Assembly: GCA_003213495.1 (NCBI GenBank)
Contig: QCMW01000001.1
Coordinates: 620,001-684,000 of the forward strand
Length of the DNA stretch: 64,000 nucleotides
Reading direction: 5' to 3'
From: SAR86 cluster bacterium AG-422-O05
GTDB lineage: Bacteria; Pseudomonadota; Gammaproteobacteria; Magnimaribacterales; D2472
Part shown: positions 1 through 64,000 of the stretch, one piece after another
How positions within the stretch are numbered: the first letter of the stretch is position 1
Layout of the letters: each line of letters begins with the position of its first letter
The notes under the pieces: model-generated
What the model was told of the DNA's origin: nothing
The model's input: the letters and a program-made list of their open reading frames with translations, nothing else
The model's database searches: none
Program-made: the position numbers and the translations under genes

Positions 1-806
1 CCTTTATTTGATGAAAGAATGTCCTTACATAACATCATCAAAATTTTATCTGGAAAAACTATTTCGCCATCAGCTGTTACTAGCCCGACACGATCACCAT
101 CTCCATCAAATGCAAGGCCTAGATCTGCATGAGTTTCCTTAACTTTTTTTATCAAATCAATTAAATTTTCAGGTTTACCTGGATCTGGATGATGATTTGG
201 AAAGTTGCCATCAATTTCTGTGTATAAATTTACAACATCACAGCCTAATTCTGAATATAATCTTGGTGCTACACATCCGCTAGCACCATTTCCACAATCA
301 ATTACGATTTTTAGCTTATCTTTTAGAATAATATTTTTCTTAATTTCTGATATGTATTGATCTTTGAAATTTTTAAAAGTTATTTTTCCTTTGCGTTTTG
401 AAACCTCATCGATTTTATCTAAAAGATTATAAATTTCGTTACCAGAGACAGGATTATCGTTAATAATAAGTTTTATACCATTGTAACTTTTTGGATTATG
501 ACTGCCTGTTATCATCACACCACTTTTAGAAGCACTTTTTTTGGCAGCAAAATATAGTAAAGGTGTTGTAGCCATCCCTGTATTGATAACATCAATACCA
601 TTATCTGATAAAGAATTTGCTAGTGCAGATAAAAGCTTTTCACCTGAAAGTCTTCCATCTCTTGCAATACAAATTTCTGAAACACCCTCGTTAAGACACT
701 TTACTGATATTGCTTTAGCAATTTTTTGAACTACTTGTTCATTAATTTGCTCAGGGTAAATGCCTCTAATATCATATTCACGAAAAATTGATTTTGATAT
801 TTCCAT
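1..806 (-). CDS. algC: Phosphomannomutase/phosphoglucomutase, N-terminal part (runs off left edge)
   Basis: This gene interconverts hexose 1- and 6-phosphates, feeding nucleotide-sugar synthesis for LPS and exopolysaccharide in the cytosol. About 268 residues are visible. The start is the ATG at 804-806, giving MEISKSIFREYDIRGIYPEQ, which matches the family N-terminus (FRxYDIRG). The phosphoserine loop reads TGSHNP near residue 99 and the metal-binding loop DGDGDR lies near residue 234. The C-terminal sugar- and phosphate-binding domains lie outside the window. It is divergent from ilvE across about 60 bases. The family is certain; AlgC (dual mannose/glucose) versus a single-substrate enzyme cannot be decided without the C-terminal part. 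Confidence 0.88.
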   Translation of the reverse strand, partial: MEISKSIFREYDIRGIYPEQINEQVVQKIAKAISVKCLNEGVSEICIARDGRLSGEKLLSALANSLSDNGIDVINTGMATTPLLYFAAKKSASKSGVMITGSHNPKSYNGIKLIINDNPVSGNEIYNLLDKIDEVSKRKGKITFKNFKDQYISEIKKNIILKDKLKIVIDCGNGASGCVAPRLYSELGCDVVNLYTEIDGNFPNHHPDPGKPENLIDLIKKVKETHADLGLAFDGDGDRVGLVTADGEIVFPDKILMMLCKDILSSNK

Positions 807-868
807 ATTTTTCTTTTTTTATAGGTTTGATTTTGCAATAATAACTATTCTTAATTATATCTTGAAAA

Positions 869-1789
869 GTGTTTGAGAATACTGAAAAAAAATTTATCTG
901 GAAAAATGGCAAATTTGAAAACTGGAATGATTCAAATGTTCATATTTTGTCACATACTTTGCATTATGGTACCGGTGTTTTTGAAGGTGTAAGAGCATAT
1001 AAGACAGAAAAAGGACCAGCAATATTTAGACTTTTGGAGCATACGGAAAGACTATTTAATGCAGCATCAAAACTAAATATAAACATTCCTTTTTCGAAAG
1101 AGGAGCTAAATATTATTCAATGCAACATTTTTAACAAAAATAATCTAAATGAAGGATATATAAGACCTATAGTATATCTGGGCAATGAGGGTCTTGGTTT
1201 AAGAGCAAAAGATTTAAGTGTGAATGTAGCTGTTGCGGCATGGGAATGGCCTTCTTACATGGATCCTGTTGCCAAAGAGAATGGAATTTCTGTTATAAAA
1301 TCTTCACATAGGCAGTATGAAAATCCACTTCATTCAGGAAATAAAATCATAGGAACATATTTTAGTAATACTATGGCTCTACATGAGGCTCTTGATAGGG
1401 GAGCTGATGAAGCAATCATGATGGATATGAATGGATTTATTTCAGAGGGGAGTGGAGAGAATATTTTTATTGTCAAGGATGGAATAGTTTTAACTCCAAC
1501 AACAAATCATTGTCTTAATGGAATAACAAGGCAATCAGTTATTAAGATAGCTAGAGATTTATCAATCGAAGTTAAAGAAAAGGACTTGGGATATGATGAT
1601 TTAAAAAATGCTGATGAGGCTTTTTTTACAGGCACCGCTGTAGAAATAACCCCAATAACTAAGCTAGATCAATCTAATATCAATGACGGAAAAAGAGGAC
1701 CTGTTACAAAAATTCTTCAGGACTTATTTATGAGTATTGTTTCCGGACAAAATTCTAAGTATACAGACTGGTTAACATTTATTAAGTAA
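869..1789 (+). CDS. ilvE: Branched-chain amino-acid aminotransferase
   Basis: A fold-type IV PLP aminotransferase that makes the last step of leucine, isoleucine and valine synthesis using glutamate. It has 306 residues, close to the roughly 309 of the E. coli enzyme. Seen in the sequence: HYGTGVFEGVRAY near residue 32, the PLP lysine at K159 in HSGNKIIGTYF, and ISEGSGENIF near 191 with the conserved glutamate. The start is GTG at 869; no better ATG fits the family N-terminus. It is followed after 6 bases by a glycosyltransferase, so it may be the first gene of that operon although its job is unrelated. Confidence 0.93.
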   Translation: MFENTEKKFIWKNGKFENWNDSNVHILSHTLHYGTGVFEGVRAYKTEKGPAIFRLLEHTERLFNAASKLNINIPFSKEELNIIQCNIFNKNNLNEGYIRPIVYLGNEGLGLRAKDLSVNVAVAAWEWPSYMDPVAKENGISVIKSSHRQYENPLHSGNKIIGTYFSNTMALHEALDRGADEAIMMDMNGFISEGSGENIFIVKDGIVLTPTTNHCLNGITRQSVIKIARDLSIEVKEKDLGYDDLKNADEAFFTGTAVEITPITKLDQSNINDGKRGPVTKILQDLFMSIVSGQNSKYTDWLTFIK

Positions 1790-1795
1790 TCAAAC

Positions 1796-3046
1796 TTGCA
1801 AAAATTAAATATAGCAATTTTAAGTTATAGAAGTGCTGAATTTGGCGGAGGTCAAGGAGTTTATGTTAAAGATATATCCAAAGCTCTAAAAATAGCTGGC
1901 CATAGTGTTGAAGTCATTTCAGGACCTCCATACCCAAACCTTGACCCTGAAATTAAACTCATAAAGTTACCTGGATTAAATTTATTTGAAACGTTTTCTT
2001 TTAAAGATAGGTTAAAAAAAGTTCTCAAGAAAAAAAATAAATCTTTCTACGATTATTATGAATTTATTTCTGTTTTGTTTGGAGGCTTTCCTGAGCCAAA
2101 AACATTTGGTTATAGGGCATATAAGTTTTTATCAAAAAATAATTATGACATTATTATAGACAATCAATCCATTAGTCACGGAATGCTAAAAATTCAAAAA
2201 AATAATCCATTTATTGAAATAATACATCATCCTATAACATTTGATTTTAAGTTTGAATTAGCAGCTACAGATAAAATCAAACACAAGATATCTAGATATA
2301 GATGGTATTCATTTTTAAAGATGCAAAAAAAAGTTGCTCCAAAAATAAAAAATATCATTACTCCTTCGCATAGTTCAAAAAAAGGCATAATTGATGAGTT
2401 TAATTGTTCTGAAAATGCTATAACAGTTATCAATAATGGGTTGGATGCAGATGAATTTTCTCCAATAGAATCAATAACACCAAATCCTTTTAGATTAATT
2501 ACAACTGCAAGTGCGGATGTTCCTCTTAAAGGTCTAGATTACTCTTTGAAGGCACTAAAGCTTTTAAAAAAAGAATTCCCAAAAATTCATTTAATTGTAA
2601 TAGGCAAAATGAAAGAAGGTGGCCATACCGAAAGACTAATAGAAAGATTAAATATTTCTGACAGCGTATTTTTTAAATCTAATCTATCAAAAAATAGCAT
2701 TAAAGAGTTATATGCATCTAGTTCAATTGCAATCGTAAGTTCTTTGTACGAAGGATTTGGATATCCTGTAATTGAGGCAATGAGTTGTGAGGTGCCTTTA
2801 ATTGCAACTAATGTTTCTTCTATACCAGAACTTACTTCAAATTTTGCAATTTTAATTAGCAGCAAAGATGAAAATGCTATTAAGGAAAATGTTAAGAATA
2901 TATTATTAGATTACAAATCCTACAAAGACAGAGCAATTAGAGGAAGAAATCATATAATACAAACTTTTAATTGGGATAAAATTACATCTGAATACGAAAA
3001 AGCTATACATGAAGCAATAAGGAGTTTTAAAGATGTTAACCTTTAA
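1796..3046 (+). CDS. GT-B family 4 glycosyltransferase
   Basis: Probably transfers a sugar from a nucleotide donor to a lipid or saccharide acceptor at the inner membrane. It has 416 residues, starting at a TTG codon, with the N-terminal Rossmann half beginning LNIAILSYRSAEFGGGQGVY. In the C-terminal half, the retaining GT4 signature EX7E is formed by E319 and E327 in YEGFGYPVIEAM. No signal peptide or clear membrane span is seen. It overlaps the next methyltransferase by 14 bases, which points to co-translation. With the downstream methyltransferase, toroid protein, acyltransferase and waaA it probably builds or decorates an envelope glycolipid. Donor and acceptor are unknown. Confidence 0.85.
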   Translation: MQKLNIAILSYRSAEFGGGQGVYVKDISKALKIAGHSVEVISGPPYPNLDPEIKLIKLPGLNLFETFSFKDRLKKVLKKKNKSFYDYYEFISVLFGGFPEPKTFGYRAYKFLSKNNYDIIIDNQSISHGMLKIQKNNPFIEIIHHPITFDFKFELAATDKIKHKISRYRWYSFLKMQKKVAPKIKNIITPSHSSKKGIIDEFNCSENAITVINNGLDADEFSPIESITPNPFRLITTASADVPLKGLDYSLKALKLLKKEFPKIHLIVIGKMKEGGHTERLIERLNISDSVFFKSNLSKNSIKELYASSSIAIVSSLYEGFGYPVIEAMSCEVPLIATNVSSIPELTSNFAILISSKDENAIKENVKNILLDYKSYKDRAIRGRNHIIQTFNWDKITSEYEKAIHEAIRSFKDVNL

Positions 3047-3737
3047 TCTAAAGAAGTATAGACTAAACACTAACGGCATCATGCTAGACGTAGGATGTGG
3101 TGAGGGTAGACATATTTTTGGCATAATGCAGCAAAATCCTCAAATGCAGTGTATTGGTTTGGATATGGATAAAAAGTCCTTAAAAAAAGCTGAAGAAGGT
3201 TATGCTTATTTTAAATCTCTATCACAGGCAGGTGTTGAGTTTTTAATTGGATCTGCTTACTCAATTCCCTTACCAAATAATAGTGTTGATTTTGTAATTT
3301 GTTCAGAAGTTCTGGAGCATTTGCACGATTATAATGTTGCCATAAATGAAATACATAGGGTTTTGAAGCCAGGAGGCAAATTCTATGCAAGCGTTCCAGC
3401 ATCATGGCCCGAAAAGATATGTTGGGCCTTATCAAAAGATTATCAAAATCAACCTGGAGGTCATTTAAGAATTTTTAATCAAAAAAAATTGATTGAAGAG
3501 ATTAAAAAATCTGGTTTTAAATTTCTTTCATCAGAAAAATTTCATTCAATTCATAGTCCATATTGGTGGCTTCGATGTATTTTTTGGAAGTCTCAAGACT
3601 CAAATTTTTTGGTAAACAAGTATAAGAAATTATTAGAAAAACATATTCTTGAAAAACCTAGATTTTTAGACTCAATCGATAAATTTCTGAATCCTGTTAT
3701 GGGAAAGAGTTTTACTATGTATTTTGAAAAGTCTTAA
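3033..3737 (+). CDS. Class I SAM-dependent methyltransferase (type 11)
   Basis: A soluble Rossmann-fold methyltransferase of 234 residues. SAM-binding motif I is MLDVGCGEGRHIF at residues 17-29, an acidic ribose-binding residue follows in GLDMDKKSL, and a conserved SEVLEHLHDY segment lies near residue 90. This profile is typical of UbiE/COQ5-like and sugar or lipid methyltransferases. It starts at ATG 3033 inside the 3' end of the glycosyltransferase and is followed 2 bases later by the toroid protein, so the three are probably one operon. The substrate is not readable from the sequence; the context suggests a glycolipid or core sugar. Confidence 0.82.
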   Translation: MLTFNLKKYRLNTNGIMLDVGCGEGRHIFGIMQQNPQMQCIGLDMDKKSLKKAEEGYAYFKSLSQAGVEFLIGSAYSIPLPNNSVDFVICSEVLEHLHDYNVAINEIHRVLKPGGKFYASVPASWPEKICWALSKDYQNQPGGHLRIFNQKKLIEEIKKSGFKFLSSEKFHSIHSPYWWLRCIFWKSQDSNFLVNKYKKLLEKHILEKPRFLDSIDKFLNPVMGKSFTMYFEKS

Positions 3738-3739
3738 GG

Positions 3740-4801
3740 ATGCATAAACCTAAGAAATTTAAATTGCATAAAAACTTTCTTCGCAAGGAAATTTTTAAGA
3801 TTAATGGCGCATACATAAAATCTATTCAATATAAATCTGGAGCAATTCCTTCAAATGAAGATGGAACTCATGATCCGTGGGATCATATTGAATCTATTAT
3901 GGGGCTAAATATTTATAAAGATATAGAAGCTTCAAAATCTGCATTTAACTGGTTAACTCATCATCAAAATAGTGATGGAAGTTGGTATGCAAAATACTAT
4001 AAAACAGATGCAATTGAGAAAAATAAACCAACTCATTTTTCACCTTACATAGCAGTTGCAGCATTACATTTTTTTAGGATTTTCAATGATATAAATTTTT
4101 TACAATCAATTTGGTCTTCGATTGAATTAGCAGTAAATTTTTCAGTTGAACTTCAGCAAGATAATGGGACCATCCCTTGGTCTATTAATAATAATAATCA
4201 AATTGAAAATGATTATTTACTTACGGGATGTTCGTCAATACTTAAAAGTATAGAATGCAGTATTGCTTTATCAAAAATACTAAATGAGACTGAAAATATA
4301 GAAAAATGGAAAAAAGCACATTTATTACTATCAAATGCAATTCAAGATCCTGATGGTAAATTTGATTTAACTAAAGATCGAAAAAGATTTTCTATGGACT
4401 GGTATTATCCAATATTATCAGGATGTCTTAAACAGCAAGAGAAATTACATTATATTAACAAAATTTTTAAAGATTTTTACTTGGATGGCATTGGCATCAA
4501 ATGTGTCATAGAAGAACCATGGGTAACCGTGGCCGAGACGAGCGAATTTATTCTTGCTTTAATGTGTGCTGGTCATGATGATGAAGCTAAAAGACTTTTA
4601 ATTGATGTTCTCAATATATCTGATGAAGAAGGCATTCCTTTTATGGGATGGCAATATGAACAAAATATTTTTTGGCCTGAAGAAAAACCAAGCTGGACAG
4701 CAGCAGCATTAATGTTAAGTGCTGACTGTGTTCTCGATTATTCAGACGCTTCAGACTTATTTATATCTGACCAACGATCAGTTTTTTATGAGACAAGCTA
4801 A
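3740..4801 (+). CDS. Alpha/alpha-toroid (squalene-cyclase/prenyltransferase-like) protein
   Basis: A 353-residue protein that looks like an alpha/alpha barrel of the prenyltransferase and squalene-cyclase type. It has a QW-like repeat HQNSDGSW at residues 75-82, a related QQDNGTIPW near 145, and a conserved acidic stretch DGTHDPWDHIESIMGL at 41-56. No membrane spans are seen. The DxDD acid motif of squalene-hopene cyclase is not apparent, so cyclase activity is not claimed. It could instead be a six-hairpin glycoside-processing or accessory protein. It sits between methyltransferases and a glycosyltransferase, and its 3' end overlaps the convergent gene by 24 bases. The function is unknown. 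Confidence 0.7.
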   Translation: MHKPKKFKLHKNFLRKEIFKINGAYIKSIQYKSGAIPSNEDGTHDPWDHIESIMGLNIYKDIEASKSAFNWLTHHQNSDGSWYAKYYKTDAIEKNKPTHFSPYIAVAALHFFRIFNDINFLQSIWSSIELAVNFSVELQQDNGTIPWSINNNNQIENDYLLTGCSSILKSIECSIALSKILNETENIEKWKKAHLLLSNAIQDPDGKFDLTKDRKRFSMDWYYPILSGCLKQQEKLHYINKIFKDFYLDGIGIKCVIEEPWVTVAETSEFILALMCAGHDDEAKRLLIDVLNISDEEGIPFMGWQYEQNIFWPEEKPSWTAAALMLSADCVLDYSDASDLFISDQRSVFYETS

Positions 4802-5380
4802 AGTATCAACTCTTTCATAAACTTCGAAATTATTTTTTAGTGCTTTTTGAAATATTTCAAAAGGCGCTTGTCCGCCTTCATCAGGATTTTCAAAAATATC
4901 ATGAATAACCAATGCACCATTTTTTTTGATTTTTGTGCTCCAACTTACATAGTCATTATTAGCGGCTTTAAATGAATGGCCACCGTCAATAAAAACCATA
5001 CCAAGCTTTGCATCCCATTTTGAAGCAATATCAACTGAATTTGAAACAATTGGAACAATATTTTTTACCTGTATTTTATTAATATTTTTGATAAGAAGAG
5101 GTAAAGTATTAACCCTTTGATTTTTATAATCAAATATTTCACTATCAAAATACTCTTCTTTAATTTGATGTTCTTCAGACCCAAAATGATGATCAATTGT
5201 ATATACAAGTTGATCATTTAATATTGCCCCTTTAGAAAGATAAATAGCAGATTTGCCACAGTAGGAACCAATCTCCATAATTGGCCCAATCGATGAAAAT
5301 TTTTCAGACCATTTAGTTAGAGCTATACCTTCATGTTTTGGCATGAATCCTTTTAGCTTATCTATCTCGCTATCAATCAT
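4778..5380 (-). CDS. Class I SAM-dependent methyltransferase (Methyltransf_24 type)
   Basis: A 200-residue cytosolic methyltransferase. Motif I is MEIGSYCGKSAIYL near residues 35-48 and a later conserved block reads GMVFIDGGHSF near 130, a pattern of the TylF/CmcI and Methyltransf_24 families that often act on sugars. The stop codon of the upstream acyltransferase overlaps its start by 4 bases (5377-5380), so the two are coupled. It is convergent with the toroid-protein gene, sharing 24 bases at the 3' ends. The substrate is unknown; the location points to envelope sugars. Confidence 0.78.
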   Translation of the reverse strand: MIDSEIDKLKGFMPKHEGIALTKWSEKFSSIGPIMEIGSYCGKSAIYLSKGAILNDQLVYTIDHHFGSEEHQIKEEYFDSEIFDYKNQRVNTLPLLIKNINKIQVKNIVPIVSNSVDIASKWDAKLGMVFIDGGHSFKAANNDYVSWSTKIKKNGALVIHDIFENPDEGGQAPFEIFQKALKNNFEVYERVDTLACLIKN

Positions 5381-6249
5381 TTATAAATTTTTTCTTTTCC
5401 AAGTGTTGATTTAAATCTTCGATGCTGCCATAGATATTCTTCCGGATTTAGCTTTATTTTATTTTCAATGTATTTATTCAAATCTTGCATAAACATTATT
5501 GATGATGCTGTACTAAATTTTGGTTCTTCAATATCAATAACTAAATTATCTTTTTCATAATAAGTATTCATGAACAAATAATTACAACCTGTTTTATTGA
5601 TTATTTTTAGTGGCGCAGAAATAGTTGCAGCAGGAAGTCCAAAAAAATCAATTTGATCAGATTTTTTGAGTCCATAGTCTTGATCAGGAGCATAAAGAAC
5701 AGTTTTACCATTCTTTAACCATCTAACAAAAGAAACAGTGCTATTTCTATCAGCTATACCCTTCATGCTTTTTAGTCGTCCATTTTTTTGAATTGATTCA
5801 AAGTAAGTTGAATTATGCTTTCTTTCGACACCAAATATTTCAGCATTCATTGCTAATATTCGTGAATCAAGTTCAAGATGAAGAGAGTGTTTAAAAAATA
5901 GAAGAACTCCATTATTTAATCTTTGATATCTTAGAAGCAGTTCAAGACCATTGATTTTATATGGAATATTTTTATTAATTCTATCGTCTGACCAAAACCA
6001 AGCTATACCTGTATCAAATATTACTCTTCCAAACAAGATAATATTTTTTTTATAAATCCTATATGCGCTATTGGTATCGAGATCTGGAAAGCATAGATTG
6101 ATATTTACCTTACTAAAACGATTTCTTTTGTTTTCGCTAAGAAGAAATAGGTATCCAATACAATTTCCAAAAAATAACTGAATTTTTCTTGGGAAAAGCA
6201 CAATGATTTTCCAAAAAAATATTAGAATTTGTAAGAAAGCATTTTTCAT
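5377..6249 (-). CDS. LpxL/HtrB-family lysophospholipid acyltransferase
   Basis: Probably transfers an acyl chain to lipid A or a related glycolipid on the cytosolic face of the inner membrane. It has 290 residues, near the usual 300-310, with an N-terminal hydrophobic stretch at about residues 4-36 that anchors it. The catalytic HX4E motif of LpxL is visible as H121 and E126 in KHSLHLELDSR. A later segment, APDQDYGLKK, matches the conserved family QDxG region. It faces away from waaA across about 46 bases. Whether it is the primary LpxL or a variant for another acceptor is not decidable here. Confidence 0.82.
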   Translation of the reverse strand: MKNAFLQILIFFWKIIVLFPRKIQLFFGNCIGYLFLLSENKRNRFSKVNINLCFPDLDTNSAYRIYKKNIILFGRVIFDTGIAWFWSDDRINKNIPYKINGLELLLRYQRLNNGVLLFFKHSLHLELDSRILAMNAEIFGVERKHNSTYFESIQKNGRLKSMKGIADRNSTVSFVRWLKNGKTVLYAPDQDYGLKKSDQIDFFGLPAATISAPLKIINKTGCNYLFMNTYYEKDNLVIDIEEPKFSTASSIMFMQDLNKYIENKIKLNPEEYLWQHRRFKSTLGKEKIYK

Positions 6250-6295
6250 ATGATATTAAGATGTATTATTACATTATGACTTCTAAAGTTTGCTA

Positions 6296-7877
<1,582 letters not shown>

Positions 7878-7879
7878 AA

Positions 7880-8806
7880 ATTAATATTAAAAAACCAATA
7901 GTATTTTTATTTGGGCCAACTGCTTCTGGTAAAACAGATTTTGCAATAAGTCTTGTAGATAAGCATCCATTTGAGATTATTAGTGTTGATTCAGTTATGG
8001 TTTATAAAGACTGTAATATTGGTGCTGCAAAACCTAATCAAGATTTGCTTAAAAAATATCCTCATCATTTAGTTGATGAAGTTTCACTAGATAAAATTTT
8101 TACTGTTGCTGAATTTTATAAATTATCTAGAGAACTTATTAAAGAAATTCATAACAAAGATAAAATTCCATTGTTTGTTGGAGGAACAATGATGTACTTT
8201 AAGTCTCTATATGATGGTATTCATGATTTACCTTTAAGAGACGAAAAATATAGAAGTAAACTTAAAACTATATATTCTAAAAATGATTTATATGATCTAT
8301 TAAAAAAAGTTGATCCAGATTATGCAAAAAAAATTGATGCCAATGACGAATTAAGAATTATAAGGGCGCTAGAAATAAATAAAAGTACAGGTAGATCTTT
8401 AAGTAAAATTCTAAAAGAGAGTAAAAAAGAATCTATTTCCAAAGACTATACGGTCTTTCAGATCGGAATAGTTGAAGAGCGCTCTTTGATTCATGAACGA
8501 ATAGAAAAAAGACTTGAAAAAATTATTTCAATGGGTCTCAAAGATGAAGCAAAAAAGATTCTTCAAAAGTATGAACTTAAAAATGATCATCCTATTAGGA
8601 AGTCCATTAATTACAAACAGATTTTTGATCATATCGAAGGCAAGGATGATTTTAAAACATTTAAGAATAAGGCACTATATGCAACAAGACAGCTAGCTAA
8701 AAGACAAACTACATGGATGAGAAGTTGGGAGTTATTTTCAAAAATTAAGATAAATGAATTTACTAAGTTAGAAAATGAGGTTAAAAAAGCAATATCTTTA
8801 CTTTAA
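7880..8806 (+). CDS. miaA: tRNA dimethylallyltransferase (non-canonical start codon)
   Basis: Attaches a dimethylallyl group to N6 of A37 in tRNAs reading UNN codons. The P-loop GPTASGKTDFAI, the DSVMVYKD block, VGGTMMYFKSLYDG and the C-terminal TRQLAKRQTTWMR are all present. The first in-frame ATG, at 7997, would remove the ATP-binding loop and is surely wrong. Between the in-frame TGA at 7862 and the P-loop codons at 7913 there is no ATG, GTG or TTG. The start must therefore be ATT at 7880 (308 residues, chosen) or ATA at 7874, which overlaps the glnB stop as ATAA. Both are rare start codons; a sequencing error is the alternative. Confidence 0.85.
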   Translation: MNIKKPIVFLFGPTASGKTDFAISLVDKHPFEIISVDSVMVYKDCNIGAAKPNQDLLKKYPHHLVDEVSLDKIFTVAEFYKLSRELIKEIHNKDKIPLFVGGTMMYFKSLYDGIHDLPLRDEKYRSKLKTIYSKNDLYDLLKKVDPDYAKKIDANDELRIIRALEINKSTGRSLSKILKESKKESISKDYTVFQIGIVEERSLIHERIEKRLEKIISMGLKDEAKKILQKYELKNDHPIRKSINYKQIFDHIEGKDDFKTFKNKALYATRQLAKRQTTWMRSWELFSKIKINEFTKLENEVKKAISLL

Positions 8807-8833
8807 ATATGATAATAAGTCCCAACATAAGTT

Positions 8834-8839
8834 TATAAT
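8834..8839 (+). promoter_or_regulatory. Possible -10 element upstream of hflK
   Basis: A perfect TATAAT lies 33 bases before the hflK GTG start, in the only intergenic gap (60 bases) between miaA and hflK. A GAGG Shine-Dalgarno-like sequence follows at 8853-8856. No convincing -35 box was found at 16-18 bases spacing, so this is tentative. Confidence 0.35.
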
Positions 8840-8866
8840 AAGTTAATATTAATGAGGTACACATAA

Positions 8867-9902
8867 GTGAATTGGGACAATCAAAACAAAGACCCTTGGG
8901 GCAACAAAAATGACGCTCCAGATTTTGACGAATTAATTAAAAAATTCTCTTCAATTTTAGGACGCAAAAAGTCATCATCTAATGGATCTGGTGGAGGAAA
9001 TAAAGGTGGTGGATTTAAGTTTTCATCCTCAAGAATTTTCTTATATGGTTTTTTTGCATTTTTAGTGTTGTATGGAACGCAATGCGTTTATCAATTGGAT
9101 GCATCTGAAAGAGCAGTTATATTGAGATTTGGTAAGTTCTATGAGGAGCAAGAACAGGGGTTAAATTTTAGACTTGCAGGTATAGATGAAAGATATATTG
9201 AAAAAGTGACTTTAACAAGAAGATATACACAAACAAACAGCATGCTTACCAAAGATGAAAATATTGTGGATGTAACTGTTTCTGCTCAATACAGAATTGC
9301 AAATCTTAAAGATTTTGTTTTGAATGTTAAAGATCCAGAAGGAAGTTTGAGAAACGCTATCGAAAGCGCCCTAAGACATGTTGTTGGTGATAATACTCTT
9401 GATCAAACTTTAACAGTTGGAAGAGAAAATATTGCCCAAGAAGTTCAGGCTAGACTGCAATCATATCTTGATATCTATCAAACCGGTTTAATTGTTCAAC
9501 AAGTAAATATTGAAAAAACTGACCCTCCTGCAGCAGTTAAAAACGCCTTTGATGATGTTGTTGCCGCTAGAGAGGATAAAGAAAGACTGCAGAATGAAGC
9601 AGAAAGGTACGCTCTTTCTATTGTTCCAGAAGCTAGAGGTCAAGCTCAAGCGAGAATTAGAGAGGCAGAAGCATATAAAGAGGCAGTAGTTGCTGAGGCA
9701 GAAGGTGAGGTTGAAAGATTTAATCAACTGCTAGCAGAGTATCAAAAAGCACCTGATGTTACACGTGACAGACTTTATTTAGATGCACTGCAATCAGTCT
9801 TATCAAATTCAACAAAGGTAATGGTTGATGTAGAAGGCGGCAATAATTTACTTTATCTACCTTTAGATAAAATCATGGAAGAAAATAAAAAGAAAGGTGA
9901 CG

Positions 9903-9913
<11 letters not shown>
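8867..9913 (+). CDS. hflK: FtsH protease regulator HflK
   Basis: One half of the HflKC complex, an SPFH/band-7 membrane assembly that encloses and modulates the FtsH protease. It has 348 residues: a Gly/Ser/Asn-rich cytosolic head to residue 55, one membrane span at about 57-74, then the periplasmic SPFH domain starting ASERAVILRFGKFYEEQEQG and a long Ala/Glu coiled coil (about 235-290). The start is GTG at 8867, giving MNWDNQNKDPWGN, which matches the family N-terminus (WN.PGG/DPWG). It overlaps hflC. Its usual partner hfq is not between it and miaA. Confidence 0.93.
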
Positions 9914-12001
<2,088 letters not shown>

Positions 12002-12002
12002 G

Positions 12003-12416
12003 TTATTTGTGTGTCTTGAGATATTTATCTAGACTTGCATTTATAAACTTATAAGATTCAGGACTTGAGAATTTTTTACTTAATCTTAAAGATTCATCTA
12101 TAACTACAGGTCTATCTAAATCTCCTCTAATCATTTCATTTATTGCAAAGTACATAATTGATTTGTCAATTATTTCTATGTTTGAGTCTTTTATATTTAG
12201 TGATATAAGAATTGATTCTATTCTTCTTCTGTTATTTTGAATAGAATTTAAAGAGTTTGTAAACAAAGTAAAATCTACTTTTTTATTTTTATGTTCATTT
12301 CTAAATTGATTGATTATTTGCGAGGCTTTTTGATCACTAAAAAGCATCTGAAATATAGCTTGTATTAAATATTCCCTTGTTTTTACAGCAACTTTAAAAT
12401 TAGTTAGATTTTTCAT
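12003..12416 (-). CDS. nusB: Transcription antitermination factor NusB
   Basis: A small all-helical RNA-binding protein that, with NusE (S10), NusA and NusG, supports antitermination on rRNA operons. It is 137 residues, normal for the family. Visible features are TREYLIQAIFQMLFSDQ at the N-terminus (family pattern R..A.Q.L...) and VIDESLRLSKKFSSPESYKF with ASLDKYLK at the C-terminus, equivalent to the conserved NAVLDK region. The sequence is divergent, but its place directly after ribH (17-base overlap) is the standard gammaproteobacterial order. Confidence 0.85.
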   Translation of the reverse strand: MKNLTNFKVAVKTREYLIQAIFQMLFSDQKASQIINQFRNEHKNKKVDFTLFTNSLNSIQNNRRRIESILISLNIKDSNIEIIDKSIMYFAINEMIRGDLDRPVVIDESLRLSKKFSSPESYKFINASLDKYLKTHK

Positions 12417-12804
12417 TTATAAGTTGAATTAGCGCATTGGCGTTATTTCGTGTATTAATGATTAATCTTTCTTCAAGTTGTGATTGATTCTCAACACAAA
12501 TAACATTGTTAATAATAGCAACATTAAAGTACTTATCGGCGAGATTACTTATAGATCTAAAGGTCTCGTTTGAAATAAGGTCATAATGGCTAGTTTCACC
12601 GCGTACAATAATTCCTAAAAATAAAACACCAAGATATTTTTTCTTTTCAAGTTTATATTTTGCTAATGCAGATAGTTCAAAAGCCCCTGGTGCTTTTGCC
12701 TTTTCACACTTAAAGTTTTTTTCAAGTATCTCAACAGAAATATCAAGCATTCTTGCAATATGCTTCTCGTACCATGAAGTATGAATAATTAAGACTTTAT
12801 TCAT
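12400..12804 (-). CDS. ribH: 6,7-dimethyl-8-ribityllumazine synthase (divergent)
   Basis: Condenses DHBP with the ribitylamino-pyrimidine to give lumazine, the penultimate riboflavin step. The protein is 134 residues, shorter than the usual 150-160, and begins directly at the first beta strand. Seen: APGAFELSALAKY near residue 38 and GIIVRGETSHYDLISNE near 62 with the catalytic histidine; the family form is GxxIRGxTxHxD. The canonical SRFN substrate segment reads TSWYEKH and the GVLTxxxxEQAxxR block is poorly kept. It overlaps ribBA and nusB by 8 and 17 bases. The identification is firm by motif and position despite the divergence. Confidence 0.87.
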   Translation of the reverse strand: MNKVLIIHTSWYEKHIARMLDISVEILEKNFKCEKAKAPGAFELSALAKYKLEKKKYLGVLFLGIIVRGETSHYDLISNETFRSISNLADKYFNVAIINNVICVENQSQLEERLIINTRNNANALIQLINEKSN

Positions 12805-13876
12805 TTTCGAAACCAGTAATTTCTATATCAAATCCAGAAACTGCACTATATTTTGTAGGTGTTCCCAATACAGTTATTTTCTTTAAATCTAATAGTCGTA
12901 AGATTTGAGAACCAACACCAATTACTCTCCTATTATTTTTAGGCTCAATTTTTCTCTCTTCTAACTTATTCAACCAATAGCTTTTCGCATCTCTGTGATT
13001 GATGAGAACGAACAAGCCTGTCCCTTCTTGTGCAATTCTTTTTAAAGAATTTCTTATCGACCAGTTTTTACCAAGCTCATCAATGCCAAGAATATCTTGA
13101 AGTATGCTTTGTGTTTGAACTCTTACAAGTGGAGATTCAACAGATGAAAGATCGCCCATTGTTAGTGAGAAATGGTATTCATCATAAATTTTATCTCGCC
13201 ATACATTTAGTTTGAATTTGCCAAATTCGTTTTCAACATTTTTTTCCATAACAGATTCAATTGTAGAATCTCTAGAAAGCCTGTAATCAATTAGATCAGC
13301 TATAGTTCCAACCTTGATATGATTTTCTTGACCAAATTTAATTAGATCATCTCTTCTTGCCATAGTTCCATCATCATTCATAATTTCACAAATTACACCA
13401 GCAGGCTGAAGCCCAGCAATTTTAGCTAGATCACAAGCTGCTTCTGTATGACCAGCTCTGCTTAAAACTCCGCCTTTCATTGCTTTTAAAGGGAATATAT
13501 GACCTGGCTGGACAATATCTGAAGGTTTTGAATTTTTATTTACAGCTGTTTTGATTGTATGTGCACGATCAGCTGCTGAGATTCCTGTCGTTATTCCCTC
13601 TGCAGCTTCTATTGATACAGTAAATGCAGTTTTATTAGCTGCTCTGTTATTATTAGTCATCATTTTTAGGTCGTATTTTTCACATAAATCTTTACTCATT
13701 GGTAAACATATTAGTCCTTTACCTTTTGAGGCCATAAAATTAATTATTTCTGGTGTAATAAGATCTGCAGCACAAATCAGATCTCCCTCATTCTCTCTTG
13801 ACTCATCATCCACAATGATAACCATTTTGCCGCTTTTGATGTCCTTAATTATTTCTGAAATGTTACTTTTCTTCAT
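12797..13876 (-). CDS. ribB: 3,4-dihydroxy-2-butanone-4-phosphate synthase with degenerate GTP cyclohydrolase II domain
   Basis: The N-terminal domain (about residues 1-205) makes DHBP from ribulose 5-phosphate: DDESRENEGDLICAADLIT near 23 and HTEAACDLAKIAGLQP near 143 are intact. The C-terminal domain (about 215-359) resembles GTP cyclohydrolase II, but where active enzymes have three zinc-binding cysteines it reads SPLVRVQTQSILQDILG with none, so it is very probably inactive in ring opening. Gammaproteobacterial RibB proteins of this length are known with such a tail. A true RibA must be elsewhere. The start overlaps ribD by 14 bases. Confidence 0.9.
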   Translation of the reverse strand: MKKSNISEIIKDIKSGKMVIIVDDESRENEGDLICAADLITPEIINFMASKGKGLICLPMSKDLCEKYDLKMMTNNNRAANKTAFTVSIEAAEGITTGISAADRAHTIKTAVNKNSKPSDIVQPGHIFPLKAMKGGVLSRAGHTEAACDLAKIAGLQPAGVICEIMNDDGTMARRDDLIKFGQENHIKVGTIADLIDYRLSRDSTIESVMEKNVENEFGKFKLNVWRDKIYDEYHFSLTMGDLSSVESPLVRVQTQSILQDILGIDELGKNWSIRNSLKRIAQEGTGLFVLINHRDAKSYWLNKLEERKIEPKNNRRVIGVGSQILRLLDLKKITVLGTPTKYSAVSGFDIEITGFENE

Positions 13877-14891
13877 CTTTTTTATATATTTCTTTTAAAT
13901 CGGTGCCAATTTTATATGACGATTCTAATTTAAAACCATAATTTTCTACAGCATTATCTTCTTTAAACCAACTTATACCAGTTTTACCAAGCTTTTTTTG
14001 AGATTTGTATATTATTAGCTCATCAACATAATTAGTTTTTAAGAATGCATTTGTTAATTTTGGACCGGCTTCTATCAAAATAGAGCATTTATCATTTTCA
14101 AGCATTATTGGTATCACGCAATCAATATCATTATGCTGAAAATGTGTAACTCTTTTGCCTTCAAAAAAAGGCATTTCAGATGTATTAGCTCCGAAGCTAA
14201 ATGATGTTGACATTAATATTTTTTCAGGCTGGTTGACAGGGAAATTTACTCTTGCATTCATTCTTGGATTATCATTCAAAAGAGTATTTGTTCCAGTAAG
14301 GATTGCGTCATATTTTGCTCTTAATAGTTGAACATCTAACCTAGCTTTATCGCCTGTAACAAAAACTCTTTCATGATTTTCATAATGAGATTTACCATCT
14401 AATGAGCTTGCTATTTTGACAGTTATATATGGTTTATTATTAATGTGCCTATAAAAGAAAAATTTATTTTGCTTTGCAACAAGATCTTTATGGATTCCAA
14501 CATCAACTTGAACATTATTTTCTTTTAAAATTTGAATTCCTTTGCCGGATACTTTTGGATTTGGATCAATTGAACCAATAATTACTTTTTTTATTCCTGT
14601 TTTTACAATTGCATGTGCACATGAACCTGTTTTTCCAATATGACTACAAGGCTCTAAAGTACAAATAAGTGTAAGCTCGGAAAAATCATTAAATTTTTTG
14701 TTTTTTTGTCTATTTGCATTAATTATTGCATTAATTTCAGCATGATTTTTTCCATAATTTTTATGATAACCCTCAGATATAATTTCTTCATTTTTTAATA
14801 GAATAGCACCAACTACTGGATTTGGTTTTGCAGTGTATTTATATTTCTCAGCTTCAGAAATGGCACGAAGCATAATTTCTTCATAATTCAT
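13863..14891 (-). CDS. ribD: Bifunctional diaminohydroxyphosphoribosylaminopyrimidine deaminase/reductase
   Basis: Carries out steps two and three of riboflavin synthesis. The N-terminal deaminase (about residues 1-145) has the zinc site HAEINAI and CTLEPCSHIGKTGSCAHAI. The C-terminal NADPH-dependent reductase starts near 153 with ITVKIASSLDGKSHYENHE and continues with YDAILTGTNTLLNDNPR. At 342 residues it is slightly shorter than the 367 of E. coli. It overlaps nrdR by 4 bases and ribB by 14. The riboflavin synthase gene ribE, which usually lies between ribD and ribBA in this order, is absent here. Confidence 0.93.
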   Translation of the reverse strand: MNYEEIMLRAISEAEKYKYTAKPNPVVGAILLKNEEIISEGYHKNYGKNHAEINAIINANRQKNKKFNDFSELTLICTLEPCSHIGKTGSCAHAIVKTGIKKVIIGSIDPNPKVSGKGIQILKENNVQVDVGIHKDLVAKQNKFFFYRHINNKPYITVKIASSLDGKSHYENHERVFVTGDKARLDVQLLRAKYDAILTGTNTLLNDNPRMNARVNFPVNQPEKILMSTSFSFGANTSEMPFFEGKRVTHFQHNDIDCVIPIMLENDKCSILIEAGPKLTNAFLKTNYVDELIIYKSQKKLGKTGISWFKEDNAVENYGFKLESSYKIGTDLKEIYKKDEEK

Positions 14892-15367
14892 TTCTTAGAT
14901 TTTTTCTTTTTTGGCTTTTCTTTATTTAATGAATTAATCTCTTCAGAAAAATCTTTAATATCTTGAAAGTCTCTATATACAGAAGCAAATCTAACATATG
15001 CTACAGTATCGACCTCTTTAAGGGCGTTCATCATTATTTCGCCAATTTCAATAGATTTAATTTCTCTAACGCCTCTTGTTCTAATTTCTTTAAGAATTTT
15101 TCCAAAAACTGTGTCTATTTCTTCAGTAGATAAGGGTCTTTTTTCTAATGCACGAAGCATGCCTTTTTTAAGTTTTGAACCATTAAAAGGCTGTCTTTCA
15201 CCATTTGTTTTGATAACTCTCGGAAGTGCTAAATCAGCAGTTTCAAATGTAGTAAATCTTGAATGACATACTTCACATGATCTCCTTCTTCTTATTTGCG
15301 AGCCATCAGCTACCAACCTTGAGTCAATGACTTTAGTATCCTCGGCTTGGCAAAAGGGACAAAACAT
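14888..15367 (-). CDS. nrdR: Transcriptional repressor NrdR
   Basis: A dATP/ATP-sensing repressor of ribonucleotide reductase operons. It has 159 residues: a zinc ribbon with CPFC at residues 3-6 and CEVCHSRFTTFE starting at 31, then the ATP-cone domain beginning RVIKTNGERQPFNGSKL near residue 50. A lysine-rich tail (KEKPKKKKSKK) ends the protein. It lies one base from glyA and overlaps ribD, giving the operon glyA-nrdR-ribD-ribB-ribH-nusB. Confidence 0.95.
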   Translation of the reverse strand: MFCPFCQAEDTKVIDSRLVADGSQIRRRRSCEVCHSRFTTFETADLALPRVIKTNGERQPFNGSKLKKGMLRALEKRPLSTEEIDTVFGKILKEIRTRGVREIKSIEIGEIMMNALKEVDTVAYVRFASVYRDFQDIKDFSEEINSLNKEKPKKKKSKK

Positions 15368-16648
15368 CTATAAATTATATACTGGAAAATTATTAGTGAG
15401 ATTTGATACTTCGTTCTTAATTTTGTTTTGCAATTCCTCATTATCAAAATTATTAATAATTTCACATATCCAATTACTTACTTGAATAATTTCCTTTTCT
15501 TTAAATCCTCTAGTTGTAACTGCAGGCGTTCCTATTCTAATTCCTGATGTAACGAAAGGAGAAGCAGGATCATTAGGCACAGAATTTTTGTTAACTGTAA
15601 TATTTATAGAACCAAGAACTTTTTCTAAATCTTTTCCAGTAATATTCTTATTTCTTAAATCAACTAATACAATATGATTTTGTGTTCCATTACTAACGAC
15701 GTCCACATCATTGGATATGATGGTTTCTGCCATGACTTTTGCATTTTGCATGACTTGTTGAATATATAGTTTAAATTCTGGATTTAAAGCTTCTTTGAAA
15801 CATAAAGCTTTTGCAGCAACCACATGCATTAAAGGTCCTCCTTGTGATCCTGGGAAAACAGCAGAATTCAATTTCTTTTCAATTTCCTCATTTGCTCTTG
15901 CAAGAATAATACCTGATCTAGGACCTCTTAAAGTTTTATGGGTAGTTGAAGTAACAACGTCTGCATATGGCACAGGAGAGGGATAAAGATCAGCTGCGAT
16001 CAGACCTGAAACATGTGCCATATCAACCAGAAAATATGCGTTAACTTCATCTGCAATTTCTCTAAATTTCTTCCAATTTACAATACCAGAAAAAGCTGAA
16101 AAGCCAGCAATAATAAGTTTTGGTTTATGTTCCTTTGCAAGAGATCTTACTTCTTCGTAATTAATATCATTTGTTTCAGGGTGTAAACCATATTGGACAC
16201 TTTTATAATTTCTGCCTGAGAAATTTACTTTAGAGCCATGAGTTAAATGTCCCCCATGATCAAGACTCATTCCAAGAATAGTATCATTTGGCTCAAGTAG
16301 TGCTAAATATGCTGCTGCATTTGCTGATGAACCAGAATGTGGTTGAACATTTGCATAATCTGCTTTAAATAGCTTTTTAGCTCTTTCAATTGCTAAATTT
16401 TCTGCAATGTCGACATTTTCACATCCTCCATAGTACCTTTTTGAAGGATAACCTTCCGCATATTTGTTCGTAAGTAGAGATCCTTGAGCTTCAAGAATTC
16501 TTTTAGATGCATAGTTTTCAGATGCAATTAACTCAATATGATCTTCTTGTCTTTCTGCTTCTTTTTGGAAAGATAGCCAAAGTTCTGAATCGTAATCTTT
16601 GATTGATTGATTATTTGAAAAAATATTGTCGCTTTTTGATGAGTTCAT
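15368..16648 (-). CDS. glyA: Serine hydroxymethyltransferase
   Basis: The PLP enzyme that interconverts serine and glycine while loading one-carbon units on tetrahydrofolate. It has 426 residues. Visible are [12 protein letters not shown] at the N-terminus, [12 protein letters not shown] near 65, [19 protein letters not shown] near 215 and the PLP lysine in [12 protein letters not shown] near 240. The N-terminus carries about 17 extra residues relative to E. coli ([20 protein letters not shown]); a later start is possible but no nearer ATG fits. It heads the nrdR-rib-nusB operon. Confidence 0.95.
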
Positions 16649-16704
16649 AGTTAGTAAGATTTAATTTTTTATATTTTATAAAAAGACAACTAATTTTATA
16701 TTAT

Positions 16705-17358
16705 CTAAGGCTTATTGTGCACAAAAGGTTTCTTTCTTTTTGGATAACATTTTTTACATATTTCACATTCTAAGCCAAAACAAGCCTTAGCCATGCAATG
16801 TTCTCTGCCCCAGAAAATAATTTGTAAATGTAGTTTATTCCAAGAATTCTTAGGAAAAATTTTCTTGAGATCCTCTTCTGTTTTTTTTACATTTTTACCC
16901 TTTGTTAACCCCCATCTTTGAGCCAATCTATGAATGTGAGTATCTACTGCAAATGCAGGGATACCAAATCCTTGACTCATAACTACAGAAGCAGTTTTAT
17001 GTCCAACCCCAGGTAAACTTTCAAGGTCTTTAAAGTTGTCTGGTATCTTTTGGTCATATTTTTTCACAAGAATATTAGAAAGTTTATGTATTGCCTTTGA
17101 TTTTTGTGGTCCAAGACCGCACGGTTTGATAACTTTATATATTTCATTTACAGGAATTTTAGACATTTCTAAAGGAGAAGAAGCAATTGAAAATAATTTT
17201 GGTGTAATCTGATTAACTCTTTCATCAGTACATTGAGCAGACAAAAGTACTGCAATAAGTAGAGTAAAATTATCCTTATGATCAAGAGGAACAGATGTAT
17301 TCGGATAGGACCTATCTAAAATTTTTTCTACAATTTTAGCTCTCTCAGATTTCTTCAT
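16705..17358 (-). CDS. nth: Endonuclease III, DNA glycosylase/AP lyase, with variant Fe-S cysteines
   Basis: Removes oxidised pyrimidines from DNA and cleaves the abasic site. It has 217 residues. The helix-hairpin-helix LESLPGVGHKTAS carries the catalytic lysine K121, and the catalytic aspartate is D139 in AFAVDTHIHR, both equivalent to E. coli K120 and D138. The C-terminal cluster motif is unusual: cysteines lie at 188, 193, 198, 201 and 204, whereas the E. coli pattern is C-X6-C-X2-C-X5-C. It stands alone between glyA and a short unknown gene. Confidence 0.92.
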   Translation of the reverse strand: MKKSERAKIVEKILDRSYPNTSVPLDHKDNFTLLIAVLLSAQCTDERVNQITPKLFSIASSPLEMSKIPVNEIYKVIKPCGLGPQKSKAIHKLSNILVKKYDQKIPDNFKDLESLPGVGHKTASVVMSQGFGIPAFAVDTHIHRLAQRWGLTKGKNVKKTEEDLKKIFPKNSWNKLHLQIIFWGREHCMAKACFGLECEICKKCYPKRKKPFVHNKP

Positions 17359-17390
17359 ATAAATAAATGTAGCATAATAGTTTAAATTCT

Positions 17391-17702
17391 ATGAATACTA
17401 AAACAATTGAAAAATATTTATTAAGGCTCAAAGATGCTTTCTTAGACGAAACTACAGAGAATAAGAAAATGCTAGATATATATGTTAAATATATTGAGGG
17501 TTATGCAACTAACGATGAAATTGAAGAAGCAAATTATCAATTAAAACAAGTTTTTAAAAGCTTAGGTTTAGGCATTCTTGTAATTCTTCCTTTTAGTCCC
17601 ATTTCAATACCCTATGTTCTAAAACGAGCTAAAGAATATAATATTGATTTAATTCCTGATTGGTATAAAGCTTTAAGTAAGGATAAAGATAGAATAGAAT
17701 AA
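17391..17702 (+). CDS. Conserved-looking hypothetical protein (103 aa)
   Basis: I do not recognise this protein with confidence. It has 103 residues: an acidic helical N-terminal half (residues 1-50, Lys/Glu rich), then a hydrophobic stretch GLGILVILPFSPISIPYVL at about 67-86, then a basic and polar tail ending IPDWYKAL. The hydrophobic stretch has two prolines in SPISIP and could be one short membrane helix or an amphipathic hairpin. There is a loose likeness to LETM1-type ribosome-binding segments (helix-LPF-helix), which I would not rely on. The gap to the downstream thiolase is 21 bases. Confidence 0.6.
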   Translation: MNTKTIEKYLLRLKDAFLDETTENKKMLDIYVKYIEGYATNDEIEEANYQLKQVFKSLGLGILVILPFSPISIPYVLKRAKEYNIDLIPDWYKALSKDKDRIE

Positions 17703-17723
17703 TTTATTAAATTTGGAGAAATT

Positions 17724-18911
17724 ATGAAGAATGTAGTAATTGTTGACAGTGTAAGGACGGGCTTGGCTAAATCACATAGAGGCGGATTTAACATGACCAG
17801 ACCAGATGAAATGCTTGCGCATATTATCGATGCAATGCTTGAAAGAAATCCAAATTTACCACCAGAAGCAGTGGAAGATATAATCATGGGTTGTGGAAAT
17901 CCTGAGGGAGCTCAAGGTCATAATGTTGGAAGAAATGCAGCAGTATTATCAAAATTACCAATTACTACAGGCGGAACTACTATAAATAGATATTGCTCAT
18001 CTGGTCTCCAGTCGATATCGATGGCTGCTGGTCAAATTATGGCTGGTTGTTATGACACAGTTATTGCAGGTGGTGCTGAAACAATATCAATGATGAATAT
18101 GAATATGGATAACTTTGTTAATGAGAGATTGGCTGAGGAAGTTCCTGGAATTTATTTTCCAATGGGAATGACAGCAGAAGTTGTCGCAAAAAGGTATGAA
18201 ATTTCAAGAGAAGCACAAGATGAGTATGCTTTAGAGAGCCAAATTAGAACTGCAGCAGCTCAGCAGTCTGGTGGTTATGATGACGAAATTATAGCAATGG
18301 ATACTAAAATGCTTCTTACTAACAAAGAAACAGGTGAATCAAAAGAAATTGACTATACAGTTGATAAAGATGAATGCAACAGACCAGAAACTACTCTCGA
18401 AGGCTTGGCATCTTTAAAACCAGTTTTTGATCCTGAGAATGGTTCTGTTACTGCAGGAAACTCATCACAATTATCTGATGGAGCATCAGTAACTTTGGTT
18501 ATGTCAGAAGAAAAAGCCAAGGAGCTAAATTTAAAACCTTTAGCTTATTTTAGAGGTTTTACCACAATGGGTTGTGAGCCAGACGAAATGGGAATAGGAC
18601 CAATCTATTCTGTTCCAAAATTATTAAAAAATTATAATCTTTCTGTTGATGACATCGATATTTGGGAGCTGAATGAAGCTTTTGCAGTCCAAGTAGTGTA
18701 TTGCAGAGATAAACTTGGTATACCTATGGATAAGCTTAATCTAGACGGTGGTTCAATTTCAATTGGACATCCGTTTGGTATGACAGGTTCTAGACAGGTT
18801 GGACACCTTGCAAGACAGCTCCAAAATTTGGATAAACAGTTTGGTGTTGTAACAATGTGCGTAGGCGGTGGAATGGGAGCCAGTGGATTGTTTGAAAGAT
18901 ACCCTTCTTGA
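17724..18911 (+). CDS. Acetyl-CoA acyltransferase (thiolase family)
   Basis: Cleaves 3-ketoacyl-CoA in beta-oxidation or condenses acetyl-CoA units. It has 395 residues. The acylated cysteine is in NRYCSSGLQSISM near residue 91, the histidine motif is GGSISIGHPFGMTGSRQ near 345 (the usual form is GGAIALGHPLGASG), and the second cysteine is in MCVGGGMGASG near 380. NEAFAVQ near 317 is also kept. A clear GGAG ribosome-binding site precedes the ATG, one of few in the window. No fadB partner is adjacent, so the pathway is not fixed. It overlaps thiL by 4 bases. Confidence 0.9.
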   Translation: MKNVVIVDSVRTGLAKSHRGGFNMTRPDEMLAHIIDAMLERNPNLPPEAVEDIIMGCGNPEGAQGHNVGRNAAVLSKLPITTGGTTINRYCSSGLQSISMAAGQIMAGCYDTVIAGGAETISMMNMNMDNFVNERLAEEVPGIYFPMGMTAEVVAKRYEISREAQDEYALESQIRTAAAQQSGGYDDEIIAMDTKMLLTNKETGESKEIDYTVDKDECNRPETTLEGLASLKPVFDPENGSVTAGNSSQLSDGASVTLVMSEEKAKELNLKPLAYFRGFTTMGCEPDEMGIGPIYSVPKLLKNYNLSVDDIDIWELNEAFAVQVVYCRDKLGIPMDKLNLDGGSISIGHPFGMTGSRQVGHLARQLQNLDKQFGVVTMCVGGGMGASGLFERYPS

Positions 18912-19798
18912 TATCAGAGTCAACAATATTAAATTGTTTTCAACATCTTGTTGATATTGAAAAAGATGATCTTGTAATAGTCGGATCTGGAGATGATGCT
19001 GCTGTAATAAAATCTCAAGGCAAAGACCTTGTTCATTCTACTGATATCTCAAAAATTAGTTCTCATTTTCCTAAAGATTCCAAGCCTCAGGATATTGCGT
19101 ATAGATCTATTGCAGTAGCTTTAAGTGACTTAGCAGCTATGGGAGCCTACCCAGCATTTATATCAATTGGATTGACATCAAATATTACTGATTTGAAATG
19201 GTATAAGCAATTTGCAAACGGAGTGGAGAAAATATTAAATGAGTATCAATTAAAGTTGGTTGGGGGTGATATTACAAATGGTGAAATTAGTGTTTGCGTT
19301 AACGTTTTTGGTTATGCGTATGAGAATAATATCTTAAGATCAACTGCAAAAGTCGGTGATTTAATATATGTAACTGGTCCTTTGGGGGAAGGAAGAAAAG
19401 GGTTGGAGGACTGGAAAAATAATCAACAAACTAAATACACTAAGAAGTTTTTTAATCCAAAAGTGGATTTTTATAAAAGTGCATATATTTCTAAATATGC
19501 TAATAGCTGTATTGATATTTCGGATGGATTAATTAAAGACCTTACTAGAATATGTGAATCTTCGGAAGTAGGCGCAGAAATAATATATGAAAGTATACCT
19601 ATAACTAATGATATCAATGATTTGTCTTATGGAGATGATTATAAATTGTGTTATACATGCTCACCAGAATTTAAAGACAACGAATATATCTCTGAAGACT
19701 ATTGCATCGGTGAGATACAGTCAGATACAAAAATCATCATAAAGAAAAATAATTCACCAGTTAATTTTAAAAAGTACGGATGGGATTCTTTTGAATAA
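18908..19798 (+). CDS. thiL: Thiamine-monophosphate kinase
   Basis: Phosphorylates thiamine monophosphate to the active cofactor, thiamine diphosphate. It has 296 residues in a PurM/AIR-synthase fold: VGSGDDAAVI near residue 24, DISKISSHFP near 46, the AVALSDLAAMGAYP block near 72, LVGGDITNG near 117 and SCIDISDGLIKDLTRIC near 197. It starts with TTG overlapping the thiolase stop (TTGA). In many gammaproteobacteria thiL follows nusB and precedes pgpA. Here it has lost the nusB link and has a GlpD-like gene between it and pgpA. Confidence 0.92.
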   Translation: MISESTILNCFQHLVDIEKDDLVIVGSGDDAAVIKSQGKDLVHSTDISKISSHFPKDSKPQDIAYRSIAVALSDLAAMGAYPAFISIGLTSNITDLKWYKQFANGVEKILNEYQLKLVGGDITNGEISVCVNVFGYAYENNILRSTAKVGDLIYVTGPLGEGRKGLEDWKNNQQTKYTKKFFNPKVDFYKSAYISKYANSCIDISDGLIKDLTRICESSEVGAEIIYESIPITNDINDLSYGDDYKLCYTCSPEFKDNEYISEDYCIGEIQSDTKIIIKKNNSPVNFKKYGWDSFE

Positions 19799-20837
19799 AA
19801 AAATTGGAATAATTGGAGGCGGAATTACTGGTCTAATTGTTGGGATTTTTTTGGCAAAAGAAGGTCATAAGGTGTCAATTTTTGAAAAAAATACTTTACT
19901 AAGTGAAACAAGCTCAAAAACAACAAAGCTTTTACACGGTGGATTGAGATATCTTGAGAATTTTCATTTTAACGAAGTTAAAAATGGACTAAATGATAGA
20001 TCATGGTGGTTAGAAAATTTCCCAAAACAAACAAGAAAATTAAAGATAGCCATTCCATTTAAAAATAAATTTTCTTTGGCATTAATTAAATCTTTTCTAG
20101 GAATTAAGTTATACGAATTTTTAGCAGGCTCAAATAATTTAGACAAAAGCTCTATATCAAAGCAAATTAAGAATGATCAATTTGTTCTTAAAGACGACTA
20201 TAAAACATATTTATCATTTTTTGATGGAAGTATGGATGATGATTCTCTTGGAAGAGAACTAATTTCATTAGCAAAAGAACTAAATATAGAAATACTTGAA
20301 TATAATGAAGTCAAAAACTTTGATACTAAAGGAACAATTGATAAAAACCATTTTGACAAAATAATTTTAGCAGTAGGCCCATGGTCAAAAATATTACTTG
20401 AGCAAAATAATATCAAGAGTCAGAAAGATATCGATTATATAAAAGGCAGCCATTTGATAATTAATAGAAAGTCTGAATTTGGTTTGATGTTCTCAGGTGT
20501 TTGTAAGTCTAGATATATTTTTGCATTACCTTATCAAGACTATACCTTGCTAGGAACAACAGAAGAAAAAGTTTCTCATCCAGAGTTACCAGAGATAAGT
20601 AAAAATGAAATTAAATACCTTATTGATAGCTTTAATCATATTTTAAAAAAATCAATCTCTAAAAAAGAAATAATTAGTTCGTATTCTGGAGTAAGACCCT
20701 TAATAAAATCAAAAGATAATTTTCACAAATCCTCAAGAGATTTTTTTATTCAAAAAAATGACTCACTTTTAACCATATTTGGCGGAAAATGGACTACATC
20801 GCCTACCATTGCTAGAAAAATTGTTACAATGATTTAA
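19791..20837 (+). CDS. FAD-dependent oxidoreductase, GlpD-like, without the C-terminal domain
   Basis: Probably oxidises glycerol 3-phosphate or a similar hydroxy acid with FAD. It has 348 residues against about 500 for GlpD. The dinucleotide-binding motif is GIIGGGITGLIVGIFLA at the N-terminus; SSKTTKLLHGGLRYLE near residue 43 and IFGGKWTTSPTIA near 332 match GlpD closely. The alpha-helical C-terminal domain of GlpD is missing because the gene ends just after GGKWTT and pgpA starts one base later, so this is the natural length and not a broken gene. It starts at TTG and overlaps thiL by 8 bases. Confidence 0.78.
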   Translation: MNKKIGIIGGGITGLIVGIFLAKEGHKVSIFEKNTLLSETSSKTTKLLHGGLRYLENFHFNEVKNGLNDRSWWLENFPKQTRKLKIAIPFKNKFSLALIKSFLGIKLYEFLAGSNNLDKSSISKQIKNDQFVLKDDYKTYLSFFDGSMDDDSLGRELISLAKELNIEILEYNEVKNFDTKGTIDKNHFDKIILAVGPWSKILLEQNNIKSQKDIDYIKGSHLIINRKSEFGLMFSGVCKSRYIFALPYQDYTLLGTTEEKVSHPELPEISKNEIKYLIDSFNHILKKSISKKEIISSYSGVRPLIKSKDNFHKSSRDFFIQKNDSLLTIFGGKWTTSPTIARKIVTMI

Positions 20838-20838
20838 G

Positions 20839-21333
20839 ATGCAGAAGTTCCCTAACTTAAGAGATCCATATCATTTTTTAGCAACTTTAGGTGGTCTTGG
20901 GCTTTTTCCAATTGGACCAGGTACTGTTGGAAGCATATTTGGTTGGCTCATTTTTATAGTTTTGTCTCATTTTATTACTGCAGCAGTTTTAGTTACTTTG
21001 ACATTTTTTGTAATTATATTTTCGATTTATATATCAACTGTTGTAATAAAGGATCTTATCGAAAAAGATCATAAATCTATTGTTATTGATGAAATGGCTG
21101 GTATATGGCTAGCAATGATTCCAGTGATTTTTATTGCCTCTTCACAATATGAAAGAACTATATATGCAATGCTTGCACTAGTAATATTCAGAATATTTGA
21201 CATTTTTAAACCTTTTCCAATCTCATATGTAGATAAAAATTTTAAAAATGGATTAGGGGTTGTTCTTGATGACTTGATGGCTGCAATTTTTGCAGCATTC
21301 TTTTCTTCTCTTATAACAATTTACTTAATTTAG
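20839..21333 (+). CDS. pgpA: Phosphatidylglycerophosphatase A
   Basis: Removes the phosphate from phosphatidylglycerol phosphate in the inner membrane, the last step to phosphatidylglycerol. It has 164 residues with about four hydrophobic segments (about 17-30, 34-68, 96-124 and 142-163). The conserved GLGLFPIGPGTVGS near residue 19, IVIDEMAGIW near 80 and FDIFKPFPI near 118 are all visible. The partner synthase pgsA is also in this window at 51.6 kb. The 3' end overlaps the convergent dxs by 23 bases. Confidence 0.93.
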   Translation: MQKFPNLRDPYHFLATLGGLGLFPIGPGTVGSIFGWLIFIVLSHFITAAVLVTLTFFVIIFSIYISTVVIKDLIEKDHKSIVIDEMAGIWLAMIPVIFIASSQYERTIYAMLALVIFRIFDIFKPFPISYVDKNFKNGLGVVLDDLMAAIFAAFFSSLITIYLI

Positions 21334-23179
21334 ACTTAATATTTTCTACGTCTAAACCAGCCTCAACTAGCATTTCTTCTCTTGAGGCATGCTCAATAAA
21401 TTTATCAGGAATACCAAAAAGGATTGACCTGACATTTAGATTCTCTTTTGATACAAACTCTTGAACAGCACTGCCAGCACCACCCATTATTGAACCATCC
21501 TCAATAGAAATAAATACCTTTGCCTTTTTGAGAAGTTTACTTAATAGCTTTTCATCTAAAGGTTTTACAAAACGCATATCTACTAAAGTGGCTTTTAGCT
21601 CTTTTGAAATTTCATTTGCCTCATTCAAAAGAGTTCCAAAGTTTAAAATTATTATTTCTGAGTCTTCATCATTTATTATATTTGCCTTACCAATTTTTAA
21701 AGGCTTTAGATCTTTATCAATATTGCTGTTAGGTCCAGTACCTCTTGGGTATCTTATAGAGGCTGGTCCATTATGTAAGTATGCTGTCGTTAAGAGTTTT
21801 CTTGTTTCATTTTCATCTGAGGGAGTGCAGATCACCATATTTGGAATACATCTCAAATAAGCAATATCATAATTTCCTGAGTGAGTTGGACCATCTTCAC
21901 CGACAAGACCTGATCTATCTAATGCAAAAGTCACATCGAGATTTTGAACTGCAACATCATGAATTAATTGATCATATGCTCTTTGTAAGAAAGTTGAGTA
22001 AATTGCAACAACTGGTTTTTTATTTTCTGTTGCAATTCCAGCAGCAAATGTAACTGCATGTTGTTCAGCAATAGCAACATCGTAATATCTATCAGGAAAT
22101 TTTTCACTAAATTTAACCAGTCCAGATCCCTCTCTCATTGCTGGAGTAATTGCAATAAGCTTTTCATCGTTGTTTGCCATATCCACAACCCAATCTCCAA
22201 AAACATCTTGATACTTTTTTTGATTAGATTTCTTATTTTTTATTGACTGAATTTTTCCTATTGCATGGAATCCAATCCTGTCTGCTTCAGCAGGATCTAA
22301 ACCAGCTCCTTTTTTTGTAATAACATGTAAAAATTGTGGACCTTCAAATTCTTTCAAATTGGAAATAACATCTTTTAATTCTTTAAGGTTATGACCATCA
22401 ATAGGACCAATATAATTCAAACCTAATTCTTCAAAAATTGTTCCCGGAGCTACCATTGCCTTCATTTGTGTTTCTACTTTTCTAGCAAGATGATAGGCTT
22501 GTGGTAGAGGTTTTAAAAAACTAGAACCACTTTTTTTAATACCTTTATAGGTCTTTGATGCCCATATTCTTGAAAAATAATTAGACAACCCACCAATATT
22601 TTCTGATATCGACATATCATTATCATTCAAAATAATTAAAACGTTTGGCTTTAAGTGACCGGTATGGCTCAGAGCTTCAAATGCCATGCCTGCTGTCATT
22701 GCTCCATCCCCAATTACTGCTATATGTTTTTTCTCTGGATGAGACTCTTTTGATGCAATTGCCATCCCAAGCATAGCGCTTATCGATGTGCTTGAGTGAC
22801 CAACACCAAATGCGTCAAATTCACTTTCTTTTCTTGAAGGAAATGGAGCCAAGCCACCTTTTTTTCTGATAGTTTGCATTTTGTTTTTTCTACCAGTAAG
22901 TATTTTATGTGGATAGGCCTGATGGCCGACATCCCACACTAAATTATCAAAAGGAGTATTGAAAATATAATGCAATATAATTGTGAGCTCAATTACACCT
23001 AGACCACCTCCGAGATGTCCGCCACTTTGTCCAACAGAATACAGTAAGAATTCTCTGATCTCATTTGCAAGATTTTGTAATTCAACCAAAGAAAAAGATC
23101 TAATGTCTGATGGAAAATTGACACTATCCAATAAGGGTGTAATCGGCTTTTGAGTAGGAATTTCTTTAAAAATTTTCAA
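21311..23179 (-). CDS. dxs: 1-deoxy-D-xylulose-5-phosphate synthase
   Basis: The thiamine-diphosphate enzyme that condenses pyruvate with glyceraldehyde 3-phosphate, entering the non-mevalonate isoprenoid route. It has 622 residues. SVGQSGGHLGGGLGVIELT near residue 49, VWDVGHQAYPHKILTGR near 80 and the ThDP motif IGDGAMTAGMAFEALSHTG near 153 are visible, as is DRSGLVGEDGPTHSG in the second domain. It is 1 base from ispA, which uses the products of this pathway. thiL, which makes its cofactor, is nearby on the other strand. Confidence 0.96.
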   Translation of the reverse strand: MKIFKEIPTQKPITPLLDSVNFPSDIRSFSLVELQNLANEIREFLLYSVGQSGGHLGGGLGVIELTIILHYIFNTPFDNLVWDVGHQAYPHKILTGRKNKMQTIRKKGGLAPFPSRKESEFDAFGVGHSSTSISAMLGMAIASKESHPEKKHIAVIGDGAMTAGMAFEALSHTGHLKPNVLIILNDNDMSISENIGGLSNYFSRIWASKTYKGIKKSGSSFLKPLPQAYHLARKVETQMKAMVAPGTIFEELGLNYIGPIDGHNLKELKDVISNLKEFEGPQFLHVITKKGAGLDPAEADRIGFHAIGKIQSIKNKKSNQKKYQDVFGDWVVDMANNDEKLIAITPAMREGSGLVKFSEKFPDRYYDVAIAEQHAVTFAAGIATENKKPVVAIYSTFLQRAYDQLIHDVAVQNLDVTFALDRSGLVGEDGPTHSGNYDIAYLRCIPNMVICTPSDENETRKLLTTAYLHNGPASIRYPRGTGPNSNIDKDLKPLKIGKANIINDEDSEIIILNFGTLLNEANEISKELKATLVDMRFVKPLDEKLLSKLLKKAKVFISIEDGSIMGGAGSAVQEFVSKENLNVRSILFGIPDKFIEHASREEMLVEAGLDVENIKSKLSKLL

Positions 23180-23180
23180 T

Positions 23181-24050
23181 TTATTTTTCTCTATATGATA
23201 TATATTTTGCTAATTCTATGAGCATGTTTGTTTCTGTCATCTTTAGTTCATCTAAGCTTTTTATTGCTGAAAAAGAGAGTTCATGAGATTTACTTTTAGC
23301 TTCTTTGAGTCCTGTTACCTTAATATAAGTTGATTTATTATTTTTCAAATCTGAGTTGTTATTTTTACCAAGTGTATTTTGATCAGATGTAGCTTCTAAA
23401 ATATCATCAGTTATTTGAAAAGCAAGACCAATTTTTTTACCAAAACTATACAATATTTTTTTAATTTTATCGTCATTATTATTAATTTGGCCTAACATCA
23501 CAGAACACTCAATTAATCTTCCAGTTTTCAAAGAGTAAATATTATCTATATCTTTTATATTTAAATCTTTCGATTCACTTTCAATGTCTAAATGCTGTCC
23601 AAGAACCATGCCGTTTTTACCACAAGCATTACTAATTAACTTTATAGCTTCAATCTTGTTATCAGAATTTAATTTTGTATCATCACAAATAACCTCATAT
23701 GCTAAAGCTTGCAATGCATCACCTGTCAAAATAGCATTAGCCTCACCAAACTTTATATGGCTTGATTGTTTACCTCTTCTAAAATCATCATCATCCATTG
23801 AAGGAAGATCGTCATGTATTAATGAGTAGGTATGAATTAATTCAACTGCAGTAGCAAGAGTAAGAAGACTGTCATAATGAATATTTTTATTTATTCTTCC
23901 TGAGGCAACAATTATTCCTGCTCTAATCATTTTGCTATTTGTAATAGATGAATAGGCCATAGATTTTTCAATGAAATTGGAGTCGCCGATGGATTTTTTC
24001 ATATTAAATGAAATTTTTTCTCGCAGGTCGAGCAAAAATTGATTTAACAC
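23181..24050 (-). CDS. ispA: Farnesyl diphosphate synthase (polyprenyl synthetase)
   Basis: Adds isopentenyl units to make farnesyl diphosphate for undecaprenyl carrier, quinones and hopanoid-type products. It has 289 residues. The first aspartate-rich motif is SLIHDDLPSMDDDDFRRG near residue 81 and the second is FQITDDILEATSD near 217. It lies between xseB and dxs in the conserved order xseB-ispA-dxs. The chain length (C15) is inferred from family and context. Confidence 0.94.
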   Translation of the reverse strand: MLNQFLLDLREKISFNMKKSIGDSNFIEKSMAYSSITNSKMIRAGIIVASGRINKNIHYDSLLTLATAVELIHTYSLIHDDLPSMDDDDFRRGKQSSHIKFGEANAILTGDALQALAYEVICDDTKLNSDNKIEAIKLISNACGKNGMVLGQHLDIESESKDLNIKDIDNIYSLKTGRLIECSVMLGQINNNDDKIKKILYSFGKKIGLAFQITDDILEATSDQNTLGKNNNSDLKNNKSTYIKVTGLKEAKSKSHELSFSAIKSLDELKMTETNMLIELAKYISYREK

Positions 24051-24054
24051 CTTA

Positions 24055-24273
24055 TTAATCTTCTATATCTATTGAACTGCCGTCATCAAGGAGTGTTTTT
24101 ATTTTTAGTTCTGCTTCTTGAAGTTGTTTTTGACATTCTTTAACAAGATTAATGCCTTCTTCAAATGATTTTACAGAATCTTCTAAATTAATATTTTCAT
24201 CTTCCAATCTTTCAACAATAGATTCAAGAGCCTTCAGTGATGATTCAAAGTCTGTTTGTTTATCTTTACCCAT
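24055..24273 (-). CDS. xseB: Exodeoxyribonuclease VII small subunit
   Basis: The small helical subunit that coats XseA in the single-strand-specific exonuclease VII. It has 72 residues with the family features FESSLKALESIVERLEDENI and LEDSVKSFEEGINLVKECQ. It sits 4 bases from ispA and 3 bases from the RND pump gene on the same strand. The order xseB-ispA-dxs is usual. XseA is not in this window. Confidence 0.93.
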   Translation of the reverse strand: MGKDKQTDFESSLKALESIVERLEDENINLEDSVKSFEEGINLVKECQKQLQEAELKIKTLLDDGSSIDIED

Positions 24274-24276
24274 AAT

Positions 24277-27135
24277 TTATTGTATTTGATTGGATTCAGT
24301 TTGGAAGTACTTTTTATATTCATTCATTAATGCATATGGAAGAGCTAAAACAGCTGGAGTTAGTATAAGAGTTACAAATGTACTAAAACCAAGACCAAAA
24401 ACTATTGATACTGCCAAATTTGACCACCAATCAACAATTCTGCTACCGACAACTATATCTCTAGAGATTAGATCTAAACTAACACCCATTGCCAAAGGCA
24501 AAAGTCCAAAAATTGTTGTTAGGGAAGTTAGAACAATAGGTCTTAGTCTTTGTTTGCAAGCATTTACAATATGTAATGATTGTTTCAAATGAGGCGCTTC
24601 CTCTTTTAACTTATTAAATGTATCTATTAATACAATATTATTATTCACAACAATTCCAGCTAGGGTGACTATTGAGATACCTGTCATAGTTGTACTAAAG
24701 GATTTTCCAGTAATCAATAATCCAAGCAAAACACCAACAAAAGATATCGTTACTGAAGATAAAATGATTAGCGATTGATAAAAGCTATTGAACTGAGTAA
24801 TTAACATTAACAACATCATAAATACAGCTGTTAATCCAGCTACAATCATAAAATTATTAACCTCTTCAGTTTCTTCAGCCATGCCGCTAAATTGATAAGA
24901 TATTTCATTTCCAAGATCTGTTTCTTGAAGCCATGATTCTAATTCTTCAATTTTTTGATTTACTTTTGAGTCATCATTTGAGCCAGCTCCTACTTCTTGG
25001 AAGTATTTACCATTTTTTCTATTTACTGTTTCTCTATTCTCTTTTGGAACAACATTTACAAAAGAACTCACTGGCACAGTCCCTTGTTTAGTGACGACAT
25101 TTAAGTCTCTAATGCCTGTGATAGTCCTATCTGAATCAGGAAATCTTGCTCTTATTTCAACTTCATCCTTAGCATCATCAGGACGATATTCTCCAACTTT
25201 AAATCCATTGGTAAGCATTTGAACAAGCGCGCCAACATCACTCACGCTGACACCAAGTTGTGCTGCTTTTTGTTTATCAACATCAACACTCCATTCGACC
25301 GAAGGATAAGCTTTGGATGAAAAGATATTATTTAATCCAGTCATCTCATTTCGCATGTAGTTTTCAATTTTAGCAACTGCATCATTCACATCGCTTTCAG
25401 TATTGCCAAAAACATCTAACTCAATTGGTGAATCAAAAGATGGACCACCAATATCTGCCTCAACCTCAACAGTAATTCCTGGAAGATCTTTAGTAGATGC
25501 CTTTAATCTGTCCATTATCTCAAAACCGCTTATATCCCTTTGTGATGGTTCTAATGTCTCAATAAAACCACCACCAATTCTATCTGCACCTGATTGCCAC
25601 CAGTTTGTTCCAGAGCGAAGGTAAACATTTTTTATGCCTTCTACTTCTAAAAAACGTTCTTCAACTTGCTCAATAATTTCTTTTGTTTCAAGGGCAGAGA
25701 AGTTGCCTCGTGCTTTCACGGTAATATTTGCTTGGACAGGATCAACAATTGCAAAATATATAGTACCCTTACCAGAAAAGGCATAACTCATAATAATTAT
25801 TAGTAAGACAGAAACAACAGCTAGAAAAGTTTCTACAGGATTTTCAACAAAACGTTTTATATATTTACCATACCATTCAGTAAGCCTCACAAAGAAAGAT
25901 GTTTGCTCTTCGTTATTATTTAATGCAGATACTTTTTGGCCAAAATAAGAACCTAGAACAGGAATTACAACTAATGAGTAAAACAATGACGCAGACAACA
26001 CAAAGAAAATAGTAATTGGGAGGTATCTCATGAATTGACCAGTAAAGCCCGGCCAAAACATTATTGGAATAAAGGCAGCTAATGTAGTTCCTGTAGATGC
26101 GACAATAGGATAAAACATTCTTTTTGCAGCAAGAGCATAACCTTCTGCTCTGGATAAACCTTCTGCAATTTTCTTATCTGCATATTCAGTGATCACTATG
26201 GATCCGTCAATAAGCATTCCCATTCCAAGAAGCAGGCCCATCATTACAAGAAAATTAACTTCCATATCGAGACTGTATAAAATTAAATATGTCATTAAAA
26301 AACAGAAGGGTATTGATAAACCAACAAGCATAGATACTCTTGTTCCCATACTTGCTATAACCAGGACCATAATTAATACAACAGCAGCAATAATATTTCC
26401 ATTTAATTCTTTTACCATTAGGCTGGCATAAACAGTATCATCATTAGAAATTACGATTGATAAATTTTCTGGAAGCTCATCTTTAAATTTACTAAGAATA
26501 TCTCTTATGGCATTAGATGCATCAATCGCATTTGCACTTTCCCTTAATGAAATTTCCAATGTGACAGCATCTTGACCATTTACTCTTGCGTAAGATGTGA
26601 AATCTTTAAATGTCCTTTTTATTGTTGCTACATCACCAAGAGTTACAATCGCATCTTTTGATACTTTTACAGGAATGCTGTAAACATCTTTTGCGGACTC
26701 AATTATACTTGGTACTTCAATATTAAAACTACCCCTTCCAGTATCTTGCTTTCCACCAGGGATAATCAAATTATTGCTAGCAACTGAGTTATAGATATCT
26801 GAAAGAGTTACACCGTATGACTCCATCTTAGCTTTATCAATTACACCTTCAAGAACCTCCTCAGGCGCACCAGTCATTCTTACTTCAAGAATTTGCTCAA
26901 TAGGCTCTATCCTATCTTTTAGTTCACGGGCGTAAAAAACCTTTTGTCTTACTGAGCTGCCACCGACAATACTAATGTTCATTACAGGAAAGCTAGCCTC
27001 ACTATATTCCTCTATTTGAGGATCTTCAGCACCAAGAGGCAATTGATATTTCGTTTCTTCAACACCTTGTTTAACATCAACAAGTGCTTTATCTATGTCA
27101 AAACCAACTTCAAACTCTAAAAAAAATTCTTGCAT
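24277..27135 (-). CDS. RND efflux transporter, main part (separated from its N-terminus by a frameshift)
   Basis: Residues from about 90 onward of an HAE1-type proton-driven efflux permease in the inner membrane. Clusters of membrane spans flank two large periplasmic domains; GMGMLIDGSIVITEYADKK near residue 305 carries the proton-relay aspartate region and a GIVVNNNIVLIDTFN block lies in the second half. The apparent start ATG at 27135 is an artefact: homology continues upstream in another frame (27110-27400). The frames meet at a run of eight A at 27119-27126; seven A would restore one open frame of roughly 1040 residues. It follows the adaptor gene on the same strand. Confidence 0.85.
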   Translation of the reverse strand: MQEFFLEFEVGFDIDKALVDVKQGVEETKYQLPLGAEDPQIEEYSEASFPVMNISIVGGSSVRQKVFYARELKDRIEPIEQILEVRMTGAPEEVLEGVIDKAKMESYGVTLSDIYNSVASNNLIIPGGKQDTGRGSFNIEVPSIIESAKDVYSIPVKVSKDAIVTLGDVATIKRTFKDFTSYARVNGQDAVTLEISLRESANAIDASNAIRDILSKFKDELPENLSIVISNDDTVYASLMVKELNGNIIAAVVLIMVLVIASMGTRVSMLVGLSIPFCFLMTYLILYSLDMEVNFLVMMGLLLGMGMLIDGSIVITEYADKKIAEGLSRAEGYALAAKRMFYPIVASTGTTLAAFIPIMFWPGFTGQFMRYLPITIFFVLSASLFYSLVVIPVLGSYFGQKVSALNNNEEQTSFFVRLTEWYGKYIKRFVENPVETFLAVVSVLLIIIMSYAFSGKGTIYFAIVDPVQANITVKARGNFSALETKEIIEQVEERFLEVEGIKNVYLRSGTNWWQSGADRIGGGFIETLEPSQRDISGFEIMDRLKASTKDLPGITVEVEADIGGPSFDSPIELDVFGNTESDVNDAVAKIENYMRNEMTGLNNIFSSKAYPSVEWSVDVDKQKAAQLGVSVSDVGALVQMLTNGFKVGEYRPDDAKDEVEIRARFPDSDRTITGIRDLNVVTKQGTVPVSSFVNVVPKENRETVNRKNGKYFQEVGAGSNDDSKVNQKIEELESWLQETDLGNEISYQFSGMAEETEEVNNFMIVAGLTAVFMMLLMLITQFNSFYQSLIILSSVTISFVGVLLGLLITGKSFSTTMTGISIVTLAGIVVNNNIVLIDTFNKLKEEAPHLKQSLHIVNACKQRLRPIVLTSLTTIFGLLPLAMGVSLDLISRDIVVGSRIVDWWSNLAVSIVFGLGFSTFVTLILTPAVLALPYALMNEYKKYFQTESNQIQ

Positions 27136-27400
27136 AACTTAAAGAACTTGTTGAACGAATATTTTTAACCCCAGTAACACTTTTTAGTCTATTTTCAAGA
27201 GGTCTTGCTATTAGTCTTGAAGTATCGCTTGGAGAAGCACCATCTAAAAAAACTGATACTGTGATAAAAGGTAGCTGCACATTTGGTGCTGCAGCTATAG
27301 GTATTTCCTGTCTAGCATATGAACCAGCAATAATTACCATGAAGGCAATCAATAATGTGGTCTTAGCTTTTTTTAAAGCAAAGTCTATTATTCCTATCAT
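27110..27400 (-). CDS. RND efflux transporter, N-terminal fragment
   Basis: The first 96 codons of the same pump. It shows a first membrane span at about residues 12-28 and the family block QEIPIAAAPNVQLPFITVSV at 31-50, followed by DGASPSDTSRLIARPLENRL. The homologous reading leaves this frame after SLSYARIF, at the A8 tract, and continues in the downstream frame as LEFEVGFDIDKAL. Its ATG at 27400 overlaps the stop codon of the adaptor gene by 4 bases, which supports this as the true start. Error, slippage-dependent expression or a recent mutation are all possible. Confidence 0.8.
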   Translation of the reverse strand: MIGIIDFALKKAKTTLLIAFMVIIAGSYARQEIPIAAAPNVQLPFITVSVFLDGASPSDTSRLIARPLENRLKSVTGVKNIRSTSSLSYARIFFRV

Positions 27401-28278
27401 AAACGGTTTGTAATTACTTTTTGACCATCCTCAACAAACCCCTGACCTTGAACTATTATCTCAACTATATCCGGTATATTTGTTACCCACAAACCATCTT
27501 CAGAGTCTTCAAGAATATTTATTTCTTTGAACATTGCAGAATCATTTTCTGTAACTACTCTTATGCCAAGCTTGCCCTCATCATTTAATAGCAATATTGA
27601 AGGGGAGATCTTGTGTGCCATAACTTTATCTATCTCAATAGTCATGTTTGCAGTTAAACCATCTTTCACATTACCATTAGGATTAGGAATTTGAGATTCA
27701 ACAACAAATGTTCTTGTGTCAGGCGATGCACTTTTTGAAACAAAAGTTAATTCTCCATTGATTGATTGACCAGTAACTAGTTCGACATCAACCTTTTGTC
27801 CTATTCTAACTTTATTAATGTCGTATTCAGGAACTCCTGCTACAAAAGATATCGGATTTAGCTGAATAATAGTTGCGCATACTTGACCTCTTTCAAGAAA
27901 GTTTCCTGGCTTAACAATTTGTTCAACAAATCCTCCAAAGGGCGCTTTCACTTCAGTTCTATTTAATTCAACAACACCTAAGCTACATAAGATTTCATCT
28001 TTGTTTATAAACCTACCTTGAGTTGCACCAATTTTTACAACTTCACCAGAAGTTTTAGCTTTTACATCAACCCTAGCTTCTGATTTTGTTGTAGCTTTTA
28101 ATTTAATAAGAGGTTGATATTCTATAGCGCTACTTAGAATTGTCTGTACTGAGAAAAGCTCACTCTTTTTTTCATTCTCAATCATCTTCTCATTCTTAAA
28201 TAATCCTGAGGCCATCCATAATATTATTGGAATGAGAATATATAAGGATATTCTTATATTTTTTGTTAATTTCATCAT
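27397..28278 (-). CDS. RND efflux periplasmic adaptor (membrane fusion protein)
   Basis: Links the RND pump to an outer-membrane channel. It has 293 residues, an N-terminal membrane anchor at about 9-24 (ISLYILIPIILWMASGLF), a biotinyl-lipoyl-like domain around KAKTSGEVVKIGATQGRFI and VKAPFGGFVEQIVKPGNFL, and a beta-barrel domain with FVAGVPEYDINKVRIG. The alpha-hairpin is very short, since only about 20 residues separate the lipoyl halves, typical of short MexH/YknX-like adaptors. It overlaps the pump by 4 bases. No TolC-like gene is adjacent. Confidence 0.87.
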   Translation of the reverse strand: MMKLTKNIRISLYILIPIILWMASGLFKNEKMIENEKKSELFSVQTILSSAIEYQPLIKLKATTKSEARVDVKAKTSGEVVKIGATQGRFINKDEILCSLGVVELNRTEVKAPFGGFVEQIVKPGNFLERGQVCATIIQLNPISFVAGVPEYDINKVRIGQKVDVELVTGQSINGELTFVSKSASPDTRTFVVESQIPNPNGNVKDGLTANMTIEIDKVMAHKISPSILLLNDEGKLGIRVVTENDSAMFKEINILEDSEDGLWVTNIPDIVEIIVQGQGFVEDGQKVITNRL

Positions 28279-28280
28279 AT

Positions 28281-28862
28281 TTAAACTTTGTATTTTTTTC
28301 TCAATTTTTCAAATAATTTTTTATCAAAATATTTTGTATAAGTTTTCTCTTTATTATTTTCAATTTTAAATTTGATACCATCTTTAGATTGCCTTTTTAA
28401 AGAATTAAAAACTTTCTTAAATGCCTCAAAAGTTTCTCTTGAATCTTTTTCAGAAAGATAGCTCCAGCCAATTTTCTTACCAGCAAAATATACAATGGGA
28501 TGAGACCAATTAAAATCTTTCCTAGGTTGATAAGATCTTCTTGCCTCGATGTAAGCTTCTTCAGGGGTAGGGTAACCATCCTGTTTTTTCACTTCCTCGC
28601 ATGCTTTCATGATATCAGTTAATGTTGGAAGATATGATTGATTTAAAATTACATACTCTATAGCATTGCTTATCTCATCTGGAGTCCTATTCTTTAAACT
28701 TGTTGCCCAAAGTTTTTTACCCTCTTTTAACTTTTCGTCTGTTCCAAAAACTTTATAAAATTGATAATGATAAGCTAGCTCAATTTTTAAAAATAAATCA
28801 TCAATTGATTTTATGAAATCTTCTTTAGTCGAGGTTGATTTCTTTTGCCCAATTGCTGTCAT
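28281..28862 (-). CDS. Lambda replication protein P-like helicase loader (putative)
   Basis: A basic protein of about 193 residues. The central part (LAYHYQFYKVFGTDEKLKEG, then LWATSLKNRTPDEISNAIEY and SYLPTLTDIMKACEEV) resembles the phage replication protein P family, which delivers DnaB helicase to origins. The C-terminal part is Lys/Arg rich. An in-frame ATG at 28925 would add 21 residues but would overlap the upstream gene by 101 bases; I prefer 28862 (38-base overlap), which is still long. It follows a DnaT-like gene, so the pair may load helicase together. The family is a judgement from pattern, not a database match. Confidence 0.62.
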   Translation of the reverse strand: MTAIGQKKSTSTKEDFIKSIDDLFLKIELAYHYQFYKVFGTDEKLKEGKKLWATSLKNRTPDEISNAIEYVILNQSYLPTLTDIMKACEEVKKQDGYPTPEEAYIEARRSYQPRKDFNWSHPIVYFAGKKIGWSYLSEKDSRETFEAFKKVFNSLKRQSKDGIKFKIENNKEKTYTKYFDKKLFEKLRKKYKV

Positions 28863-29649
28863 CTTTTCTTGTTTTAAAGTCTTGTGTATATTTTCCTGGT
28901 TCAGAATATCCTTTATTTTCTTCATTATTTTCAGTATTTTCGCTCATTAATTGTCTTCTTTTGACATGATCAATGAATTTTGAGTTCCAGGTTGTTAAAG
29001 CTTCACCTTTATCTTTCCAATATAGTATAAATTCTCTAAGATATTTTAAGGCAGATTCTTTATTAATCTCAGATAAACTAAGAATATCAAATACATCTTC
29101 ATCCGGATACCAATTTTCATCAATTGTATGTGGTAATTTTTTTTCTGAATTAATCTCTTTCACCCACTCTCTTCTCAAAAAATCAATGAAAGCACTATTC
29201 CAATTATTTTTCTTTTGTCCTCTTTCAATCCAATATAATTTAAATTCTTTTAATTTTAGATTACAAAAGTTTTTTGGCATATCTGTCATTTTTATGATTT
29301 CAAAAGTTTCATTTGCTGGATACCAGTCCTTATCTAATCTTTTTGATGAAAGATTTTTAGATGGATTTACTGCAGAATGATGATTGATTTTTTGGCCCAC
29401 ATCCATCTTTAATAAATTAAATTTTATAAGTTTTGTTAAGCATGAATTAATAGTTTGATCATCAAAAAAAGAAATATTTTTTTTAACTGATTCAAGAAGC
29501 CCTTGCATAGATGAAATATCGTCTAAATCATTTTCTTTATAAAGATTTAAAATCACAGCGGATTCTAACCCTAAAGTCTCAGCAATCTCCTTTGAAAAAG
29601 TAAGTTCATTTTTTTTCAAGTTAATTTTACTTACCTCTTTTTTTATCAA
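28825..29649 (-). CDS. Protein with two tandem DnaT-like single-strand DNA-binding domains
   Basis: A 274-residue protein. Residues 10-90 look like a winged-helix domain (LTFSKEIAETLGLESAVILN). Two copies of a DnaT-like domain follow: DWYPANETFEIIKM to NWNSAFIDFLRREW at about 105-160, and NWYPDEDVFDILSL to TWNSKFIDHVKRRQ at about 175-230. Each shows the pattern W-Y-P, F-x-x-Y-W, W-N-S-x-F-I. The tail is acidic, then basic. E. coli DnaT has one such domain and helps load DnaB-DnaC in replication restart. It starts at TTG inside the end of the DAHP synthase gene and overlaps the P-like gene. No phage genes are near. Confidence 0.68.
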   Translation of the reverse strand: MIKKEVSKINLKKNELTFSKEIAETLGLESAVILNLYKENDLDDISSMQGLLESVKKNISFFDDQTINSCLTKLIKFNLLKMDVGQKINHHSAVNPSKNLSSKRLDKDWYPANETFEIIKMTDMPKNFCNLKLKEFKLYWIERGQKKNNWNSAFIDFLRREWVKEINSEKKLPHTIDENWYPDEDVFDILSLSEINKESALKYLREFILYWKDKGEALTTWNSKFIDHVKRRQLMSENTENNEENKGYSEPGKYTQDFKTRKDDSNWAKEINLD

Positions 29650-30676
29650 TTACATCACTCAGCATTTCTAAGCAATTAACAGTATCTTCCCAGCCCATGC
29701 ATGCATCAGTAATGCTTTGACCATACTTTAAATTTTCAGAAATTTTTTGATTACCTTCATTTAGATGACTTTCAATCATCACCCCTTTAATATTGTCATT
29801 ACCTTTAAGTACTTGGTCACATATTGACTCTACAACAGGGATTTGCTGTTTAAATTTTTTTTGACTATTTCCATGACTTGCATCAATCATTATTGACTCA
29901 TTAACCTCTGCCTCTCTTAGAGCTGTTATAGTATTTTTAACTGATTCTGAATCATAATTTGGCTCTTTTCCTCCTCGAAGTATGATATGAGTATCGTTAT
30001 TTCCGGCAGTTTTTAACATTGCTATGTCGGCCTCTTTTGTAGCTCCTAAAAAAACATGAGAATGATTTGCTGCTTGAATTCCATCAATTGCTGCCTTGAG
30101 ACTGCCATCAGTTCCATTTTTTATACCAATTGGACATGATAAGCCTGAAGCAAGTTCTCTGTGAATTTGACTTTCAGCTGTTCTAGCTCCAATTGCGCCC
30201 CAAGATATAACATCAGTAACATATTGAGGAGATATTGGGTCTAAGAATTCAGTTCCAGCAGGCAAACCTAATTCCGCAATGTTAATTAATAGTCTTCTTG
30301 CCATTTCTATACCTTTAGTAATATTGAAAGTCTCGTTTATATCAGGATCATTAATTAAACCTTTCCATCCAACAGTTGTTCTTGGTTTTTCAAAATATAC
30401 TCTCATAATTACTAATATATTTTTGCTGAGCTTATTATTTTCTATTGCGAGTTTTTCAGCATATTCAAGAGCACTGTCAGGATCATGAATTGAACAAGGA
30501 CCAACTACTACAAACAATCTATCATCTTTATTATGAAGAATCTGGCTAATTTCATTTCTAGTCCCATAAACTAATTTTGAAATTTCATCATTTATTGGAT
30601 ATTTATTTACTAGCTCATAGGGTGCGGGTACCTTTCTCCTATCAATAATTCTAGTGTTATCAGTTGAGTAATTCAT
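29627..30676 (-). CDS. 3-deoxy-7-phosphoheptulonate (DAHP) synthase, class I
   Basis: Condenses phosphoenolpyruvate and erythrose 4-phosphate, the first step of the shikimate pathway. It has 349 residues, typical of the AroF/G/H family. Seen: VVGPCSIHDPDSALEYAEKL near residue 55, MRVYFEKPRTTVGWKGLIND near 92, GARTAESQIHRELASGLSCP near 180 and DASHGNSQKKF near 267. Which feedback isozyme it is cannot be read directly. It is transcribed away from scpA across a 184-base gap and ends inside the start of the DnaT-like gene. Downstream aromatic genes (pheA, tyrA, aroA) are at 42-45 kb. Confidence 0.94.
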   Translation of the reverse strand: MNYSTDNTRIIDRRKVPAPYELVNKYPINDEISKLVYGTRNEISQILHNKDDRLFVVVGPCSIHDPDSALEYAEKLAIENNKLSKNILVIMRVYFEKPRTTVGWKGLINDPDINETFNITKGIEMARRLLINIAELGLPAGTEFLDPISPQYVTDVISWGAIGARTAESQIHRELASGLSCPIGIKNGTDGSLKAAIDGIQAANHSHVFLGATKEADIAMLKTAGNNDTHIILRGGKEPNYDSESVKNTITALREAEVNESIMIDASHGNSQKKFKQQIPVVESICDQVLKGNDNIKGVMIESHLNEGNQKISENLKYGQSITDACMGWEDTVNCLEMLSDVIDKKRGK

Positions 30677-30797
30677 ATTCTTTTATTTTATATCTCAAAT
30701 TAATAAAAAGGGGAGGTTATTACTAAATTAAAGCGTATTAATAGAAATTTTTATTAAATATATTTTTTTAGCTATTAAGCCATAAATATGCATTTTT

Positions 30798-30829
30798 TTG
30801 AGGAAATACACTAGATATTGTATTAAAAT
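30798..30829 (+). promoter_or_regulatory. Candidate promoter for scpAB-rluB
   Basis: In the aroG-type/scpA divergent gap, TTGAGG at 30798-30803 is followed after 17 bases by TATTAA at 30821-30826, with an overlapping TAAAAT. Match to sigma-70 boxes is moderate (4 of 6 each). The palindrome at 30841-30854 would lie just downstream, near the transcription start. Confidence 0.35.
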
Positions 30830-30840
30830 AGCTAAAACTT

Positions 30841-30854
30841 ACACTATGTAGTGT
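30841..30854. promoter_or_regulatory. Palindrome (operator-like) just before scpA
   Basis: ACACTA-TG-TAGTGT is a perfect inverted repeat with 6-base arms, ending 6 bases before the scpA ATG. The word TACACTA also occurs at 30807-30813, 33 bases upstream, about three helical turns away. It could be a repressor site or a small 5' hairpin that controls ribosome access. No regulator is known. Confidence 0.35.
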
Positions 30855-30860
30855 TTAAAT

Positions 30861-31661
30861 ATGGATAATAATTATATTCAATCTGAATTACCTTTACCGA
30901 TTCGTAATCATTTTGAAATCTTGCCAGATGACTTATTTATTCCTCCAAATGCATTAGAGGTTTGCCTAGAATCATTTTCAGGACCACTTGACCTTCTTTT
31001 ATATTTAATAAAAAAAGAGAATATAAATATATTAGATTTAGATATTTCGCATATCACCGATCAATATCTTGAATATATTGAGTTAATGGATGCTTTGAAA
31101 TTTGATTTAGCAGCTGATTATCTTGTTATGGCAGCAACTCTTGCAGAAATTAAGTCTAGATTGATGCTGCCAAAAGAGTCTTTTGAGGATGAAGAGGAAG
31201 ATCCTAGAGCTTCACTAATTAAAAGACTGCAAGAATATCAAAGATATAAGTCTGTATCAGAAAAAATTGCAATTTTACCAAGGGTAGATAGAGATTTTTT
31301 TATTGCATCTGCCAACCTGCCAAAAATTGAACAAGAAAAAGCTGAAGAGACACTTTTCACAAAAGAAGAATTATTTGAAACTATAAAATTAGTTTTAACA
31401 AGACCTAACTATAAAAATAATCATCTAATTGATTACGAAGAATTATCAACCAAAGAGAGAATTCAAATATTATTAATGTTTTTCAAGAAGACTAATATAA
31501 TTAGCTTTTCAAAAACTTTGAAAAAGTCAGAAGGCAAAAAAGGAGCTGTAGTAACTCTATTAGCTTCTTTGGAACTTGCTAAAGATGGGTATGTTGAATT
31601 AGTTCAAAATAATTCAGAAGAACTTTTTATTAAGTCTTTAGGGAGCATTGCAATTGAATAA
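30861..31661 (+). CDS. scpA: Segregation and condensation protein A
   Basis: The kleisin subunit that bridges the SMC dimer in chromosome condensation. It has 266 residues. The N-terminal SMC-binding region includes FSGPLDLLLYLIKKENINIL near residue 38, the family signature, followed by LAADYLVMAATLAEIKSRLM near 101. The C-terminal winged helix contains VVTLLASLELAKDGYVEL. The N-terminus has about 30 extra residues before the kleisin fold. It overlaps scpB by 14 bases. Confidence 0.94.
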   Translation: MDNNYIQSELPLPIRNHFEILPDDLFIPPNALEVCLESFSGPLDLLLYLIKKENINILDLDISHITDQYLEYIELMDALKFDLAADYLVMAATLAEIKSRLMLPKESFEDEEEDPRASLIKRLQEYQRYKSVSEKIAILPRVDRDFFIASANLPKIEQEKAEETLFTKEELFETIKLVLTRPNYKNNHLIDYEELSTKERIQILLMFFKKTNIISFSKTLKKSEGKKGAVVTLLASLELAKDGYVELVQNNSEELFIKSLGSIAIE

Positions 31662-32208
31662 CTTAATTATTAATTCTGTAGAGGCTCTTTTATTTGGAAG
31701 TGGCAGACCCATAAGACTATCTGAAATTAGAAATATCTTAGAAAACTCTGGTACAAAAGCTGAATTAAGTGAAATCAAGCAAGCAATTAATGATTTGGAG
31801 GAAAGGTATGCAAATACTTCATTAGAAGTAAAAGAAGTAGCATCTGGTTATCGACTTCAAATCAGACAAGAACATAGTTCAAGTTTAAGTATTTTATGGA
31901 ATGAAAAGTCACCAAGAATGTCTAAGGCTTTGATGGAAACCATATCTATCATTGCTTACAAACAACCCGTTACCAGAGGTGATATTGAGGACATCAGAGG
32001 TGTTTCAGTCAATACTAGAAGCATAAGAAATCTATTAGAAAGAAACTGGATAAAGATTTCTGGATACAAAGAAGTTCCAGGAAGACCTGCTTTATATATA
32101 ACAACAAAAGATTTTCTTGATGATTTAAACTTACGAAGCTTAAATGATTTACCAGATCTTCCTGAGTTAGAAAATCAAGAAGACGATATTCTTTCACAAG
32201 TTGTTTAA
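31648..32208 (+). CDS. scpB: Segregation and condensation protein B
   Basis: Dimeric winged-helix partner of ScpA in the SMC complex. It has 186 residues. VEALLFGSGRPIRLSEI at the N-terminus, ALMETISIIAYKQPVTRGDI near residue 91 and GVSVNTRSIRNLLERNWIK near 114 are conserved, as is GRPALYITT near 146. TTG at 31648 is used here; another TTG lies two codons later. It is 3 bases from rluB, as in most gammaproteobacteria. Confidence 0.94.
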   Translation: MQLNNLIINSVEALLFGSGRPIRLSEIRNILENSGTKAELSEIKQAINDLEERYANTSLEVKEVASGYRLQIRQEHSSSLSILWNEKSPRMSKALMETISIIAYKQPVTRGDIEDIRGVSVNTRSIRNLLERNWIKISGYKEVPGRPALYITTKDFLDDLNLRSLNDLPDLPELENQEDDILSQVV

Positions 32209-32211
32209 TTA

Positions 32212-32943
32212 ATGCCCGAACGATTGCAAAAATTTCTAGCAAGATCTGGAATAGGCTCGCGAAGATTTTGTGAGAGTCTAATCAAATCAAATAAAATATT
32301 TGTAAATGAAAAAGTCGCAACTATTGGTTCTTCAGTCAGAGAGGGAGATGTTATCAAATACAATCATAAAGAAATTCAATACACTCAAGAGGAAAGTGAA
32401 ATCTTTCTTTTAATGCTGAATAAGCCTGAAGGAGTAATTTCATCAAATAAAAGACAAAATAAATTACCTATTGTTTTTGATTATTTGCCTAAATCAGATT
32501 CTAGTTGTAGATGGATTTCAATTGGTCGCCTAGATGTTAACTCTTCTGGGTTAATGCTTTTTACAAATAATGGAACTTTTGCAAATTTTTGTATGCATCC
32601 ATCATCCATGATTGATAGAGAATATCTAGTAAGGGCTAGAGGTAATTTTTCACCAGAAAAAAAAGAAAAGATGTTATCTGGAATTGAAATTGATGGCAAA
32701 ATTTTAAAATTAACAGATATTGTTGAAGGAGAAAAGCATTCAACTAATCAATGGTTTTCAGTATGTCTGATGAGCGGAAAAAATAGAGAGATAAGAAAAA
32801 TATTTGATTCTGTTGGACTTGAAATAAGCAGATTAAAAAGAACTAGATTCGGACCATTATTTTTGCCGCCTACATTAAAAAAGGGAGATCACTTAGAGTT
32901 ATCTAATAAGGAAATTGATTCTTTAGAAAACTATGGAACATAA
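32212..32943 (+). CDS. rluB: 23S rRNA pseudouridine synthase RluB-type
   Basis: Makes pseudouridine 2605 in 23S rRNA (by homology). It has 243 residues: an S4 RNA-binding domain at the N-terminus (RLQKFLARSGIGSRRFCESL), then the RsuA-family catalytic core with the aspartate in SIGRLDVNSSGLMLFTNNG near residue 103. The basic C-terminal extension of E. coli RluB is absent. The gene order scpA-scpB-rluB supports RluB over RluE or RsuA. Confidence 0.9.
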   Translation: MPERLQKFLARSGIGSRRFCESLIKSNKIFVNEKVATIGSSVREGDVIKYNHKEIQYTQEESEIFLLMLNKPEGVISSNKRQNKLPIVFDYLPKSDSSCRWISIGRLDVNSSGLMLFTNNGTFANFCMHPSSMIDREYLVRARGNFSPEKKEKMLSGIEIDGKILKLTDIVEGEKHSTNQWFSVCLMSGKNREIRKIFDSVGLEISRLKRTRFGPLFLPPTLKKGDHLELSNKEIDSLENYGT

Positions 32944-33544
32944 AAAAGCTTATAATTTTTTGTATAATAAATGCAAAAAAGAGGGACATAATGAGCTTGC
33001 AAATCACATTAAGCAGGTTGGACCTTTAAAGCTAAAAGTTTCAAATAAAACTTTTGTCACTCATCTTTCGAAAATAATTATTGGACAACAGGTATCTGTT
33101 GCAGCAGCACAGGCTATTTGGGATAGGACTAAGAAAGTTTTAAAACGAAATAAATACAAAAAACCAAATAAAAATCTTGATCTGCAGTTTAAAACAGCCG
33201 GATTATCAAGACAAAAAATAGAATATTTAAATGGAATTATATTTAATAAAAATATTAATGCTCTTACTAAAAATGAATTAAATAAAATGACTGCAGAAGA
33301 TTACTTTAAATTATTGATTGATATCAAAGGGATTGGTCCATGGTCTATAGAAATGTCAAGAATATTTTATATTGGCGATCCTGATGTTTTTTCAATTCTT
33401 GATTTAGGACTTAAAAATGCTCATTTAAAGATATTTAATATAGAATCTTATACCGAATCTTTTTATAAAACATTTTCACCATATAGAAGCTATATGTGTT
33501 TGTATCTTTGGCGCATTCTTGAAGATGAGAATGTTACTATTTAG
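32933..33544 (+). CDS. DNA-3-methyladenine glycosylase (AlkA-like, HhH-GPD)
   Basis: Excises alkylated bases from DNA. It has 203 residues with the helix-hairpin-helix LIDIKGIGPWSIEMSRIF near residue 128 and the catalytic aspartate in VFSILDLGLKNA near 154, which matches the AlkA pattern (PASDLGL). The IIGQQVSVAAAQAIWDR block near 48 is also typical. It lacks the N-terminal domain of E. coli AlkA, like the short Mag-type glycosylases. The ATG overlaps the end of rluB by 11 bases. It is convergent with the SDR gene. Confidence 0.88.
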   Translation: MEHKKAYNFLYNKCKKEGHNELANHIKQVGPLKLKVSNKTFVTHLSKIIIGQQVSVAAAQAIWDRTKKVLKRNKYKKPNKNLDLQFKTAGLSRQKIEYLNGIIFNKNINALTKNELNKMTAEDYFKLLIDIKGIGPWSIEMSRIFYIGDPDVFSILDLGLKNAHLKIFNIESYTESFYKTFSPYRSYMCLYLWRILEDENVTI

Positions 33545-33555
33545 TATAACCTTCA

Positions 33556-34296
33556 CTACCTATATTCAATATAGTTACCATCATGTGATGAGCTCTCACT
33601 AGCAAGCATCCACATATAGTAATTCATTAAATCATCTGGTTTTTTTAAACTAGATGGATCTTCTGCAGGATAAGCTATAGCACGCATATCTGTCTGAGTT
33701 GCTTTAGGATTAAAATTAAATATTTTTATATTTGAAACTGACTCTAATTCGTCAACGAGTATATCTGCAAGTGCATTTATTCCTGCTTTAGATACTGCGT
33801 ACGGCCCCCAATAGGCCTTTGCCTTTTTACTGATGCCTGATGTAGTGAAAATAATTCTTGGCGATAAAGAGTTTTGTAATAATGGAATTAAATATTTTGA
33901 AAGAATGAAAGAGCTTGTTAAGTTTACGTTTATGATTTTTTGCCACGTTTTCAAATCGAAGCCTTCGATATTAGACATTTTCTCTAAAATTGCTGCATTA
34001 AATACAATACCGTCAAGACATTTGTAATGCTTAAGTATGATTTTTGCTATTTCTTGAGCTTTTTCTTCATCAAGATAGTTTAAATCACATTTCAAAATGC
34101 AGGGCTCTGTTCCATAATCTTCCTTAATAAAGTCATAAAGTTCATCCATTTTTTTTTCATTTCTAGAAAGCAAAATTACATTAGCACCAAGTTGACTTAA
34201 TTTAATTACTAAAGATCTTCCAATACCCTTTGAGCATCCAGTAATTAGAATATTTTTATCTTTAAATTGACTATTTTTGATATCTTTTATATTCAT
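33556..34296 (-). CDS. Short-chain dehydrogenase/reductase (YciK-like)
   Basis: An NAD(P)-dependent oxidoreductase of 246 residues. The cofactor loop is ITGCSKGIGRSLV near residue 18, NAAIL near 100, and the catalytic Ser and Tyr-x-x-x-Lys read TTSGISKKAKAYWGPYAVSK near 150-170. The substrate is unknown. Its order with the HAD phosphatase and ubiG matches the Pseudomonas layout where this SDR is called YciK. It overlaps the phosphatase gene by 4 bases. Confidence 0.85.
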   Translation of the reverse strand: MNIKDIKNSQFKDKNILITGCSKGIGRSLVIKLSQLGANVILLSRNEKKMDELYDFIKEDYGTEPCILKCDLNYLDEEKAQEIAKIILKHYKCLDGIVFNAAILEKMSNIEGFDLKTWQKIINVNLTSSFILSKYLIPLLQNSLSPRIIFTTSGISKKAKAYWGPYAVSKAGINALADILVDELESVSNIKIFNFNPKATQTDMRAIAYPAEDPSSLKKPDDLMNYYMWMLASESSSHDGNYIEYR

Positions 34297-34958
34297 TTAA
34301 CAATGAAGGATTTTATTTCTACAACTTTTTTTACTTGACCACACTTCATGGAATCTACTTCATTTTTATTTATTGAATAGCCATATAAGCATGCAACAGT
34401 TTGAGCACCCGCACAAATACCAGCTTTGATATCATTTAAATGATCACCAAGATAAATAGTATTTTCAGGCTTTATATTCAGTTTCTTACAGGCTAGAAGT
34501 ATGCCCTCAGGATCTGGCTTTGAAATCTTTACATGATCAGGACATATCAAAACTTGAATATTTTTTAGCTCTAAAAAAGAATCTAATATTGGTTGAGCAT
34601 ATTTGTAGTGTTTATTAGTTACAACACCGTATTTGATAGATTCTTTGTCTAAAAATTTAATAAAATCAGACATGCCTTCAAATAAACTAGAATTATTCTT
34701 TAAATTTGATTCATACTCAGAAAGGAATTGATCTTTGTACAGATTAAAATTTTTATCATTTTCATTTATTTTGAAGAATAGTTTAATTAATTTTGATGTA
34801 CCTTCAGAAATATATGGCCTGAGTTCATCCATACTTACACATTCTTTGTTGTGATTTCTTAAAACATTATTAAGAGACTCAAGAAAGTCTGGAGCTGTAT
34901 CTACTAAAGTTCCGTCAAGGTCAAATAAAATTAACTTTGTTCTATGATTTTCTTGCAT
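34293..34958 (-). CDS. gph: HAD-IA phosphatase (Gph/MupP type)
   Basis: A cytosolic phosphatase of 221 residues. HAD motif I is LILFDLDGTLVDTAPDF near residue 9, motif II is VVTNKHYK near 113, motif III lies in CPDHVKISKPDPE and motif IV is TIYLGDHLNDIKAG near 169. The automatic name would be phosphoglycolate phosphatase. The order ubiG-phosphatase-SDR near gyrA is where Pseudomonas has MupP, an N-acetylmuramate 6-phosphate phosphatase of peptidoglycan recycling, so that role is equally likely. It overlaps ubiG by 17 bases. Confidence 0.83.
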   Translation of the reverse strand: MQENHRTKLILFDLDGTLVDTAPDFLESLNNVLRNHNKECVSMDELRPYISEGTSKLIKLFFKINENDKNFNLYKDQFLSEYESNLKNNSSLFEGMSDFIKFLDKESIKYGVVTNKHYKYAQPILDSFLELKNIQVLICPDHVKISKPDPEGILLACKKLNIKPENTIYLGDHLNDIKAGICAGAQTVACLYGYSINKNEVDSMKCGQVKKVVEIKSFIVK

Positions 34959-35637
34959 AGATTAAATAATTTACTCCAAGATCATTATTTAAATGAGCTT
35001 TATGAGTGATGGGATTATAAAACATACCTTTTGTTTCAATCACACTTCCTTTAGCATCTCTAACATATTTTGCTAAAGTTGATGGCTTTATAAATTTATC
35101 AAACTCGTGAGTACCTTTCGGCAAGATATTAAAGATATATTCTGCACCAACAATTGCGGTCAGCCATGATCTTGGATTTTTATTTATAGTAGATAAAAAT
35201 AAATCTCCTTCAGGCTTCAGCAAATCAATACAAGTAGCTACCAAAGAACTTGGATCTGGAACGTGTTCTAACACCTCTAAACAGGTCACGACATCATAGT
35301 ACTCATGGTATTGTTGGCTTAAATCCTCAGCTGTTTTTTCGTAATATTCAATATTTTTTTGATTATTTGACGCATGAAGTTTTGCAACTTCAATTCCTGG
35401 GCCTGCAGCATCTATTCCAGTAACCTTGGCACCAAAGTCATGAAGAGCTTCCGCCAGCAAGCCACCACCACAACCAACATCTAAAACTTTTTTGTTCTCA
35501 AGATCAGTTTTGTCTTTTATGTATTTTGCTCTTAAAGGGTTAATTACATGTAATGGTTTGAAGTCACCATTTTTATTCCACCACTCGTTCGCTATATCTG
35601 AAAATTTATTTACTTCTTGTTTATCAACATTTGTCAT
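34942..35637 (-). CDS. ubiG: Ubiquinone biosynthesis O-methyltransferase
   Basis: Performs both O-methylations in ubiquinone synthesis. It has 231 residues. The family start EVNKFSDIANEWWNKNGDFK, motif I VLDVGCGGGLLAEALHDFGA near residue 48 and the block CLEVLEHVPDP near 115 are present, as is GAEYIFNILPKGTHEF near 165. This implies a ubiquinone-based aerobic respiratory chain. It is the first gene of the ubiG-phosphatase-SDR operon and is divergent from the transhydrogenase operon. Confidence 0.94.
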   Translation of the reverse strand: MTNVDKQEVNKFSDIANEWWNKNGDFKPLHVINPLRAKYIKDKTDLENKKVLDVGCGGGLLAEALHDFGAKVTGIDAAGPGIEVAKLHASNNQKNIEYYEKTAEDLSQQYHEYYDVVTCLEVLEHVPDPSSLVATCIDLLKPEGDLFLSTINKNPRSWLTAIVGAEYIFNILPKGTHEFDKFIKPSTLAKYVRDAKGSVIETKGMFYNPITHKAHLNNDLGVNYLIYARKS

Positions 35638-35692
35638 ATGTGTATTCTAACTCTTATAGATTTAATTAAGAATAAATTAAAATACTATATTT

Positions 35693-35707
35693 TGTAGTTA
35701 GACTACA
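35693..35707. promoter_or_regulatory. Palindrome in the ubiG/pntA divergent gap
   Basis: TGTAGT-TAG-ACTACA is a perfect 6-base-arm inverted repeat, 56 bases upstream of ubiG. It is operator-like. A related word, CACTACATA, occurs near the pntA start region. No regulator is known for it. Confidence 0.35.
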
Positions 35708-35710
35708 GCC

Positions 35711-35747
35711 AAGCTCATCTAAAAAGTACATTTGTACTGAGCTTTTT
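35711..35747. terminator. Nested hairpin with T tract between divergent genes
   Basis: Outer arms AAGCTCA (35711-35717) and TGAGCTT (35738-35744) enclose an inner AGTACA-TT-TGTACT (35725-35738), and T residues at 35743-35747 follow on the + strand. A-rich sequence before the inner stem gives a T tract on the other strand, so it could terminate either way. A terminator between two genes that point away from each other has no obvious target, so it may instead be a leader hairpin or the end of a small RNA. Confidence 0.4.
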
Positions 35748-35754
35748 AATTTAA

Positions 35755-35781
35755 TTGACTTATTAGAACTGTTATTATTAA
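35755..35781 (+). promoter_or_regulatory. Candidate pntA promoter
   Basis: TTGACT at 35755-35760 is a good -35 box (5 of 6). TATTAA at 35776-35781 is a moderate -10 box, but the 15-base spacer is short. It lies about 30 bases before the GTG start of pntA. Confidence 0.4.
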
Positions 35782-35810
35782 CTTCACTACATAAATTTAA
35801 TATTTTAATT

Positions 35811-36929
35811 GTGATTATTACAGCCCTTAAATCTAACAATGACCTTGATAAACGGTCACCTCTTCATATGGAAACTGTTCGATCCTTAATTGATCTAGGC
35901 GCAGAAATTTGGTTTGAAGAAGATGTAGGTCATGGTATAAATATAAGTAATGAGGAGTTTGTTCAAGCCGGCCTAAAAAAACATACTAGAGAGGAGTGTT
36001 TAAAGAATGGAGATTTAATTCTTACCATTCAAGCTTTGAGCAGTGATGAATTAAATATCATAAAGCCACACTCTACCATTTTGGGCATGGTGAATCCTTT
36101 TAGTAATAGTCAGCTTATAAATTTATGTGCTGAGTTAAAAATTAATCTTGTTAGCATGGAATTCATTCCTAGGATAACAAGGGCACAAAAAATGGATGTT
36201 TTAAGTTCTCAAGCAAATTTAGCTGGATATGTTGCAGTGATTGAGTCAGCAAGAAATTTATCAACAGGCTTACCAATGATGATGACTGCAGCTGGAACAC
36301 TCAAACCAGCAAAAGTATTTGTAATTGGTGTTGGTGTGGCTGGTTTGCAAGCGATCGCAACTGCCAAGAGACTTGGTGCTAGGGTTGAGGCATTTGATAC
36401 TAGGGATGTTGTAGAAGAGCAGGTAAATTCTTTAGGTGCTAAGTTTGTAAAAATTGATTTAGGAGAAACAGGCCAAACAGAACAAGGATATGCAAAAGAA
36501 TTAACAGATGAGCAAATAAGCTACCAAAAAGAGCTTCAATCAAAAGTTTGTGAAAGATCGGATATTGTTATTACTACTGCCCAACTATTTGGCAGGCCTG
36601 CGCCGTTGCTCATAGATAATAAAACTATTGATAAGATGAAGCCTGGCAGTGTGATATTTGATATGGCAGTTGAATCTGGTGGGAATGTTGAAGGCTCAAA
36701 GCCTGATGAAATTGTTAAGAGAAATGGAGTAAAAATAATAGGTATCTCAAATTTGGCATCTCAAGTTGCGGGACATGCTTCATTAGCCTTGTCGAATAAT
36801 TTTAATAATTGGATAAAAGATTTTTATGATGCTGACAATTCAAAAATAAATTTTGATTTTGAAGATGAGATTATCAAAAGTAGTGTTTTGGTTTTTGATG
36901 GAAATATTAAAAATGAGAGGTTTCATTAA
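35811..36929 (+). CDS. pntAA: NAD(P) transhydrogenase subunit alpha, part 1 (NAD-binding)
   Basis: The soluble NAD(H)-binding domain I of the proton-translocating transhydrogenase, which uses proton-motive force to make NADPH. It has 372 residues with the alanine-dehydrogenase-like fold: VFVIGVGVAGLQAIATAKRL near residue 171, followed by FDTRDVVEEQVNSLGAKF, the mobile-loop region, and GSVIFDMAVESGGNVEGS near 280. It starts at GTG 35811. The alpha subunit is split from part 2, whose ATG overlaps this stop by 1 base, as in Rhodospirillum rather than E. coli. Confidence 0.94.
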   Translation: MIITALKSNNDLDKRSPLHMETVRSLIDLGAEIWFEEDVGHGINISNEEFVQAGLKKHTREECLKNGDLILTIQALSSDELNIIKPHSTILGMVNPFSNSQLINLCAELKINLVSMEFIPRITRAQKMDVLSSQANLAGYVAVIESARNLSTGLPMMMTAAGTLKPAKVFVIGVGVAGLQAIATAKRLGARVEAFDTRDVVEEQVNSLGAKFVKIDLGETGQTEQGYAKELTDEQISYQKELQSKVCERSDIVITTAQLFGRPAPLLIDNKTIDKMKPGSVIFDMAVESGGNVEGSKPDEIVKRNGVKIIGISNLASQVAGHASLALSNNFNNWIKDFYDADNSKINFDFEDEIIKSSVLVFDGNIKNERFH

Positions 36930-37210
36930 TGGAGACATATATATTACTTGGTTTTGTTCTTGTTCTATCAATCTATTTAGGATTGGAGTTAATTTCTAAG
37001 GTTCCAAGCACTTTGCATACACCATTGATGTCAGGGGCAAATGCCATATCAGGTATTGCATTGGTGGGAGCGCTTATGCTTGCCGTAGGTGACCAGTTTG
37101 GCCAACTTCAAGAAGTTCTTGCATTCCTCGCAGTAACTTTTGCATCAATCAATGTATTTGGAGGCTATCTTGTCACCAATAGAATGTTAAAAATGTTTAA
37201 GAAGAAATAA
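36929..37210 (+). CDS. pntAB: NAD(P) transhydrogenase subunit alpha, part 2 (membrane)
   Basis: The small membrane part of domain II, 93 residues with about three hydrophobic helices (about 3-20, 35-52 and 62-82). The family signature TLHTPLMSGANAISGIALVG near residue 29 is intact. It overlaps both neighbours by 1 base, so the three subunits are almost certainly co-translated. Together with PntB it forms the proton channel. Confidence 0.94.
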   Translation: METYILLGFVLVLSIYLGLELISKVPSTLHTPLMSGANAISGIALVGALMLAVGDQFGQLQEVLAFLAVTFASINVFGGYLVTNRMLKMFKKK

Positions 37211-38592
37211 TGTCAATTTTAATTGAAAACTTATCTACATTACAAAATGTTATTTACATAATATCTTCAATGTTATTTATAACAGGCATTAAGATGCTTG
37301 GTAAAGAAGATACTGCTGTGAGAGGTAATTTTTTATCAGCACTTGCAATGTTTATCGCTGTTAGCATCACATTAGTAAATGTTGTAAATCCATTGATAAT
37401 TATTATTGGTATTTCAGTTGGAGCAATTTTAGGATCAGTAATAGCACTTAAAGTCAAAATGACTTCAATACCTGAAATGGTTGCATTATTTAATGGTTTT
37501 GGAGGGCTTGCTACTTTTTTTATTGCTTGGTCAGAATATAGCACGACTCCAGAAAATTATTTTCAATACATCCTTATAATGCTAACAACTTTTATTGGTG
37601 GGGTTACATTTACTGGAAGCATTGTTGCTTATGGAAAATTGTCTGAAAGATTAACAATTAAGAAAACATCGCTAATCACAAAACTATTTACGACAATATT
37701 TTATGTGTCCTTATTTTATTTGATATATTCAGCTTTCTTTACTGATATTTTTGAACCTAATTTTGATTTTTATTTAATTCTAATAATTCTTACTTTGCTT
37801 GGCGGTATTGGATTTGTGCTTCCAATAGGAGGCGGTGATATGCCTGTAGTTATTTCATTGTTAAATTCTTTTTCAGGAATTGCTGCAGCCTTTGCAGGAT
37901 TGATGTTATTAAATAATGTTCTTATTGTTGCAGGTTCATTAGTAGGTGCCAGCGGACTTATCTTAACGATTATCATGGCTAAAGCAATGAATAGATCTAT
38001 TGGAAATATTTTATTTGTTGGTTATGCAGCATCTTCATCTGGCTCTAAAAGTGAAGAAACAGGAGAGGTTAAGCCAATTAATGTTTCAGATGCTTTTTTA
38101 ATTCTTGAAAATGCCAGTTCTGTATTAATTGTCCCAGGTTATGGGATGGCAGTTGCACAAGCTCAACATGTTGTCAGAGAGCTTGGAGAACTATTAGAAG
38201 CCAATGGAACTGAAGTTAAATATGGCATCCATCCGGTTGCTGGAAGAATGCCAGGACATATGAACGTATTATTAGCAGAAGCAAATGTTCCATACGATGT
38301 ATTAGTTGAGCCTGATGATGTAAATCCAACTATGGATAGCGTAGATGTTACAGTTGTAATAGGCGCTAATGATGTCGTTAATCCTTCAGCAACTGAAGAA
38401 CCAGGAAGCCCAATTTATGGAATGCCAATAATTGAAGTCCATAACTCTAGGACAGTTTTTGTGTTAAAAAGGTCTATGTCCTCAGGTTTTGCTGGTGTTC
38501 AAAATCCACTTTTCTTTAAAGAAAATACTCGTATGTTATTTGGAGATGCTAAGGAGTCAATAGGCGGCTTAGTCTCTGAATTTAAAGAATAA
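37210..38592 (+). CDS. pntB: NAD(P) transhydrogenase subunit beta
   Basis: Holds the larger membrane part (about nine hydrophobic helices to residue 265) and the cytosolic NADP(H)-binding domain III. It has 460 residues. Domain III starts near 290 with ENASSVLIVPGYGMAVAQAQ, the cofactor-binding turn, followed by YGIHPVAGRMPGHMNVLLAE and DVTVVIGANDVVNP. It ends the pntAA-pntAB-pntB operon, and gyrA follows after 81 bases. Confidence 0.95.
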   Translation: MSILIENLSTLQNVIYIISSMLFITGIKMLGKEDTAVRGNFLSALAMFIAVSITLVNVVNPLIIIIGISVGAILGSVIALKVKMTSIPEMVALFNGFGGLATFFIAWSEYSTTPENYFQYILIMLTTFIGGVTFTGSIVAYGKLSERLTIKKTSLITKLFTTIFYVSLFYLIYSAFFTDIFEPNFDFYLILIILTLLGGIGFVLPIGGGDMPVVISLLNSFSGIAAAFAGLMLLNNVLIVAGSLVGASGLILTIIMAKAMNRSIGNILFVGYAASSSGSKSEETGEVKPINVSDAFLILENASSVLIVPGYGMAVAQAQHVVRELGELLEANGTEVKYGIHPVAGRMPGHMNVLLAEANVPYDVLVEPDDVNPTMDSVDVTVVIGANDVVNPSATEEPGSPIYGMPIIEVHNSRTVFVLKRSMSSGFAGVQNPLFFKENTRMLFGDAKESIGGLVSEFKE

Positions 38593-38618
38593 TTTATCCC
38601 ATAAATATGTTAAAATAA

Positions 38619-38634
38619 TAGCTAATTTTAGCTA
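38619..38634. promoter_or_regulatory. Inverted repeat and -10-like sequence upstream of gyrA
   Basis: TAGCTAA-TT-TTAGCTA, a perfect 7-base-arm repeat, lies 39 bases before the gyrA ATG. TAAAAT, a possible -10 box, is at 38611-38616 just upstream, so the repeat would cover the first transcribed bases. gyrA is supercoiling-regulated in other bacteria; a role here is a guess. Confidence 0.35.
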
Positions 38635-38673
38635 AATATTTCTTACTAAAAATAGGGTTCAAAACAGCAAAAA

Positions 38674-41214
38674 ATGAGTGATTTTGCAAAGGAAATTATA
38701 TCTGTAAATATTGAAGATGAACTTAAGCAGTCATACTTAAGTTATGCTTTAAGCGTCATACATGGTAGGGCATTACCTGATATAAGAGATGGACTAAAAC
38801 CTGTTCACAGAAGAATTCTATATGCAATGTATGATCTTAAAAACTATTACAACAGACCATACAAAAAATCTGCAAGAGTTGTTGGAGATGTTATTGGTAA
38901 GTATCATCCACATGGTGACTCAGCAGTTTATGATGCTATGGTAAGGATGGCTCAAGATTTTTCCATGAGATATCCAATTGTTGAGGGTCAAGGTAATTTT
39001 GGATCTATTGATGGTGATCCTCCAGCTGCCATGAGATACACAGAAGTACGTATGGCAAAGATCACCGATCAAATGTTAAACGACATTGAAAAAGAGACAG
39101 TTTCATACTCACCTAATTACGATGGTAGTGAAGATATCCCGGATGTATTACCTACAAAAATACCAAATTTATTGATAAATGGTTCATCTGGAATTGCTGT
39201 AGGTATGGCTACCAATATTCCTCCTCATAACATTACTGAAGTTCTCAATGGCTGCATTAATTTAATTAACAATCCAAAGGTATCGATTGATGAATTGATA
39301 AAAGATATTTCAGGGCCTGATTTTCCTACTGGAGGAACTATTGATGGAAAAGCAGGAATATATGAGGCATATAAAACTGGTAGAGGAATAATTCATATTA
39401 GATCAAATACATCAATTGAAGAGGATAAGTCTGGGAAACAATCTTTAATTATTAACGAGATTCCTTTTATGGTTAATAAGGCAAGAATGTTGGAAAAAAT
39501 TGCTGAACTTGTAAAAGAAAAAAAGATTGAAGGCATTACTGAAATTAGAGATGAGTCTGACAAAGATGGATTACGGGTAGTTATTGAAGTAAGAAAAGGA
39601 GACTCAGTTGAGGTATTAGAAAATAATTTGTTTGCGCAAACACAATTAGAACAGTCATTCGGAATTAACTTTACTGTTTTGTCAGAGGGTCAGCCAAAAG
39701 AAGTAAATCTTAAAGAAATGCTGCAAGCTTTTGTTAAGCACAGAAAAGACATCATTATTAAAAGAACAAAATATGATTTAAGAAAAGCAAAAGAAAGAGG
39801 CCATGTTGTTGAAGGTCTTATGGTTGCAATTGCAAATATTGATGAAATTATAAAAATAATTAAAAAATCAAAAGATCCAAAAATAGCTGCAGCGGCTTTG
39901 TGTAAAAAAACTTGGAAATCAGGTCCTGTAGAAGCAATTCTTAAAAAAGTTGGAAGTGATGCATGTAAGCCAAAAGGTCTTGCCAAGGATTTAGGTTTAA
40001 AAGGTAAGAATTATAAATTATCACCAGATCAGGCAAAAGCTATACTCGAATTAAGATTAGGCAGGCTTACTGGCTTAGAGCAAGATAATTTAAGTAAGGA
40101 ATTTACTGAAATAGTTGAAAAAATCCTTGGGCTACAAAAGGTTCTAGATGATAAAGAAACTTTAAAAGAATTAATGATTGGGGAGCTTGAGGATGTTAAG
40201 AATACCTTTGGTGACGAGAGAAAGACGCTTATAAATGACACAAGAAGAGGCATAACAAACGAAGATTTGATTCCTGAAGAAACGAGAGTATTAACTGTTT
40301 CAAGAAGCGGGTATGCTAAAACTCAACCTCTAGATGAATACAGAGAACAAAGAAGAGGTGGTCAAGGTAAGGCAGCCGCTTCGGTAAAGGAAGAAGATCT
40401 AATACAAAATCTTTATGTTCTAAGCAGTCATGTTCAAATACTTTGTTTTACAACCAAAGGCAAAGTTTTTTGGCTAAAGGTTTATGAAATTCCTGTTGCT
40501 TCAAGAACTTCAAAAGGACGACCTCTTGTTAATATGCTTAATTTAGATGATGATGAAAGAGTAAGTGATATTTTACCTGTAGAAGAGTTTTCAGACGATA
40601 AGTATGTTTTTATGGCTACAAAAAAAGGAATTACGAAAAAGACAAATTTAAGTCATTTCGCAAGAAAGTGGAAATCAGGAATAAAAGCAATAAGTTTAGA
40701 TGAAGACGACAGATTAATTGGAACAGCTATTACAGATGGAACCAATGAAATTTTACTTGCTTCTTCTGCAGGCAAATTAATTAGATTTAGTGAATCAAAA
40801 GTTAGACCAATGGGAAGAACAGCTAGAGGTGTCAAAGGCATTAAGTTAAAAAAAGACCAAAGATTAATTTCTCTTAATGTAGCTAATAATTCTAAAACTG
40901 TTTTGTGTGTATCTGAAAATGGATACGGCAAAAAGACACAATTAGATGATTTTCCTATTCATAATAGAGGAGGACAAGGAGTAATATCAATTAAAACAAG
41001 TGAAAGAAATGGTCAAATGGTTGCTGCAACTTTAGTTGAAGAAGAAGATGGAATAATGCTAATTAGCGACAAAGGAACTATGATAAGAACTAACGTTTCT
41101 CAAGTACCCACCTTGAGTAGAAATACACAAGGAGTAAAAATTATCACACCAAAAGACGGTGAAAAATTGACAGAGTGTGTAACGATTCCTAACGAAGAAG
41201 ACGAAGAAAATTAG
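38674..41214 (+). CDS. gyrA: DNA gyrase subunit A
   Basis: The DNA-breaking and rejoining subunit of gyrase. It has 846 residues (E. coli 875). The active-site tyrosine is Y122 in [10 protein letters not shown], preceded by [13 protein letters not shown]. The quinolone-determining region reads [10 protein letters not shown] with S83 and D87, the susceptible form. The gyrase-specific GyrA box is seen as [10 protein letters not shown] near residue 561, which separates it from ParC. It is followed 2 bases later by serC; the order gyrA-serC-pheA is typical of Pseudomonas-like gammaproteobacteria. Confidence 0.97.
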
Positions 41215-41216
41215 CA

Positions 41217-42293
41217 ATGAGAGAATGGAATTTCTCAGCAGGCCCTTCAGTTATTTCTGCAGAAGTTCTTAAAGAAGTTCAATCTGAATTATTAGAATTT
41301 AAAGAATCAGGAATGTCTGTGATGGAGATGAGTCATAGATCAGATATATTTTCTGACATTTCTAATAATGCAAAAAAAGACCTTATCAATCTTTTAAAAG
41401 TTCCAGATGATTATGATGTTCTATTTCTTCAAGGTGGAGCTACCCATCAATTTTCAATGATAGCCTTTAATTATAAACATTTAAGTAGCACTGCAGATTA
41501 TGTAACAACAGGCTCCTGGACGAAAAAAGCTTTTTATGAAGCAACAAAAATTTTTGATCCAAACGAAGTTTTTAAATCAGATGAAGACATATGCAAAAAA
41601 GTACCTAATATAGAAGAATTACGATTATCAAAAAATGCTGCCTATTTGCATTATTGTCCTAATGAAACAATTGAAGGAGTAGCTTTTCATGAGATTCCAA
41701 AAATTGACACTCCTCTAATTGCAGACATGTCCTCTGTTATTTTAAGTGAACCATTAGAAGTAAATAAATTTTCAATTATTTATGCTGGTGCACAAAAAAA
41801 CATAGGTCCTGCAGGACTAACTATTGTTATTATCAATAAAGAATTTATGGAAATGGGAAATAAGAATTTACCTAATATTTTGAAGTACTCTGAGCATTCA
41901 AAATCGAACTCTATGTTAAACACACCTCCAACTTTTTCATGGTATATAGCAGGTAAAGTTTTTAAGTGGATGATCAACCTTGGAGGCTTAGATTACTTTG
42001 AAAAACAAAACAAACTAAAAGCTTCCTTGCTTTACAATTTTATTGATAACTCAGATTTTTATGAAAACACAATTGATGCCTCAAGCAGATCAATCATGAA
42101 TGTCCCTTTTAATCTAAAAGAATCAAAGTTTGAAGAAAAATTTTTAAGCGAAGCATTAAATAATGGTTTGTTAAATTTAAAAGGACATCGTTCGGTTGGA
42201 GGAATGAGAGCAAGCATATATAATGCAATGCCCTTAGAGGGAGTAAAAGACTTAATAAAATTTATGGACTATTTTAAATCTAAAAATAATTAA
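41217..42293 (+). CDS. serC: Phosphoserine aminotransferase
   Basis: The PLP enzyme that makes 3-phosphoserine in serine synthesis and also serves pyridoxal phosphate synthesis. It has 358 residues. WNFSAGPSVISAEVL at the N-terminus, GMSVMEMSHRS near residue 37, FLQGGATHQFSMIAFN near 72 and the PLP lysine in YAGAQKNIGPAGL near 197 are seen. HRSVGGMRASIYNAMP closes the C-terminal domain. It is the second gene of a long run ending with pgsA. Confidence 0.96.
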   Translation: MREWNFSAGPSVISAEVLKEVQSELLEFKESGMSVMEMSHRSDIFSDISNNAKKDLINLLKVPDDYDVLFLQGGATHQFSMIAFNYKHLSSTADYVTTGSWTKKAFYEATKIFDPNEVFKSDEDICKKVPNIEELRLSKNAAYLHYCPNETIEGVAFHEIPKIDTPLIADMSSVILSEPLEVNKFSIIYAGAQKNIGPAGLTIVIINKEFMEMGNKNLPNILKYSEHSKSNSMLNTPPTFSWYIAGKVFKWMINLGGLDYFEKQNKLKASLLYNFIDNSDFYENTIDASSRSIMNVPFNLKESKFEEKFLSEALNNGLLNLKGHRSVGGMRASIYNAMPLEGVKDLIKFMDYFKSKNN

Positions 42294-42296
42294 TTT

Positions 42297-43385
42297 ATGG
42301 CAAAGGATGATCTTAAAAATTTAAGAAGTAAAATTGATAAAATCGATCAACAGTTGTATGCACTTATTCAAAAAAGAGCGTCTCACGCTGTTGCTATTGG
42401 AAAAATAAAATCCAAGGTAAGTCCGTCGTCTTCTTTTTATAAACCTGCTAGAGAAACTAAAATTTTAAGAAATATAATTAAAGCTAATGAGAAGGGCTTA
42501 TTGCCCGATGCAAAGATTAGAACTATTTTTAAAGAGCTTATTTCTGGATGTTTGTCATTGGAAGAAATACTTAAGGTTGCATACCTAGGACCAGAGGGCA
42601 CGCATTCTGAAGCAGCAGTTCATAATCAATTTGGTTCTCAGGTTATAAGAATTCCCTCTTCAACAATTGATGATGTTTTCTATCAGGTTATGCAAGATGA
42701 CGTAAATATAGGAGTTGTACCAGTTGAAAACTCTTCTGAGGGAGTTATAAATACTACCCTAAATTGTCTTGCTGATAGTGAGGATATAAATATCATAGGC
42801 GAGATTTATTTGGACATAGAACACCAATTAGCTGCCGGTAATAAGTTTAGAATTGATGAGGCTTTTGCAATTGCATCTCATCCACAAGCTTTAGGACAAT
42901 GTTCAAAATGGATTGAAAGAAATATCGGTAATATTAAGCGTTTAGAGATGCCTAGTTCTGCGGTTGCTGCCAAGTATGCAAAAGAGAATAAAAATATTTT
43001 ATGTATTGTAAATTCAATGGCAATACAAAATTATAAGTTAAAGTTGGTTAAGAAAAATATCCAAGATTATTCAGAAAATAAAACTAGATTCCTTGTAATT
43101 GGTAAAAATGAAGTTGGTAAGACTGGTAAAGATAAGAGTTCGTTTTTAATTCAAACACCAAACAAGCCAGGATCATTAATGTCAGTTTTAAAACCGTTTG
43201 AAAAACGAAAAATAAATCTATCGAAGATAGAAACAAGACCGTCGCGTGGGAATATAAATTCACATGATTTTTTTATTGATTGTGAAGGTCACATCAAAGA
43301 TAAAAAGTTAGATCTAGCAATAAAAGACATAATTAATGCGGGGGCAATCGTAAGAAATTTTGGTTCATACCCAGAGTACATATGA
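42297..43385 (+). CDS. pheA: Chorismate mutase/prephenate dehydratase (P-protein)
   Basis: Turns chorismate into phenylpyruvate for phenylalanine. It has 362 residues in three parts: an AroQ chorismate mutase (about 1-90, LRSKIDKIDQQLYALIQKRA), prephenate dehydratase (about 95-275, beginning VAYLGPEGTHSEAAV) and an ACT regulatory domain (about 280-362, SFLIQTPNKPGSLMSVLKPF), which binds phenylalanine. The stop overlaps tyrA by 4 bases. hisC, which lies between pheA and tyrA in Pseudomonas, is absent. Confidence 0.95.
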   Translation: MAKDDLKNLRSKIDKIDQQLYALIQKRASHAVAIGKIKSKVSPSSSFYKPARETKILRNIIKANEKGLLPDAKIRTIFKELISGCLSLEEILKVAYLGPEGTHSEAAVHNQFGSQVIRIPSSTIDDVFYQVMQDDVNIGVVPVENSSEGVINTTLNCLADSEDINIIGEIYLDIEHQLAAGNKFRIDEAFAIASHPQALGQCSKWIERNIGNIKRLEMPSSAVAAKYAKENKNILCIVNSMAIQNYKLKLVKKNIQDYSENKTRFLVIGKNEVGKTGKDKSSFLIQTPNKPGSLMSVLKPFEKRKINLSKIETRPSRGNINSHDFFIDCEGHIKDKKLDLAIKDIINAGAIVRNFGSYPEYI

Positions 43386-44242
43386 ATTTAAATGTTGAAA
43401 ATATTTTAGTTGTTGGTTTAGGAATGATTGGTTCTTCCATAGCTTTCGCTGCTAAATCTAAAGGCATAAATGTAAATGGATTTGATTTAAATGACGATGT
43501 TTTAAAAAAAGCTATTGATGAGAATATTATTGATGCAACTATTGGATCAATTGAAGAAATTAATACAAATCAAATTGATTTAATAATTTTAGCTGTACCA
43601 CCAAAACAAACCTTAGAATTGTTTAATAAGCTTGATTACTTATGGAACACAAAGATAACTATCACTGATACTTCAAGTGTCAAGAATCATATAAAACTTA
43701 AGGGCGTAGATAATATTGTTTTATCTCATCCGATTGCAGGATCTGACAAGTCTGGCATAAACTCTCTAGATAAAAATTTATTCACAGAAAAAAAGAATAT
43801 ACTCTGTAATCCTTTTGATGCAAACGAAGATCATCAAAAAAGAGTGGAAAATTTTTGGGTAAATGCTCTAAACATGAGAGTAGAGATGATGACAGTCGCA
43901 GAACATGATCTTATTTTTGCAATGACAAGCCATCTTCCCCATTTAGTTTCTTATGCATTAATTGATTCAATAAGAACATCAAATTTAGGCGTTAAAGATA
44001 ATTCTGGAGGAGGATTAAAAGAATTTCTTAGACTAAGTGGCTCAAATGCAGAAATGTGGAGAGATATTTTCATGTTAAATAGAGTTGATCTAATTAAAGC
44101 ACTTGCTGGCATGCAAGTGTCACTTAATAATTTGCTTGAGTTAATGACTGAAACAAAACAAATTCCTGATATATTTTCTCATGATGAAATGCTAAAAAAT
44201 GAACTTAAGGAAATAAAGTCATTTAAAGAAGATAAATTTTGA
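43382..44242 (+). CDS. tyrA: Prephenate (or arogenate) dehydrogenase
   Basis: Oxidatively decarboxylates prephenate or arogenate towards tyrosine. It has 286 residues. The NAD(P) loop is LVVGLGMIGSSIAFAAKSKG near residue 10, and the catalytic region includes LSHPIAGSDKSGINSLD near 115 and MTSHLPHLVSYAL near 180. No fused chorismate mutase or ACT domain is present. Overlaps with pheA and aroA are 4 bases each. Cofactor and substrate preference are not decidable from sequence alone. Confidence 0.93.
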   Translation: MNLNVENILVVGLGMIGSSIAFAAKSKGINVNGFDLNDDVLKKAIDENIIDATIGSIEEINTNQIDLIILAVPPKQTLELFNKLDYLWNTKITITDTSSVKNHIKLKGVDNIVLSHPIAGSDKSGINSLDKNLFTEKKNILCNPFDANEDHQKRVENFWVNALNMRVEMMTVAEHDLIFAMTSHLPHLVSYALIDSIRTSNLGVKDNSGGGLKEFLRLSGSNAEMWRDIFMLNRVDLIKALAGMQVSLNNLLELMTETKQIPDIFSHDEMLKNELKEIKSFKEDKF

Positions 44243-45552
44243 ATCTAGAATCAAAACCAACAAAACATCTAGAGGGAGAGGTAATTTGTCCTGGTGATAA
44301 ATCCATTTCTCAAAGAATTTTAATAATTGGATCACTATTAAACTATGATATGGAGATAGATGGTTTTTTAGATGCATATGATCCTAATTCGACTTTGAGC
44401 GCATTAAATAAGATTGGTGCATCAATTACAAAAAATAATAACACCGTCACTCTAAGCAAAAGAGCACATTCATTTATAGATGCTTCAGAGATATTGGATC
44501 TTGGAAATTCTGGTACAGGCATTCGTCTTATGCTTGGTTTGGTTTCTGGACTTGGAATAAGTGCTAACTTTAAAGGAGATTCCTCTTTATCAAAAAGACC
44601 AATGTCGCGTGTTATAGACCCCTTAAGAGAAATGGGAGCTTTAATAGAGAGTAATGACGGAAAGTTGCCTATCAATGTTTCCAAGTCAAATATTATAAAT
44701 TCCTATTCATATAAACTTCCTGTTGCCAGCGCACAGGTAAAATCATGTCTTCTTTTGGCTGCAATTGCTTCAAAAAATCAGATTAATTTAGTTGAACCAA
44801 AAATTACCAGAGATCATACCGAGAGGATGATTGAGCATTTTGGCGGAATTATAAATTATGGAGACGACTTAAAAAAAGGAAATATTGAACTGGATTATTG
44901 CGAACTAAAACCAAAAGGTAATTATCGAGTTGTTGGAGATTTTTCATCAGCTTCGTTCATTATTGTTGCTACATTAATTTCATCTGATTCAGAAGTATTG
45001 ATTAAAAATGTTGGATTAAATGAAACTAGATGTGGTCTTCTAAAAGTTCTTCAAATGATGGGAGCTGAAATTCAAATTATTCAAAGTAAAGAAGTATGTA
45101 ATGAAAAAGTTGGAGATATTTTGGTTAAATCATCAAATTTACATGGAATTGAAGTACCAAATTCAATTATTCCAAATATTATTGATGAGATACCAATATT
45201 AAGTATTGCAGCAATTTTTGCTAAGGGGGAAACTATAATAAAGAACGCATCTGAACTAAAAGTAAAAGAGTCTGATAGATTAAGTGCAATCTCAAATGGA
45301 CTAGATCAGCTTAATATTAGTCATGAACTTTTTGATGATGGCTTGTCTATTCATGGCAACAATAACATATTAAATACTTCACAAATCATTGATTCATATG
45401 GTGATCATAGAATTGCTATGAGCTTTTTAATTGCAGGTATCAGAACTAAAGATGGTCTTGCGGTTAAAAATTGTGAAAATATTAAAACGTCTTTTCCTTC
45501 TTTCAAAGATATAATGAATTCAATAGGTATGAAGATTGATGAAAAGAATTAA
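44239..45552 (+). CDS. aroA: 5-enolpyruvylshikimate-3-phosphate synthase
   Basis: Makes EPSP from shikimate 3-phosphate and PEP. It has 437 residues starting at TTG. GEVICPGDKSISQRILIIGS near residue 12, LGNSGTGIRLMLGLV near 90, KRPMSRVIDPLREMGA near 118 and ELKVKESDRLSA near 342 are visible. Features such as SLSKRPMSRV and DEIPILSIAA look more like the class II (CP4) group than the E. coli class I form, but the glycine of NSGTG is kept. In Pseudomonas aroA is fused to tyrA; here they are separate with a 4-base overlap. Confidence 0.95.
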   Translation: MNLESKPTKHLEGEVICPGDKSISQRILIIGSLLNYDMEIDGFLDAYDPNSTLSALNKIGASITKNNNTVTLSKRAHSFIDASEILDLGNSGTGIRLMLGLVSGLGISANFKGDSSLSKRPMSRVIDPLREMGALIESNDGKLPINVSKSNIINSYSYKLPVASAQVKSCLLLAAIASKNQINLVEPKITRDHTERMIEHFGGIINYGDDLKKGNIELDYCELKPKGNYRVVGDFSSASFIIVATLISSDSEVLIKNVGLNETRCGLLKVLQMMGAEIQIIQSKEVCNEKVGDILVKSSNLHGIEVPNSIIPNIIDEIPILSIAAIFAKGETIIKNASELKVKESDRLSAISNGLDQLNISHELFDDGLSIHGNNNILNTSQIIDSYGDHRIAMSFLIAGIRTKDGLAVKNCENIKTSFPSFKDIMNSIGMKIDEKN

Positions 45553-46198
45553 TGTCATCACAATTGATGGCCCTGCCGCATCAGGTAAAGGTTCTTTAGC
45601 AATAAGTATTGCTAATCAATTTTCTTTGAAACTGCTTGATAGCGGCTCTCTTTATAGATTATTTGCATTCTTTGAAAGAAATACAGATTACTCAGAGATT
45701 GTTGAAATTATTAAGAATCGAGTTGAGTTTAAACTAACTAATGAAAGCCAAAATATAATTTTAGATAAAAATGTTGATATCACTCATGAGCTTAAATCTG
45801 AGGAAGTTGCGAAATCTGCATCAAAATTGAGTTCTCAAAAAGAGGTTAGAAACCTCTTACTTAAATTACAAAGAGACTTTTATCAAGGCTCCGGATTAGT
45901 TGCAGATGGAAGAGATATGGGAACAGTTGTTTTTAATGATGCAAAATTAAAAATTTTTCTTACTGCATCACCTGAAGTTAGAGCAAAAAGACGTTATATA
46001 GAGTTGCAGAATCGTAAACAAGAAGTTAATATGCCCGCTCTAATAGATGATATCAAGCAAAGGGATTTAAGTGATAGCACAAGAGATATATCACCTTTAT
46101 TACCTGCAGATGATGCTCACATAATTGACTCATCTGATATGTCATTAGAAGAAGTATTCAGTTATGCTGAAAATTTAATAAGGAAGGAATTTATATAA
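45539..46198 (+). CDS. cmk: Cytidylate kinase
   Basis: Phosphorylates CMP and dCMP. It has 219 residues from the ATG at 45539 (a TTG codon directly before it is the less likely start). The P-loop is VITIDGPAASGKGSLA at the N-terminus, SGLVADGRDMGTVVF lies near residue 122, and ASPEVRAKRRYIELQ forms the lid region. It overlaps aroA by 14 bases and rpsA follows with no gap, matching the conserved aroA-cmk-rpsA-ihfB order. Confidence 0.95.
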   Translation: MKRINVITIDGPAASGKGSLAISIANQFSLKLLDSGSLYRLFAFFERNTDYSEIVEIIKNRVEFKLTNESQNIILDKNVDITHELKSEEVAKSASKLSSQKEVRNLLLKLQRDFYQGSGLVADGRDMGTVVFNDAKLKIFLTASPEVRAKRRYIELQNRKQEVNMPALIDDIKQRDLSDSTRDISPLLPADDAHIIDSSDMSLEEVFSYAENLIRKEFI

Positions 46199-47506
46199 AT
46201 GTCAGAATCTTTTTCAAATTTACTTGATGAAAGCCTAAGTACTTTAGATATGCAGCCAGGATCAATTGTTTCTGGTGTTGTGCTTGATGTTGACAAAGAC
46301 TGGGTTACTGTTCATGTTGGTCTTAAATCAGAGGGAGTTATTTCTCTTGATGAATTTCGAAATAATGAAGGTACTGTAGACATTGAAGTTGGAGATGAAA
46401 TTGAAGTAGCTCTTGAAGCTGTTGAAGATGGATACGGTGAAACAAGAATTTCAAGAGAAAAAGCTAGGAAGATTTCTACTTGGAAGATGCTAGAAGAAGC
46501 TTTAGAAACTGGTGAATTTGTTACAGGAAGAATACATAATAGAGTGAAAGGTGGTTTCGCAGTAGAGGTCGATGTTGTTAAAGCTTTTCTGCCAGGATCA
46601 CTGGTAGATGTAAGACCTGTGAAAGAAGCTCCTGATATTGAAAATACTGTTCAAGATTTTAAGGTTATTAAATTAGATTACAAAAGAAATAATGTAGTGC
46701 TTTCAAGAAAAGCTGTTCTTGAAAAAAATAATTCAGAAGTTAAAGTTGAACTTCTCGAAAATCTTGAGGAAGGTCAAATTGTTAAGGGTGTAGTCAAAAA
46801 TATTACTGACTATGGCGCATTTGTAGATTTGGGAGGGTTAGATGGTTTGTTGCATATAACAGATATTTCTTGGTCAAGAGTTACTAATCCTTCAGAGCAT
46901 TTAAATCTAGGCGATGAAATTGATGTAAAAGTTCTCAACTTTGATAAAGAAAAACTTAGAGTATCCTTGGGTATAAAACAAATCCACAAAGACCCATGGG
47001 AAAATGTTGAATCTAATTACTCGGTGGGCGGTATTTATGAGGCAGAAGTTTCTAACATTACAGATTATGGATGTTTTGCACAGTTAGAAGAAGGTATCGA
47101 AGGACTTATTCATCTTTCTGAGTTAGATTGGACAAGCAAAAATATACATCCTTCAAAAGTGGTTGAAATGGATGAAAAAATTAAAGTTATGATTTTAGAA
47201 ATTGATCATGATAAAAGAAGAATATCCTTAGGTTTAAAACAAACAAAATCCAATCCTTGGACAGAGTTTGCCAACAAATATGGTATTGGTGACAAAGTAG
47301 CAGGTAATATAAAATCAATAACAGATTTTGGTATTTTTGTTGGTCTTGAAGGCGATATTGATGGATTAATACATCTTTCTGATATTTCAGAGGATGAAGA
47401 CCCTAAAGACGCTTTAAATGAATTTAAAAAGGATCAAAAGTTAGATTGTATTGTATTTGCAATAGATGCAGAAAGAGAAAGAATTTCATTAAAATTGAGT
47501 GAATAA
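46199..47506 (+). CDS. rpsA: 30S ribosomal protein S1, five-domain form
   Basis: Binds mRNA and aids initiation on structured or weak leader sequences. It has 435 residues against 557 in E. coli. Five S1 repeats are seen, starting near residues 20 (GSIVSGVVLDVDKDWVTV), 105 (GEFVTGRIHNRVKGGF), 190 (GQIVKGVVKNITDYGAF), 277 (GGIYEAEVSNITDYG) and 364 (GDKVAGNIKSITDFGIF). The sixth repeat and C-terminal tail are missing. The stop lies inside the start of ihfB, leaving no room for a lost exon-like piece, so the short form is native. Confidence 0.95.
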   Translation: MSESFSNLLDESLSTLDMQPGSIVSGVVLDVDKDWVTVHVGLKSEGVISLDEFRNNEGTVDIEVGDEIEVALEAVEDGYGETRISREKARKISTWKMLEEALETGEFVTGRIHNRVKGGFAVEVDVVKAFLPGSLVDVRPVKEAPDIENTVQDFKVIKLDYKRNNVVLSRKAVLEKNNSEVKVELLENLEEGQIVKGVVKNITDYGAFVDLGGLDGLLHITDISWSRVTNPSEHLNLGDEIDVKVLNFDKEKLRVSLGIKQIHKDPWENVESNYSVGGIYEAEVSNITDYGCFAQLEEGIEGLIHLSELDWTSKNIHPSKVVEMDEKIKVMILEIDHDKRRISLGLKQTKSNPWTEFANKYGIGDKVAGNIKSITDFGIFVGLEGDIDGLIHLSDISEDEDPKDALNEFKKDQKLDCIVFAIDAERERISLKLSE

Positions 47507-47789
47507 GAAGAAAGACACTTTTACCCGTTCAGATATCGAAACATCTCTAAGAAAAGAATTCCCAAATTTAACTAAATTAGAAATTACTGAAGCAATTGAT
47601 GCTATTCTTGACTCAATAACTGAAGCGGTAGCTTTAGATGAAAAAGTGGAAATAAGAGGTTTTGGTACCTTTTCAAAAAAATTGATTAGACCCAGAAAGT
47701 TCACAAATCCTAAAACTAAGGAAGTTTCATATTTAGGTGAAACTGCAACAATGCACTTTAAACCCTCAAAATCGCTAACAAAAAAATGA
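47499..47789 (+). CDS. ihfB: Integration host factor subunit beta
   Basis: DNA-bending subunit of IHF. It has 96 residues: TRSDIETSLRKEFPNLTKLE at the N-terminus, then VEIRGFGTFSKKLIRPRK near residue 53 and a conserved PKTKEV turn with the intercalating proline region. It starts at GTG within the end of rpsA (8-base overlap). The order cmk-rpsA-ihfB supports IhfB over HU. Downstream lapA and lapB, usual in Enterobacteria, are absent, and pyrF follows directly. Confidence 0.93.
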   Translation: MNKKKDTFTRSDIETSLRKEFPNLTKLEITEAIDAILDSITEAVALDEKVEIRGFGTFSKKLIRPRKFTNPKTKEVSYLGETATMHFKPSKSLTKK

Positions 47790-48445
47790 TTATAGTAGCA
47801 ATTGATGAAACAAATTTTGAAAGAGCATCAGAAGTAATAGAGAGTCTTGATCCAAAAAAATGTATGGTAAAAATTGGAAGTGTTGCTTTTAATGCAATTG
47901 GTCACAAAATTATTAGATTCGCCGCTGAAAAAGGATTTGAGATATTTTTAGATCTTAAATTGCATGACATACCAAATACAGTAAAAAAATCTATAAAAGG
48001 CCTATCATCTCTTCCGATTAAAATGCTTACAATTCATACTTCTGGTGGTAAAGACATGATGAAAGCTGCAATAGAGGCGGCTTCAGGAACTCAAATAAAA
48101 GTCTTTGGCGTCACTGCTTTGACTAGCCTAAATAATGATGACACAAATCAGATATTTCAAAGATCAACTTCAGAGCAAGTAAATGCTATGTTAGATTTAG
48201 CAGAAGAAGCTGGAATAGATGGAGTTGTGTGCTCACCTCATGAACTAGAACTAGTTAGTAAAAGAAATTTGTTATCGATAACACCAGGTATTAGACTTCA
48301 AGAATCAAATGATGACCAAAAAAGAGTTATGACTCCAAGAGAGGCTACTAACCTTGGAGCAGATTATCTTGTCATTGGAAGGCCAATAACCGCATCAAAA
48401 GACATTAAAAAATCTTTAAATGAAATATATCAAAGCCTGATATGA
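47786..48445 (+). CDS. pyrF: Orotidine 5'-phosphate decarboxylase
   Basis: Last step of UMP synthesis. It has 219 residues in a TIM barrel. The catalytic array FLDLKLHDIPNTVKKSI is near residue 56, and the phosphate-binding region includes TPGIRLQESNDDQKRVMTP near 165 and LVIGRPIT near 198. Overlaps with ihfB and pgi are 4 bases each. Confidence 0.95.
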   Translation: MIIVAIDETNFERASEVIESLDPKKCMVKIGSVAFNAIGHKIIRFAAEKGFEIFLDLKLHDIPNTVKKSIKGLSSLPIKMLTIHTSGGKDMMKAAIEAASGTQIKVFGVTALTSLNNDDTNQIFQRSTSEQVNAMLDLAEEAGIDGVVCSPHELELVSKRNLLSITPGIRLQESNDDQKRVMTPREATNLGADYLVIGRPITASKDIKKSLNEIYQSLI

Positions 48446-49830
48446 GTAACAAAAAGTCTGAAATTAAATTTAATTTTAAAAATCACTTAATAGACTATCA
48501 GTCAAATTTGAAAGGCTTTGATGAAAAGATTTTTAATGAGTTTAATAAAAAATCTGAAGATTTAAATTTATTTGAAAAAATAAAAGAACTTAAAGATGGG
48601 AAGAAGGTTAATTTAACAGAAAATAAGTCTGCAAGACATATGCAACAAAGAGAGGAATATTCTTTTCCTAATTTTGGACTAGAGACATTTGCAGATATTA
48701 ATGATCCTCCTGAATTATATGAAAGAGATATAAAATGGGATTCCTCTATAGATAATAAAAAACCAAATACAGTTAATCATGATCTTTCTGATATTAATAA
48801 AATCTACAAATATAAAAATATTATTGTCATTGGAATTGGTGGATCCTATGAGGGACCAAAATTAATTCTAGAAGCTCTCAGAGGACCTGATCTAAATTAT
48901 AGAATTGAATTTATTACTGGTTCAGATCCTGAGGAATTTAGATACAAAACATATAACTTGAAACCTGAGGAGACTTGTTTTTTTATTTCTTCCAAGTCTT
49001 TCACAACTGATGAAACCATAGAAAATTTAAAGACAGCAATAAATTGGTCTAAAGACCTTGGTAATTTTATTGCAATAACGTCAAATAGAATTGAAGCTGA
49101 AAAATATGGAATAGAAAATATATTAGAGTTTAATAATGATATTGGAGGCCGATATTCAATTTGGTCCATTATTTCTCAACCAGTTTTTGCTGGAACCAAT
49201 GGTGAATTTTTTTCATTTAATGAAGGTGGCCACACAGCAGATAAAGACCTTCTGGAAAATGATAAATATCTTGAGTTTATTAAATATTTATCTTTTAGTG
49301 ACATATATTTTAATAATCAGTTAAATAAAAATTCAAGAGTAGTGCTTTCTTATAACTGGAGATTAAGATCTTTTGCAGATTATGTACAACAACTTGAAAT
49401 GGAGTCACTAGGTAAGATTCCTTTTAAAGATTCTGAATTTCAAAAAACTGGACAAGTTATTTTTGGTGGTTATGGACCAATCGCACAACATTCATTTTTT
49501 CAATTAATGCATCAAGGAACTCAAGAACTTTGTGCAGATATTATTGCAGTAAAAGATAACACTCTTGCATATGCACAAGCTATCACACAATCAAAACTGT
49601 TATCAGAAGGGGCTGATGATTTAAAAGAAATAGAAAAAATTAATGGCAATATACCTACAAATCTTTTTATATTGAACGAACTAAATCCAACGGCCTTAGG
49701 TTATTTAATTGCGACATGGGAACATAGAGTTTATATGACTTCCGTGATGTTACAAATTAATGCGTTTGATCAATTTGGTGTAAATGCTGGCAAGATTTAT
49801 ACTAAGAAATATCTAGCTGATAAAGATTAG
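48442..49830 (+). CDS. pgi: Glucose-6-phosphate isomerase
   Basis: Interconverts glucose 6-phosphate and fructose 6-phosphate. It has 462 residues, shorter than the 549 of E. coli. NLTENKSARHMQQRE near residue 51, VIGIGGSYEGPKL near 130, FISSKSFTTDETIENL near 178 and signature 1 NDIGGRYSIWS near 230 are present. Signature 2, normally FDQxGVExGK, reads FDQFGVNAGK, with Asn replacing the usual Glu. The family is clear, but the change at a conserved position makes it worth a check. The supply of fructose 6-phosphate would feed the sugar pathways nearby. Confidence 0.88.
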   Translation: MSNKKSEIKFNFKNHLIDYQSNLKGFDEKIFNEFNKKSEDLNLFEKIKELKDGKKVNLTENKSARHMQQREEYSFPNFGLETFADINDPPELYERDIKWDSSIDNKKPNTVNHDLSDINKIYKYKNIIVIGIGGSYEGPKLILEALRGPDLNYRIEFITGSDPEEFRYKTYNLKPEETCFFISSKSFTTDETIENLKTAINWSKDLGNFIAITSNRIEAEKYGIENILEFNNDIGGRYSIWSIISQPVFAGTNGEFFSFNEGGHTADKDLLENDKYLEFIKYLSFSDIYFNNQLNKNSRVVLSYNWRLRSFADYVQQLEMESLGKIPFKDSEFQKTGQVIFGGYGPIAQHSFFQLMHQGTQELCADIIAVKDNTLAYAQAITQSKLLSEGADDLKEIEKINGNIPTNLFILNELNPTALGYLIATWEHRVYMTSVMLQINAFDQFGVNAGKIYTKKYLADKD

Positions 49831-49850
49831 AAGCAAAAATATTTTTCGCT

Positions 49851-51638
49851 ATGTCTATTAATTTAAAGAAAGTACCTAATACGCCTGGAGTTTATAAATT
49901 TTTCAATAATCATGAAATTATTTATATTGGCAAAGCAAAAGATCTTAAAAAAAGAGTTTCGTCTTACTTTGGAAAATCTCATAAAGATAGAAAGACATCA
50001 CAGATTAAATTTCTTACTGACAAAGTAGAAACTTTTACAACGAAAAATGAAGTTGAAGCTTTGTTGCTTGAGCAAATGCTCATTAAGGAAAATAAGCCTA
50101 AGTTTAATATACTTTTAAGAGACGATAAGACTTATCCCTACATATATTTCTCTTCAGATCATGATTTTCCAGGCGTTTATTTAAAGAGAACAAAAAAAGC
50201 AGTTGATAGAAATTACTTTGGACCGTTTGTCAGTTCTGAGGCTGTCAAAAAATCAATCAAAGAAATTCAAAAAATATATAAGGTAAGAAATTGCAGCGAT
50301 ACCACCTTTGCTAACAGAACTAGACCTTGCATTGAATATCAAATGAAAAGGTGTTCCGCACCTTGTGTAAATCATATAAAAAAGGTTGATTACTTTGAGG
50401 ATATAACTGGTGCAAAGTCATTTATTTCATCTTCTGATACTAAAACCATTCAAAGATTAACAAAAGACATTGAGGCAGCTGTAACTAAATTAGATTTTGA
50501 AAAGGCTGCTGAAATACGAGATCGTTTAAAGAGATTAAATTTACTAAAGGAAGAACAATCTGTTGTAACGTTTGCTACAGACGTAGATATTTTTTCTGTG
50601 CATGCAGAATTAACTTATCTTGGTATATCAATTATTGTTGTGAGAAATGGAAAAATAAGAGGTACTAAGACACACCTCATTAAGCAAGCTCATTTTGAAA
50701 ATATAGAAGATGTTTATCAAAGCGCTATTGTAAACTTTTATGATTATCAGACAGACATTCCAAAAAAGATTTTATGCACAAGTCCTTTAGAAAACAATAA
50801 ATTGCTAGAGGATATGTTTAATACAAAACATAAAAAGAAAGTAAAAATTATCCACTCACCAAATAAATCGATAAGACCAATTTTTAATTTATGCAGACTT
50901 AATGCAAAACAGGTTATAAAAAATCATATTAGCAAAGAGGATAAGTATACTTTTGCAATGCAAGAGCTTAGCAGTTACTTAGGATTAAAAAATATCAAAA
51001 AAATTGAGGGTTATGACGTAAGTCATTTTTCAGGTGATAATGCTGTAGCATCATGTGTGGTATTCTCTTCGCAAGGACCAGAAAAAAAGAATTATAGATT
51101 ATTTAATATTCCTAGAGATTTATCCGGTAATGATATTGGTTCGCTTGAACATGTTATGCAGAGACGAATCAAATACTATGCTGATTCAGAGTTAAAACCT
51201 GATGTAATTTTAATTGATGGTGGTAAAAATCAACTTAATTTTGTTAAGTCAATTATTAATAAATCAGATCATCATGATATCAAGGTTATTTCAATCGTAA
51301 AAGGCTCAAAAAGGGTAAGAGCTACTGAAACCATAATTAGTGAAGATGGTATTATTGAGTTAGACAAATATTCTAAGGCTTTTTTAATTCTTCAAGAGAT
51401 TCGTGATGAGTCGCACAGGTTCGCAATTCGAGCACAAAGAAATAAAAAAAGAAAGAAAATTTCTCAATCTGAATTAGACTCCATCAAAGGTATTGGGGAA
51501 GTTCTAAAAAAACGCCTTTTAACAAAATTTAAAAGCATTAAGAATATTAAATCTGCTGATCTTAAAGAATTAATGACTGTTGAGGGCATAAATGAGAAAA
51601 TAGCCAAAGAAATATTAGATAAATTTAAAAATGACTAA
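49851..51638 (+). CDS. uvrC: Excinuclease ABC subunit C
   Basis: Makes both incisions in nucleotide-excision repair. It has 595 residues: the GIY-YIG nuclease (NTPGVYKFFNNHEIIYIGKA at 11-30), the UvrB-interacting UVR motif (about residue 200, DIEAAVTKLDFEKAAEIRDR), the RNase H-like second nuclease domain with EGYDVSHFSGDNAVASCVVF near 383, and C-terminal helix-hairpin-helix repeats (SIKGIGEVLKKRLL). It is 20 bases after pgi and overlaps pgsA by 8 bases. The usual upstream uvrY/gacA is missing. Confidence 0.96.
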   Translation: MSINLKKVPNTPGVYKFFNNHEIIYIGKAKDLKKRVSSYFGKSHKDRKTSQIKFLTDKVETFTTKNEVEALLLEQMLIKENKPKFNILLRDDKTYPYIYFSSDHDFPGVYLKRTKKAVDRNYFGPFVSSEAVKKSIKEIQKIYKVRNCSDTTFANRTRPCIEYQMKRCSAPCVNHIKKVDYFEDITGAKSFISSSDTKTIQRLTKDIEAAVTKLDFEKAAEIRDRLKRLNLLKEEQSVVTFATDVDIFSVHAELTYLGISIIVVRNGKIRGTKTHLIKQAHFENIEDVYQSAIVNFYDYQTDIPKKILCTSPLENNKLLEDMFNTKHKKKVKIIHSPNKSIRPIFNLCRLNAKQVIKNHISKEDKYTFAMQELSSYLGLKNIKKIEGYDVSHFSGDNAVASCVVFSSQGPEKKNYRLFNIPRDLSGNDIGSLEHVMQRRIKYYADSELKPDVILIDGGKNQLNFVKSIINKSDHHDIKVISIVKGSKRVRATETIISEDGIIELDKYSKAFLILQEIRDESHRFAIRAQRNKKRKKISQSELDSIKGIGEVLKKRLLTKFKSIKNIKSADLKELMTVEGINEKIAKEILDKFKND

Positions 51639-52164
51639 TTTTATAAACTTTATTACGATTGCTAGAATATTTTTAGCTCCAATAATTTTAGTTTTTTTAA
51701 TATTTGGAAACTATTTAGCCTGTATTTTATTATTCTTTTTGGCTGGATTGACTGATTACTTTGATGGATACTTTGCAAGAAAATATAATGCAGTATCTGA
51801 ATTGGGAGAAATTCTTGATCCTATTGCTGATAAGATTCTAGTTGTTTTTATATTGATAGGTCTTTCAGTAGAGCTCGACAGCCAGTTAATGGCACTATTA
51901 AGTTCGCTTATTATTGCAAGAGAAATAGGAGTTGCGGCTCTTAGAGATTATTCTGCAAGAAATAATTTATCTGAGAGAACAAAGGTAACTTTTTTAGCAA
52001 AAGCTAAAACCTCCTTCCAATTATTCACTATAGGATTGTATTTGTTGGCATTAGCAATTAGCTTTAATTTGTTAATTGTTATAAGTGATATTTTTCTAAT
52101 AGTTACAACTTTTATTACTTTATACACAGGTTATCAATACATACTAAACGTATTTAAGAAATGA
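51631..52164 (+). CDS. pgsA: CDP-diacylglycerol-glycerol-3-phosphate 3-phosphatidyltransferase
   Basis: Makes phosphatidylglycerol phosphate, upstream of PgpA. It has 177 residues and several membrane helices. The CDP-alcohol phosphotransferase signature D-x2-D-G-x2-A-R-x8-G-x3-D-x3-D is seen in TDYFDGYFARKYNAVSELG followed by EILDPIADKI at about residues 42-68. The order uvrC-pgsA is conserved across gammaproteobacteria. The stop overlaps the next gene by 4 bases. Confidence 0.95.
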   Translation: MTNFINFITIARIFLAPIILVFLIFGNYLACILLFFLAGLTDYFDGYFARKYNAVSELGEILDPIADKILVVFILIGLSVELDSQLMALLSSLIIAREIGVAALRDYSARNNLSERTKVTFLAKAKTSFQLFTIGLYLLALAISFNLLIVISDIFLIVTTFITLYTGYQYILNVFKK

Positions 52165-52940
52165 AGATCTCGGTGGTAAGTGGTGGATTTGATCCAATTC
52201 ATTCTGGCCATATATCATATTTAAAATCTGCAAAAGAAATTTCTGATTATCTTATAGTTGCTCTTAATAGCGATAATTGGCTAGTTAATAAAAAGAAAAG
52301 AGTTTTTATGTCTTTGGAGGAAAGGAAAAATATCCTTTCTAATATCGAAAGTGTTGATGAGGTTATAACTTTTGATGATGATGCTGATGGAAGCTGTATA
52401 AATGCTTTAGAAAAGATTAAAGATAAATATCCAAACGATACCATTATCTTCTGTAATGGTGGCGATAGAACAAATAAAAATATTCCAGAGATGGTAGTTA
52501 AAGATATCGAGTTTAAATTTGGTGTAGGAGGCGATGATAAAAAGAATTCCTCATCATGGTTATTAAAGAATTGGAAGTATGGAAGTGAGAATAGGATATG
52601 GGGAAGTTTTTATAATTTATTTGATTCAAAGGAAGTTAAGGTAAAAGAATTAGTTGTAAAGACTAAAAAGGGCATGAGCTATCAAAGACATAATTGTAGA
52701 AGTGAGATTTGGCTCGTTACAGAGGGCTCTTGCGAGATAAATTATGCAGATGAAAACTCTAATCTAAAAAAGACTGTAGTCTTGAATAAATTTGATAAAT
52801 TTTTTGTAAAAAGGGGGCAGTGGCATCAAATAACAAATCCTTTTGATAGAGAATGTCACATAATTGAAATCCAATATGGAGATTCTGTTGTTGAGGATGA
52901 CATAGAAAGATTAAGTCACTATGAGGAGAAAAAAATATAA
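52161..52940 (+). CDS. Fused nucleotidyltransferase and cupin (sugar-nucleotide enzyme, putative)
   Basis: A 259-residue fusion. Residues 1-140 form a cytidylyltransferase-like fold: SGGFDPIHSGHISYL holds the HxGH site, SLEERKNIL follows near 50 and GGDDKKNSSSWLL near 122 resembles the SSTxI nucleotide-binding motif. Residues 155-259 form a cupin close to the C-terminal domain of type II mannose-6-phosphate isomerase: SYQRHNCRSEIWLVTEGSCE, KRGQWHQITNP and EDDIERLSHYE. It probably handles a phosphorylated polyol or sugar for envelope polymers; the substrate is unknown. It overlaps pgsA by 4 bases, where E. coli has the glycine tRNA glyW. Confidence 0.75.
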   Translation: MKISVVSGGFDPIHSGHISYLKSAKEISDYLIVALNSDNWLVNKKKRVFMSLEERKNILSNIESVDEVITFDDDADGSCINALEKIKDKYPNDTIIFCNGGDRTNKNIPEMVVKDIEFKFGVGGDDKKNSSSWLLKNWKYGSENRIWGSFYNLFDSKEVKVKELVVKTKKGMSYQRHNCRSEIWLVTEGSCEINYADENSNLKKTVVLNKFDKFFVKRGQWHQITNPFDRECHIIEIQYGDSVVEDDIERLSHYEEKKI

Positions 52941-52988
52941 TTTTTACTTTAATTTAACCTGCTTATGCAATAAACTCAGCTATCATTA

Positions 52989-53062
52989 GGCTGGGTGGCA
53001 GAGTGGTTATGCAGCGGCCTGCAAAGCCGTTTACGCCGGTTCGATTCCGGCTTCAGCCTCCA
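52989..53062 (+). tRNA. tRNA-Cys (GCA)
   Basis: A full cloverleaf with CCA encoded. The acceptor stem GGCTGGG pairs with TTCAGCC, with two G-T pairs; the anticodon loop is CTGCAAA with GCA at 53021-53023; the T arm is GCCGG-TTCGATT-CCGGC. The discriminator base is T, the cysteine identity element, followed by CCA at 53060-53062. In E. coli cysT lies in the glyW-cysT-leuZ cluster after pgsA, as here but without the glycine tRNA. Confidence 0.95.
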
Positions 53063-53086
53063 TTAGTAAATAAAATGATAGATAAG

Positions 53087-53092
53087 TATAAT
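53087..53092 (+). promoter_or_regulatory. Possible -10 box for tRNA-Leu and rfaH
   Basis: TATAAT at 53087-53092 lies 32 bases before the tRNA-Leu. No clear -35 box is at the right spacing. It could start a transcript that covers tRNA-Leu and the RfaH-like gene; alternatively both tRNAs share one transcript from pgsA. Confidence 0.35.
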
Positions 53093-53124
53093 AAACTAGG
53101 TTAAAGGAGATTATGCAAGATTAA

Positions 53125-53211
53125 GCCCGAGTGGTGGAATTGGTAGACACAAGGGACTTAAAATCCCTCGATAGAAATATCGTGCCGGTTCAAGTCCGGC
53201 CTCGGGTACCA
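53125..53211 (+). tRNA. tRNA-Leu (TAA)
   Basis: A class II tRNA with a long variable arm. GCCCGAG pairs with CTCGGGT (the first pair is G-T); the D arm includes TTGGTAGACAC; the anticodon loop is CTTAAAA with TAA at 53159-53161; the variable arm is TCGATAGAAATATCG; the T arm is GCCGG-TTCAAGT-CCGGC; then A and CCA. It matches leuZ of E. coli in kind and place. The RfaH-like gene starts 12 bases after its CCA. Confidence 0.95.
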
Positions 53212-53223
53212 TTTAGCTTAACA

Positions 53224-53700
53224 ATGAAATATTGGCATGTTGCAACTTATAAATTAAATGAAATTAAAAGAGTTGAGACAAATCTTTTAAATCAAAAATT
53301 TGATTATTATTTACCAAAAATAACAACAAAGAAGATTAATTCTTCTCCTATTAAAAAAATTTTATTCCCTGGCTATATTTTCATCAAAATTAGCTCTAAA
53401 AATTTTACATCTCTTAAATACACAAAAGGAATAAAAAACATTGTAAAGTTTGGAAAAAGTATTCCATATATTTCGGAAAATGAAATAAAAAATATTAAGC
53501 TTTTTGAAGAATCATCAAAATTAGATCCTGTTGTTTCAAAAATAAAAATTGGTCAAGAAGCACTGATCAAGTCTGGCTCTTTTAAAGGACATCTTGTAAA
53601 AATTTCTTCACTTCCTTCGAAAAAAAGAGTTGAAATTCTCCTTAATTTTCTTGGTTCTAAAAGAATAATGAGTATTCCAGAAAATCAACTTGAATTTTAG
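53224..53700 (+). CDS. rfaH: RfaH-type transcription antiterminator (NusG family)
   Basis: A NusG paralogue that binds RNA polymerase paused at ops sites and lets it read through long polysaccharide operons. It has 158 residues from the ATG at 53224. The NGN domain begins KYWHVATYKLNEIKRVETNL and includes LFPGYIFIKI near residue 42; the KOW-type C-terminal domain includes ALIKSGSFKGHLVKISSLPS near 115. A longer reading frame starts inside the tRNA-Leu and is spurious. RfaH rather than NusG is inferred from the divergence and the ops-like site 74 bases downstream, followed by an EPS operon. Confidence 0.85.
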   Translation: MKYWHVATYKLNEIKRVETNLLNQKFDYYLPKITTKKINSSPIKKILFPGYIFIKISSKNFTSLKYTKGIKNIVKFGKSIPYISENEIKNIKLFEESSKLDPVVSKIKIGQEALIKSGSFKGHLVKISSLPSKKRVEILLNFLGSKRIMSIPENQLEF

Positions 53701-53720
53701 CAAACTTAATTTACAATACA

Positions 53721-53735
53721 GTTCAATAGTTGAAC
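53721..53735. repeat. Inverted repeat in the EPS leader
   Basis: GTTCAA-TAG-TTGAAC is a perfect 6-base-arm inverted repeat just after the rfaH stop. No T tract follows, so it is not a standard terminator. It may be a hairpin in a JUMPstart-like leader or an operator for the adjacent MarR-type regulator. Confidence 0.4.
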
Positions 53736-53751
53736 GGTAATTAATTAATCA

Positions 53752-53784
53752 TAGCTTTAAATTAATAATCCGTGCGGTAGCTAT
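53752..53784 (+). promoter_or_regulatory. ops/JUMPstart-like element for RfaH recruitment
   Basis: GCGGTAGC at 53774-53781 equals the core of the E. coli ops element (GGCGGTAGCGTG), and TAGCT at 53752-53756 recalls the upstream half of the JUMPstart consensus. It lies in the 138-base leader between rfaH and the EPS operon, on the correct strand, 57 bases before the regulator ATG. Known biology: RNA polymerase pauses at ops and recruits RfaH. The spacing of the two JUMPstart halves is about 5 bases longer than in E. coli, so only the ops core is strong. Confidence 0.65.
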
Positions 53785-53838
53785 TGATCTTAATTATTTT
53801 TTAATAACAATTTCGCTTTCAGAACTTATTTAACTACC

Positions 53839-54150
53839 ATGACAAAATTTAATAAAATCACAGAAGATCAATTAGATCTTATGCATCATATTCAAAATGA
53901 CTCCAATGCTTCTCAAAGACAAATAGCCAAAAAGACTGGTTTTAGCATTGGAAAGGTCAATTATTGTTTAAAGGCCTTGTTAGATCTTGGATTTGTGAAG
54001 ATGCAGAATTTCAGTAAATCAAACAAGAAAATGAATTATGTATATATCTTGACACCAGAAGGTATTAAAGAAAAAACAGCTGTAGCAAAGAAATTTATTA
54101 TCAAAAAGAAACAAGAATACGATAAACTTAACTCATATATTAGCAAATAG
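53839..54150 (+). CDS. MarR-type EPS-associated transcriptional regulator
   Basis: A 103-residue winged-helix protein. The helix-turn-helix is seen as DSNASQRQIAKKTGFSIGKV followed by NYCLKALLDLGFVK, then a wing and a basic C-terminal helix (FIIKKKQEYDKLNSYI). It matches the small MarR-like family often found as the first gene of exopolysaccharide clusters. It sits between the ops-like leader and wzz, so it probably tunes this operon. Its ligand and operator are not known. Confidence 0.82.
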   Translation: MTKFNKITEDQLDLMHHIQNDSNASQRQIAKKTGFSIGKVNYCLKALLDLGFVKMQNFSKSNKKMNYVYILTPEGIKEKTAVAKKFIIKKKQEYDKLNSYISK

Positions 54151-54169
54151 TTATTAAAAACAAGCAAAT

Positions 54170-55078
54170 ATGAATATACAATCCGATAATCTTGACGAAG
54201 AAATTAACCTTTTAGAACTTCTAAAAGTTCTATGGGAGGGAAAAATTATTATCATTTCTTTGACGGCTTTTGCATCAATTTTTGCTGTTGTTTATAGCCT
54301 ATCATTGCCAAATGTATATGAATCCAAAGCATTGCTAGCTCCTGTTGACTCATCTAGTAGTATTTCTGGAGCTATTGGAAGTTACCGAGGACTTGCAGGT
54401 TTAACTGGAATAAATCTTCCTTCTGGTGGCAGTGAAGCTAATTCTGAAAAAGCAATGGAAACAATTAAATCATTAAGTTTTTTTGAAAAAAACATATTAA
54501 CAAATATTTTTTTACCAGACCTCATGGCTCTTGAATCATGGAGTTCTAATACAAATAAGGTAATTTATGATGAACGTATTTATAAAACGAGTAGCGATTC
54601 ATGGCAAGATGAACCAAGCGCTCAACAAGCCTACAAAGAATTCATAAGTAAACATTTAAGGTTAGGTAAAGATAAAAATTCTGGTTTCATTACTATATCA
54701 ATAAAACATCAATCACCATTTCTTGCAAAACAATGGGCAGAGTTGGTTATTAATGAAGTTAATGATTTTTACAGACAAAAAGACAAAGAGGAGTCAGAAA
54801 AAGCTGTTAGGTATCTTAATCAACAAATTTCAATGACAGGCTCATCTGAAATCAAGCAAGTCCTGGCAGAACTTGTTCAAGAAGAAACTAAAAAGTTAAC
54901 TCTGATTGATGCAAATGAGTTTTACGTTTTTGAATATATTGATCCTCCAGCTGTGATGGAAAAAAAATCTGAGCCAAATAGGGCAAATATTTGCATAATA
55001 ATTGCATTTTTAGGTGGCATTTTAAGTATCTTGATAGTTTTTATAAGACATTATTTCTTTAATGAAAGAGTAGCCTAA
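54170..55078 (+). CDS. wzz: Polysaccharide chain-length determinant (Wzz)
   Basis: Sets the length of a Wzy-dependent polysaccharide at the inner membrane. It has 302 residues: an N-terminal cytosolic start EEINLLELLKVLWEGK, membrane span one at about 25-45, a periplasmic domain with some coiled coil, and span two at about 272-294 preceded by the conserved PAVMEKKSEPNR proline-rich segment. No tyrosine-kinase domain is fused, so it is the O-antigen/Wzz type. No wzx or wzy is in the window; they are probably beyond the right edge. Confidence 0.9.
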   Translation: MNIQSDNLDEEINLLELLKVLWEGKIIIISLTAFASIFAVVYSLSLPNVYESKALLAPVDSSSSISGAIGSYRGLAGLTGINLPSGGSEANSEKAMETIKSLSFFEKNILTNIFLPDLMALESWSSNTNKVIYDERIYKTSSDSWQDEPSAQQAYKEFISKHLRLGKDKNSGFITISIKHQSPFLAKQWAELVINEVNDFYRQKDKEESEKAVRYLNQQISMTGSSEIKQVLAELVQEETKKLTLIDANEFYVFEYIDPPAVMEKKSEPNRANICIIIAFLGGILSILIVFIRHYFFNERVA

Positions 55079-55190
55079 CTTCTTAAATTTTTAAATCTGC
55101 TATTCATAAAAACTATTAACAATATAAAAAATATCAAATTTAACAGAATACTTTTTAAATATTAAATAGCTTCAAATTATAGGCCAAGTT

Positions 55191-56369
55191 TTGATTAATA
55201 AAACAAAAATTACTGTCGTAGGTTCTGGTTATGTAGGGATGTCACTTGCCGCTCTACTTAGTCAGAATAATGAAGTAACTGTGCTTGACATAGACTCAGC
55301 AAGGGTTGACAAGATTAATAACAAATTGTCTACAGTGGCTGATGCTGAAATAGAATTATTTCTCAGTGAAAAAGATCTTTGTATCACTGCAACTACCGAT
55401 AAGAAGATTGCTTATGAAGGAGCAAGCTTTGTGATAGTTGCAACTCCAACTAATTATGACACTGAGAATAATTATTTTGATACCAGTTCTGTGGATGATG
55501 TTGTTGGAGATGCCTTAAAATTAAACAAGCAAGCATATGTAGTAATCAAGTCCACTATTCCTGTAGGACATACAAAATTATTACAAGAAAAGTATGCAAC
55601 AAATCGTATAATATTCTCACCTGAATTTTTGAGAGAGGGACAAGCTTTAAAAGACAATCTCTATCCTTCAAGAATTATAATAGGTAGTCAACTCGAAGCA
55701 GGAAAAACATTTGCAAAAATATTAGCACAGGGCGCTAAAAAGCAAGATATTGAAACCTTATTTATCGATTCAACAGAAGCTGAGGCTGTTAAGTTGTTTT
55801 CAAACACATACCTTGCCATGCGTGTTTCGTTCTTTAATGAGCTCGACTCTTATGCATTGTCTAATGATCTAAATGCAGAAAGTATTATTAGTGGAGTTTG
55901 TTTAGATGAAAGAATAGGAGGAGGATATAATAATCCATCATTTGGTTATGGGGGTTATTGCCTTCCGAAAGATACCAAGCAATTATTAGCCAATTTTGAC
56001 CAGGTGCCTCAAACATTGATGCAGGCAATTGTTTCATCAAACTCTAAACGCAAAGACTTTATTGCAGACTCAATTATCAACTTGAAACCAAGAATTGTTG
56101 GAATATATAAACTTTCAATGAAAAAGGATTCAGATAATTTTCGAGCTAGTGCAATTAAAGGCATTATGAGAAGAATTAAGGATAAAGGTATAGAGATCGT
56201 TATTTACGAACCAGATTTAAAAGAAAACGAATTTGAAAATTTAGAGGTTTTAGATTCATTGAAAAGCTTTAAAGACATTTCAGATATCATTATTTCGAAT
56301 CGTTTGAGCTCAGAACTAGATGATGTTGCTGATAAGGTATTTACAAGGGACTTATTTGGAGTTGACTAA
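55191..56369 (+). CDS. ugd: UDP-glucose 6-dehydrogenase
   Basis: Oxidises UDP-glucose to UDP-glucuronate. It has 392 residues, the length of the E. coli Ugd. The NAD loop VVGSGYVGMSLAALLSQ is at the N-terminus, SPEFLREGQALKDNLYPSR near 144 and the catalytic cysteine in FGYGGYCLPKDTKQL near 259. It starts with TTG. A 112-base gap separates it from wzz and could hold a weak internal promoter. Its product fits the next gene, a UDP-glucuronate epimerase. Confidence 0.9.
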   Translation: MINKTKITVVGSGYVGMSLAALLSQNNEVTVLDIDSARVDKINNKLSTVADAEIELFLSEKDLCITATTDKKIAYEGASFVIVATPTNYDTENNYFDTSSVDDVVGDALKLNKQAYVVIKSTIPVGHTKLLQEKYATNRIIFSPEFLREGQALKDNLYPSRIIIGSQLEAGKTFAKILAQGAKKQDIETLFIDSTEAEAVKLFSNTYLAMRVSFFNELDSYALSNDLNAESIISGVCLDERIGGGYNNPSFGYGGYCLPKDTKQLLANFDQVPQTLMQAIVSSNSKRKDFIADSIINLKPRIVGIYKLSMKKDSDNFRASAIKGIMRRIKDKGIEIVIYEPDLKENEFENLEVLDSLKSFKDISDIIISNRLSSELDDVADKVFTRDLFGVD

Positions 56370-57422
56370 ATGAAAATATTAGTAACAGGTGCTGCAGGAT
56401 TTATTGGAAGCCACTTAGTTCATCATCTTGTTGAAAGAGGTGATGAGGTTTTGGGGCTAGACTCTATTAATGATTATTATGATGTGAGACTAAAACATGG
56501 CCGCCTTAATAGAGATGGTATTGACGTTTCATCAATCGAATACGGTAAAGTAGTATTTTCAAAAGCTCATCCAAACCTAAGATTCATCAAGTTAAAATTA
56601 GAAGATAAGGATGAATTAAATAAACTATTTGAACATGAACAATTTGATGGCGTATGTAACCTCGCTGCTCAAGCAGGTGTTCGTTACTCTCTTACAAACC
56701 CAGAAACATATGTGAACTCAAATATTATAGGATTCATTAATATTTTAGAGGCATGTAGACATAATAATGTAAATAACTTAAGTTATGCTTCTTCATCCTC
56801 AGTTTACGGTTTGAATAAAGAGCTGCCGTTTAGCACAGAACATAATGTAGATCATCCGATTTCACTTTATGCAGCATCTAAAAAATCTAATGAATTAATG
56901 GCTCATACCTACTCTCATTTGTATGGTATTAAAACAACTGGATTGAGATTCTTCACTGTTTATGGTCCATGGGGTCGCCCAGACATGGCGCTATTTAAAT
57001 TTGTTAAAGCTGCTGTTGAGGGAGGGGCTATTGATGTTTATAACAAAGGTGATATGGTTCGAGATTTTACCTATATTGATGATATTGTTTTGGGAATTAT
57101 AAGAGTTATTGATAAACCGGCCACTGGTGATAGAGAATGGAAGGGAGACGCATCTAGTTCTTCAGCGCCTTACAAGGTTTACAACATTGGTAATAACAAT
57201 CCAGTCAGATTAATGGACTTTATTGAAGAAATCGAAAAAAAATTGGGCACTAAAATTAAAAAAAATTTGATGGAAATGCAGCCTGGTGATGTTCCTCAGA
57301 CTTCTGCATGTGTAGAAGATCTAGTTAATGACATGGATTATAAGCCTTCGACCTCCATTAGTCATGGTATTGGTGAATTTGTTGATTGGTATTTAGATTT
57401 TTATGATGAGGAAAAGAAGTAA
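56370..57422 (+). CDS. NAD-dependent epimerase (UDP-glucuronate 4-epimerase type)
   Basis: Probably epimerises UDP-glucuronate to UDP-galacturonate. It is a 350-residue extended SDR. The cofactor loop is VTGAAGFIGSHLVHHLVERG, followed by GLDSINDYYDVRLKHGRL, a CapI/LpsL-like segment. The catalytic Ser and Tyr-x-x-x-Lys lie in SSVYG and SLYAASKKSNELMAH near residues 140-175. It directly follows ugd with no gap and overlaps the next gene by 1 base. The exact epimer is inferred from the family. Confidence 0.87.
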   Translation: MKILVTGAAGFIGSHLVHHLVERGDEVLGLDSINDYYDVRLKHGRLNRDGIDVSSIEYGKVVFSKAHPNLRFIKLKLEDKDELNKLFEHEQFDGVCNLAAQAGVRYSLTNPETYVNSNIIGFINILEACRHNNVNNLSYASSSSVYGLNKELPFSTEHNVDHPISLYAASKKSNELMAHTYSHLYGIKTTGLRFFTVYGPWGRPDMALFKFVKAAVEGGAIDVYNKGDMVRDFTYIDDIVLGIIRVIDKPATGDREWKGDASSSSAPYKVYNIGNNNPVRLMDFIEEIEKKLGTKIKKNLMEMQPGDVPQTSACVEDLVNDMDYKPSTSISHGIGEFVDWYLDFYDEEKK

Positions 57423-58675
57423 TGCATAAAATTGGTATTATCGGACTTGGTTATGTCGGCCTACCATTAGCACATGCTTTTTCTGAGAAGTTTGAGGTAA
57501 TGGCTTTCGATATCAATGATAATCGTATTGATGAGTTAAAGTCTAATCTAGATAGAACTGGAGAACTAAGTGAAAAGCAGTTACAGGAGTTTTTTGATAA
57601 TGGAGGAAAGGTATATTCTGATGTTTCTTCGTTATCCGAGTGTAATGTGTATATTATTACAGTGCCCACTCCTATTGATGATAGTAAGCAACCAGATTTA
57701 AGTCCTCTAAGAGAAGCAAGCAACACAGTGGGGAATGTTCTTTCTGCAGACGATATAGTTATATATGAATCTACAGTTTATCCAGGTGTAACTGAAGAAA
57801 TATGTGTTCCAATTCTTGAGAAGACATCTGGACTTCAATTTAATAAAGATTTCTTTTGTGGATATTCACCAGAGCGAATTAACCCTGGTGACAAATCACA
57901 TACGGTTAAAAAAATAAAAAAGATTACATCAGGCTCAACAGAAAAAATTGCAAAAATAGTCGACAGTTTATATGCTCAAATTATAGATGCAGGCACTTAT
58001 TTGGCTTCATCAATAAAGGTTGCTGAAGCTGCCAAAGTAATTGAGAATACTCAAAGAGATATAAATATAGCCTTTATTAATGAGCTTGCCATTATGTTTG
58101 AAAAAATGAATATCAAAACTAAGGATGTTCTAGAAGCAGCTGAAACAAAGTGGAATTTTTTGCCATTTAAGCCAGGACTTGTTGGGGGGCATTGTATTGG
58201 CGTTGATCCTTACTATCTAGCCTATAAAGCGCAGCAGTTAGGTTATAGCCCACAAATAATTCTTGCAGGCAGACATATAAATGATGGGATGGGATCATAT
58301 GTTGCAAAACAGTTAATAAACTTAATGAGCCTGAAATCACTCACAATTTTAAATAGCAAAATACTTGTTTTAGGTATTACCTTTAAAGAAAATTGTTCTG
58401 ACATAAGAAATTCAAAAGTGATTGATATTATTGAAGAACTTAAGAATCATGGAGCAAATGTTTCTATATGTGACCCTTGTGCTGATAAAGATGAAGTACA
58501 AAATATTTTAAATATAGATCTTCTTCCAATTAATGAAATCAATATTTCAGACTATTCAGGAATTTTATTAGCCGTAGCACATGAACAATTTTTAGATTTA
58601 AATTTGCAATTAGCTAAGGATAGAGTAATTTATGATGTTAAGTCTCAATTAGACATATCTGATAAGGCTCTTTAA
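57422..58675 (+). CDS. Nucleotide-sugar dehydrogenase (WbpA/TviB type)
   Basis: Oxidises UDP-GlcNAc or UDP-GalNAc to the uronic acid. It has 417 residues. The NAD loop is IGIIGLGYVGLPLAHAFS, the middle holds GYSPERINPGDKSH and AAKVIENTQRDINIAFINEL, and the catalytic cysteine is in LVGGHCIGVDPYYLA near residue 260. This is the group of WbpA, TviB and WecC, distinct from the glucose-type Ugd. It forms an operon with ugd and the epimerase, ending in a 213-base gap. Confidence 0.88.
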   Translation: MHKIGIIGLGYVGLPLAHAFSEKFEVMAFDINDNRIDELKSNLDRTGELSEKQLQEFFDNGGKVYSDVSSLSECNVYIITVPTPIDDSKQPDLSPLREASNTVGNVLSADDIVIYESTVYPGVTEEICVPILEKTSGLQFNKDFFCGYSPERINPGDKSHTVKKIKKITSGSTEKIAKIVDSLYAQIIDAGTYLASSIKVAEAAKVIENTQRDINIAFINELAIMFEKMNIKTKDVLEAAETKWNFLPFKPGLVGGHCIGVDPYYLAYKAQQLGYSPQIILAGRHINDGMGSYVAKQLINLMSLKSLTILNSKILVLGITFKENCSDIRNSKVIDIIEELKNHGANVSICDPCADKDEVQNILNIDLLPINEINISDYSGILLAVAHEQFLDLNLQLAKDRVIYDVKSQLDISDKAL

Positions 58676-58780
58676 ACATAATTCATAATAATTCTCTTAA
58701 TTAATAAAGAATAAAAATAAACTAACCTTCGAAGTGCTTATAAAAAAAGCTGAACATAAATTTTAAGGAAAAAAAATTCT

Positions 58781-58795
58781 GTATAAATCTTATAC
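58781..58795. promoter_or_regulatory. Inverted repeat upstream of the PhyH gene
   Basis: GTATAA-ATC-TTATAC is a perfect 6-base-arm inverted repeat in the AT-rich 213-base gap at 58676-58888. TATAAT-like sequence follows (TTTAATATAATG, about 58800-58811), so a promoter with an overlapping operator is possible. A second imperfect repeat, TAATGC...GCATTA, lies nearer the gene. This gap is the largest non-coding stretch in the polysaccharide operon. Confidence 0.35.
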
Positions 58796-58888
58796 ATTAT
58801 TTAATATAATGTTTTTATTAAGTTTTTGGCAATGTTAGTAATGCAATTTTCTACCAGAGAGCGCATTAAATTAAAAATGTAAATAAAT

Positions 58889-59704
58889 ATGGATTATCGC
58901 AAAGAAATTGAAGAGAAAGGTTTTTTGGTACTACCAGACCTTATATCAAATCATGATTGTGATCACTATAAGTCTATTCTAGAGAGTAATTATGAGATCT
59001 ATGCACCTAATTATGCCAAAAATTCTGCATCTGGTGCACATGGATTAGATAATAAGTCAATGGAAAAGACTGTTTATAATCTTCACAACAAAGATTTGTC
59101 TTTTTATAAACTTTTTGAGCATCCCGAAGTGTTAAAGATTTTGGACTTTATGTTATTAGAGGGCTCCTATAAAGATGCCGAACCTTACTACCTTTATAAC
59201 AATTGTGCTCGTTGCCCGCTTCAAGGCAACCCAGGACAACAACTCCATTCAGATAGTAGGCTTCCAGGCATTAATTATTGTATTGTCGCTAATGTTTTGT
59301 GGGCTTTAGATGATTTCACAAATGACAATGGGTCAACGCGAATTGTTCCTGGATCACACAAAATTAAGGAGTTCGCTGAGGACGGCAAAATTTATGATGA
59401 GGAAATAAGAGCTAATATTAAAAAAGGAAGTGCATTAATTTTTGATGCAAACCTATGGCATGGTGGTGGAGCAAATATAGATGGCTCAAGCAGATGGGCC
59501 TTAACTTTGGGATATGCAAGGTGGTTTATAAAACCTGCTTTTGATTATATGCAAAATACGCCTATTGAAATTTATGAGCAACTTTCTCCAGAAAGAAAGA
59601 GACTCATGGGTTATGACTTAGCTGCACCAAAAGATGAATTCACTCGAGTCAGGAGTCGTGCTCCTTCTCCAGAAGTCCCAGAAAATTATGTGTTGCCTAA
59701 TTAA
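58889..59704 (+). CDS. Phytanoyl-CoA dioxygenase (PhyH) family protein
   Basis: A non-haem iron, 2-oxoglutarate-dependent oxygenase fold of 271 residues. The iron ligands look complete: the HxD in QQLHSDSRLPG near residue 125, and the distal His in FDANLWHGGGAN near 191, with a likely 2-oxoglutarate-binding Arg in SSRWALTLGYARW. PhyH enzymes hydroxylate diverse small molecules and sugars. In this operon the substrate may be a sugar nucleotide or its precursor. It is not a recognised step in pseudaminic acid synthesis. Confidence 0.8.
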   Translation: MDYRKEIEEKGFLVLPDLISNHDCDHYKSILESNYEIYAPNYAKNSASGAHGLDNKSMEKTVYNLHNKDLSFYKLFEHPEVLKILDFMLLEGSYKDAEPYYLYNNCARCPLQGNPGQQLHSDSRLPGINYCIVANVLWALDDFTNDNGSTRIVPGSHKIKEFAEDGKIYDEEIRANIKKGSALIFDANLWHGGGANIDGSSRWALTLGYARWFIKPAFDYMQNTPIEIYEQLSPERKRLMGYDLAAPKDEFTRVRSRAPSPEVPENYVLPN

Positions 59705-59724
59705 AATATAAATGAATTGGAATA

Positions 59725-60603
59725 ATGAAAGCTAACATTGTAGAAGATAGTAAGTTTGGCTTTAAAAGAGTTGAACCTATACCCACTCAAGAAGAAGTCG
59801 AAAAGTTTTATGCTCAAGAATTCTATGATGCAAACGCCAAATACTTTAATAATTCAGCTTTATTACTTCAAGAAGAGCAGTCGGATTTTTTCAATACAAG
59901 ATGGAAAGCAATTTATGATGAAATGGAGTCTTTTTTTGGCGAAAAAATTTCAGAGAAGTCTGTTTTTGATATTGGATTCGGCTTTGCACAAGCTCTCAAA
60001 TATATGAAAAATAAAGGGCTTAAAGTTGCAGGTTTAGAACCATCTAAGGAGGGCGTGGATTACGCTATAGAAAATGGCATTGATGCAATTCATTGTGGAA
60101 TAGAGCGCCTTGATCTAGTTAAGGACAAGTCCGAGGTTGTACTTCTATTAAATGTTTTAGAGCATCTTCGTAAACCAGAGCAAACGTTGCTTAATATTAA
60201 AGAAAAGGTTTTGACTTCAGATGGCATGCTTGTTATTGAGGTCCCAAATGATTTCAATGATTTTCAAATAGTTGCGGATGCAGAATATAATCTAGATGAA
60301 TGGTGGGTTTTCCCTCCAAATCACATTAACTATTTTTCACATGATTCACTTCAAGAATTATTAAGAGGTTGTGGTTATAAAATAATTCATTGCACCTCTT
60401 CATTTCCACTCGATATGTTTTTGTTATTTGGAGATCAGTATGTAGGTAATCCAAAGTTAGGCAGAGAGTGTCATAATAAGCGCGTCAAGTTCGAACAACT
60501 TATGGAAAAGCATGGAAAAGTTGAAAAGCTCAAAAAATTTTACAATGCCTTGTCAGAGTTAAATTTAGGTCGTTCAATTTCTGTTTATGCAACACCAGTC
60601 TAA
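59725..60603 (+). CDS. Class I SAM-dependent methyltransferase
   Basis: A 292-residue methyltransferase. Motif I is VFDIGFGFAQALKYMKNKGL near residue 79, with LEPSKEGVDYA as the ribose-binding acid region and LLLNVLEHLRKPEQ near 146. The N-terminal FYAQEFYDANAKYF and C-terminal NHINYFSHDSLQELL segments are typical of sugar methyltransferases in polysaccharide clusters. It follows the PhyH gene by 20 bases. It may modify a pseudaminic or uronic sugar. Confidence 0.8.
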   Translation: MKANIVEDSKFGFKRVEPIPTQEEVEKFYAQEFYDANAKYFNNSALLLQEEQSDFFNTRWKAIYDEMESFFGEKISEKSVFDIGFGFAQALKYMKNKGLKVAGLEPSKEGVDYAIENGIDAIHCGIERLDLVKDKSEVVLLLNVLEHLRKPEQTLLNIKEKVLTSDGMLVIEVPNDFNDFQIVADAEYNLDEWWVFPPNHINYFSHDSLQELLRGCGYKIIHCTSSFPLDMFLLFGDQYVGNPKLGRECHNKRVKFEQLMEKHGKVEKLKKFYNALSELNLGRSISVYATPV

Positions 60604-60668
60604 TATTTTTAGTAACCAAAAAATGATTACCATCTCTCTTTTTAAAAATTCATTAATAGCTACATTAA

Positions 60669-61667
60669 ATGTTTGATAATAAAACAATTCTAGTCACCGG
60701 CGGAACAGGTTCTTTTGGAAATACTTTTGTTCCAATGACACTAAAAAAATATAATCCTAAAAAACTTATTGTCCTTTCTAGAGATGAAATGAAGCAATGG
60801 GAAATGGCTAAGCTTTATGCTGATGATCCCAGAGTGCGTTTTTTCATTGGAGACGTCAAAGATCGAGATCGAATGTATCGTGCACTTGATGGCGTTGATT
60901 ATGTTGTACATGCAGCGGCTACAAAGATTGTACCGACTGCTGAATATAACCCTTTTGAATGTGTTAAAACCAACATTAATGGCGCAATGAACATTATTGA
61001 TGCTTGCATAGACAAAGGTGTAAAGGGAGTAGTGGCGTTGTCAACAGACAAAGCTAGTAGTCCTATTAATCTTTATGGCGCAACAAAACTTGCTTCAGAT
61101 AAACTTTTTATTGCTGGAAATCACTATGCAGGGGGGAAAGATACGAGATTCTCAGTGGTTCGTTATGGTAATGTTATGGGCTCTAGGGGTTCAGTAATTC
61201 CATTTTTTATGTCAATAAAAGATCAAAAAGAAATGCCTATTACTGATAGTCGTATGACTCGCTTTATGATTTCTTTAGATCAAGCAGTTGAATTGGTTTG
61301 GCACGCCTTTGAAGATATGATTGGTGGAGAAATTTATGTTAAAAAAATTCCATCAATGAAAGTAACAGATCTTGCTAAAGTTATAGCGCCTAATAGTAAG
61401 CAAAAGATTATTGGTATTCGTCCAGGAGAGAAGCTTCATGAACAAATGATAAGCTCTGAGGATGCATTGAGCACTTTTGAATACTCAGAACATTTTAAAA
61501 TTCTTCCACAGATACATGACTGGCATTTGGATTCAATGCGAATTAAGGATGGTAAAAAAGTTCCAGATGGCTTTGTTTATGCGAGTGATACTAATACTGA
61601 TTGGATGAGTGATAAGACTCTTGAAATTTGGCTAGAAGAAAATCAAGAAAAAATTGGAAAGATTTAA
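60669..61667 (+). CDS. pseB: UDP-N-acetylglucosamine 4,6-dehydratase (inverting)
   Basis: First step of pseudaminic acid synthesis: dehydrates and 5-epimerises UDP-GlcNAc. It has 332 residues. The NADP loop is LVTGGTGSFGNTFVPM; DEMKQWEMA near residue 38 and HAAATKIVPTAEYNP near 86 are PseB-like. The catalytic region is STDKASSPINLYGATKLASD near 125-145, with the Tyr-x-x-x-Lys pair. It opens the pseB-pseC-pseF-pseG run with gaps of 0 to -8 bases. Confidence 0.93.
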   Translation: MFDNKTILVTGGTGSFGNTFVPMTLKKYNPKKLIVLSRDEMKQWEMAKLYADDPRVRFFIGDVKDRDRMYRALDGVDYVVHAAATKIVPTAEYNPFECVKTNINGAMNIIDACIDKGVKGVVALSTDKASSPINLYGATKLASDKLFIAGNHYAGGKDTRFSVVRYGNVMGSRGSVIPFFMSIKDQKEMPITDSRMTRFMISLDQAVELVWHAFEDMIGGEIYVKKIPSMKVTDLAKVIAPNSKQKIIGIRPGEKLHEQMISSEDALSTFEYSEHFKILPQIHDWHLDSMRIKDGKKVPDGFVYASDTNTDWMSDKTLEIWLEENQEKIGKI

Positions 61668-62825
61668 ATGATTCCCTATGGAAAGCAAGATATCAACAAT
61701 GAGGATATCGAAGCTGTAATTAATGTACTCAAATCTGATTTTTTAACTCAGGGTCCACAAGTGCCTGCTTTCGAAAAATGTGTAGCAGAGTACGCAGGTG
61801 CAAAATATGGCTGTGCTGCCAATAGTGCAACCTCAGCACTCCATATTGCATGTCTTGCAATCGGTTTGGGAAAAGGTGACGAGTTATGGACTAGTCCAAA
61901 TACATTTGTAGCATCTGCAAATTGTGCTTTGTACTGCGGAGCTCAAGTAGATTTCGTTGATATAGATCCTAAAACTTATAACATATGCCCTGAAAAATTA
62001 GAGCATCGTTTGGCTAAAGCAAAAAAGCTAGGCAAGTTGCCCAAAGTTATAGTTGCAGTTCATCTATGTGGACAGTCTTGTGATATGAAGACTATATATA
62101 AACTCTCTAAAATATATGGATTCAAGATTATCGAAGATGCTTCTCATGCAGTTGGAGGCAGATACTTAAACTCTAAAATAGGTGATTGCCGTTATTCGGA
62201 TATAACAATATTTAGTTTTCATCCTGTAAAAATTGTTACTACAGCTGAAGGAGGTATTGCTCTAACCAATAATAATTATTTACAAGAAAGAATGAAGCTA
62301 TTTCGAACACATGGAATTACTCGCGATGAAAACTTGATGCATAAAGTCCCTGATGGTGGTTGGTATTATGAACAAATTGAGCTTGGCTATAATTATCGAA
62401 TGACTGATCTTCAAGCAGCTTTAGGAATATCACAAATGAATAGAGTAGATGAATTTGTATCATCACGTCATAAGCAAGCACAAAGGTATGACGACAGGTT
62501 AAAGGATCTACCGATAATTCTTCCTTTTCAAGCTGACACATGTTACTCAAGTTTTCATTTATATGTAATTAGACTGAATCTAGATCTTATTGAAAAATCA
62601 CATAAACAAGTTTTTGAAGAATTACGGAGTAAAAATATTGGAGTTAATCTTCATTATATTCCAGTACACCTACATCCTTATTATCAGACAATGGGTTTCA
62701 AATCCGGAGACTTTCCAGAAGCAGAACAATACGCCAAGGAGGCAATTTCCATTCCTATTTTTCACGGTCTCAAAAAGGATCAACAAGATGTAGTAATTCA
62801 AGCTATTACAGAGGTTCTTGCTTGA
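61668..62825 (+). CDS. pseC: UDP-4-amino-4,6-dideoxy-N-acetyl-altrosamine transaminase
   Basis: The PLP aminotransferase of step two, giving the 4-amino sugar. It has 385 residues in the DegT/DnrJ/EryC1 family. IPYGKQDINNEDIEAV at the N-terminus, NSATSALHIACLAIGLGKGD near residue 56, EDASHAVGG near 163 and the PLP lysine in SFHPVKIVTTAEGG near 190 are visible. NYRMTDLQAALGISQM lies near 243. It starts immediately after pseB and overlaps pseF by 4 bases. Confidence 0.93.
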   Translation: MIPYGKQDINNEDIEAVINVLKSDFLTQGPQVPAFEKCVAEYAGAKYGCAANSATSALHIACLAIGLGKGDELWTSPNTFVASANCALYCGAQVDFVDIDPKTYNICPEKLEHRLAKAKKLGKLPKVIVAVHLCGQSCDMKTIYKLSKIYGFKIIEDASHAVGGRYLNSKIGDCRYSDITIFSFHPVKIVTTAEGGIALTNNNYLQERMKLFRTHGITRDENLMHKVPDGGWYYEQIELGYNYRMTDLQAALGISQMNRVDEFVSSRHKQAQRYDDRLKDLPIILPFQADTCYSSFHLYVIRLNLDLIEKSHKQVFEELRSKNIGVNLHYIPVHLHPYYQTMGFKSGDFPEAEQYAKEAISIPIFHGLKKDQQDVVIQAITEVLA

Positions 62826-63511
62826 ACATCTGTATTATTCCTGCTCGAGGAGGCAGCAAAAGAATACCTCGTAAAAATATAAAAAAGTTTGCAGGTAAGC
62901 CAATGATTGAATGGTCTATTTCTGCTGCAATCAATGCTGATTGTTTTGATCGTATCATTGTATCTACAGATGACAGTGAAATTTCAAAGCTTGCTAAATC
63001 TTCTGGTGCAGAAGTACCATTTATAAGACCGCAGTCTATATCAGAAGACTATACGCCTACTGGAGTGGTTGTAAAGCATGCCCTTGAATGGCTTGAGCTT
63101 TCAGATCTATCCAATACAAATGTTTGTTGTTTATATGCTACTGCCCCATTTGTTACTTCAAATGATATTAATCAAAGCTTATCAATTCTAAATCCTAATG
63201 TTTGCGATTTTGTTTTACCTGTTACAAGTTATGCCTTTCCTATACAACGTGCTTTAATTATTGATGAGAAAACTAATCTACTAGAAATGCGGGAACCAGA
63301 TGAATTTTCTAGTAGGTCTCAAGATCTAAAAGAATCATTTCATGATGCTGGACAATTTTGTTGGGGATTAGCTGAGGCTTGGATCTCAGGAGATACTCCA
63401 TTTAAAAGAAAAACTCTTCCTTATAATTTACCGAGATTTAGGGTGCAAGATATTGATACCAATGAAGATTGGAAGAAGGCAGAGTTGCTTCATAAAGCTT
63501 TGTATGCATGA
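62822..63511 (+). CDS. pseF: Pseudaminic acid cytidylyltransferase
   Basis: Activates pseudaminic acid with CTP to CMP-Pse. It has 229 residues. The nucleotide-binding loop IIPARGGSKRIPRKNIKKF, FIRPQSISEDYTPT near residue 74 and RFRVQDIDTNEDWKKAELL at the C-terminus are seen. It starts at a TTG that overlaps the pseC stop (TTGA). The family also includes CMP-Neu5Ac synthetases; the pse neighbours decide for PseF. Confidence 0.92.
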   Translation: MNICIIPARGGSKRIPRKNIKKFAGKPMIEWSISAAINADCFDRIIVSTDDSEISKLAKSSGAEVPFIRPQSISEDYTPTGVVVKHALEWLELSDLSNTNVCCLYATAPFVTSNDINQSLSILNPNVCDFVLPVTSYAFPIQRALIIDEKTNLLEMREPDEFSSRSQDLKESFHDAGQFCWGLAEAWISGDTPFKRKTLPYNLPRFRVQDIDTNEDWKKAELLHKALYA

Positions 63512-64000
63512 GAAAACTTTCATTATAAGAGTCGATTCCTCATCAGAAATAGGAGCGGGGCACTTAGCAAGATGTTTAGCATTGGCTAATTATTTAGAAA
63601 AGCTAAAAGCTAAAGTAATTTTTATATGCCGAAATCACTATGGAAGTTCGCACGAATTAGTCCTAAAACAGAAATTTAGGCTACATCTTTTAAATGGTAA
63701 AGAAGATCAAGAAATAAGCTTAAAGCATAAAGATTGGTTAGGATTTAGTCAGCTTCAGGATGTTTCGGAAAGTTCTATATTTATAGATATGTATCCAGGG
63801 TCGCATGTAATAGTTGATCACTATGGTTTGGATTGTCAATGGGAAAGTAATATTAATTGTGAATCTATGACAGTGATTGATGACTTAGCTGATCGGCATC
63901 ATAAATGCTCTTTATTAATTGATCAAAGTTTAAAAAATACAAAACTGAACTACGAGAATTTAGTTGATGGAAATTTCGATTTCATGGGAGGTAATTTAGT
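63504..64000 (+). CDS. pseG: UDP-2,4-diacetamido-2,4,6-trideoxy-altropyranose hydrolase, partial
   Basis: Removes UDP from the nucleotide-linked sugar, giving the free 6-deoxy-AltdiNAc before the PEP condensation of PseI. About 165 residues are visible before the right edge. It has the GT-B-like N-terminal signature EIGAGHLARCLALANYL, then the PseG-type VIVDHYGLDCQWE near residue 103 and TVIDDLADRHHKCSLLIDQS near 120. The ATG at 63504 overlaps pseF by 8 bases. The C-terminal half and pseH/pseI are not in the window. Confidence 0.9.
   Translation, partial: MHEKTFIIRVDSSSEIGAGHLARCLALANYLEKLKAKVIFICRNHYGSSHELVLKQKFRLHLLNGKEDQEISLKHKDWLGFSQLQDVSESSIFIDMYPGSHVIVDHYGLDCQWESNINCESMTVIDDLADRHHKCSLLIDQSLKNTKLNYENLVDGNFDFMGGNL

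Follow-up and report, generated by a model that had tools for sequence, protein, structure and literature searches.

A lambda P-like gene and an overlapping gene with two DnaT domains, found in a 64,000-nucleotide stretch of SAR86 DNA (the whole stretch analyzed, hereafter the window), very likely encode the cell's own DopC/DopE-type helicase-loading pair, one of lambdoid phage descent that takes the place of DciA or DnaC (probability ∼0.83). SAR86 is an abundant ocean lineage, and four families within this order, f1 (the window's own) to f4, were compared. In f2 and f4, the evidence leans slightly toward a further step in which DopE was discarded except for its DnaB-latching terminal helix, now borne on the C terminus of DopC, such that DopC alone, a non-ATPase made up of a winged helix, two or three DnaT domains and this one helix, would load the helicase; this would have happened twice in SAR86. 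Domesticated lambda O and P genes were reportedly named dopC and dopE by Brezellec et al. in 2017, and we take the window pair to be a loader of that type.

A sequence-only reading of the window had described a P-like gene overlapping a gene with two DnaT repeats. Both open reading frames were present, together with the following features.

27397..28278 (-), RND periplasmic adaptor (PF16576/PF13437), conserved downstream neighbor, outside the system
28281..28925 (-), dopE-like gene for a 214-aa helicase loader of the lambda P type (PF06992, PHROG 109 and predicted fold)
28290..28334 (-), helix predicted at the DopE C terminus (residues 198-212), equivalent to the end of lambda P (model and alignment with lambda P)
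28383..28826 (-), helical core predicted for DopE (residues 34-181), with pLDDT 78-98 over ten-residue blocks of the AlphaFold2 model
28825..28925 (-), dopC/dopE overlap, 101 bp, in different frames (ORF coordinates)
28825..29649 (-), dopC-like gene, 274 aa, with a predicted N-terminal winged helix, two DnaT domains (PF17948 twice) and a W-tail
28828..28860 (-), tail at the DopC C terminus (residues 264-274), which contains W and is similar to the end of lambda O (sequence)
28936..29127 (-), second DnaT domain of DopC, 68.2 bits (G000:C1:648936-649127)
29143..29340 (-), first DnaT domain of DopC, 59.7 bits (G000:C1:649143-649340)
29627..30676 (-), DAHP synthase (PF00793, 306 bits), conserved upstream neighbor in the same order in SAR86 relatives, outside the system

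Profile searches against the two families that had been proposed for these proteins gave matches above the Pfam cut-off in both cases. The 214-aa protein matched PF06992 (Replication protein P) marginally, at 27.7 bits against a cut-off of 26 (E 2.7e-6), and PHROG 109 ("P-like helicase loader") at E 1.1e-13, and PF17948 (DnaT) was found twice in the 274-aa protein (119 bits, cut-off 25, E 7.1e-35). Nothing in NCBIfam scored above its curated cut-off for either protein, PF05258 (DciA) was unlisted for both in Pfam at E up to 10, and neither protein had a Pfam match to an AAA+ domain. The start of dopC is uncertain (TTG at 29649). The 274-aa DopC was aligned to its relatives, and its winged helix is predicted from the model of one of them, L181.

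DAHP synthase and an RND efflux operon flank the pair. Genes typed by Pfam in the vicinity encode DAHP synthase, an HlyD/CusB-type adaptor, an AcrB-type pump, ScpA and ScpB, and phage genes were absent from all eight typed neighbors, in agreement with the housekeeping setting that had been read from the sequence. The AcrB-type pump spans two overlapping frames (window 24277-27135 and 27110-27400, minus strand), with ACR_tran 1-89 in one and 91-1016 in the other (Pfam); the frame at its place in genome G041 is 1039 aa long, and the split is a frameshift or sequencing error.

Conservation was followed through 60 genomes of the order, including that of the window (G000; 1.28 Mb, 96.7% complete). 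PF17948 was detected in 51 of the 60 (f1, 30/36; f2, 8/8; f3, 8/8; f4, 5/8). Matches to PF06992 were obtained in only 22 of 60 genomes, 19 of them above the cut-off, and the P membership of many members therefore rests on a SAR86 profile. This profile (A1), built from f1 and f3, found DopE in 31/36 f1 and 8/8 f3 genomes and, at E up to 1, in 0/8 genomes of f2 and 0/8 of f4. The five f1 genomes without DopE (G010, G025, G026, G028 and G033), which are 73-85% complete, were also without DopC. The gene order is DAHP synthase, dopC, dopE and RND adaptor in f1 and f3, and DAHP synthase, dopC and RND adaptor in f2 and f4; the outgroup genome G100, from another order of the class, has DAHP synthase, dopC (with three DnaT domains) and dopE. 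In the SAR86 order, the window pair has been passed on vertically as part of the chromosome, and the conservation that the sequence-only reading had wanted checked was evident from the same locus in SAR86 relatives.

Neither DopC nor DAHP synthase was found in the f4 genomes G044, G053 and G059. G044 is a single-contig genome. True loss of DopC in G044 was considered and rejected: an assembly gap or rearrangement is likelier, because 33 of the 34 ORFs around dopC in G041 (866-906 kb), some of them gyrA- and metK-like when read by eye, were unmatched in the syntenic 790-910 kb of G044 that was compared (G044:C1:790001-910000), and the remaining one gave a weak match.

DopC carried two DnaT copies in f1 and f4, against three in f2 (8/8) and f3 (7/8), with two above threshold in the f3 genome G037. 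Three copies were also present in the outgroup genomes G062 and G100 and in a Gilvimarinus protein. Three copies look ancestral, and the two of the window DopC represent a reduction, because relatives and outgroups carry three. The tandem arrangement had been called unusual, which holds against E. coli but not among relatives, where three copies occur; tandem DnaT as an innovation was rejected, given the three copies in f2, most of f3 and the outgroups. The window pair itself is genuine, a domesticated loader of the DopC/DopE type in which DopC is reduced. The suggestion of an alternative loading system was supported, but the kind is one already described.

DciA was found in none of the 60 genomes of the order (0/60, the window's own included), in a search that was positive in 7 of 14 controls. 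PF01695, the family that contains DnaC, gave matches in all 31 genomes tested, above the cut-off in 30. Those above the cut-off were DnaA-sized frames or, in G036, Lon (808 aa), and the best match of the window's own genome was DnaA (Pfam/NCBIfam). Eight frames were of DnaC size (230-256 aa, all below the cut-off) and proved to be adenylate kinase (2), Hda-like (4), an N-terminal fragment of DnaA (1) and an ABC ATPase (1). Matches other than the window's own best, that of G036 and these eight were assigned by frame size only, and on this basis no DnaC was present among the PF01695 matches of the 31 genomes. An overlooked DciA or DnaC was therefore rejected, DciA being absent from 60/60 genomes and the DnaC-family matches in the 31 genomes being other proteins by typing or frame size; the check for dciA and dnaC proposed from the sequence was thereby answered in the negative for both. 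The DnaA fragment (L240; G046:C2:1-2200, frame 405-1115) is a 237-aa N-terminal piece from an f3 genome, and dnaA consequently looks broken or misassembled in G046.

At the level of the class, DciA was found in 311 of 370 genomes (304 above the cut-off) and PF17948 in 8 of 276 sampled genomes. A wider P-type profile (A2) matched in 16/370 genomes, nine of which also have DciA. DciA was not found in the other seven, namely SAR86 genomes G000, G037 and G040 together with G062, G100, G202 and G337. A P-type gene adjoined a DopC-type gene in G000, G037, G040, G062 and G100, all without DciA. In those DciA-bearing genomes whose neighbors were read by eye, the P-type genes adjoined O-like or mobile genes, and G337 has two P-type matches beside apparent phage replication genes.

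Several variants were noted in passing. In G202, which lacks DciA, a 397-aa ORF (L078; G202:C133, 673-1863) is an apparent single-protein version in which winged-helix-like repeats (by eye) are combined with the P N-terminal domain and a short helix at the C terminus; its Pfam P score of 17 bits is below the cut-off. In G062, also without DciA, a 162-aa DopE-like protein (L057; G062:C43, ORF 1904-2389) adjoins a three-DnaT DopC and keeps the N-terminal domain, with the W-SHP region of other DopE proteins missing. P-like frames of 160-191 aa with an N-domain and a possible terminal helix occur at L080, L084 and L088 (family f40), in genomes that have DciA.

The AlphaFold2 model of DopE (mean pLDDT 83, pTM 0.55) consists of the helical core, a lower-confidence linker and the helix at residues 198-212; its last blocks have pLDDT values of 58 (191-200), 82 (201-210) and 83 (211-214). 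The best PDB match of the model was lambda P bound to DnaB (9oa1; Foldseek E 1.1e-3). Comparison by VIA gave Z 10.8 with an rmsd of 6.8 over 153 residues for 9oa1_Z, and Z 9.2 with an rmsd of 1.7 over 67 residues of the N-terminal half of the model for SPP1 G39P (1no1), values to be read with the caution that Z under ∼13 may reflect a common arrangement in helical proteins. Phage loaders occupied ranks 1-4, and the first unrelated row had Z 5.1. A PDB sequence search with the DopE profile returned G39P alone (E 0.19). The model of an f2 DopC (L181; mean pLDDT 80, pTM 0.39) has a winged-helix-like N terminus, three DnaT domains, a disordered segment at 331-343 and a terminal helix at 347-360. 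Foldseek gave no match at E 0.001 or better for this model, and the weaker matches were mostly to winged-helix domains. The pTM values of 0.55 and 0.39 are low, and the placement of domains within both models is unreliable.

The phage character of these proteins (PHROG 109 and viral fold matches) and the O-like and mobile genes that adjoin P-type genes elsewhere in the class, as read by eye, might suggest a prophage remnant or mobile replication module that lies among housekeeping genes by chance. However, the locus is the same across SAR86 families, its neighbors are non-phage genes, and the absence of DciA accompanies the pair. A prophage remnant was rejected in view of the conserved locus and housekeeping neighbors, and we regard this reading of the present pair as highly improbable. 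A role in replication restart, like that of E. coli DnaT with its loader, would leave DnaB to reach oriC by other means. The DnaT domains are indeed named after the E. coli restart primosome protein, and PF17948 was positive in E. coli alone among 14 controls. Against this, some protein must load the helicase at oriC, because neither known class of chromosomal loader was found, and lambda O and P, the closest relatives, act at an origin; a restart-only role is accordingly considered unlikely. The domesticated chromosomal P-like/DnaT-like loading pair that the sequence had suggested is instead favored by the conserved locus, by DciA and DnaC not being found in the genomes searched and by a predicted fold closest to lambda P.

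The C-terminal tails of the two proteins point to what may have become of DopE in f2 and f4. The end of lambda P is PLNRAQALAKIAEIKAKFGL followed by a few more residues. Among the matches listed, Cellvibrionales-type DopE ends often resemble it (e.g. PLSKEENQKRMADLRSQLDL), and in f3 the DopE end is PLSSDLQKLRLEKIKKKYL or a close variant; in outgroup G100, DopE has no recognizable tail helix at its end. DopC proteins of W type have a tryptophan motif at the end (DRSWA for many Cellvibrionales types, EWAV for many f3 members and NWAKEINLD for the window) that resembles the end of lambda O (NTDWIYGVDL). The W is kept in f2 DopC (RIESSW) and is followed by a tail such as KSLSKKEVQSKLENLKKKHHI. In f4 DopC, W is absent at that place and the end is LREKYKI or similar. 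As judged from these sequences, a DopE-like terminal helix extends the W-tail of DopC in f2 and replaces it in f4. Because f2 DopC keeps its W in the absence of DopE, the W-tail may serve another partner and not only DopE docking.

A position-specific scoring matrix (PSSM) made from the last residues of 15 DopE proteins (f1 and f3) was applied to the C-terminal 13 residues of 620 ORFs in stretches of four SAR86 families. The f2 DopC ranked first (19.7) and the f4 DopC second (13.7), followed by the next ORF at 9.8; the lambda P end scored 0.9. A regular expression derived from the DopE tails matched 4 of the 620 ORFs, namely the two DopC, one DopE and one other, its motif classes having been chosen after both tails had been seen. 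A hidden Markov model (HMM) was also built from 73 DopE tails, with no DopC included. On full-length proteins it was weak (best DopC, E 0.01), and scoring of the last 30 residues of 725 proteins was a second analysis. In the latter, DopC from loci without DopE scored 3.5-18.5 bits (16 named loci), 3.5-14.7 bits (eight f2) and 5.1-10.2 bits (four f4), and W-type DopC scored at most 1.8 bits (63 named loci) or 1.0 bits (14 f1/f3), some rows being the same record twice (e.g. L001 and L181). Among the 620 background rows, f3 DopE reached 26.9 bits and all others, f2/f4 DopC aside, at most 7.9 bits, a value exceeded by 10 of the 28 DopE-less rows, with the other 18 inside the background range. The best DopC was L196 (18.5 bits, E 5.8e-5 over 725 sequences).

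The same exchange was followed in named relatives, taken as the best 80 of 537 loci from a DopC scan of GTDB genome contigs; by DopC length these are of f3, f2 and Cellvibrionales types, with no f1 or f4. The best 80 include Gilvimarinus, Marinimicrobium, Pseudoteredinibacter, Porticoccus, Halieaceae, Litorivivens, Pseudohongiella and SAR86, and a P-type ORF follows dopC in 60 of them. In Gilvimarinus, DopC contains three DnaT domains (241.6 bits) and DopE scored 29.5 bits against PF06992; among the matches listed, the window pair is homologous to the pair in Cellvibrionales-type records. Within the best 80 of 537, an adjacent DopE was present at 60 of 63 loci with a W-ended DopC and absent from all 16 loci with a helix-tailed DopC, the remaining locus (L187) being cut by a contig end. 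A helix-tailed DopC and an adjacent DopE occurred together at 0 of 79 scorable loci (f2, f3 and Cellvibrionales), a count that covers f2 and not f4. The three loci with a W-ended DopC and no adjacent DopE are L193, L228 and L195, the last at a contig edge; in the genomes of L193 and L228, DopE may lie elsewhere. A dnaB gene lay within ∼4 kb of dopC in 6 of the 38 loci without an adjacent DAHP synthase in the best 80 of 537 (L196 set aside), namely L204, L208, L212, L228, L233 and L236 of the Cellvibrionales-type set; because some of these are close relatives, they represent fewer than six events.

The relationships of the families bear on how often the exchange took place. A DAHP synthase tree joined f2 with f3 (support 85/89). 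Seven origin-region proteins from 12 genomes (2,642 columns) separated f1 and f4 from f2 and f3 with an UFBoot value of 100 and a FastTree value of 1.00. In trees of single proteins (six origin proteins and the RND adaptor), six of seven recovered this split (0.925-1.0), one recovered none of the three possible splits, and none of the seven grouped f2 with f4. Because the trees split f2 and f3 from f1 and f4, and DopE is present in f1, f3 and the outgroups, the loss of DopE and gain of the DopC tail are most simply explained by two events. The drop from three DnaT domains to two is consistent with a single event in a common ancestor of f1 and f4.

It might be argued instead that the tail of f2/f4 DopC is an unrelated K-rich amphipathic helix and that loading is done by a diverged loader that escaped detection. 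A short motif is involved, with classes picked after both tails were seen; 18 of 28 tail-type DopC rows fell inside the HMM background range with a best full-length DopC E value of 0.01, and the lambda P end reached only 0.9 on the PSSM. Pairwise tail scores, which addressed an in-place fusion of the sister family's P tail, likewise gave no consistent resemblance of the f2 and f4 tails to the P tails of their own sister families, and DopE was sought in the 8 + 8 genomes of f2 and f4 with the f1/f3 profile, the wider profile A2 being applied in G036 and G038 only. On the other hand, the top two of 620 ORF C termini in the DopE-tail PSSM ranking were the DopC of f2 and that of f4, in this order, and the DopC-free HMM gave at least 3.5 bits for 28/28 DopE-less rows against at most 1.8 bits for 77 W-type rows, with L196 at E 5.8e-5. 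The tail also stands at the extreme C terminus and appears twice, each time without DopE. We consider an unrelated helix rather unlikely, and transfer of the DopE terminal helix to DopC somewhat the better supposition.

These observations can be accommodated by the following model. DopC would bind DNA via its winged helix and DnaT domains, and its W-tail, as a putative docking site, would recruit DopE. The helical C-terminal domain of DopE would contact DnaB where its subunits meet, and the C-terminal helix of DopE may latch onto the linker and docking helices of DnaB, as is thought for lambda P. The ring would be held open by DopE for single-stranded DNA, with loading presumably at oriC and/or restart sites. 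In f2 and f4, DopC alone would dock on DnaB and bind DNA. The domain identities and the tail exchange on which the model draws come from sequence comparison. A cryo-EM study of DnaB-lambda P describes a lasso and a helix at the C terminus of P that lie against the CTD of DnaB and the neighboring subunit's linker helix, calls the residue assignment of P tentative and gives crosslinks from P Lys-177, Lys-200 and Lys-229 to the DnaB CTD (PMC6391071). In a further paper, lambda P, DnaC and DciA are reported on the same linker-helix/docking-helix module of DnaB, and a single 15-residue helix of DnaC forms a three-helix bundle on DnaB, with removal of the N-terminal domain abolishing binding (PMC9912922).

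The 2016 DciA paper notes that Cellvibrionales are without both dciA and dna[CI] and asks about the replacement (PMC5109545), and DopE is included as a family of loaders in a 2026 paper (PMC13326638). Nothing was found on SAR86 helicase loaders, or on a DopC with a DopE-like helix, in literature of incomplete coverage. What is new is f2/f4 SAR86, where DopE was not found and DopC bears a DopE-like C-terminal helix. The apparent double replacement of DopE by such a helix is the surprising part and is directly testable; f1/f3 and f2/f4 offer proteins for a paired test, one machine in its two-protein form and in what may be its one-protein form. If a loader can shrink, twice, to a docking helix on a DNA-binding protein, then a docking helix and a DNA tether may be the minimal loader.

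E. coli DnaT is a single-domain protein and is different at its N terminus. The window DopC shares the DnaT domain (PF17948) with it but has tandem copies and a predicted winged-helix N terminus, and lambda O differs from DopC in having no Pfam DnaT match. DopE differs from E. coli DnaC in the lack of an AAA+ match, in its unrelated sequence and in having its helix at the C terminus. The N-terminal half of the DopE model resembles SPP1 G39P (1no1), which is, however, a phage protein of which the solved piece is only 67 residues. With lambda P (PF06992; 9oa1, 8v9s and 6bbm), DopE shares a predicted fold of helical core, linker and C-terminal helix, but identity is ∼10% in the fold alignment, and DopE is chromosomal and paired with a DnaT-domain protein. 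Like the known DopC/DopE systems, the window has a chromosomal O-type and P-type pair in a genome without DciA and DnaC; it differs from them in a DopC with two DnaT domains rather than three, and SAR86 f2 and f4 differ in that DopE was not found and DopC itself ends in a DopE-like helix.
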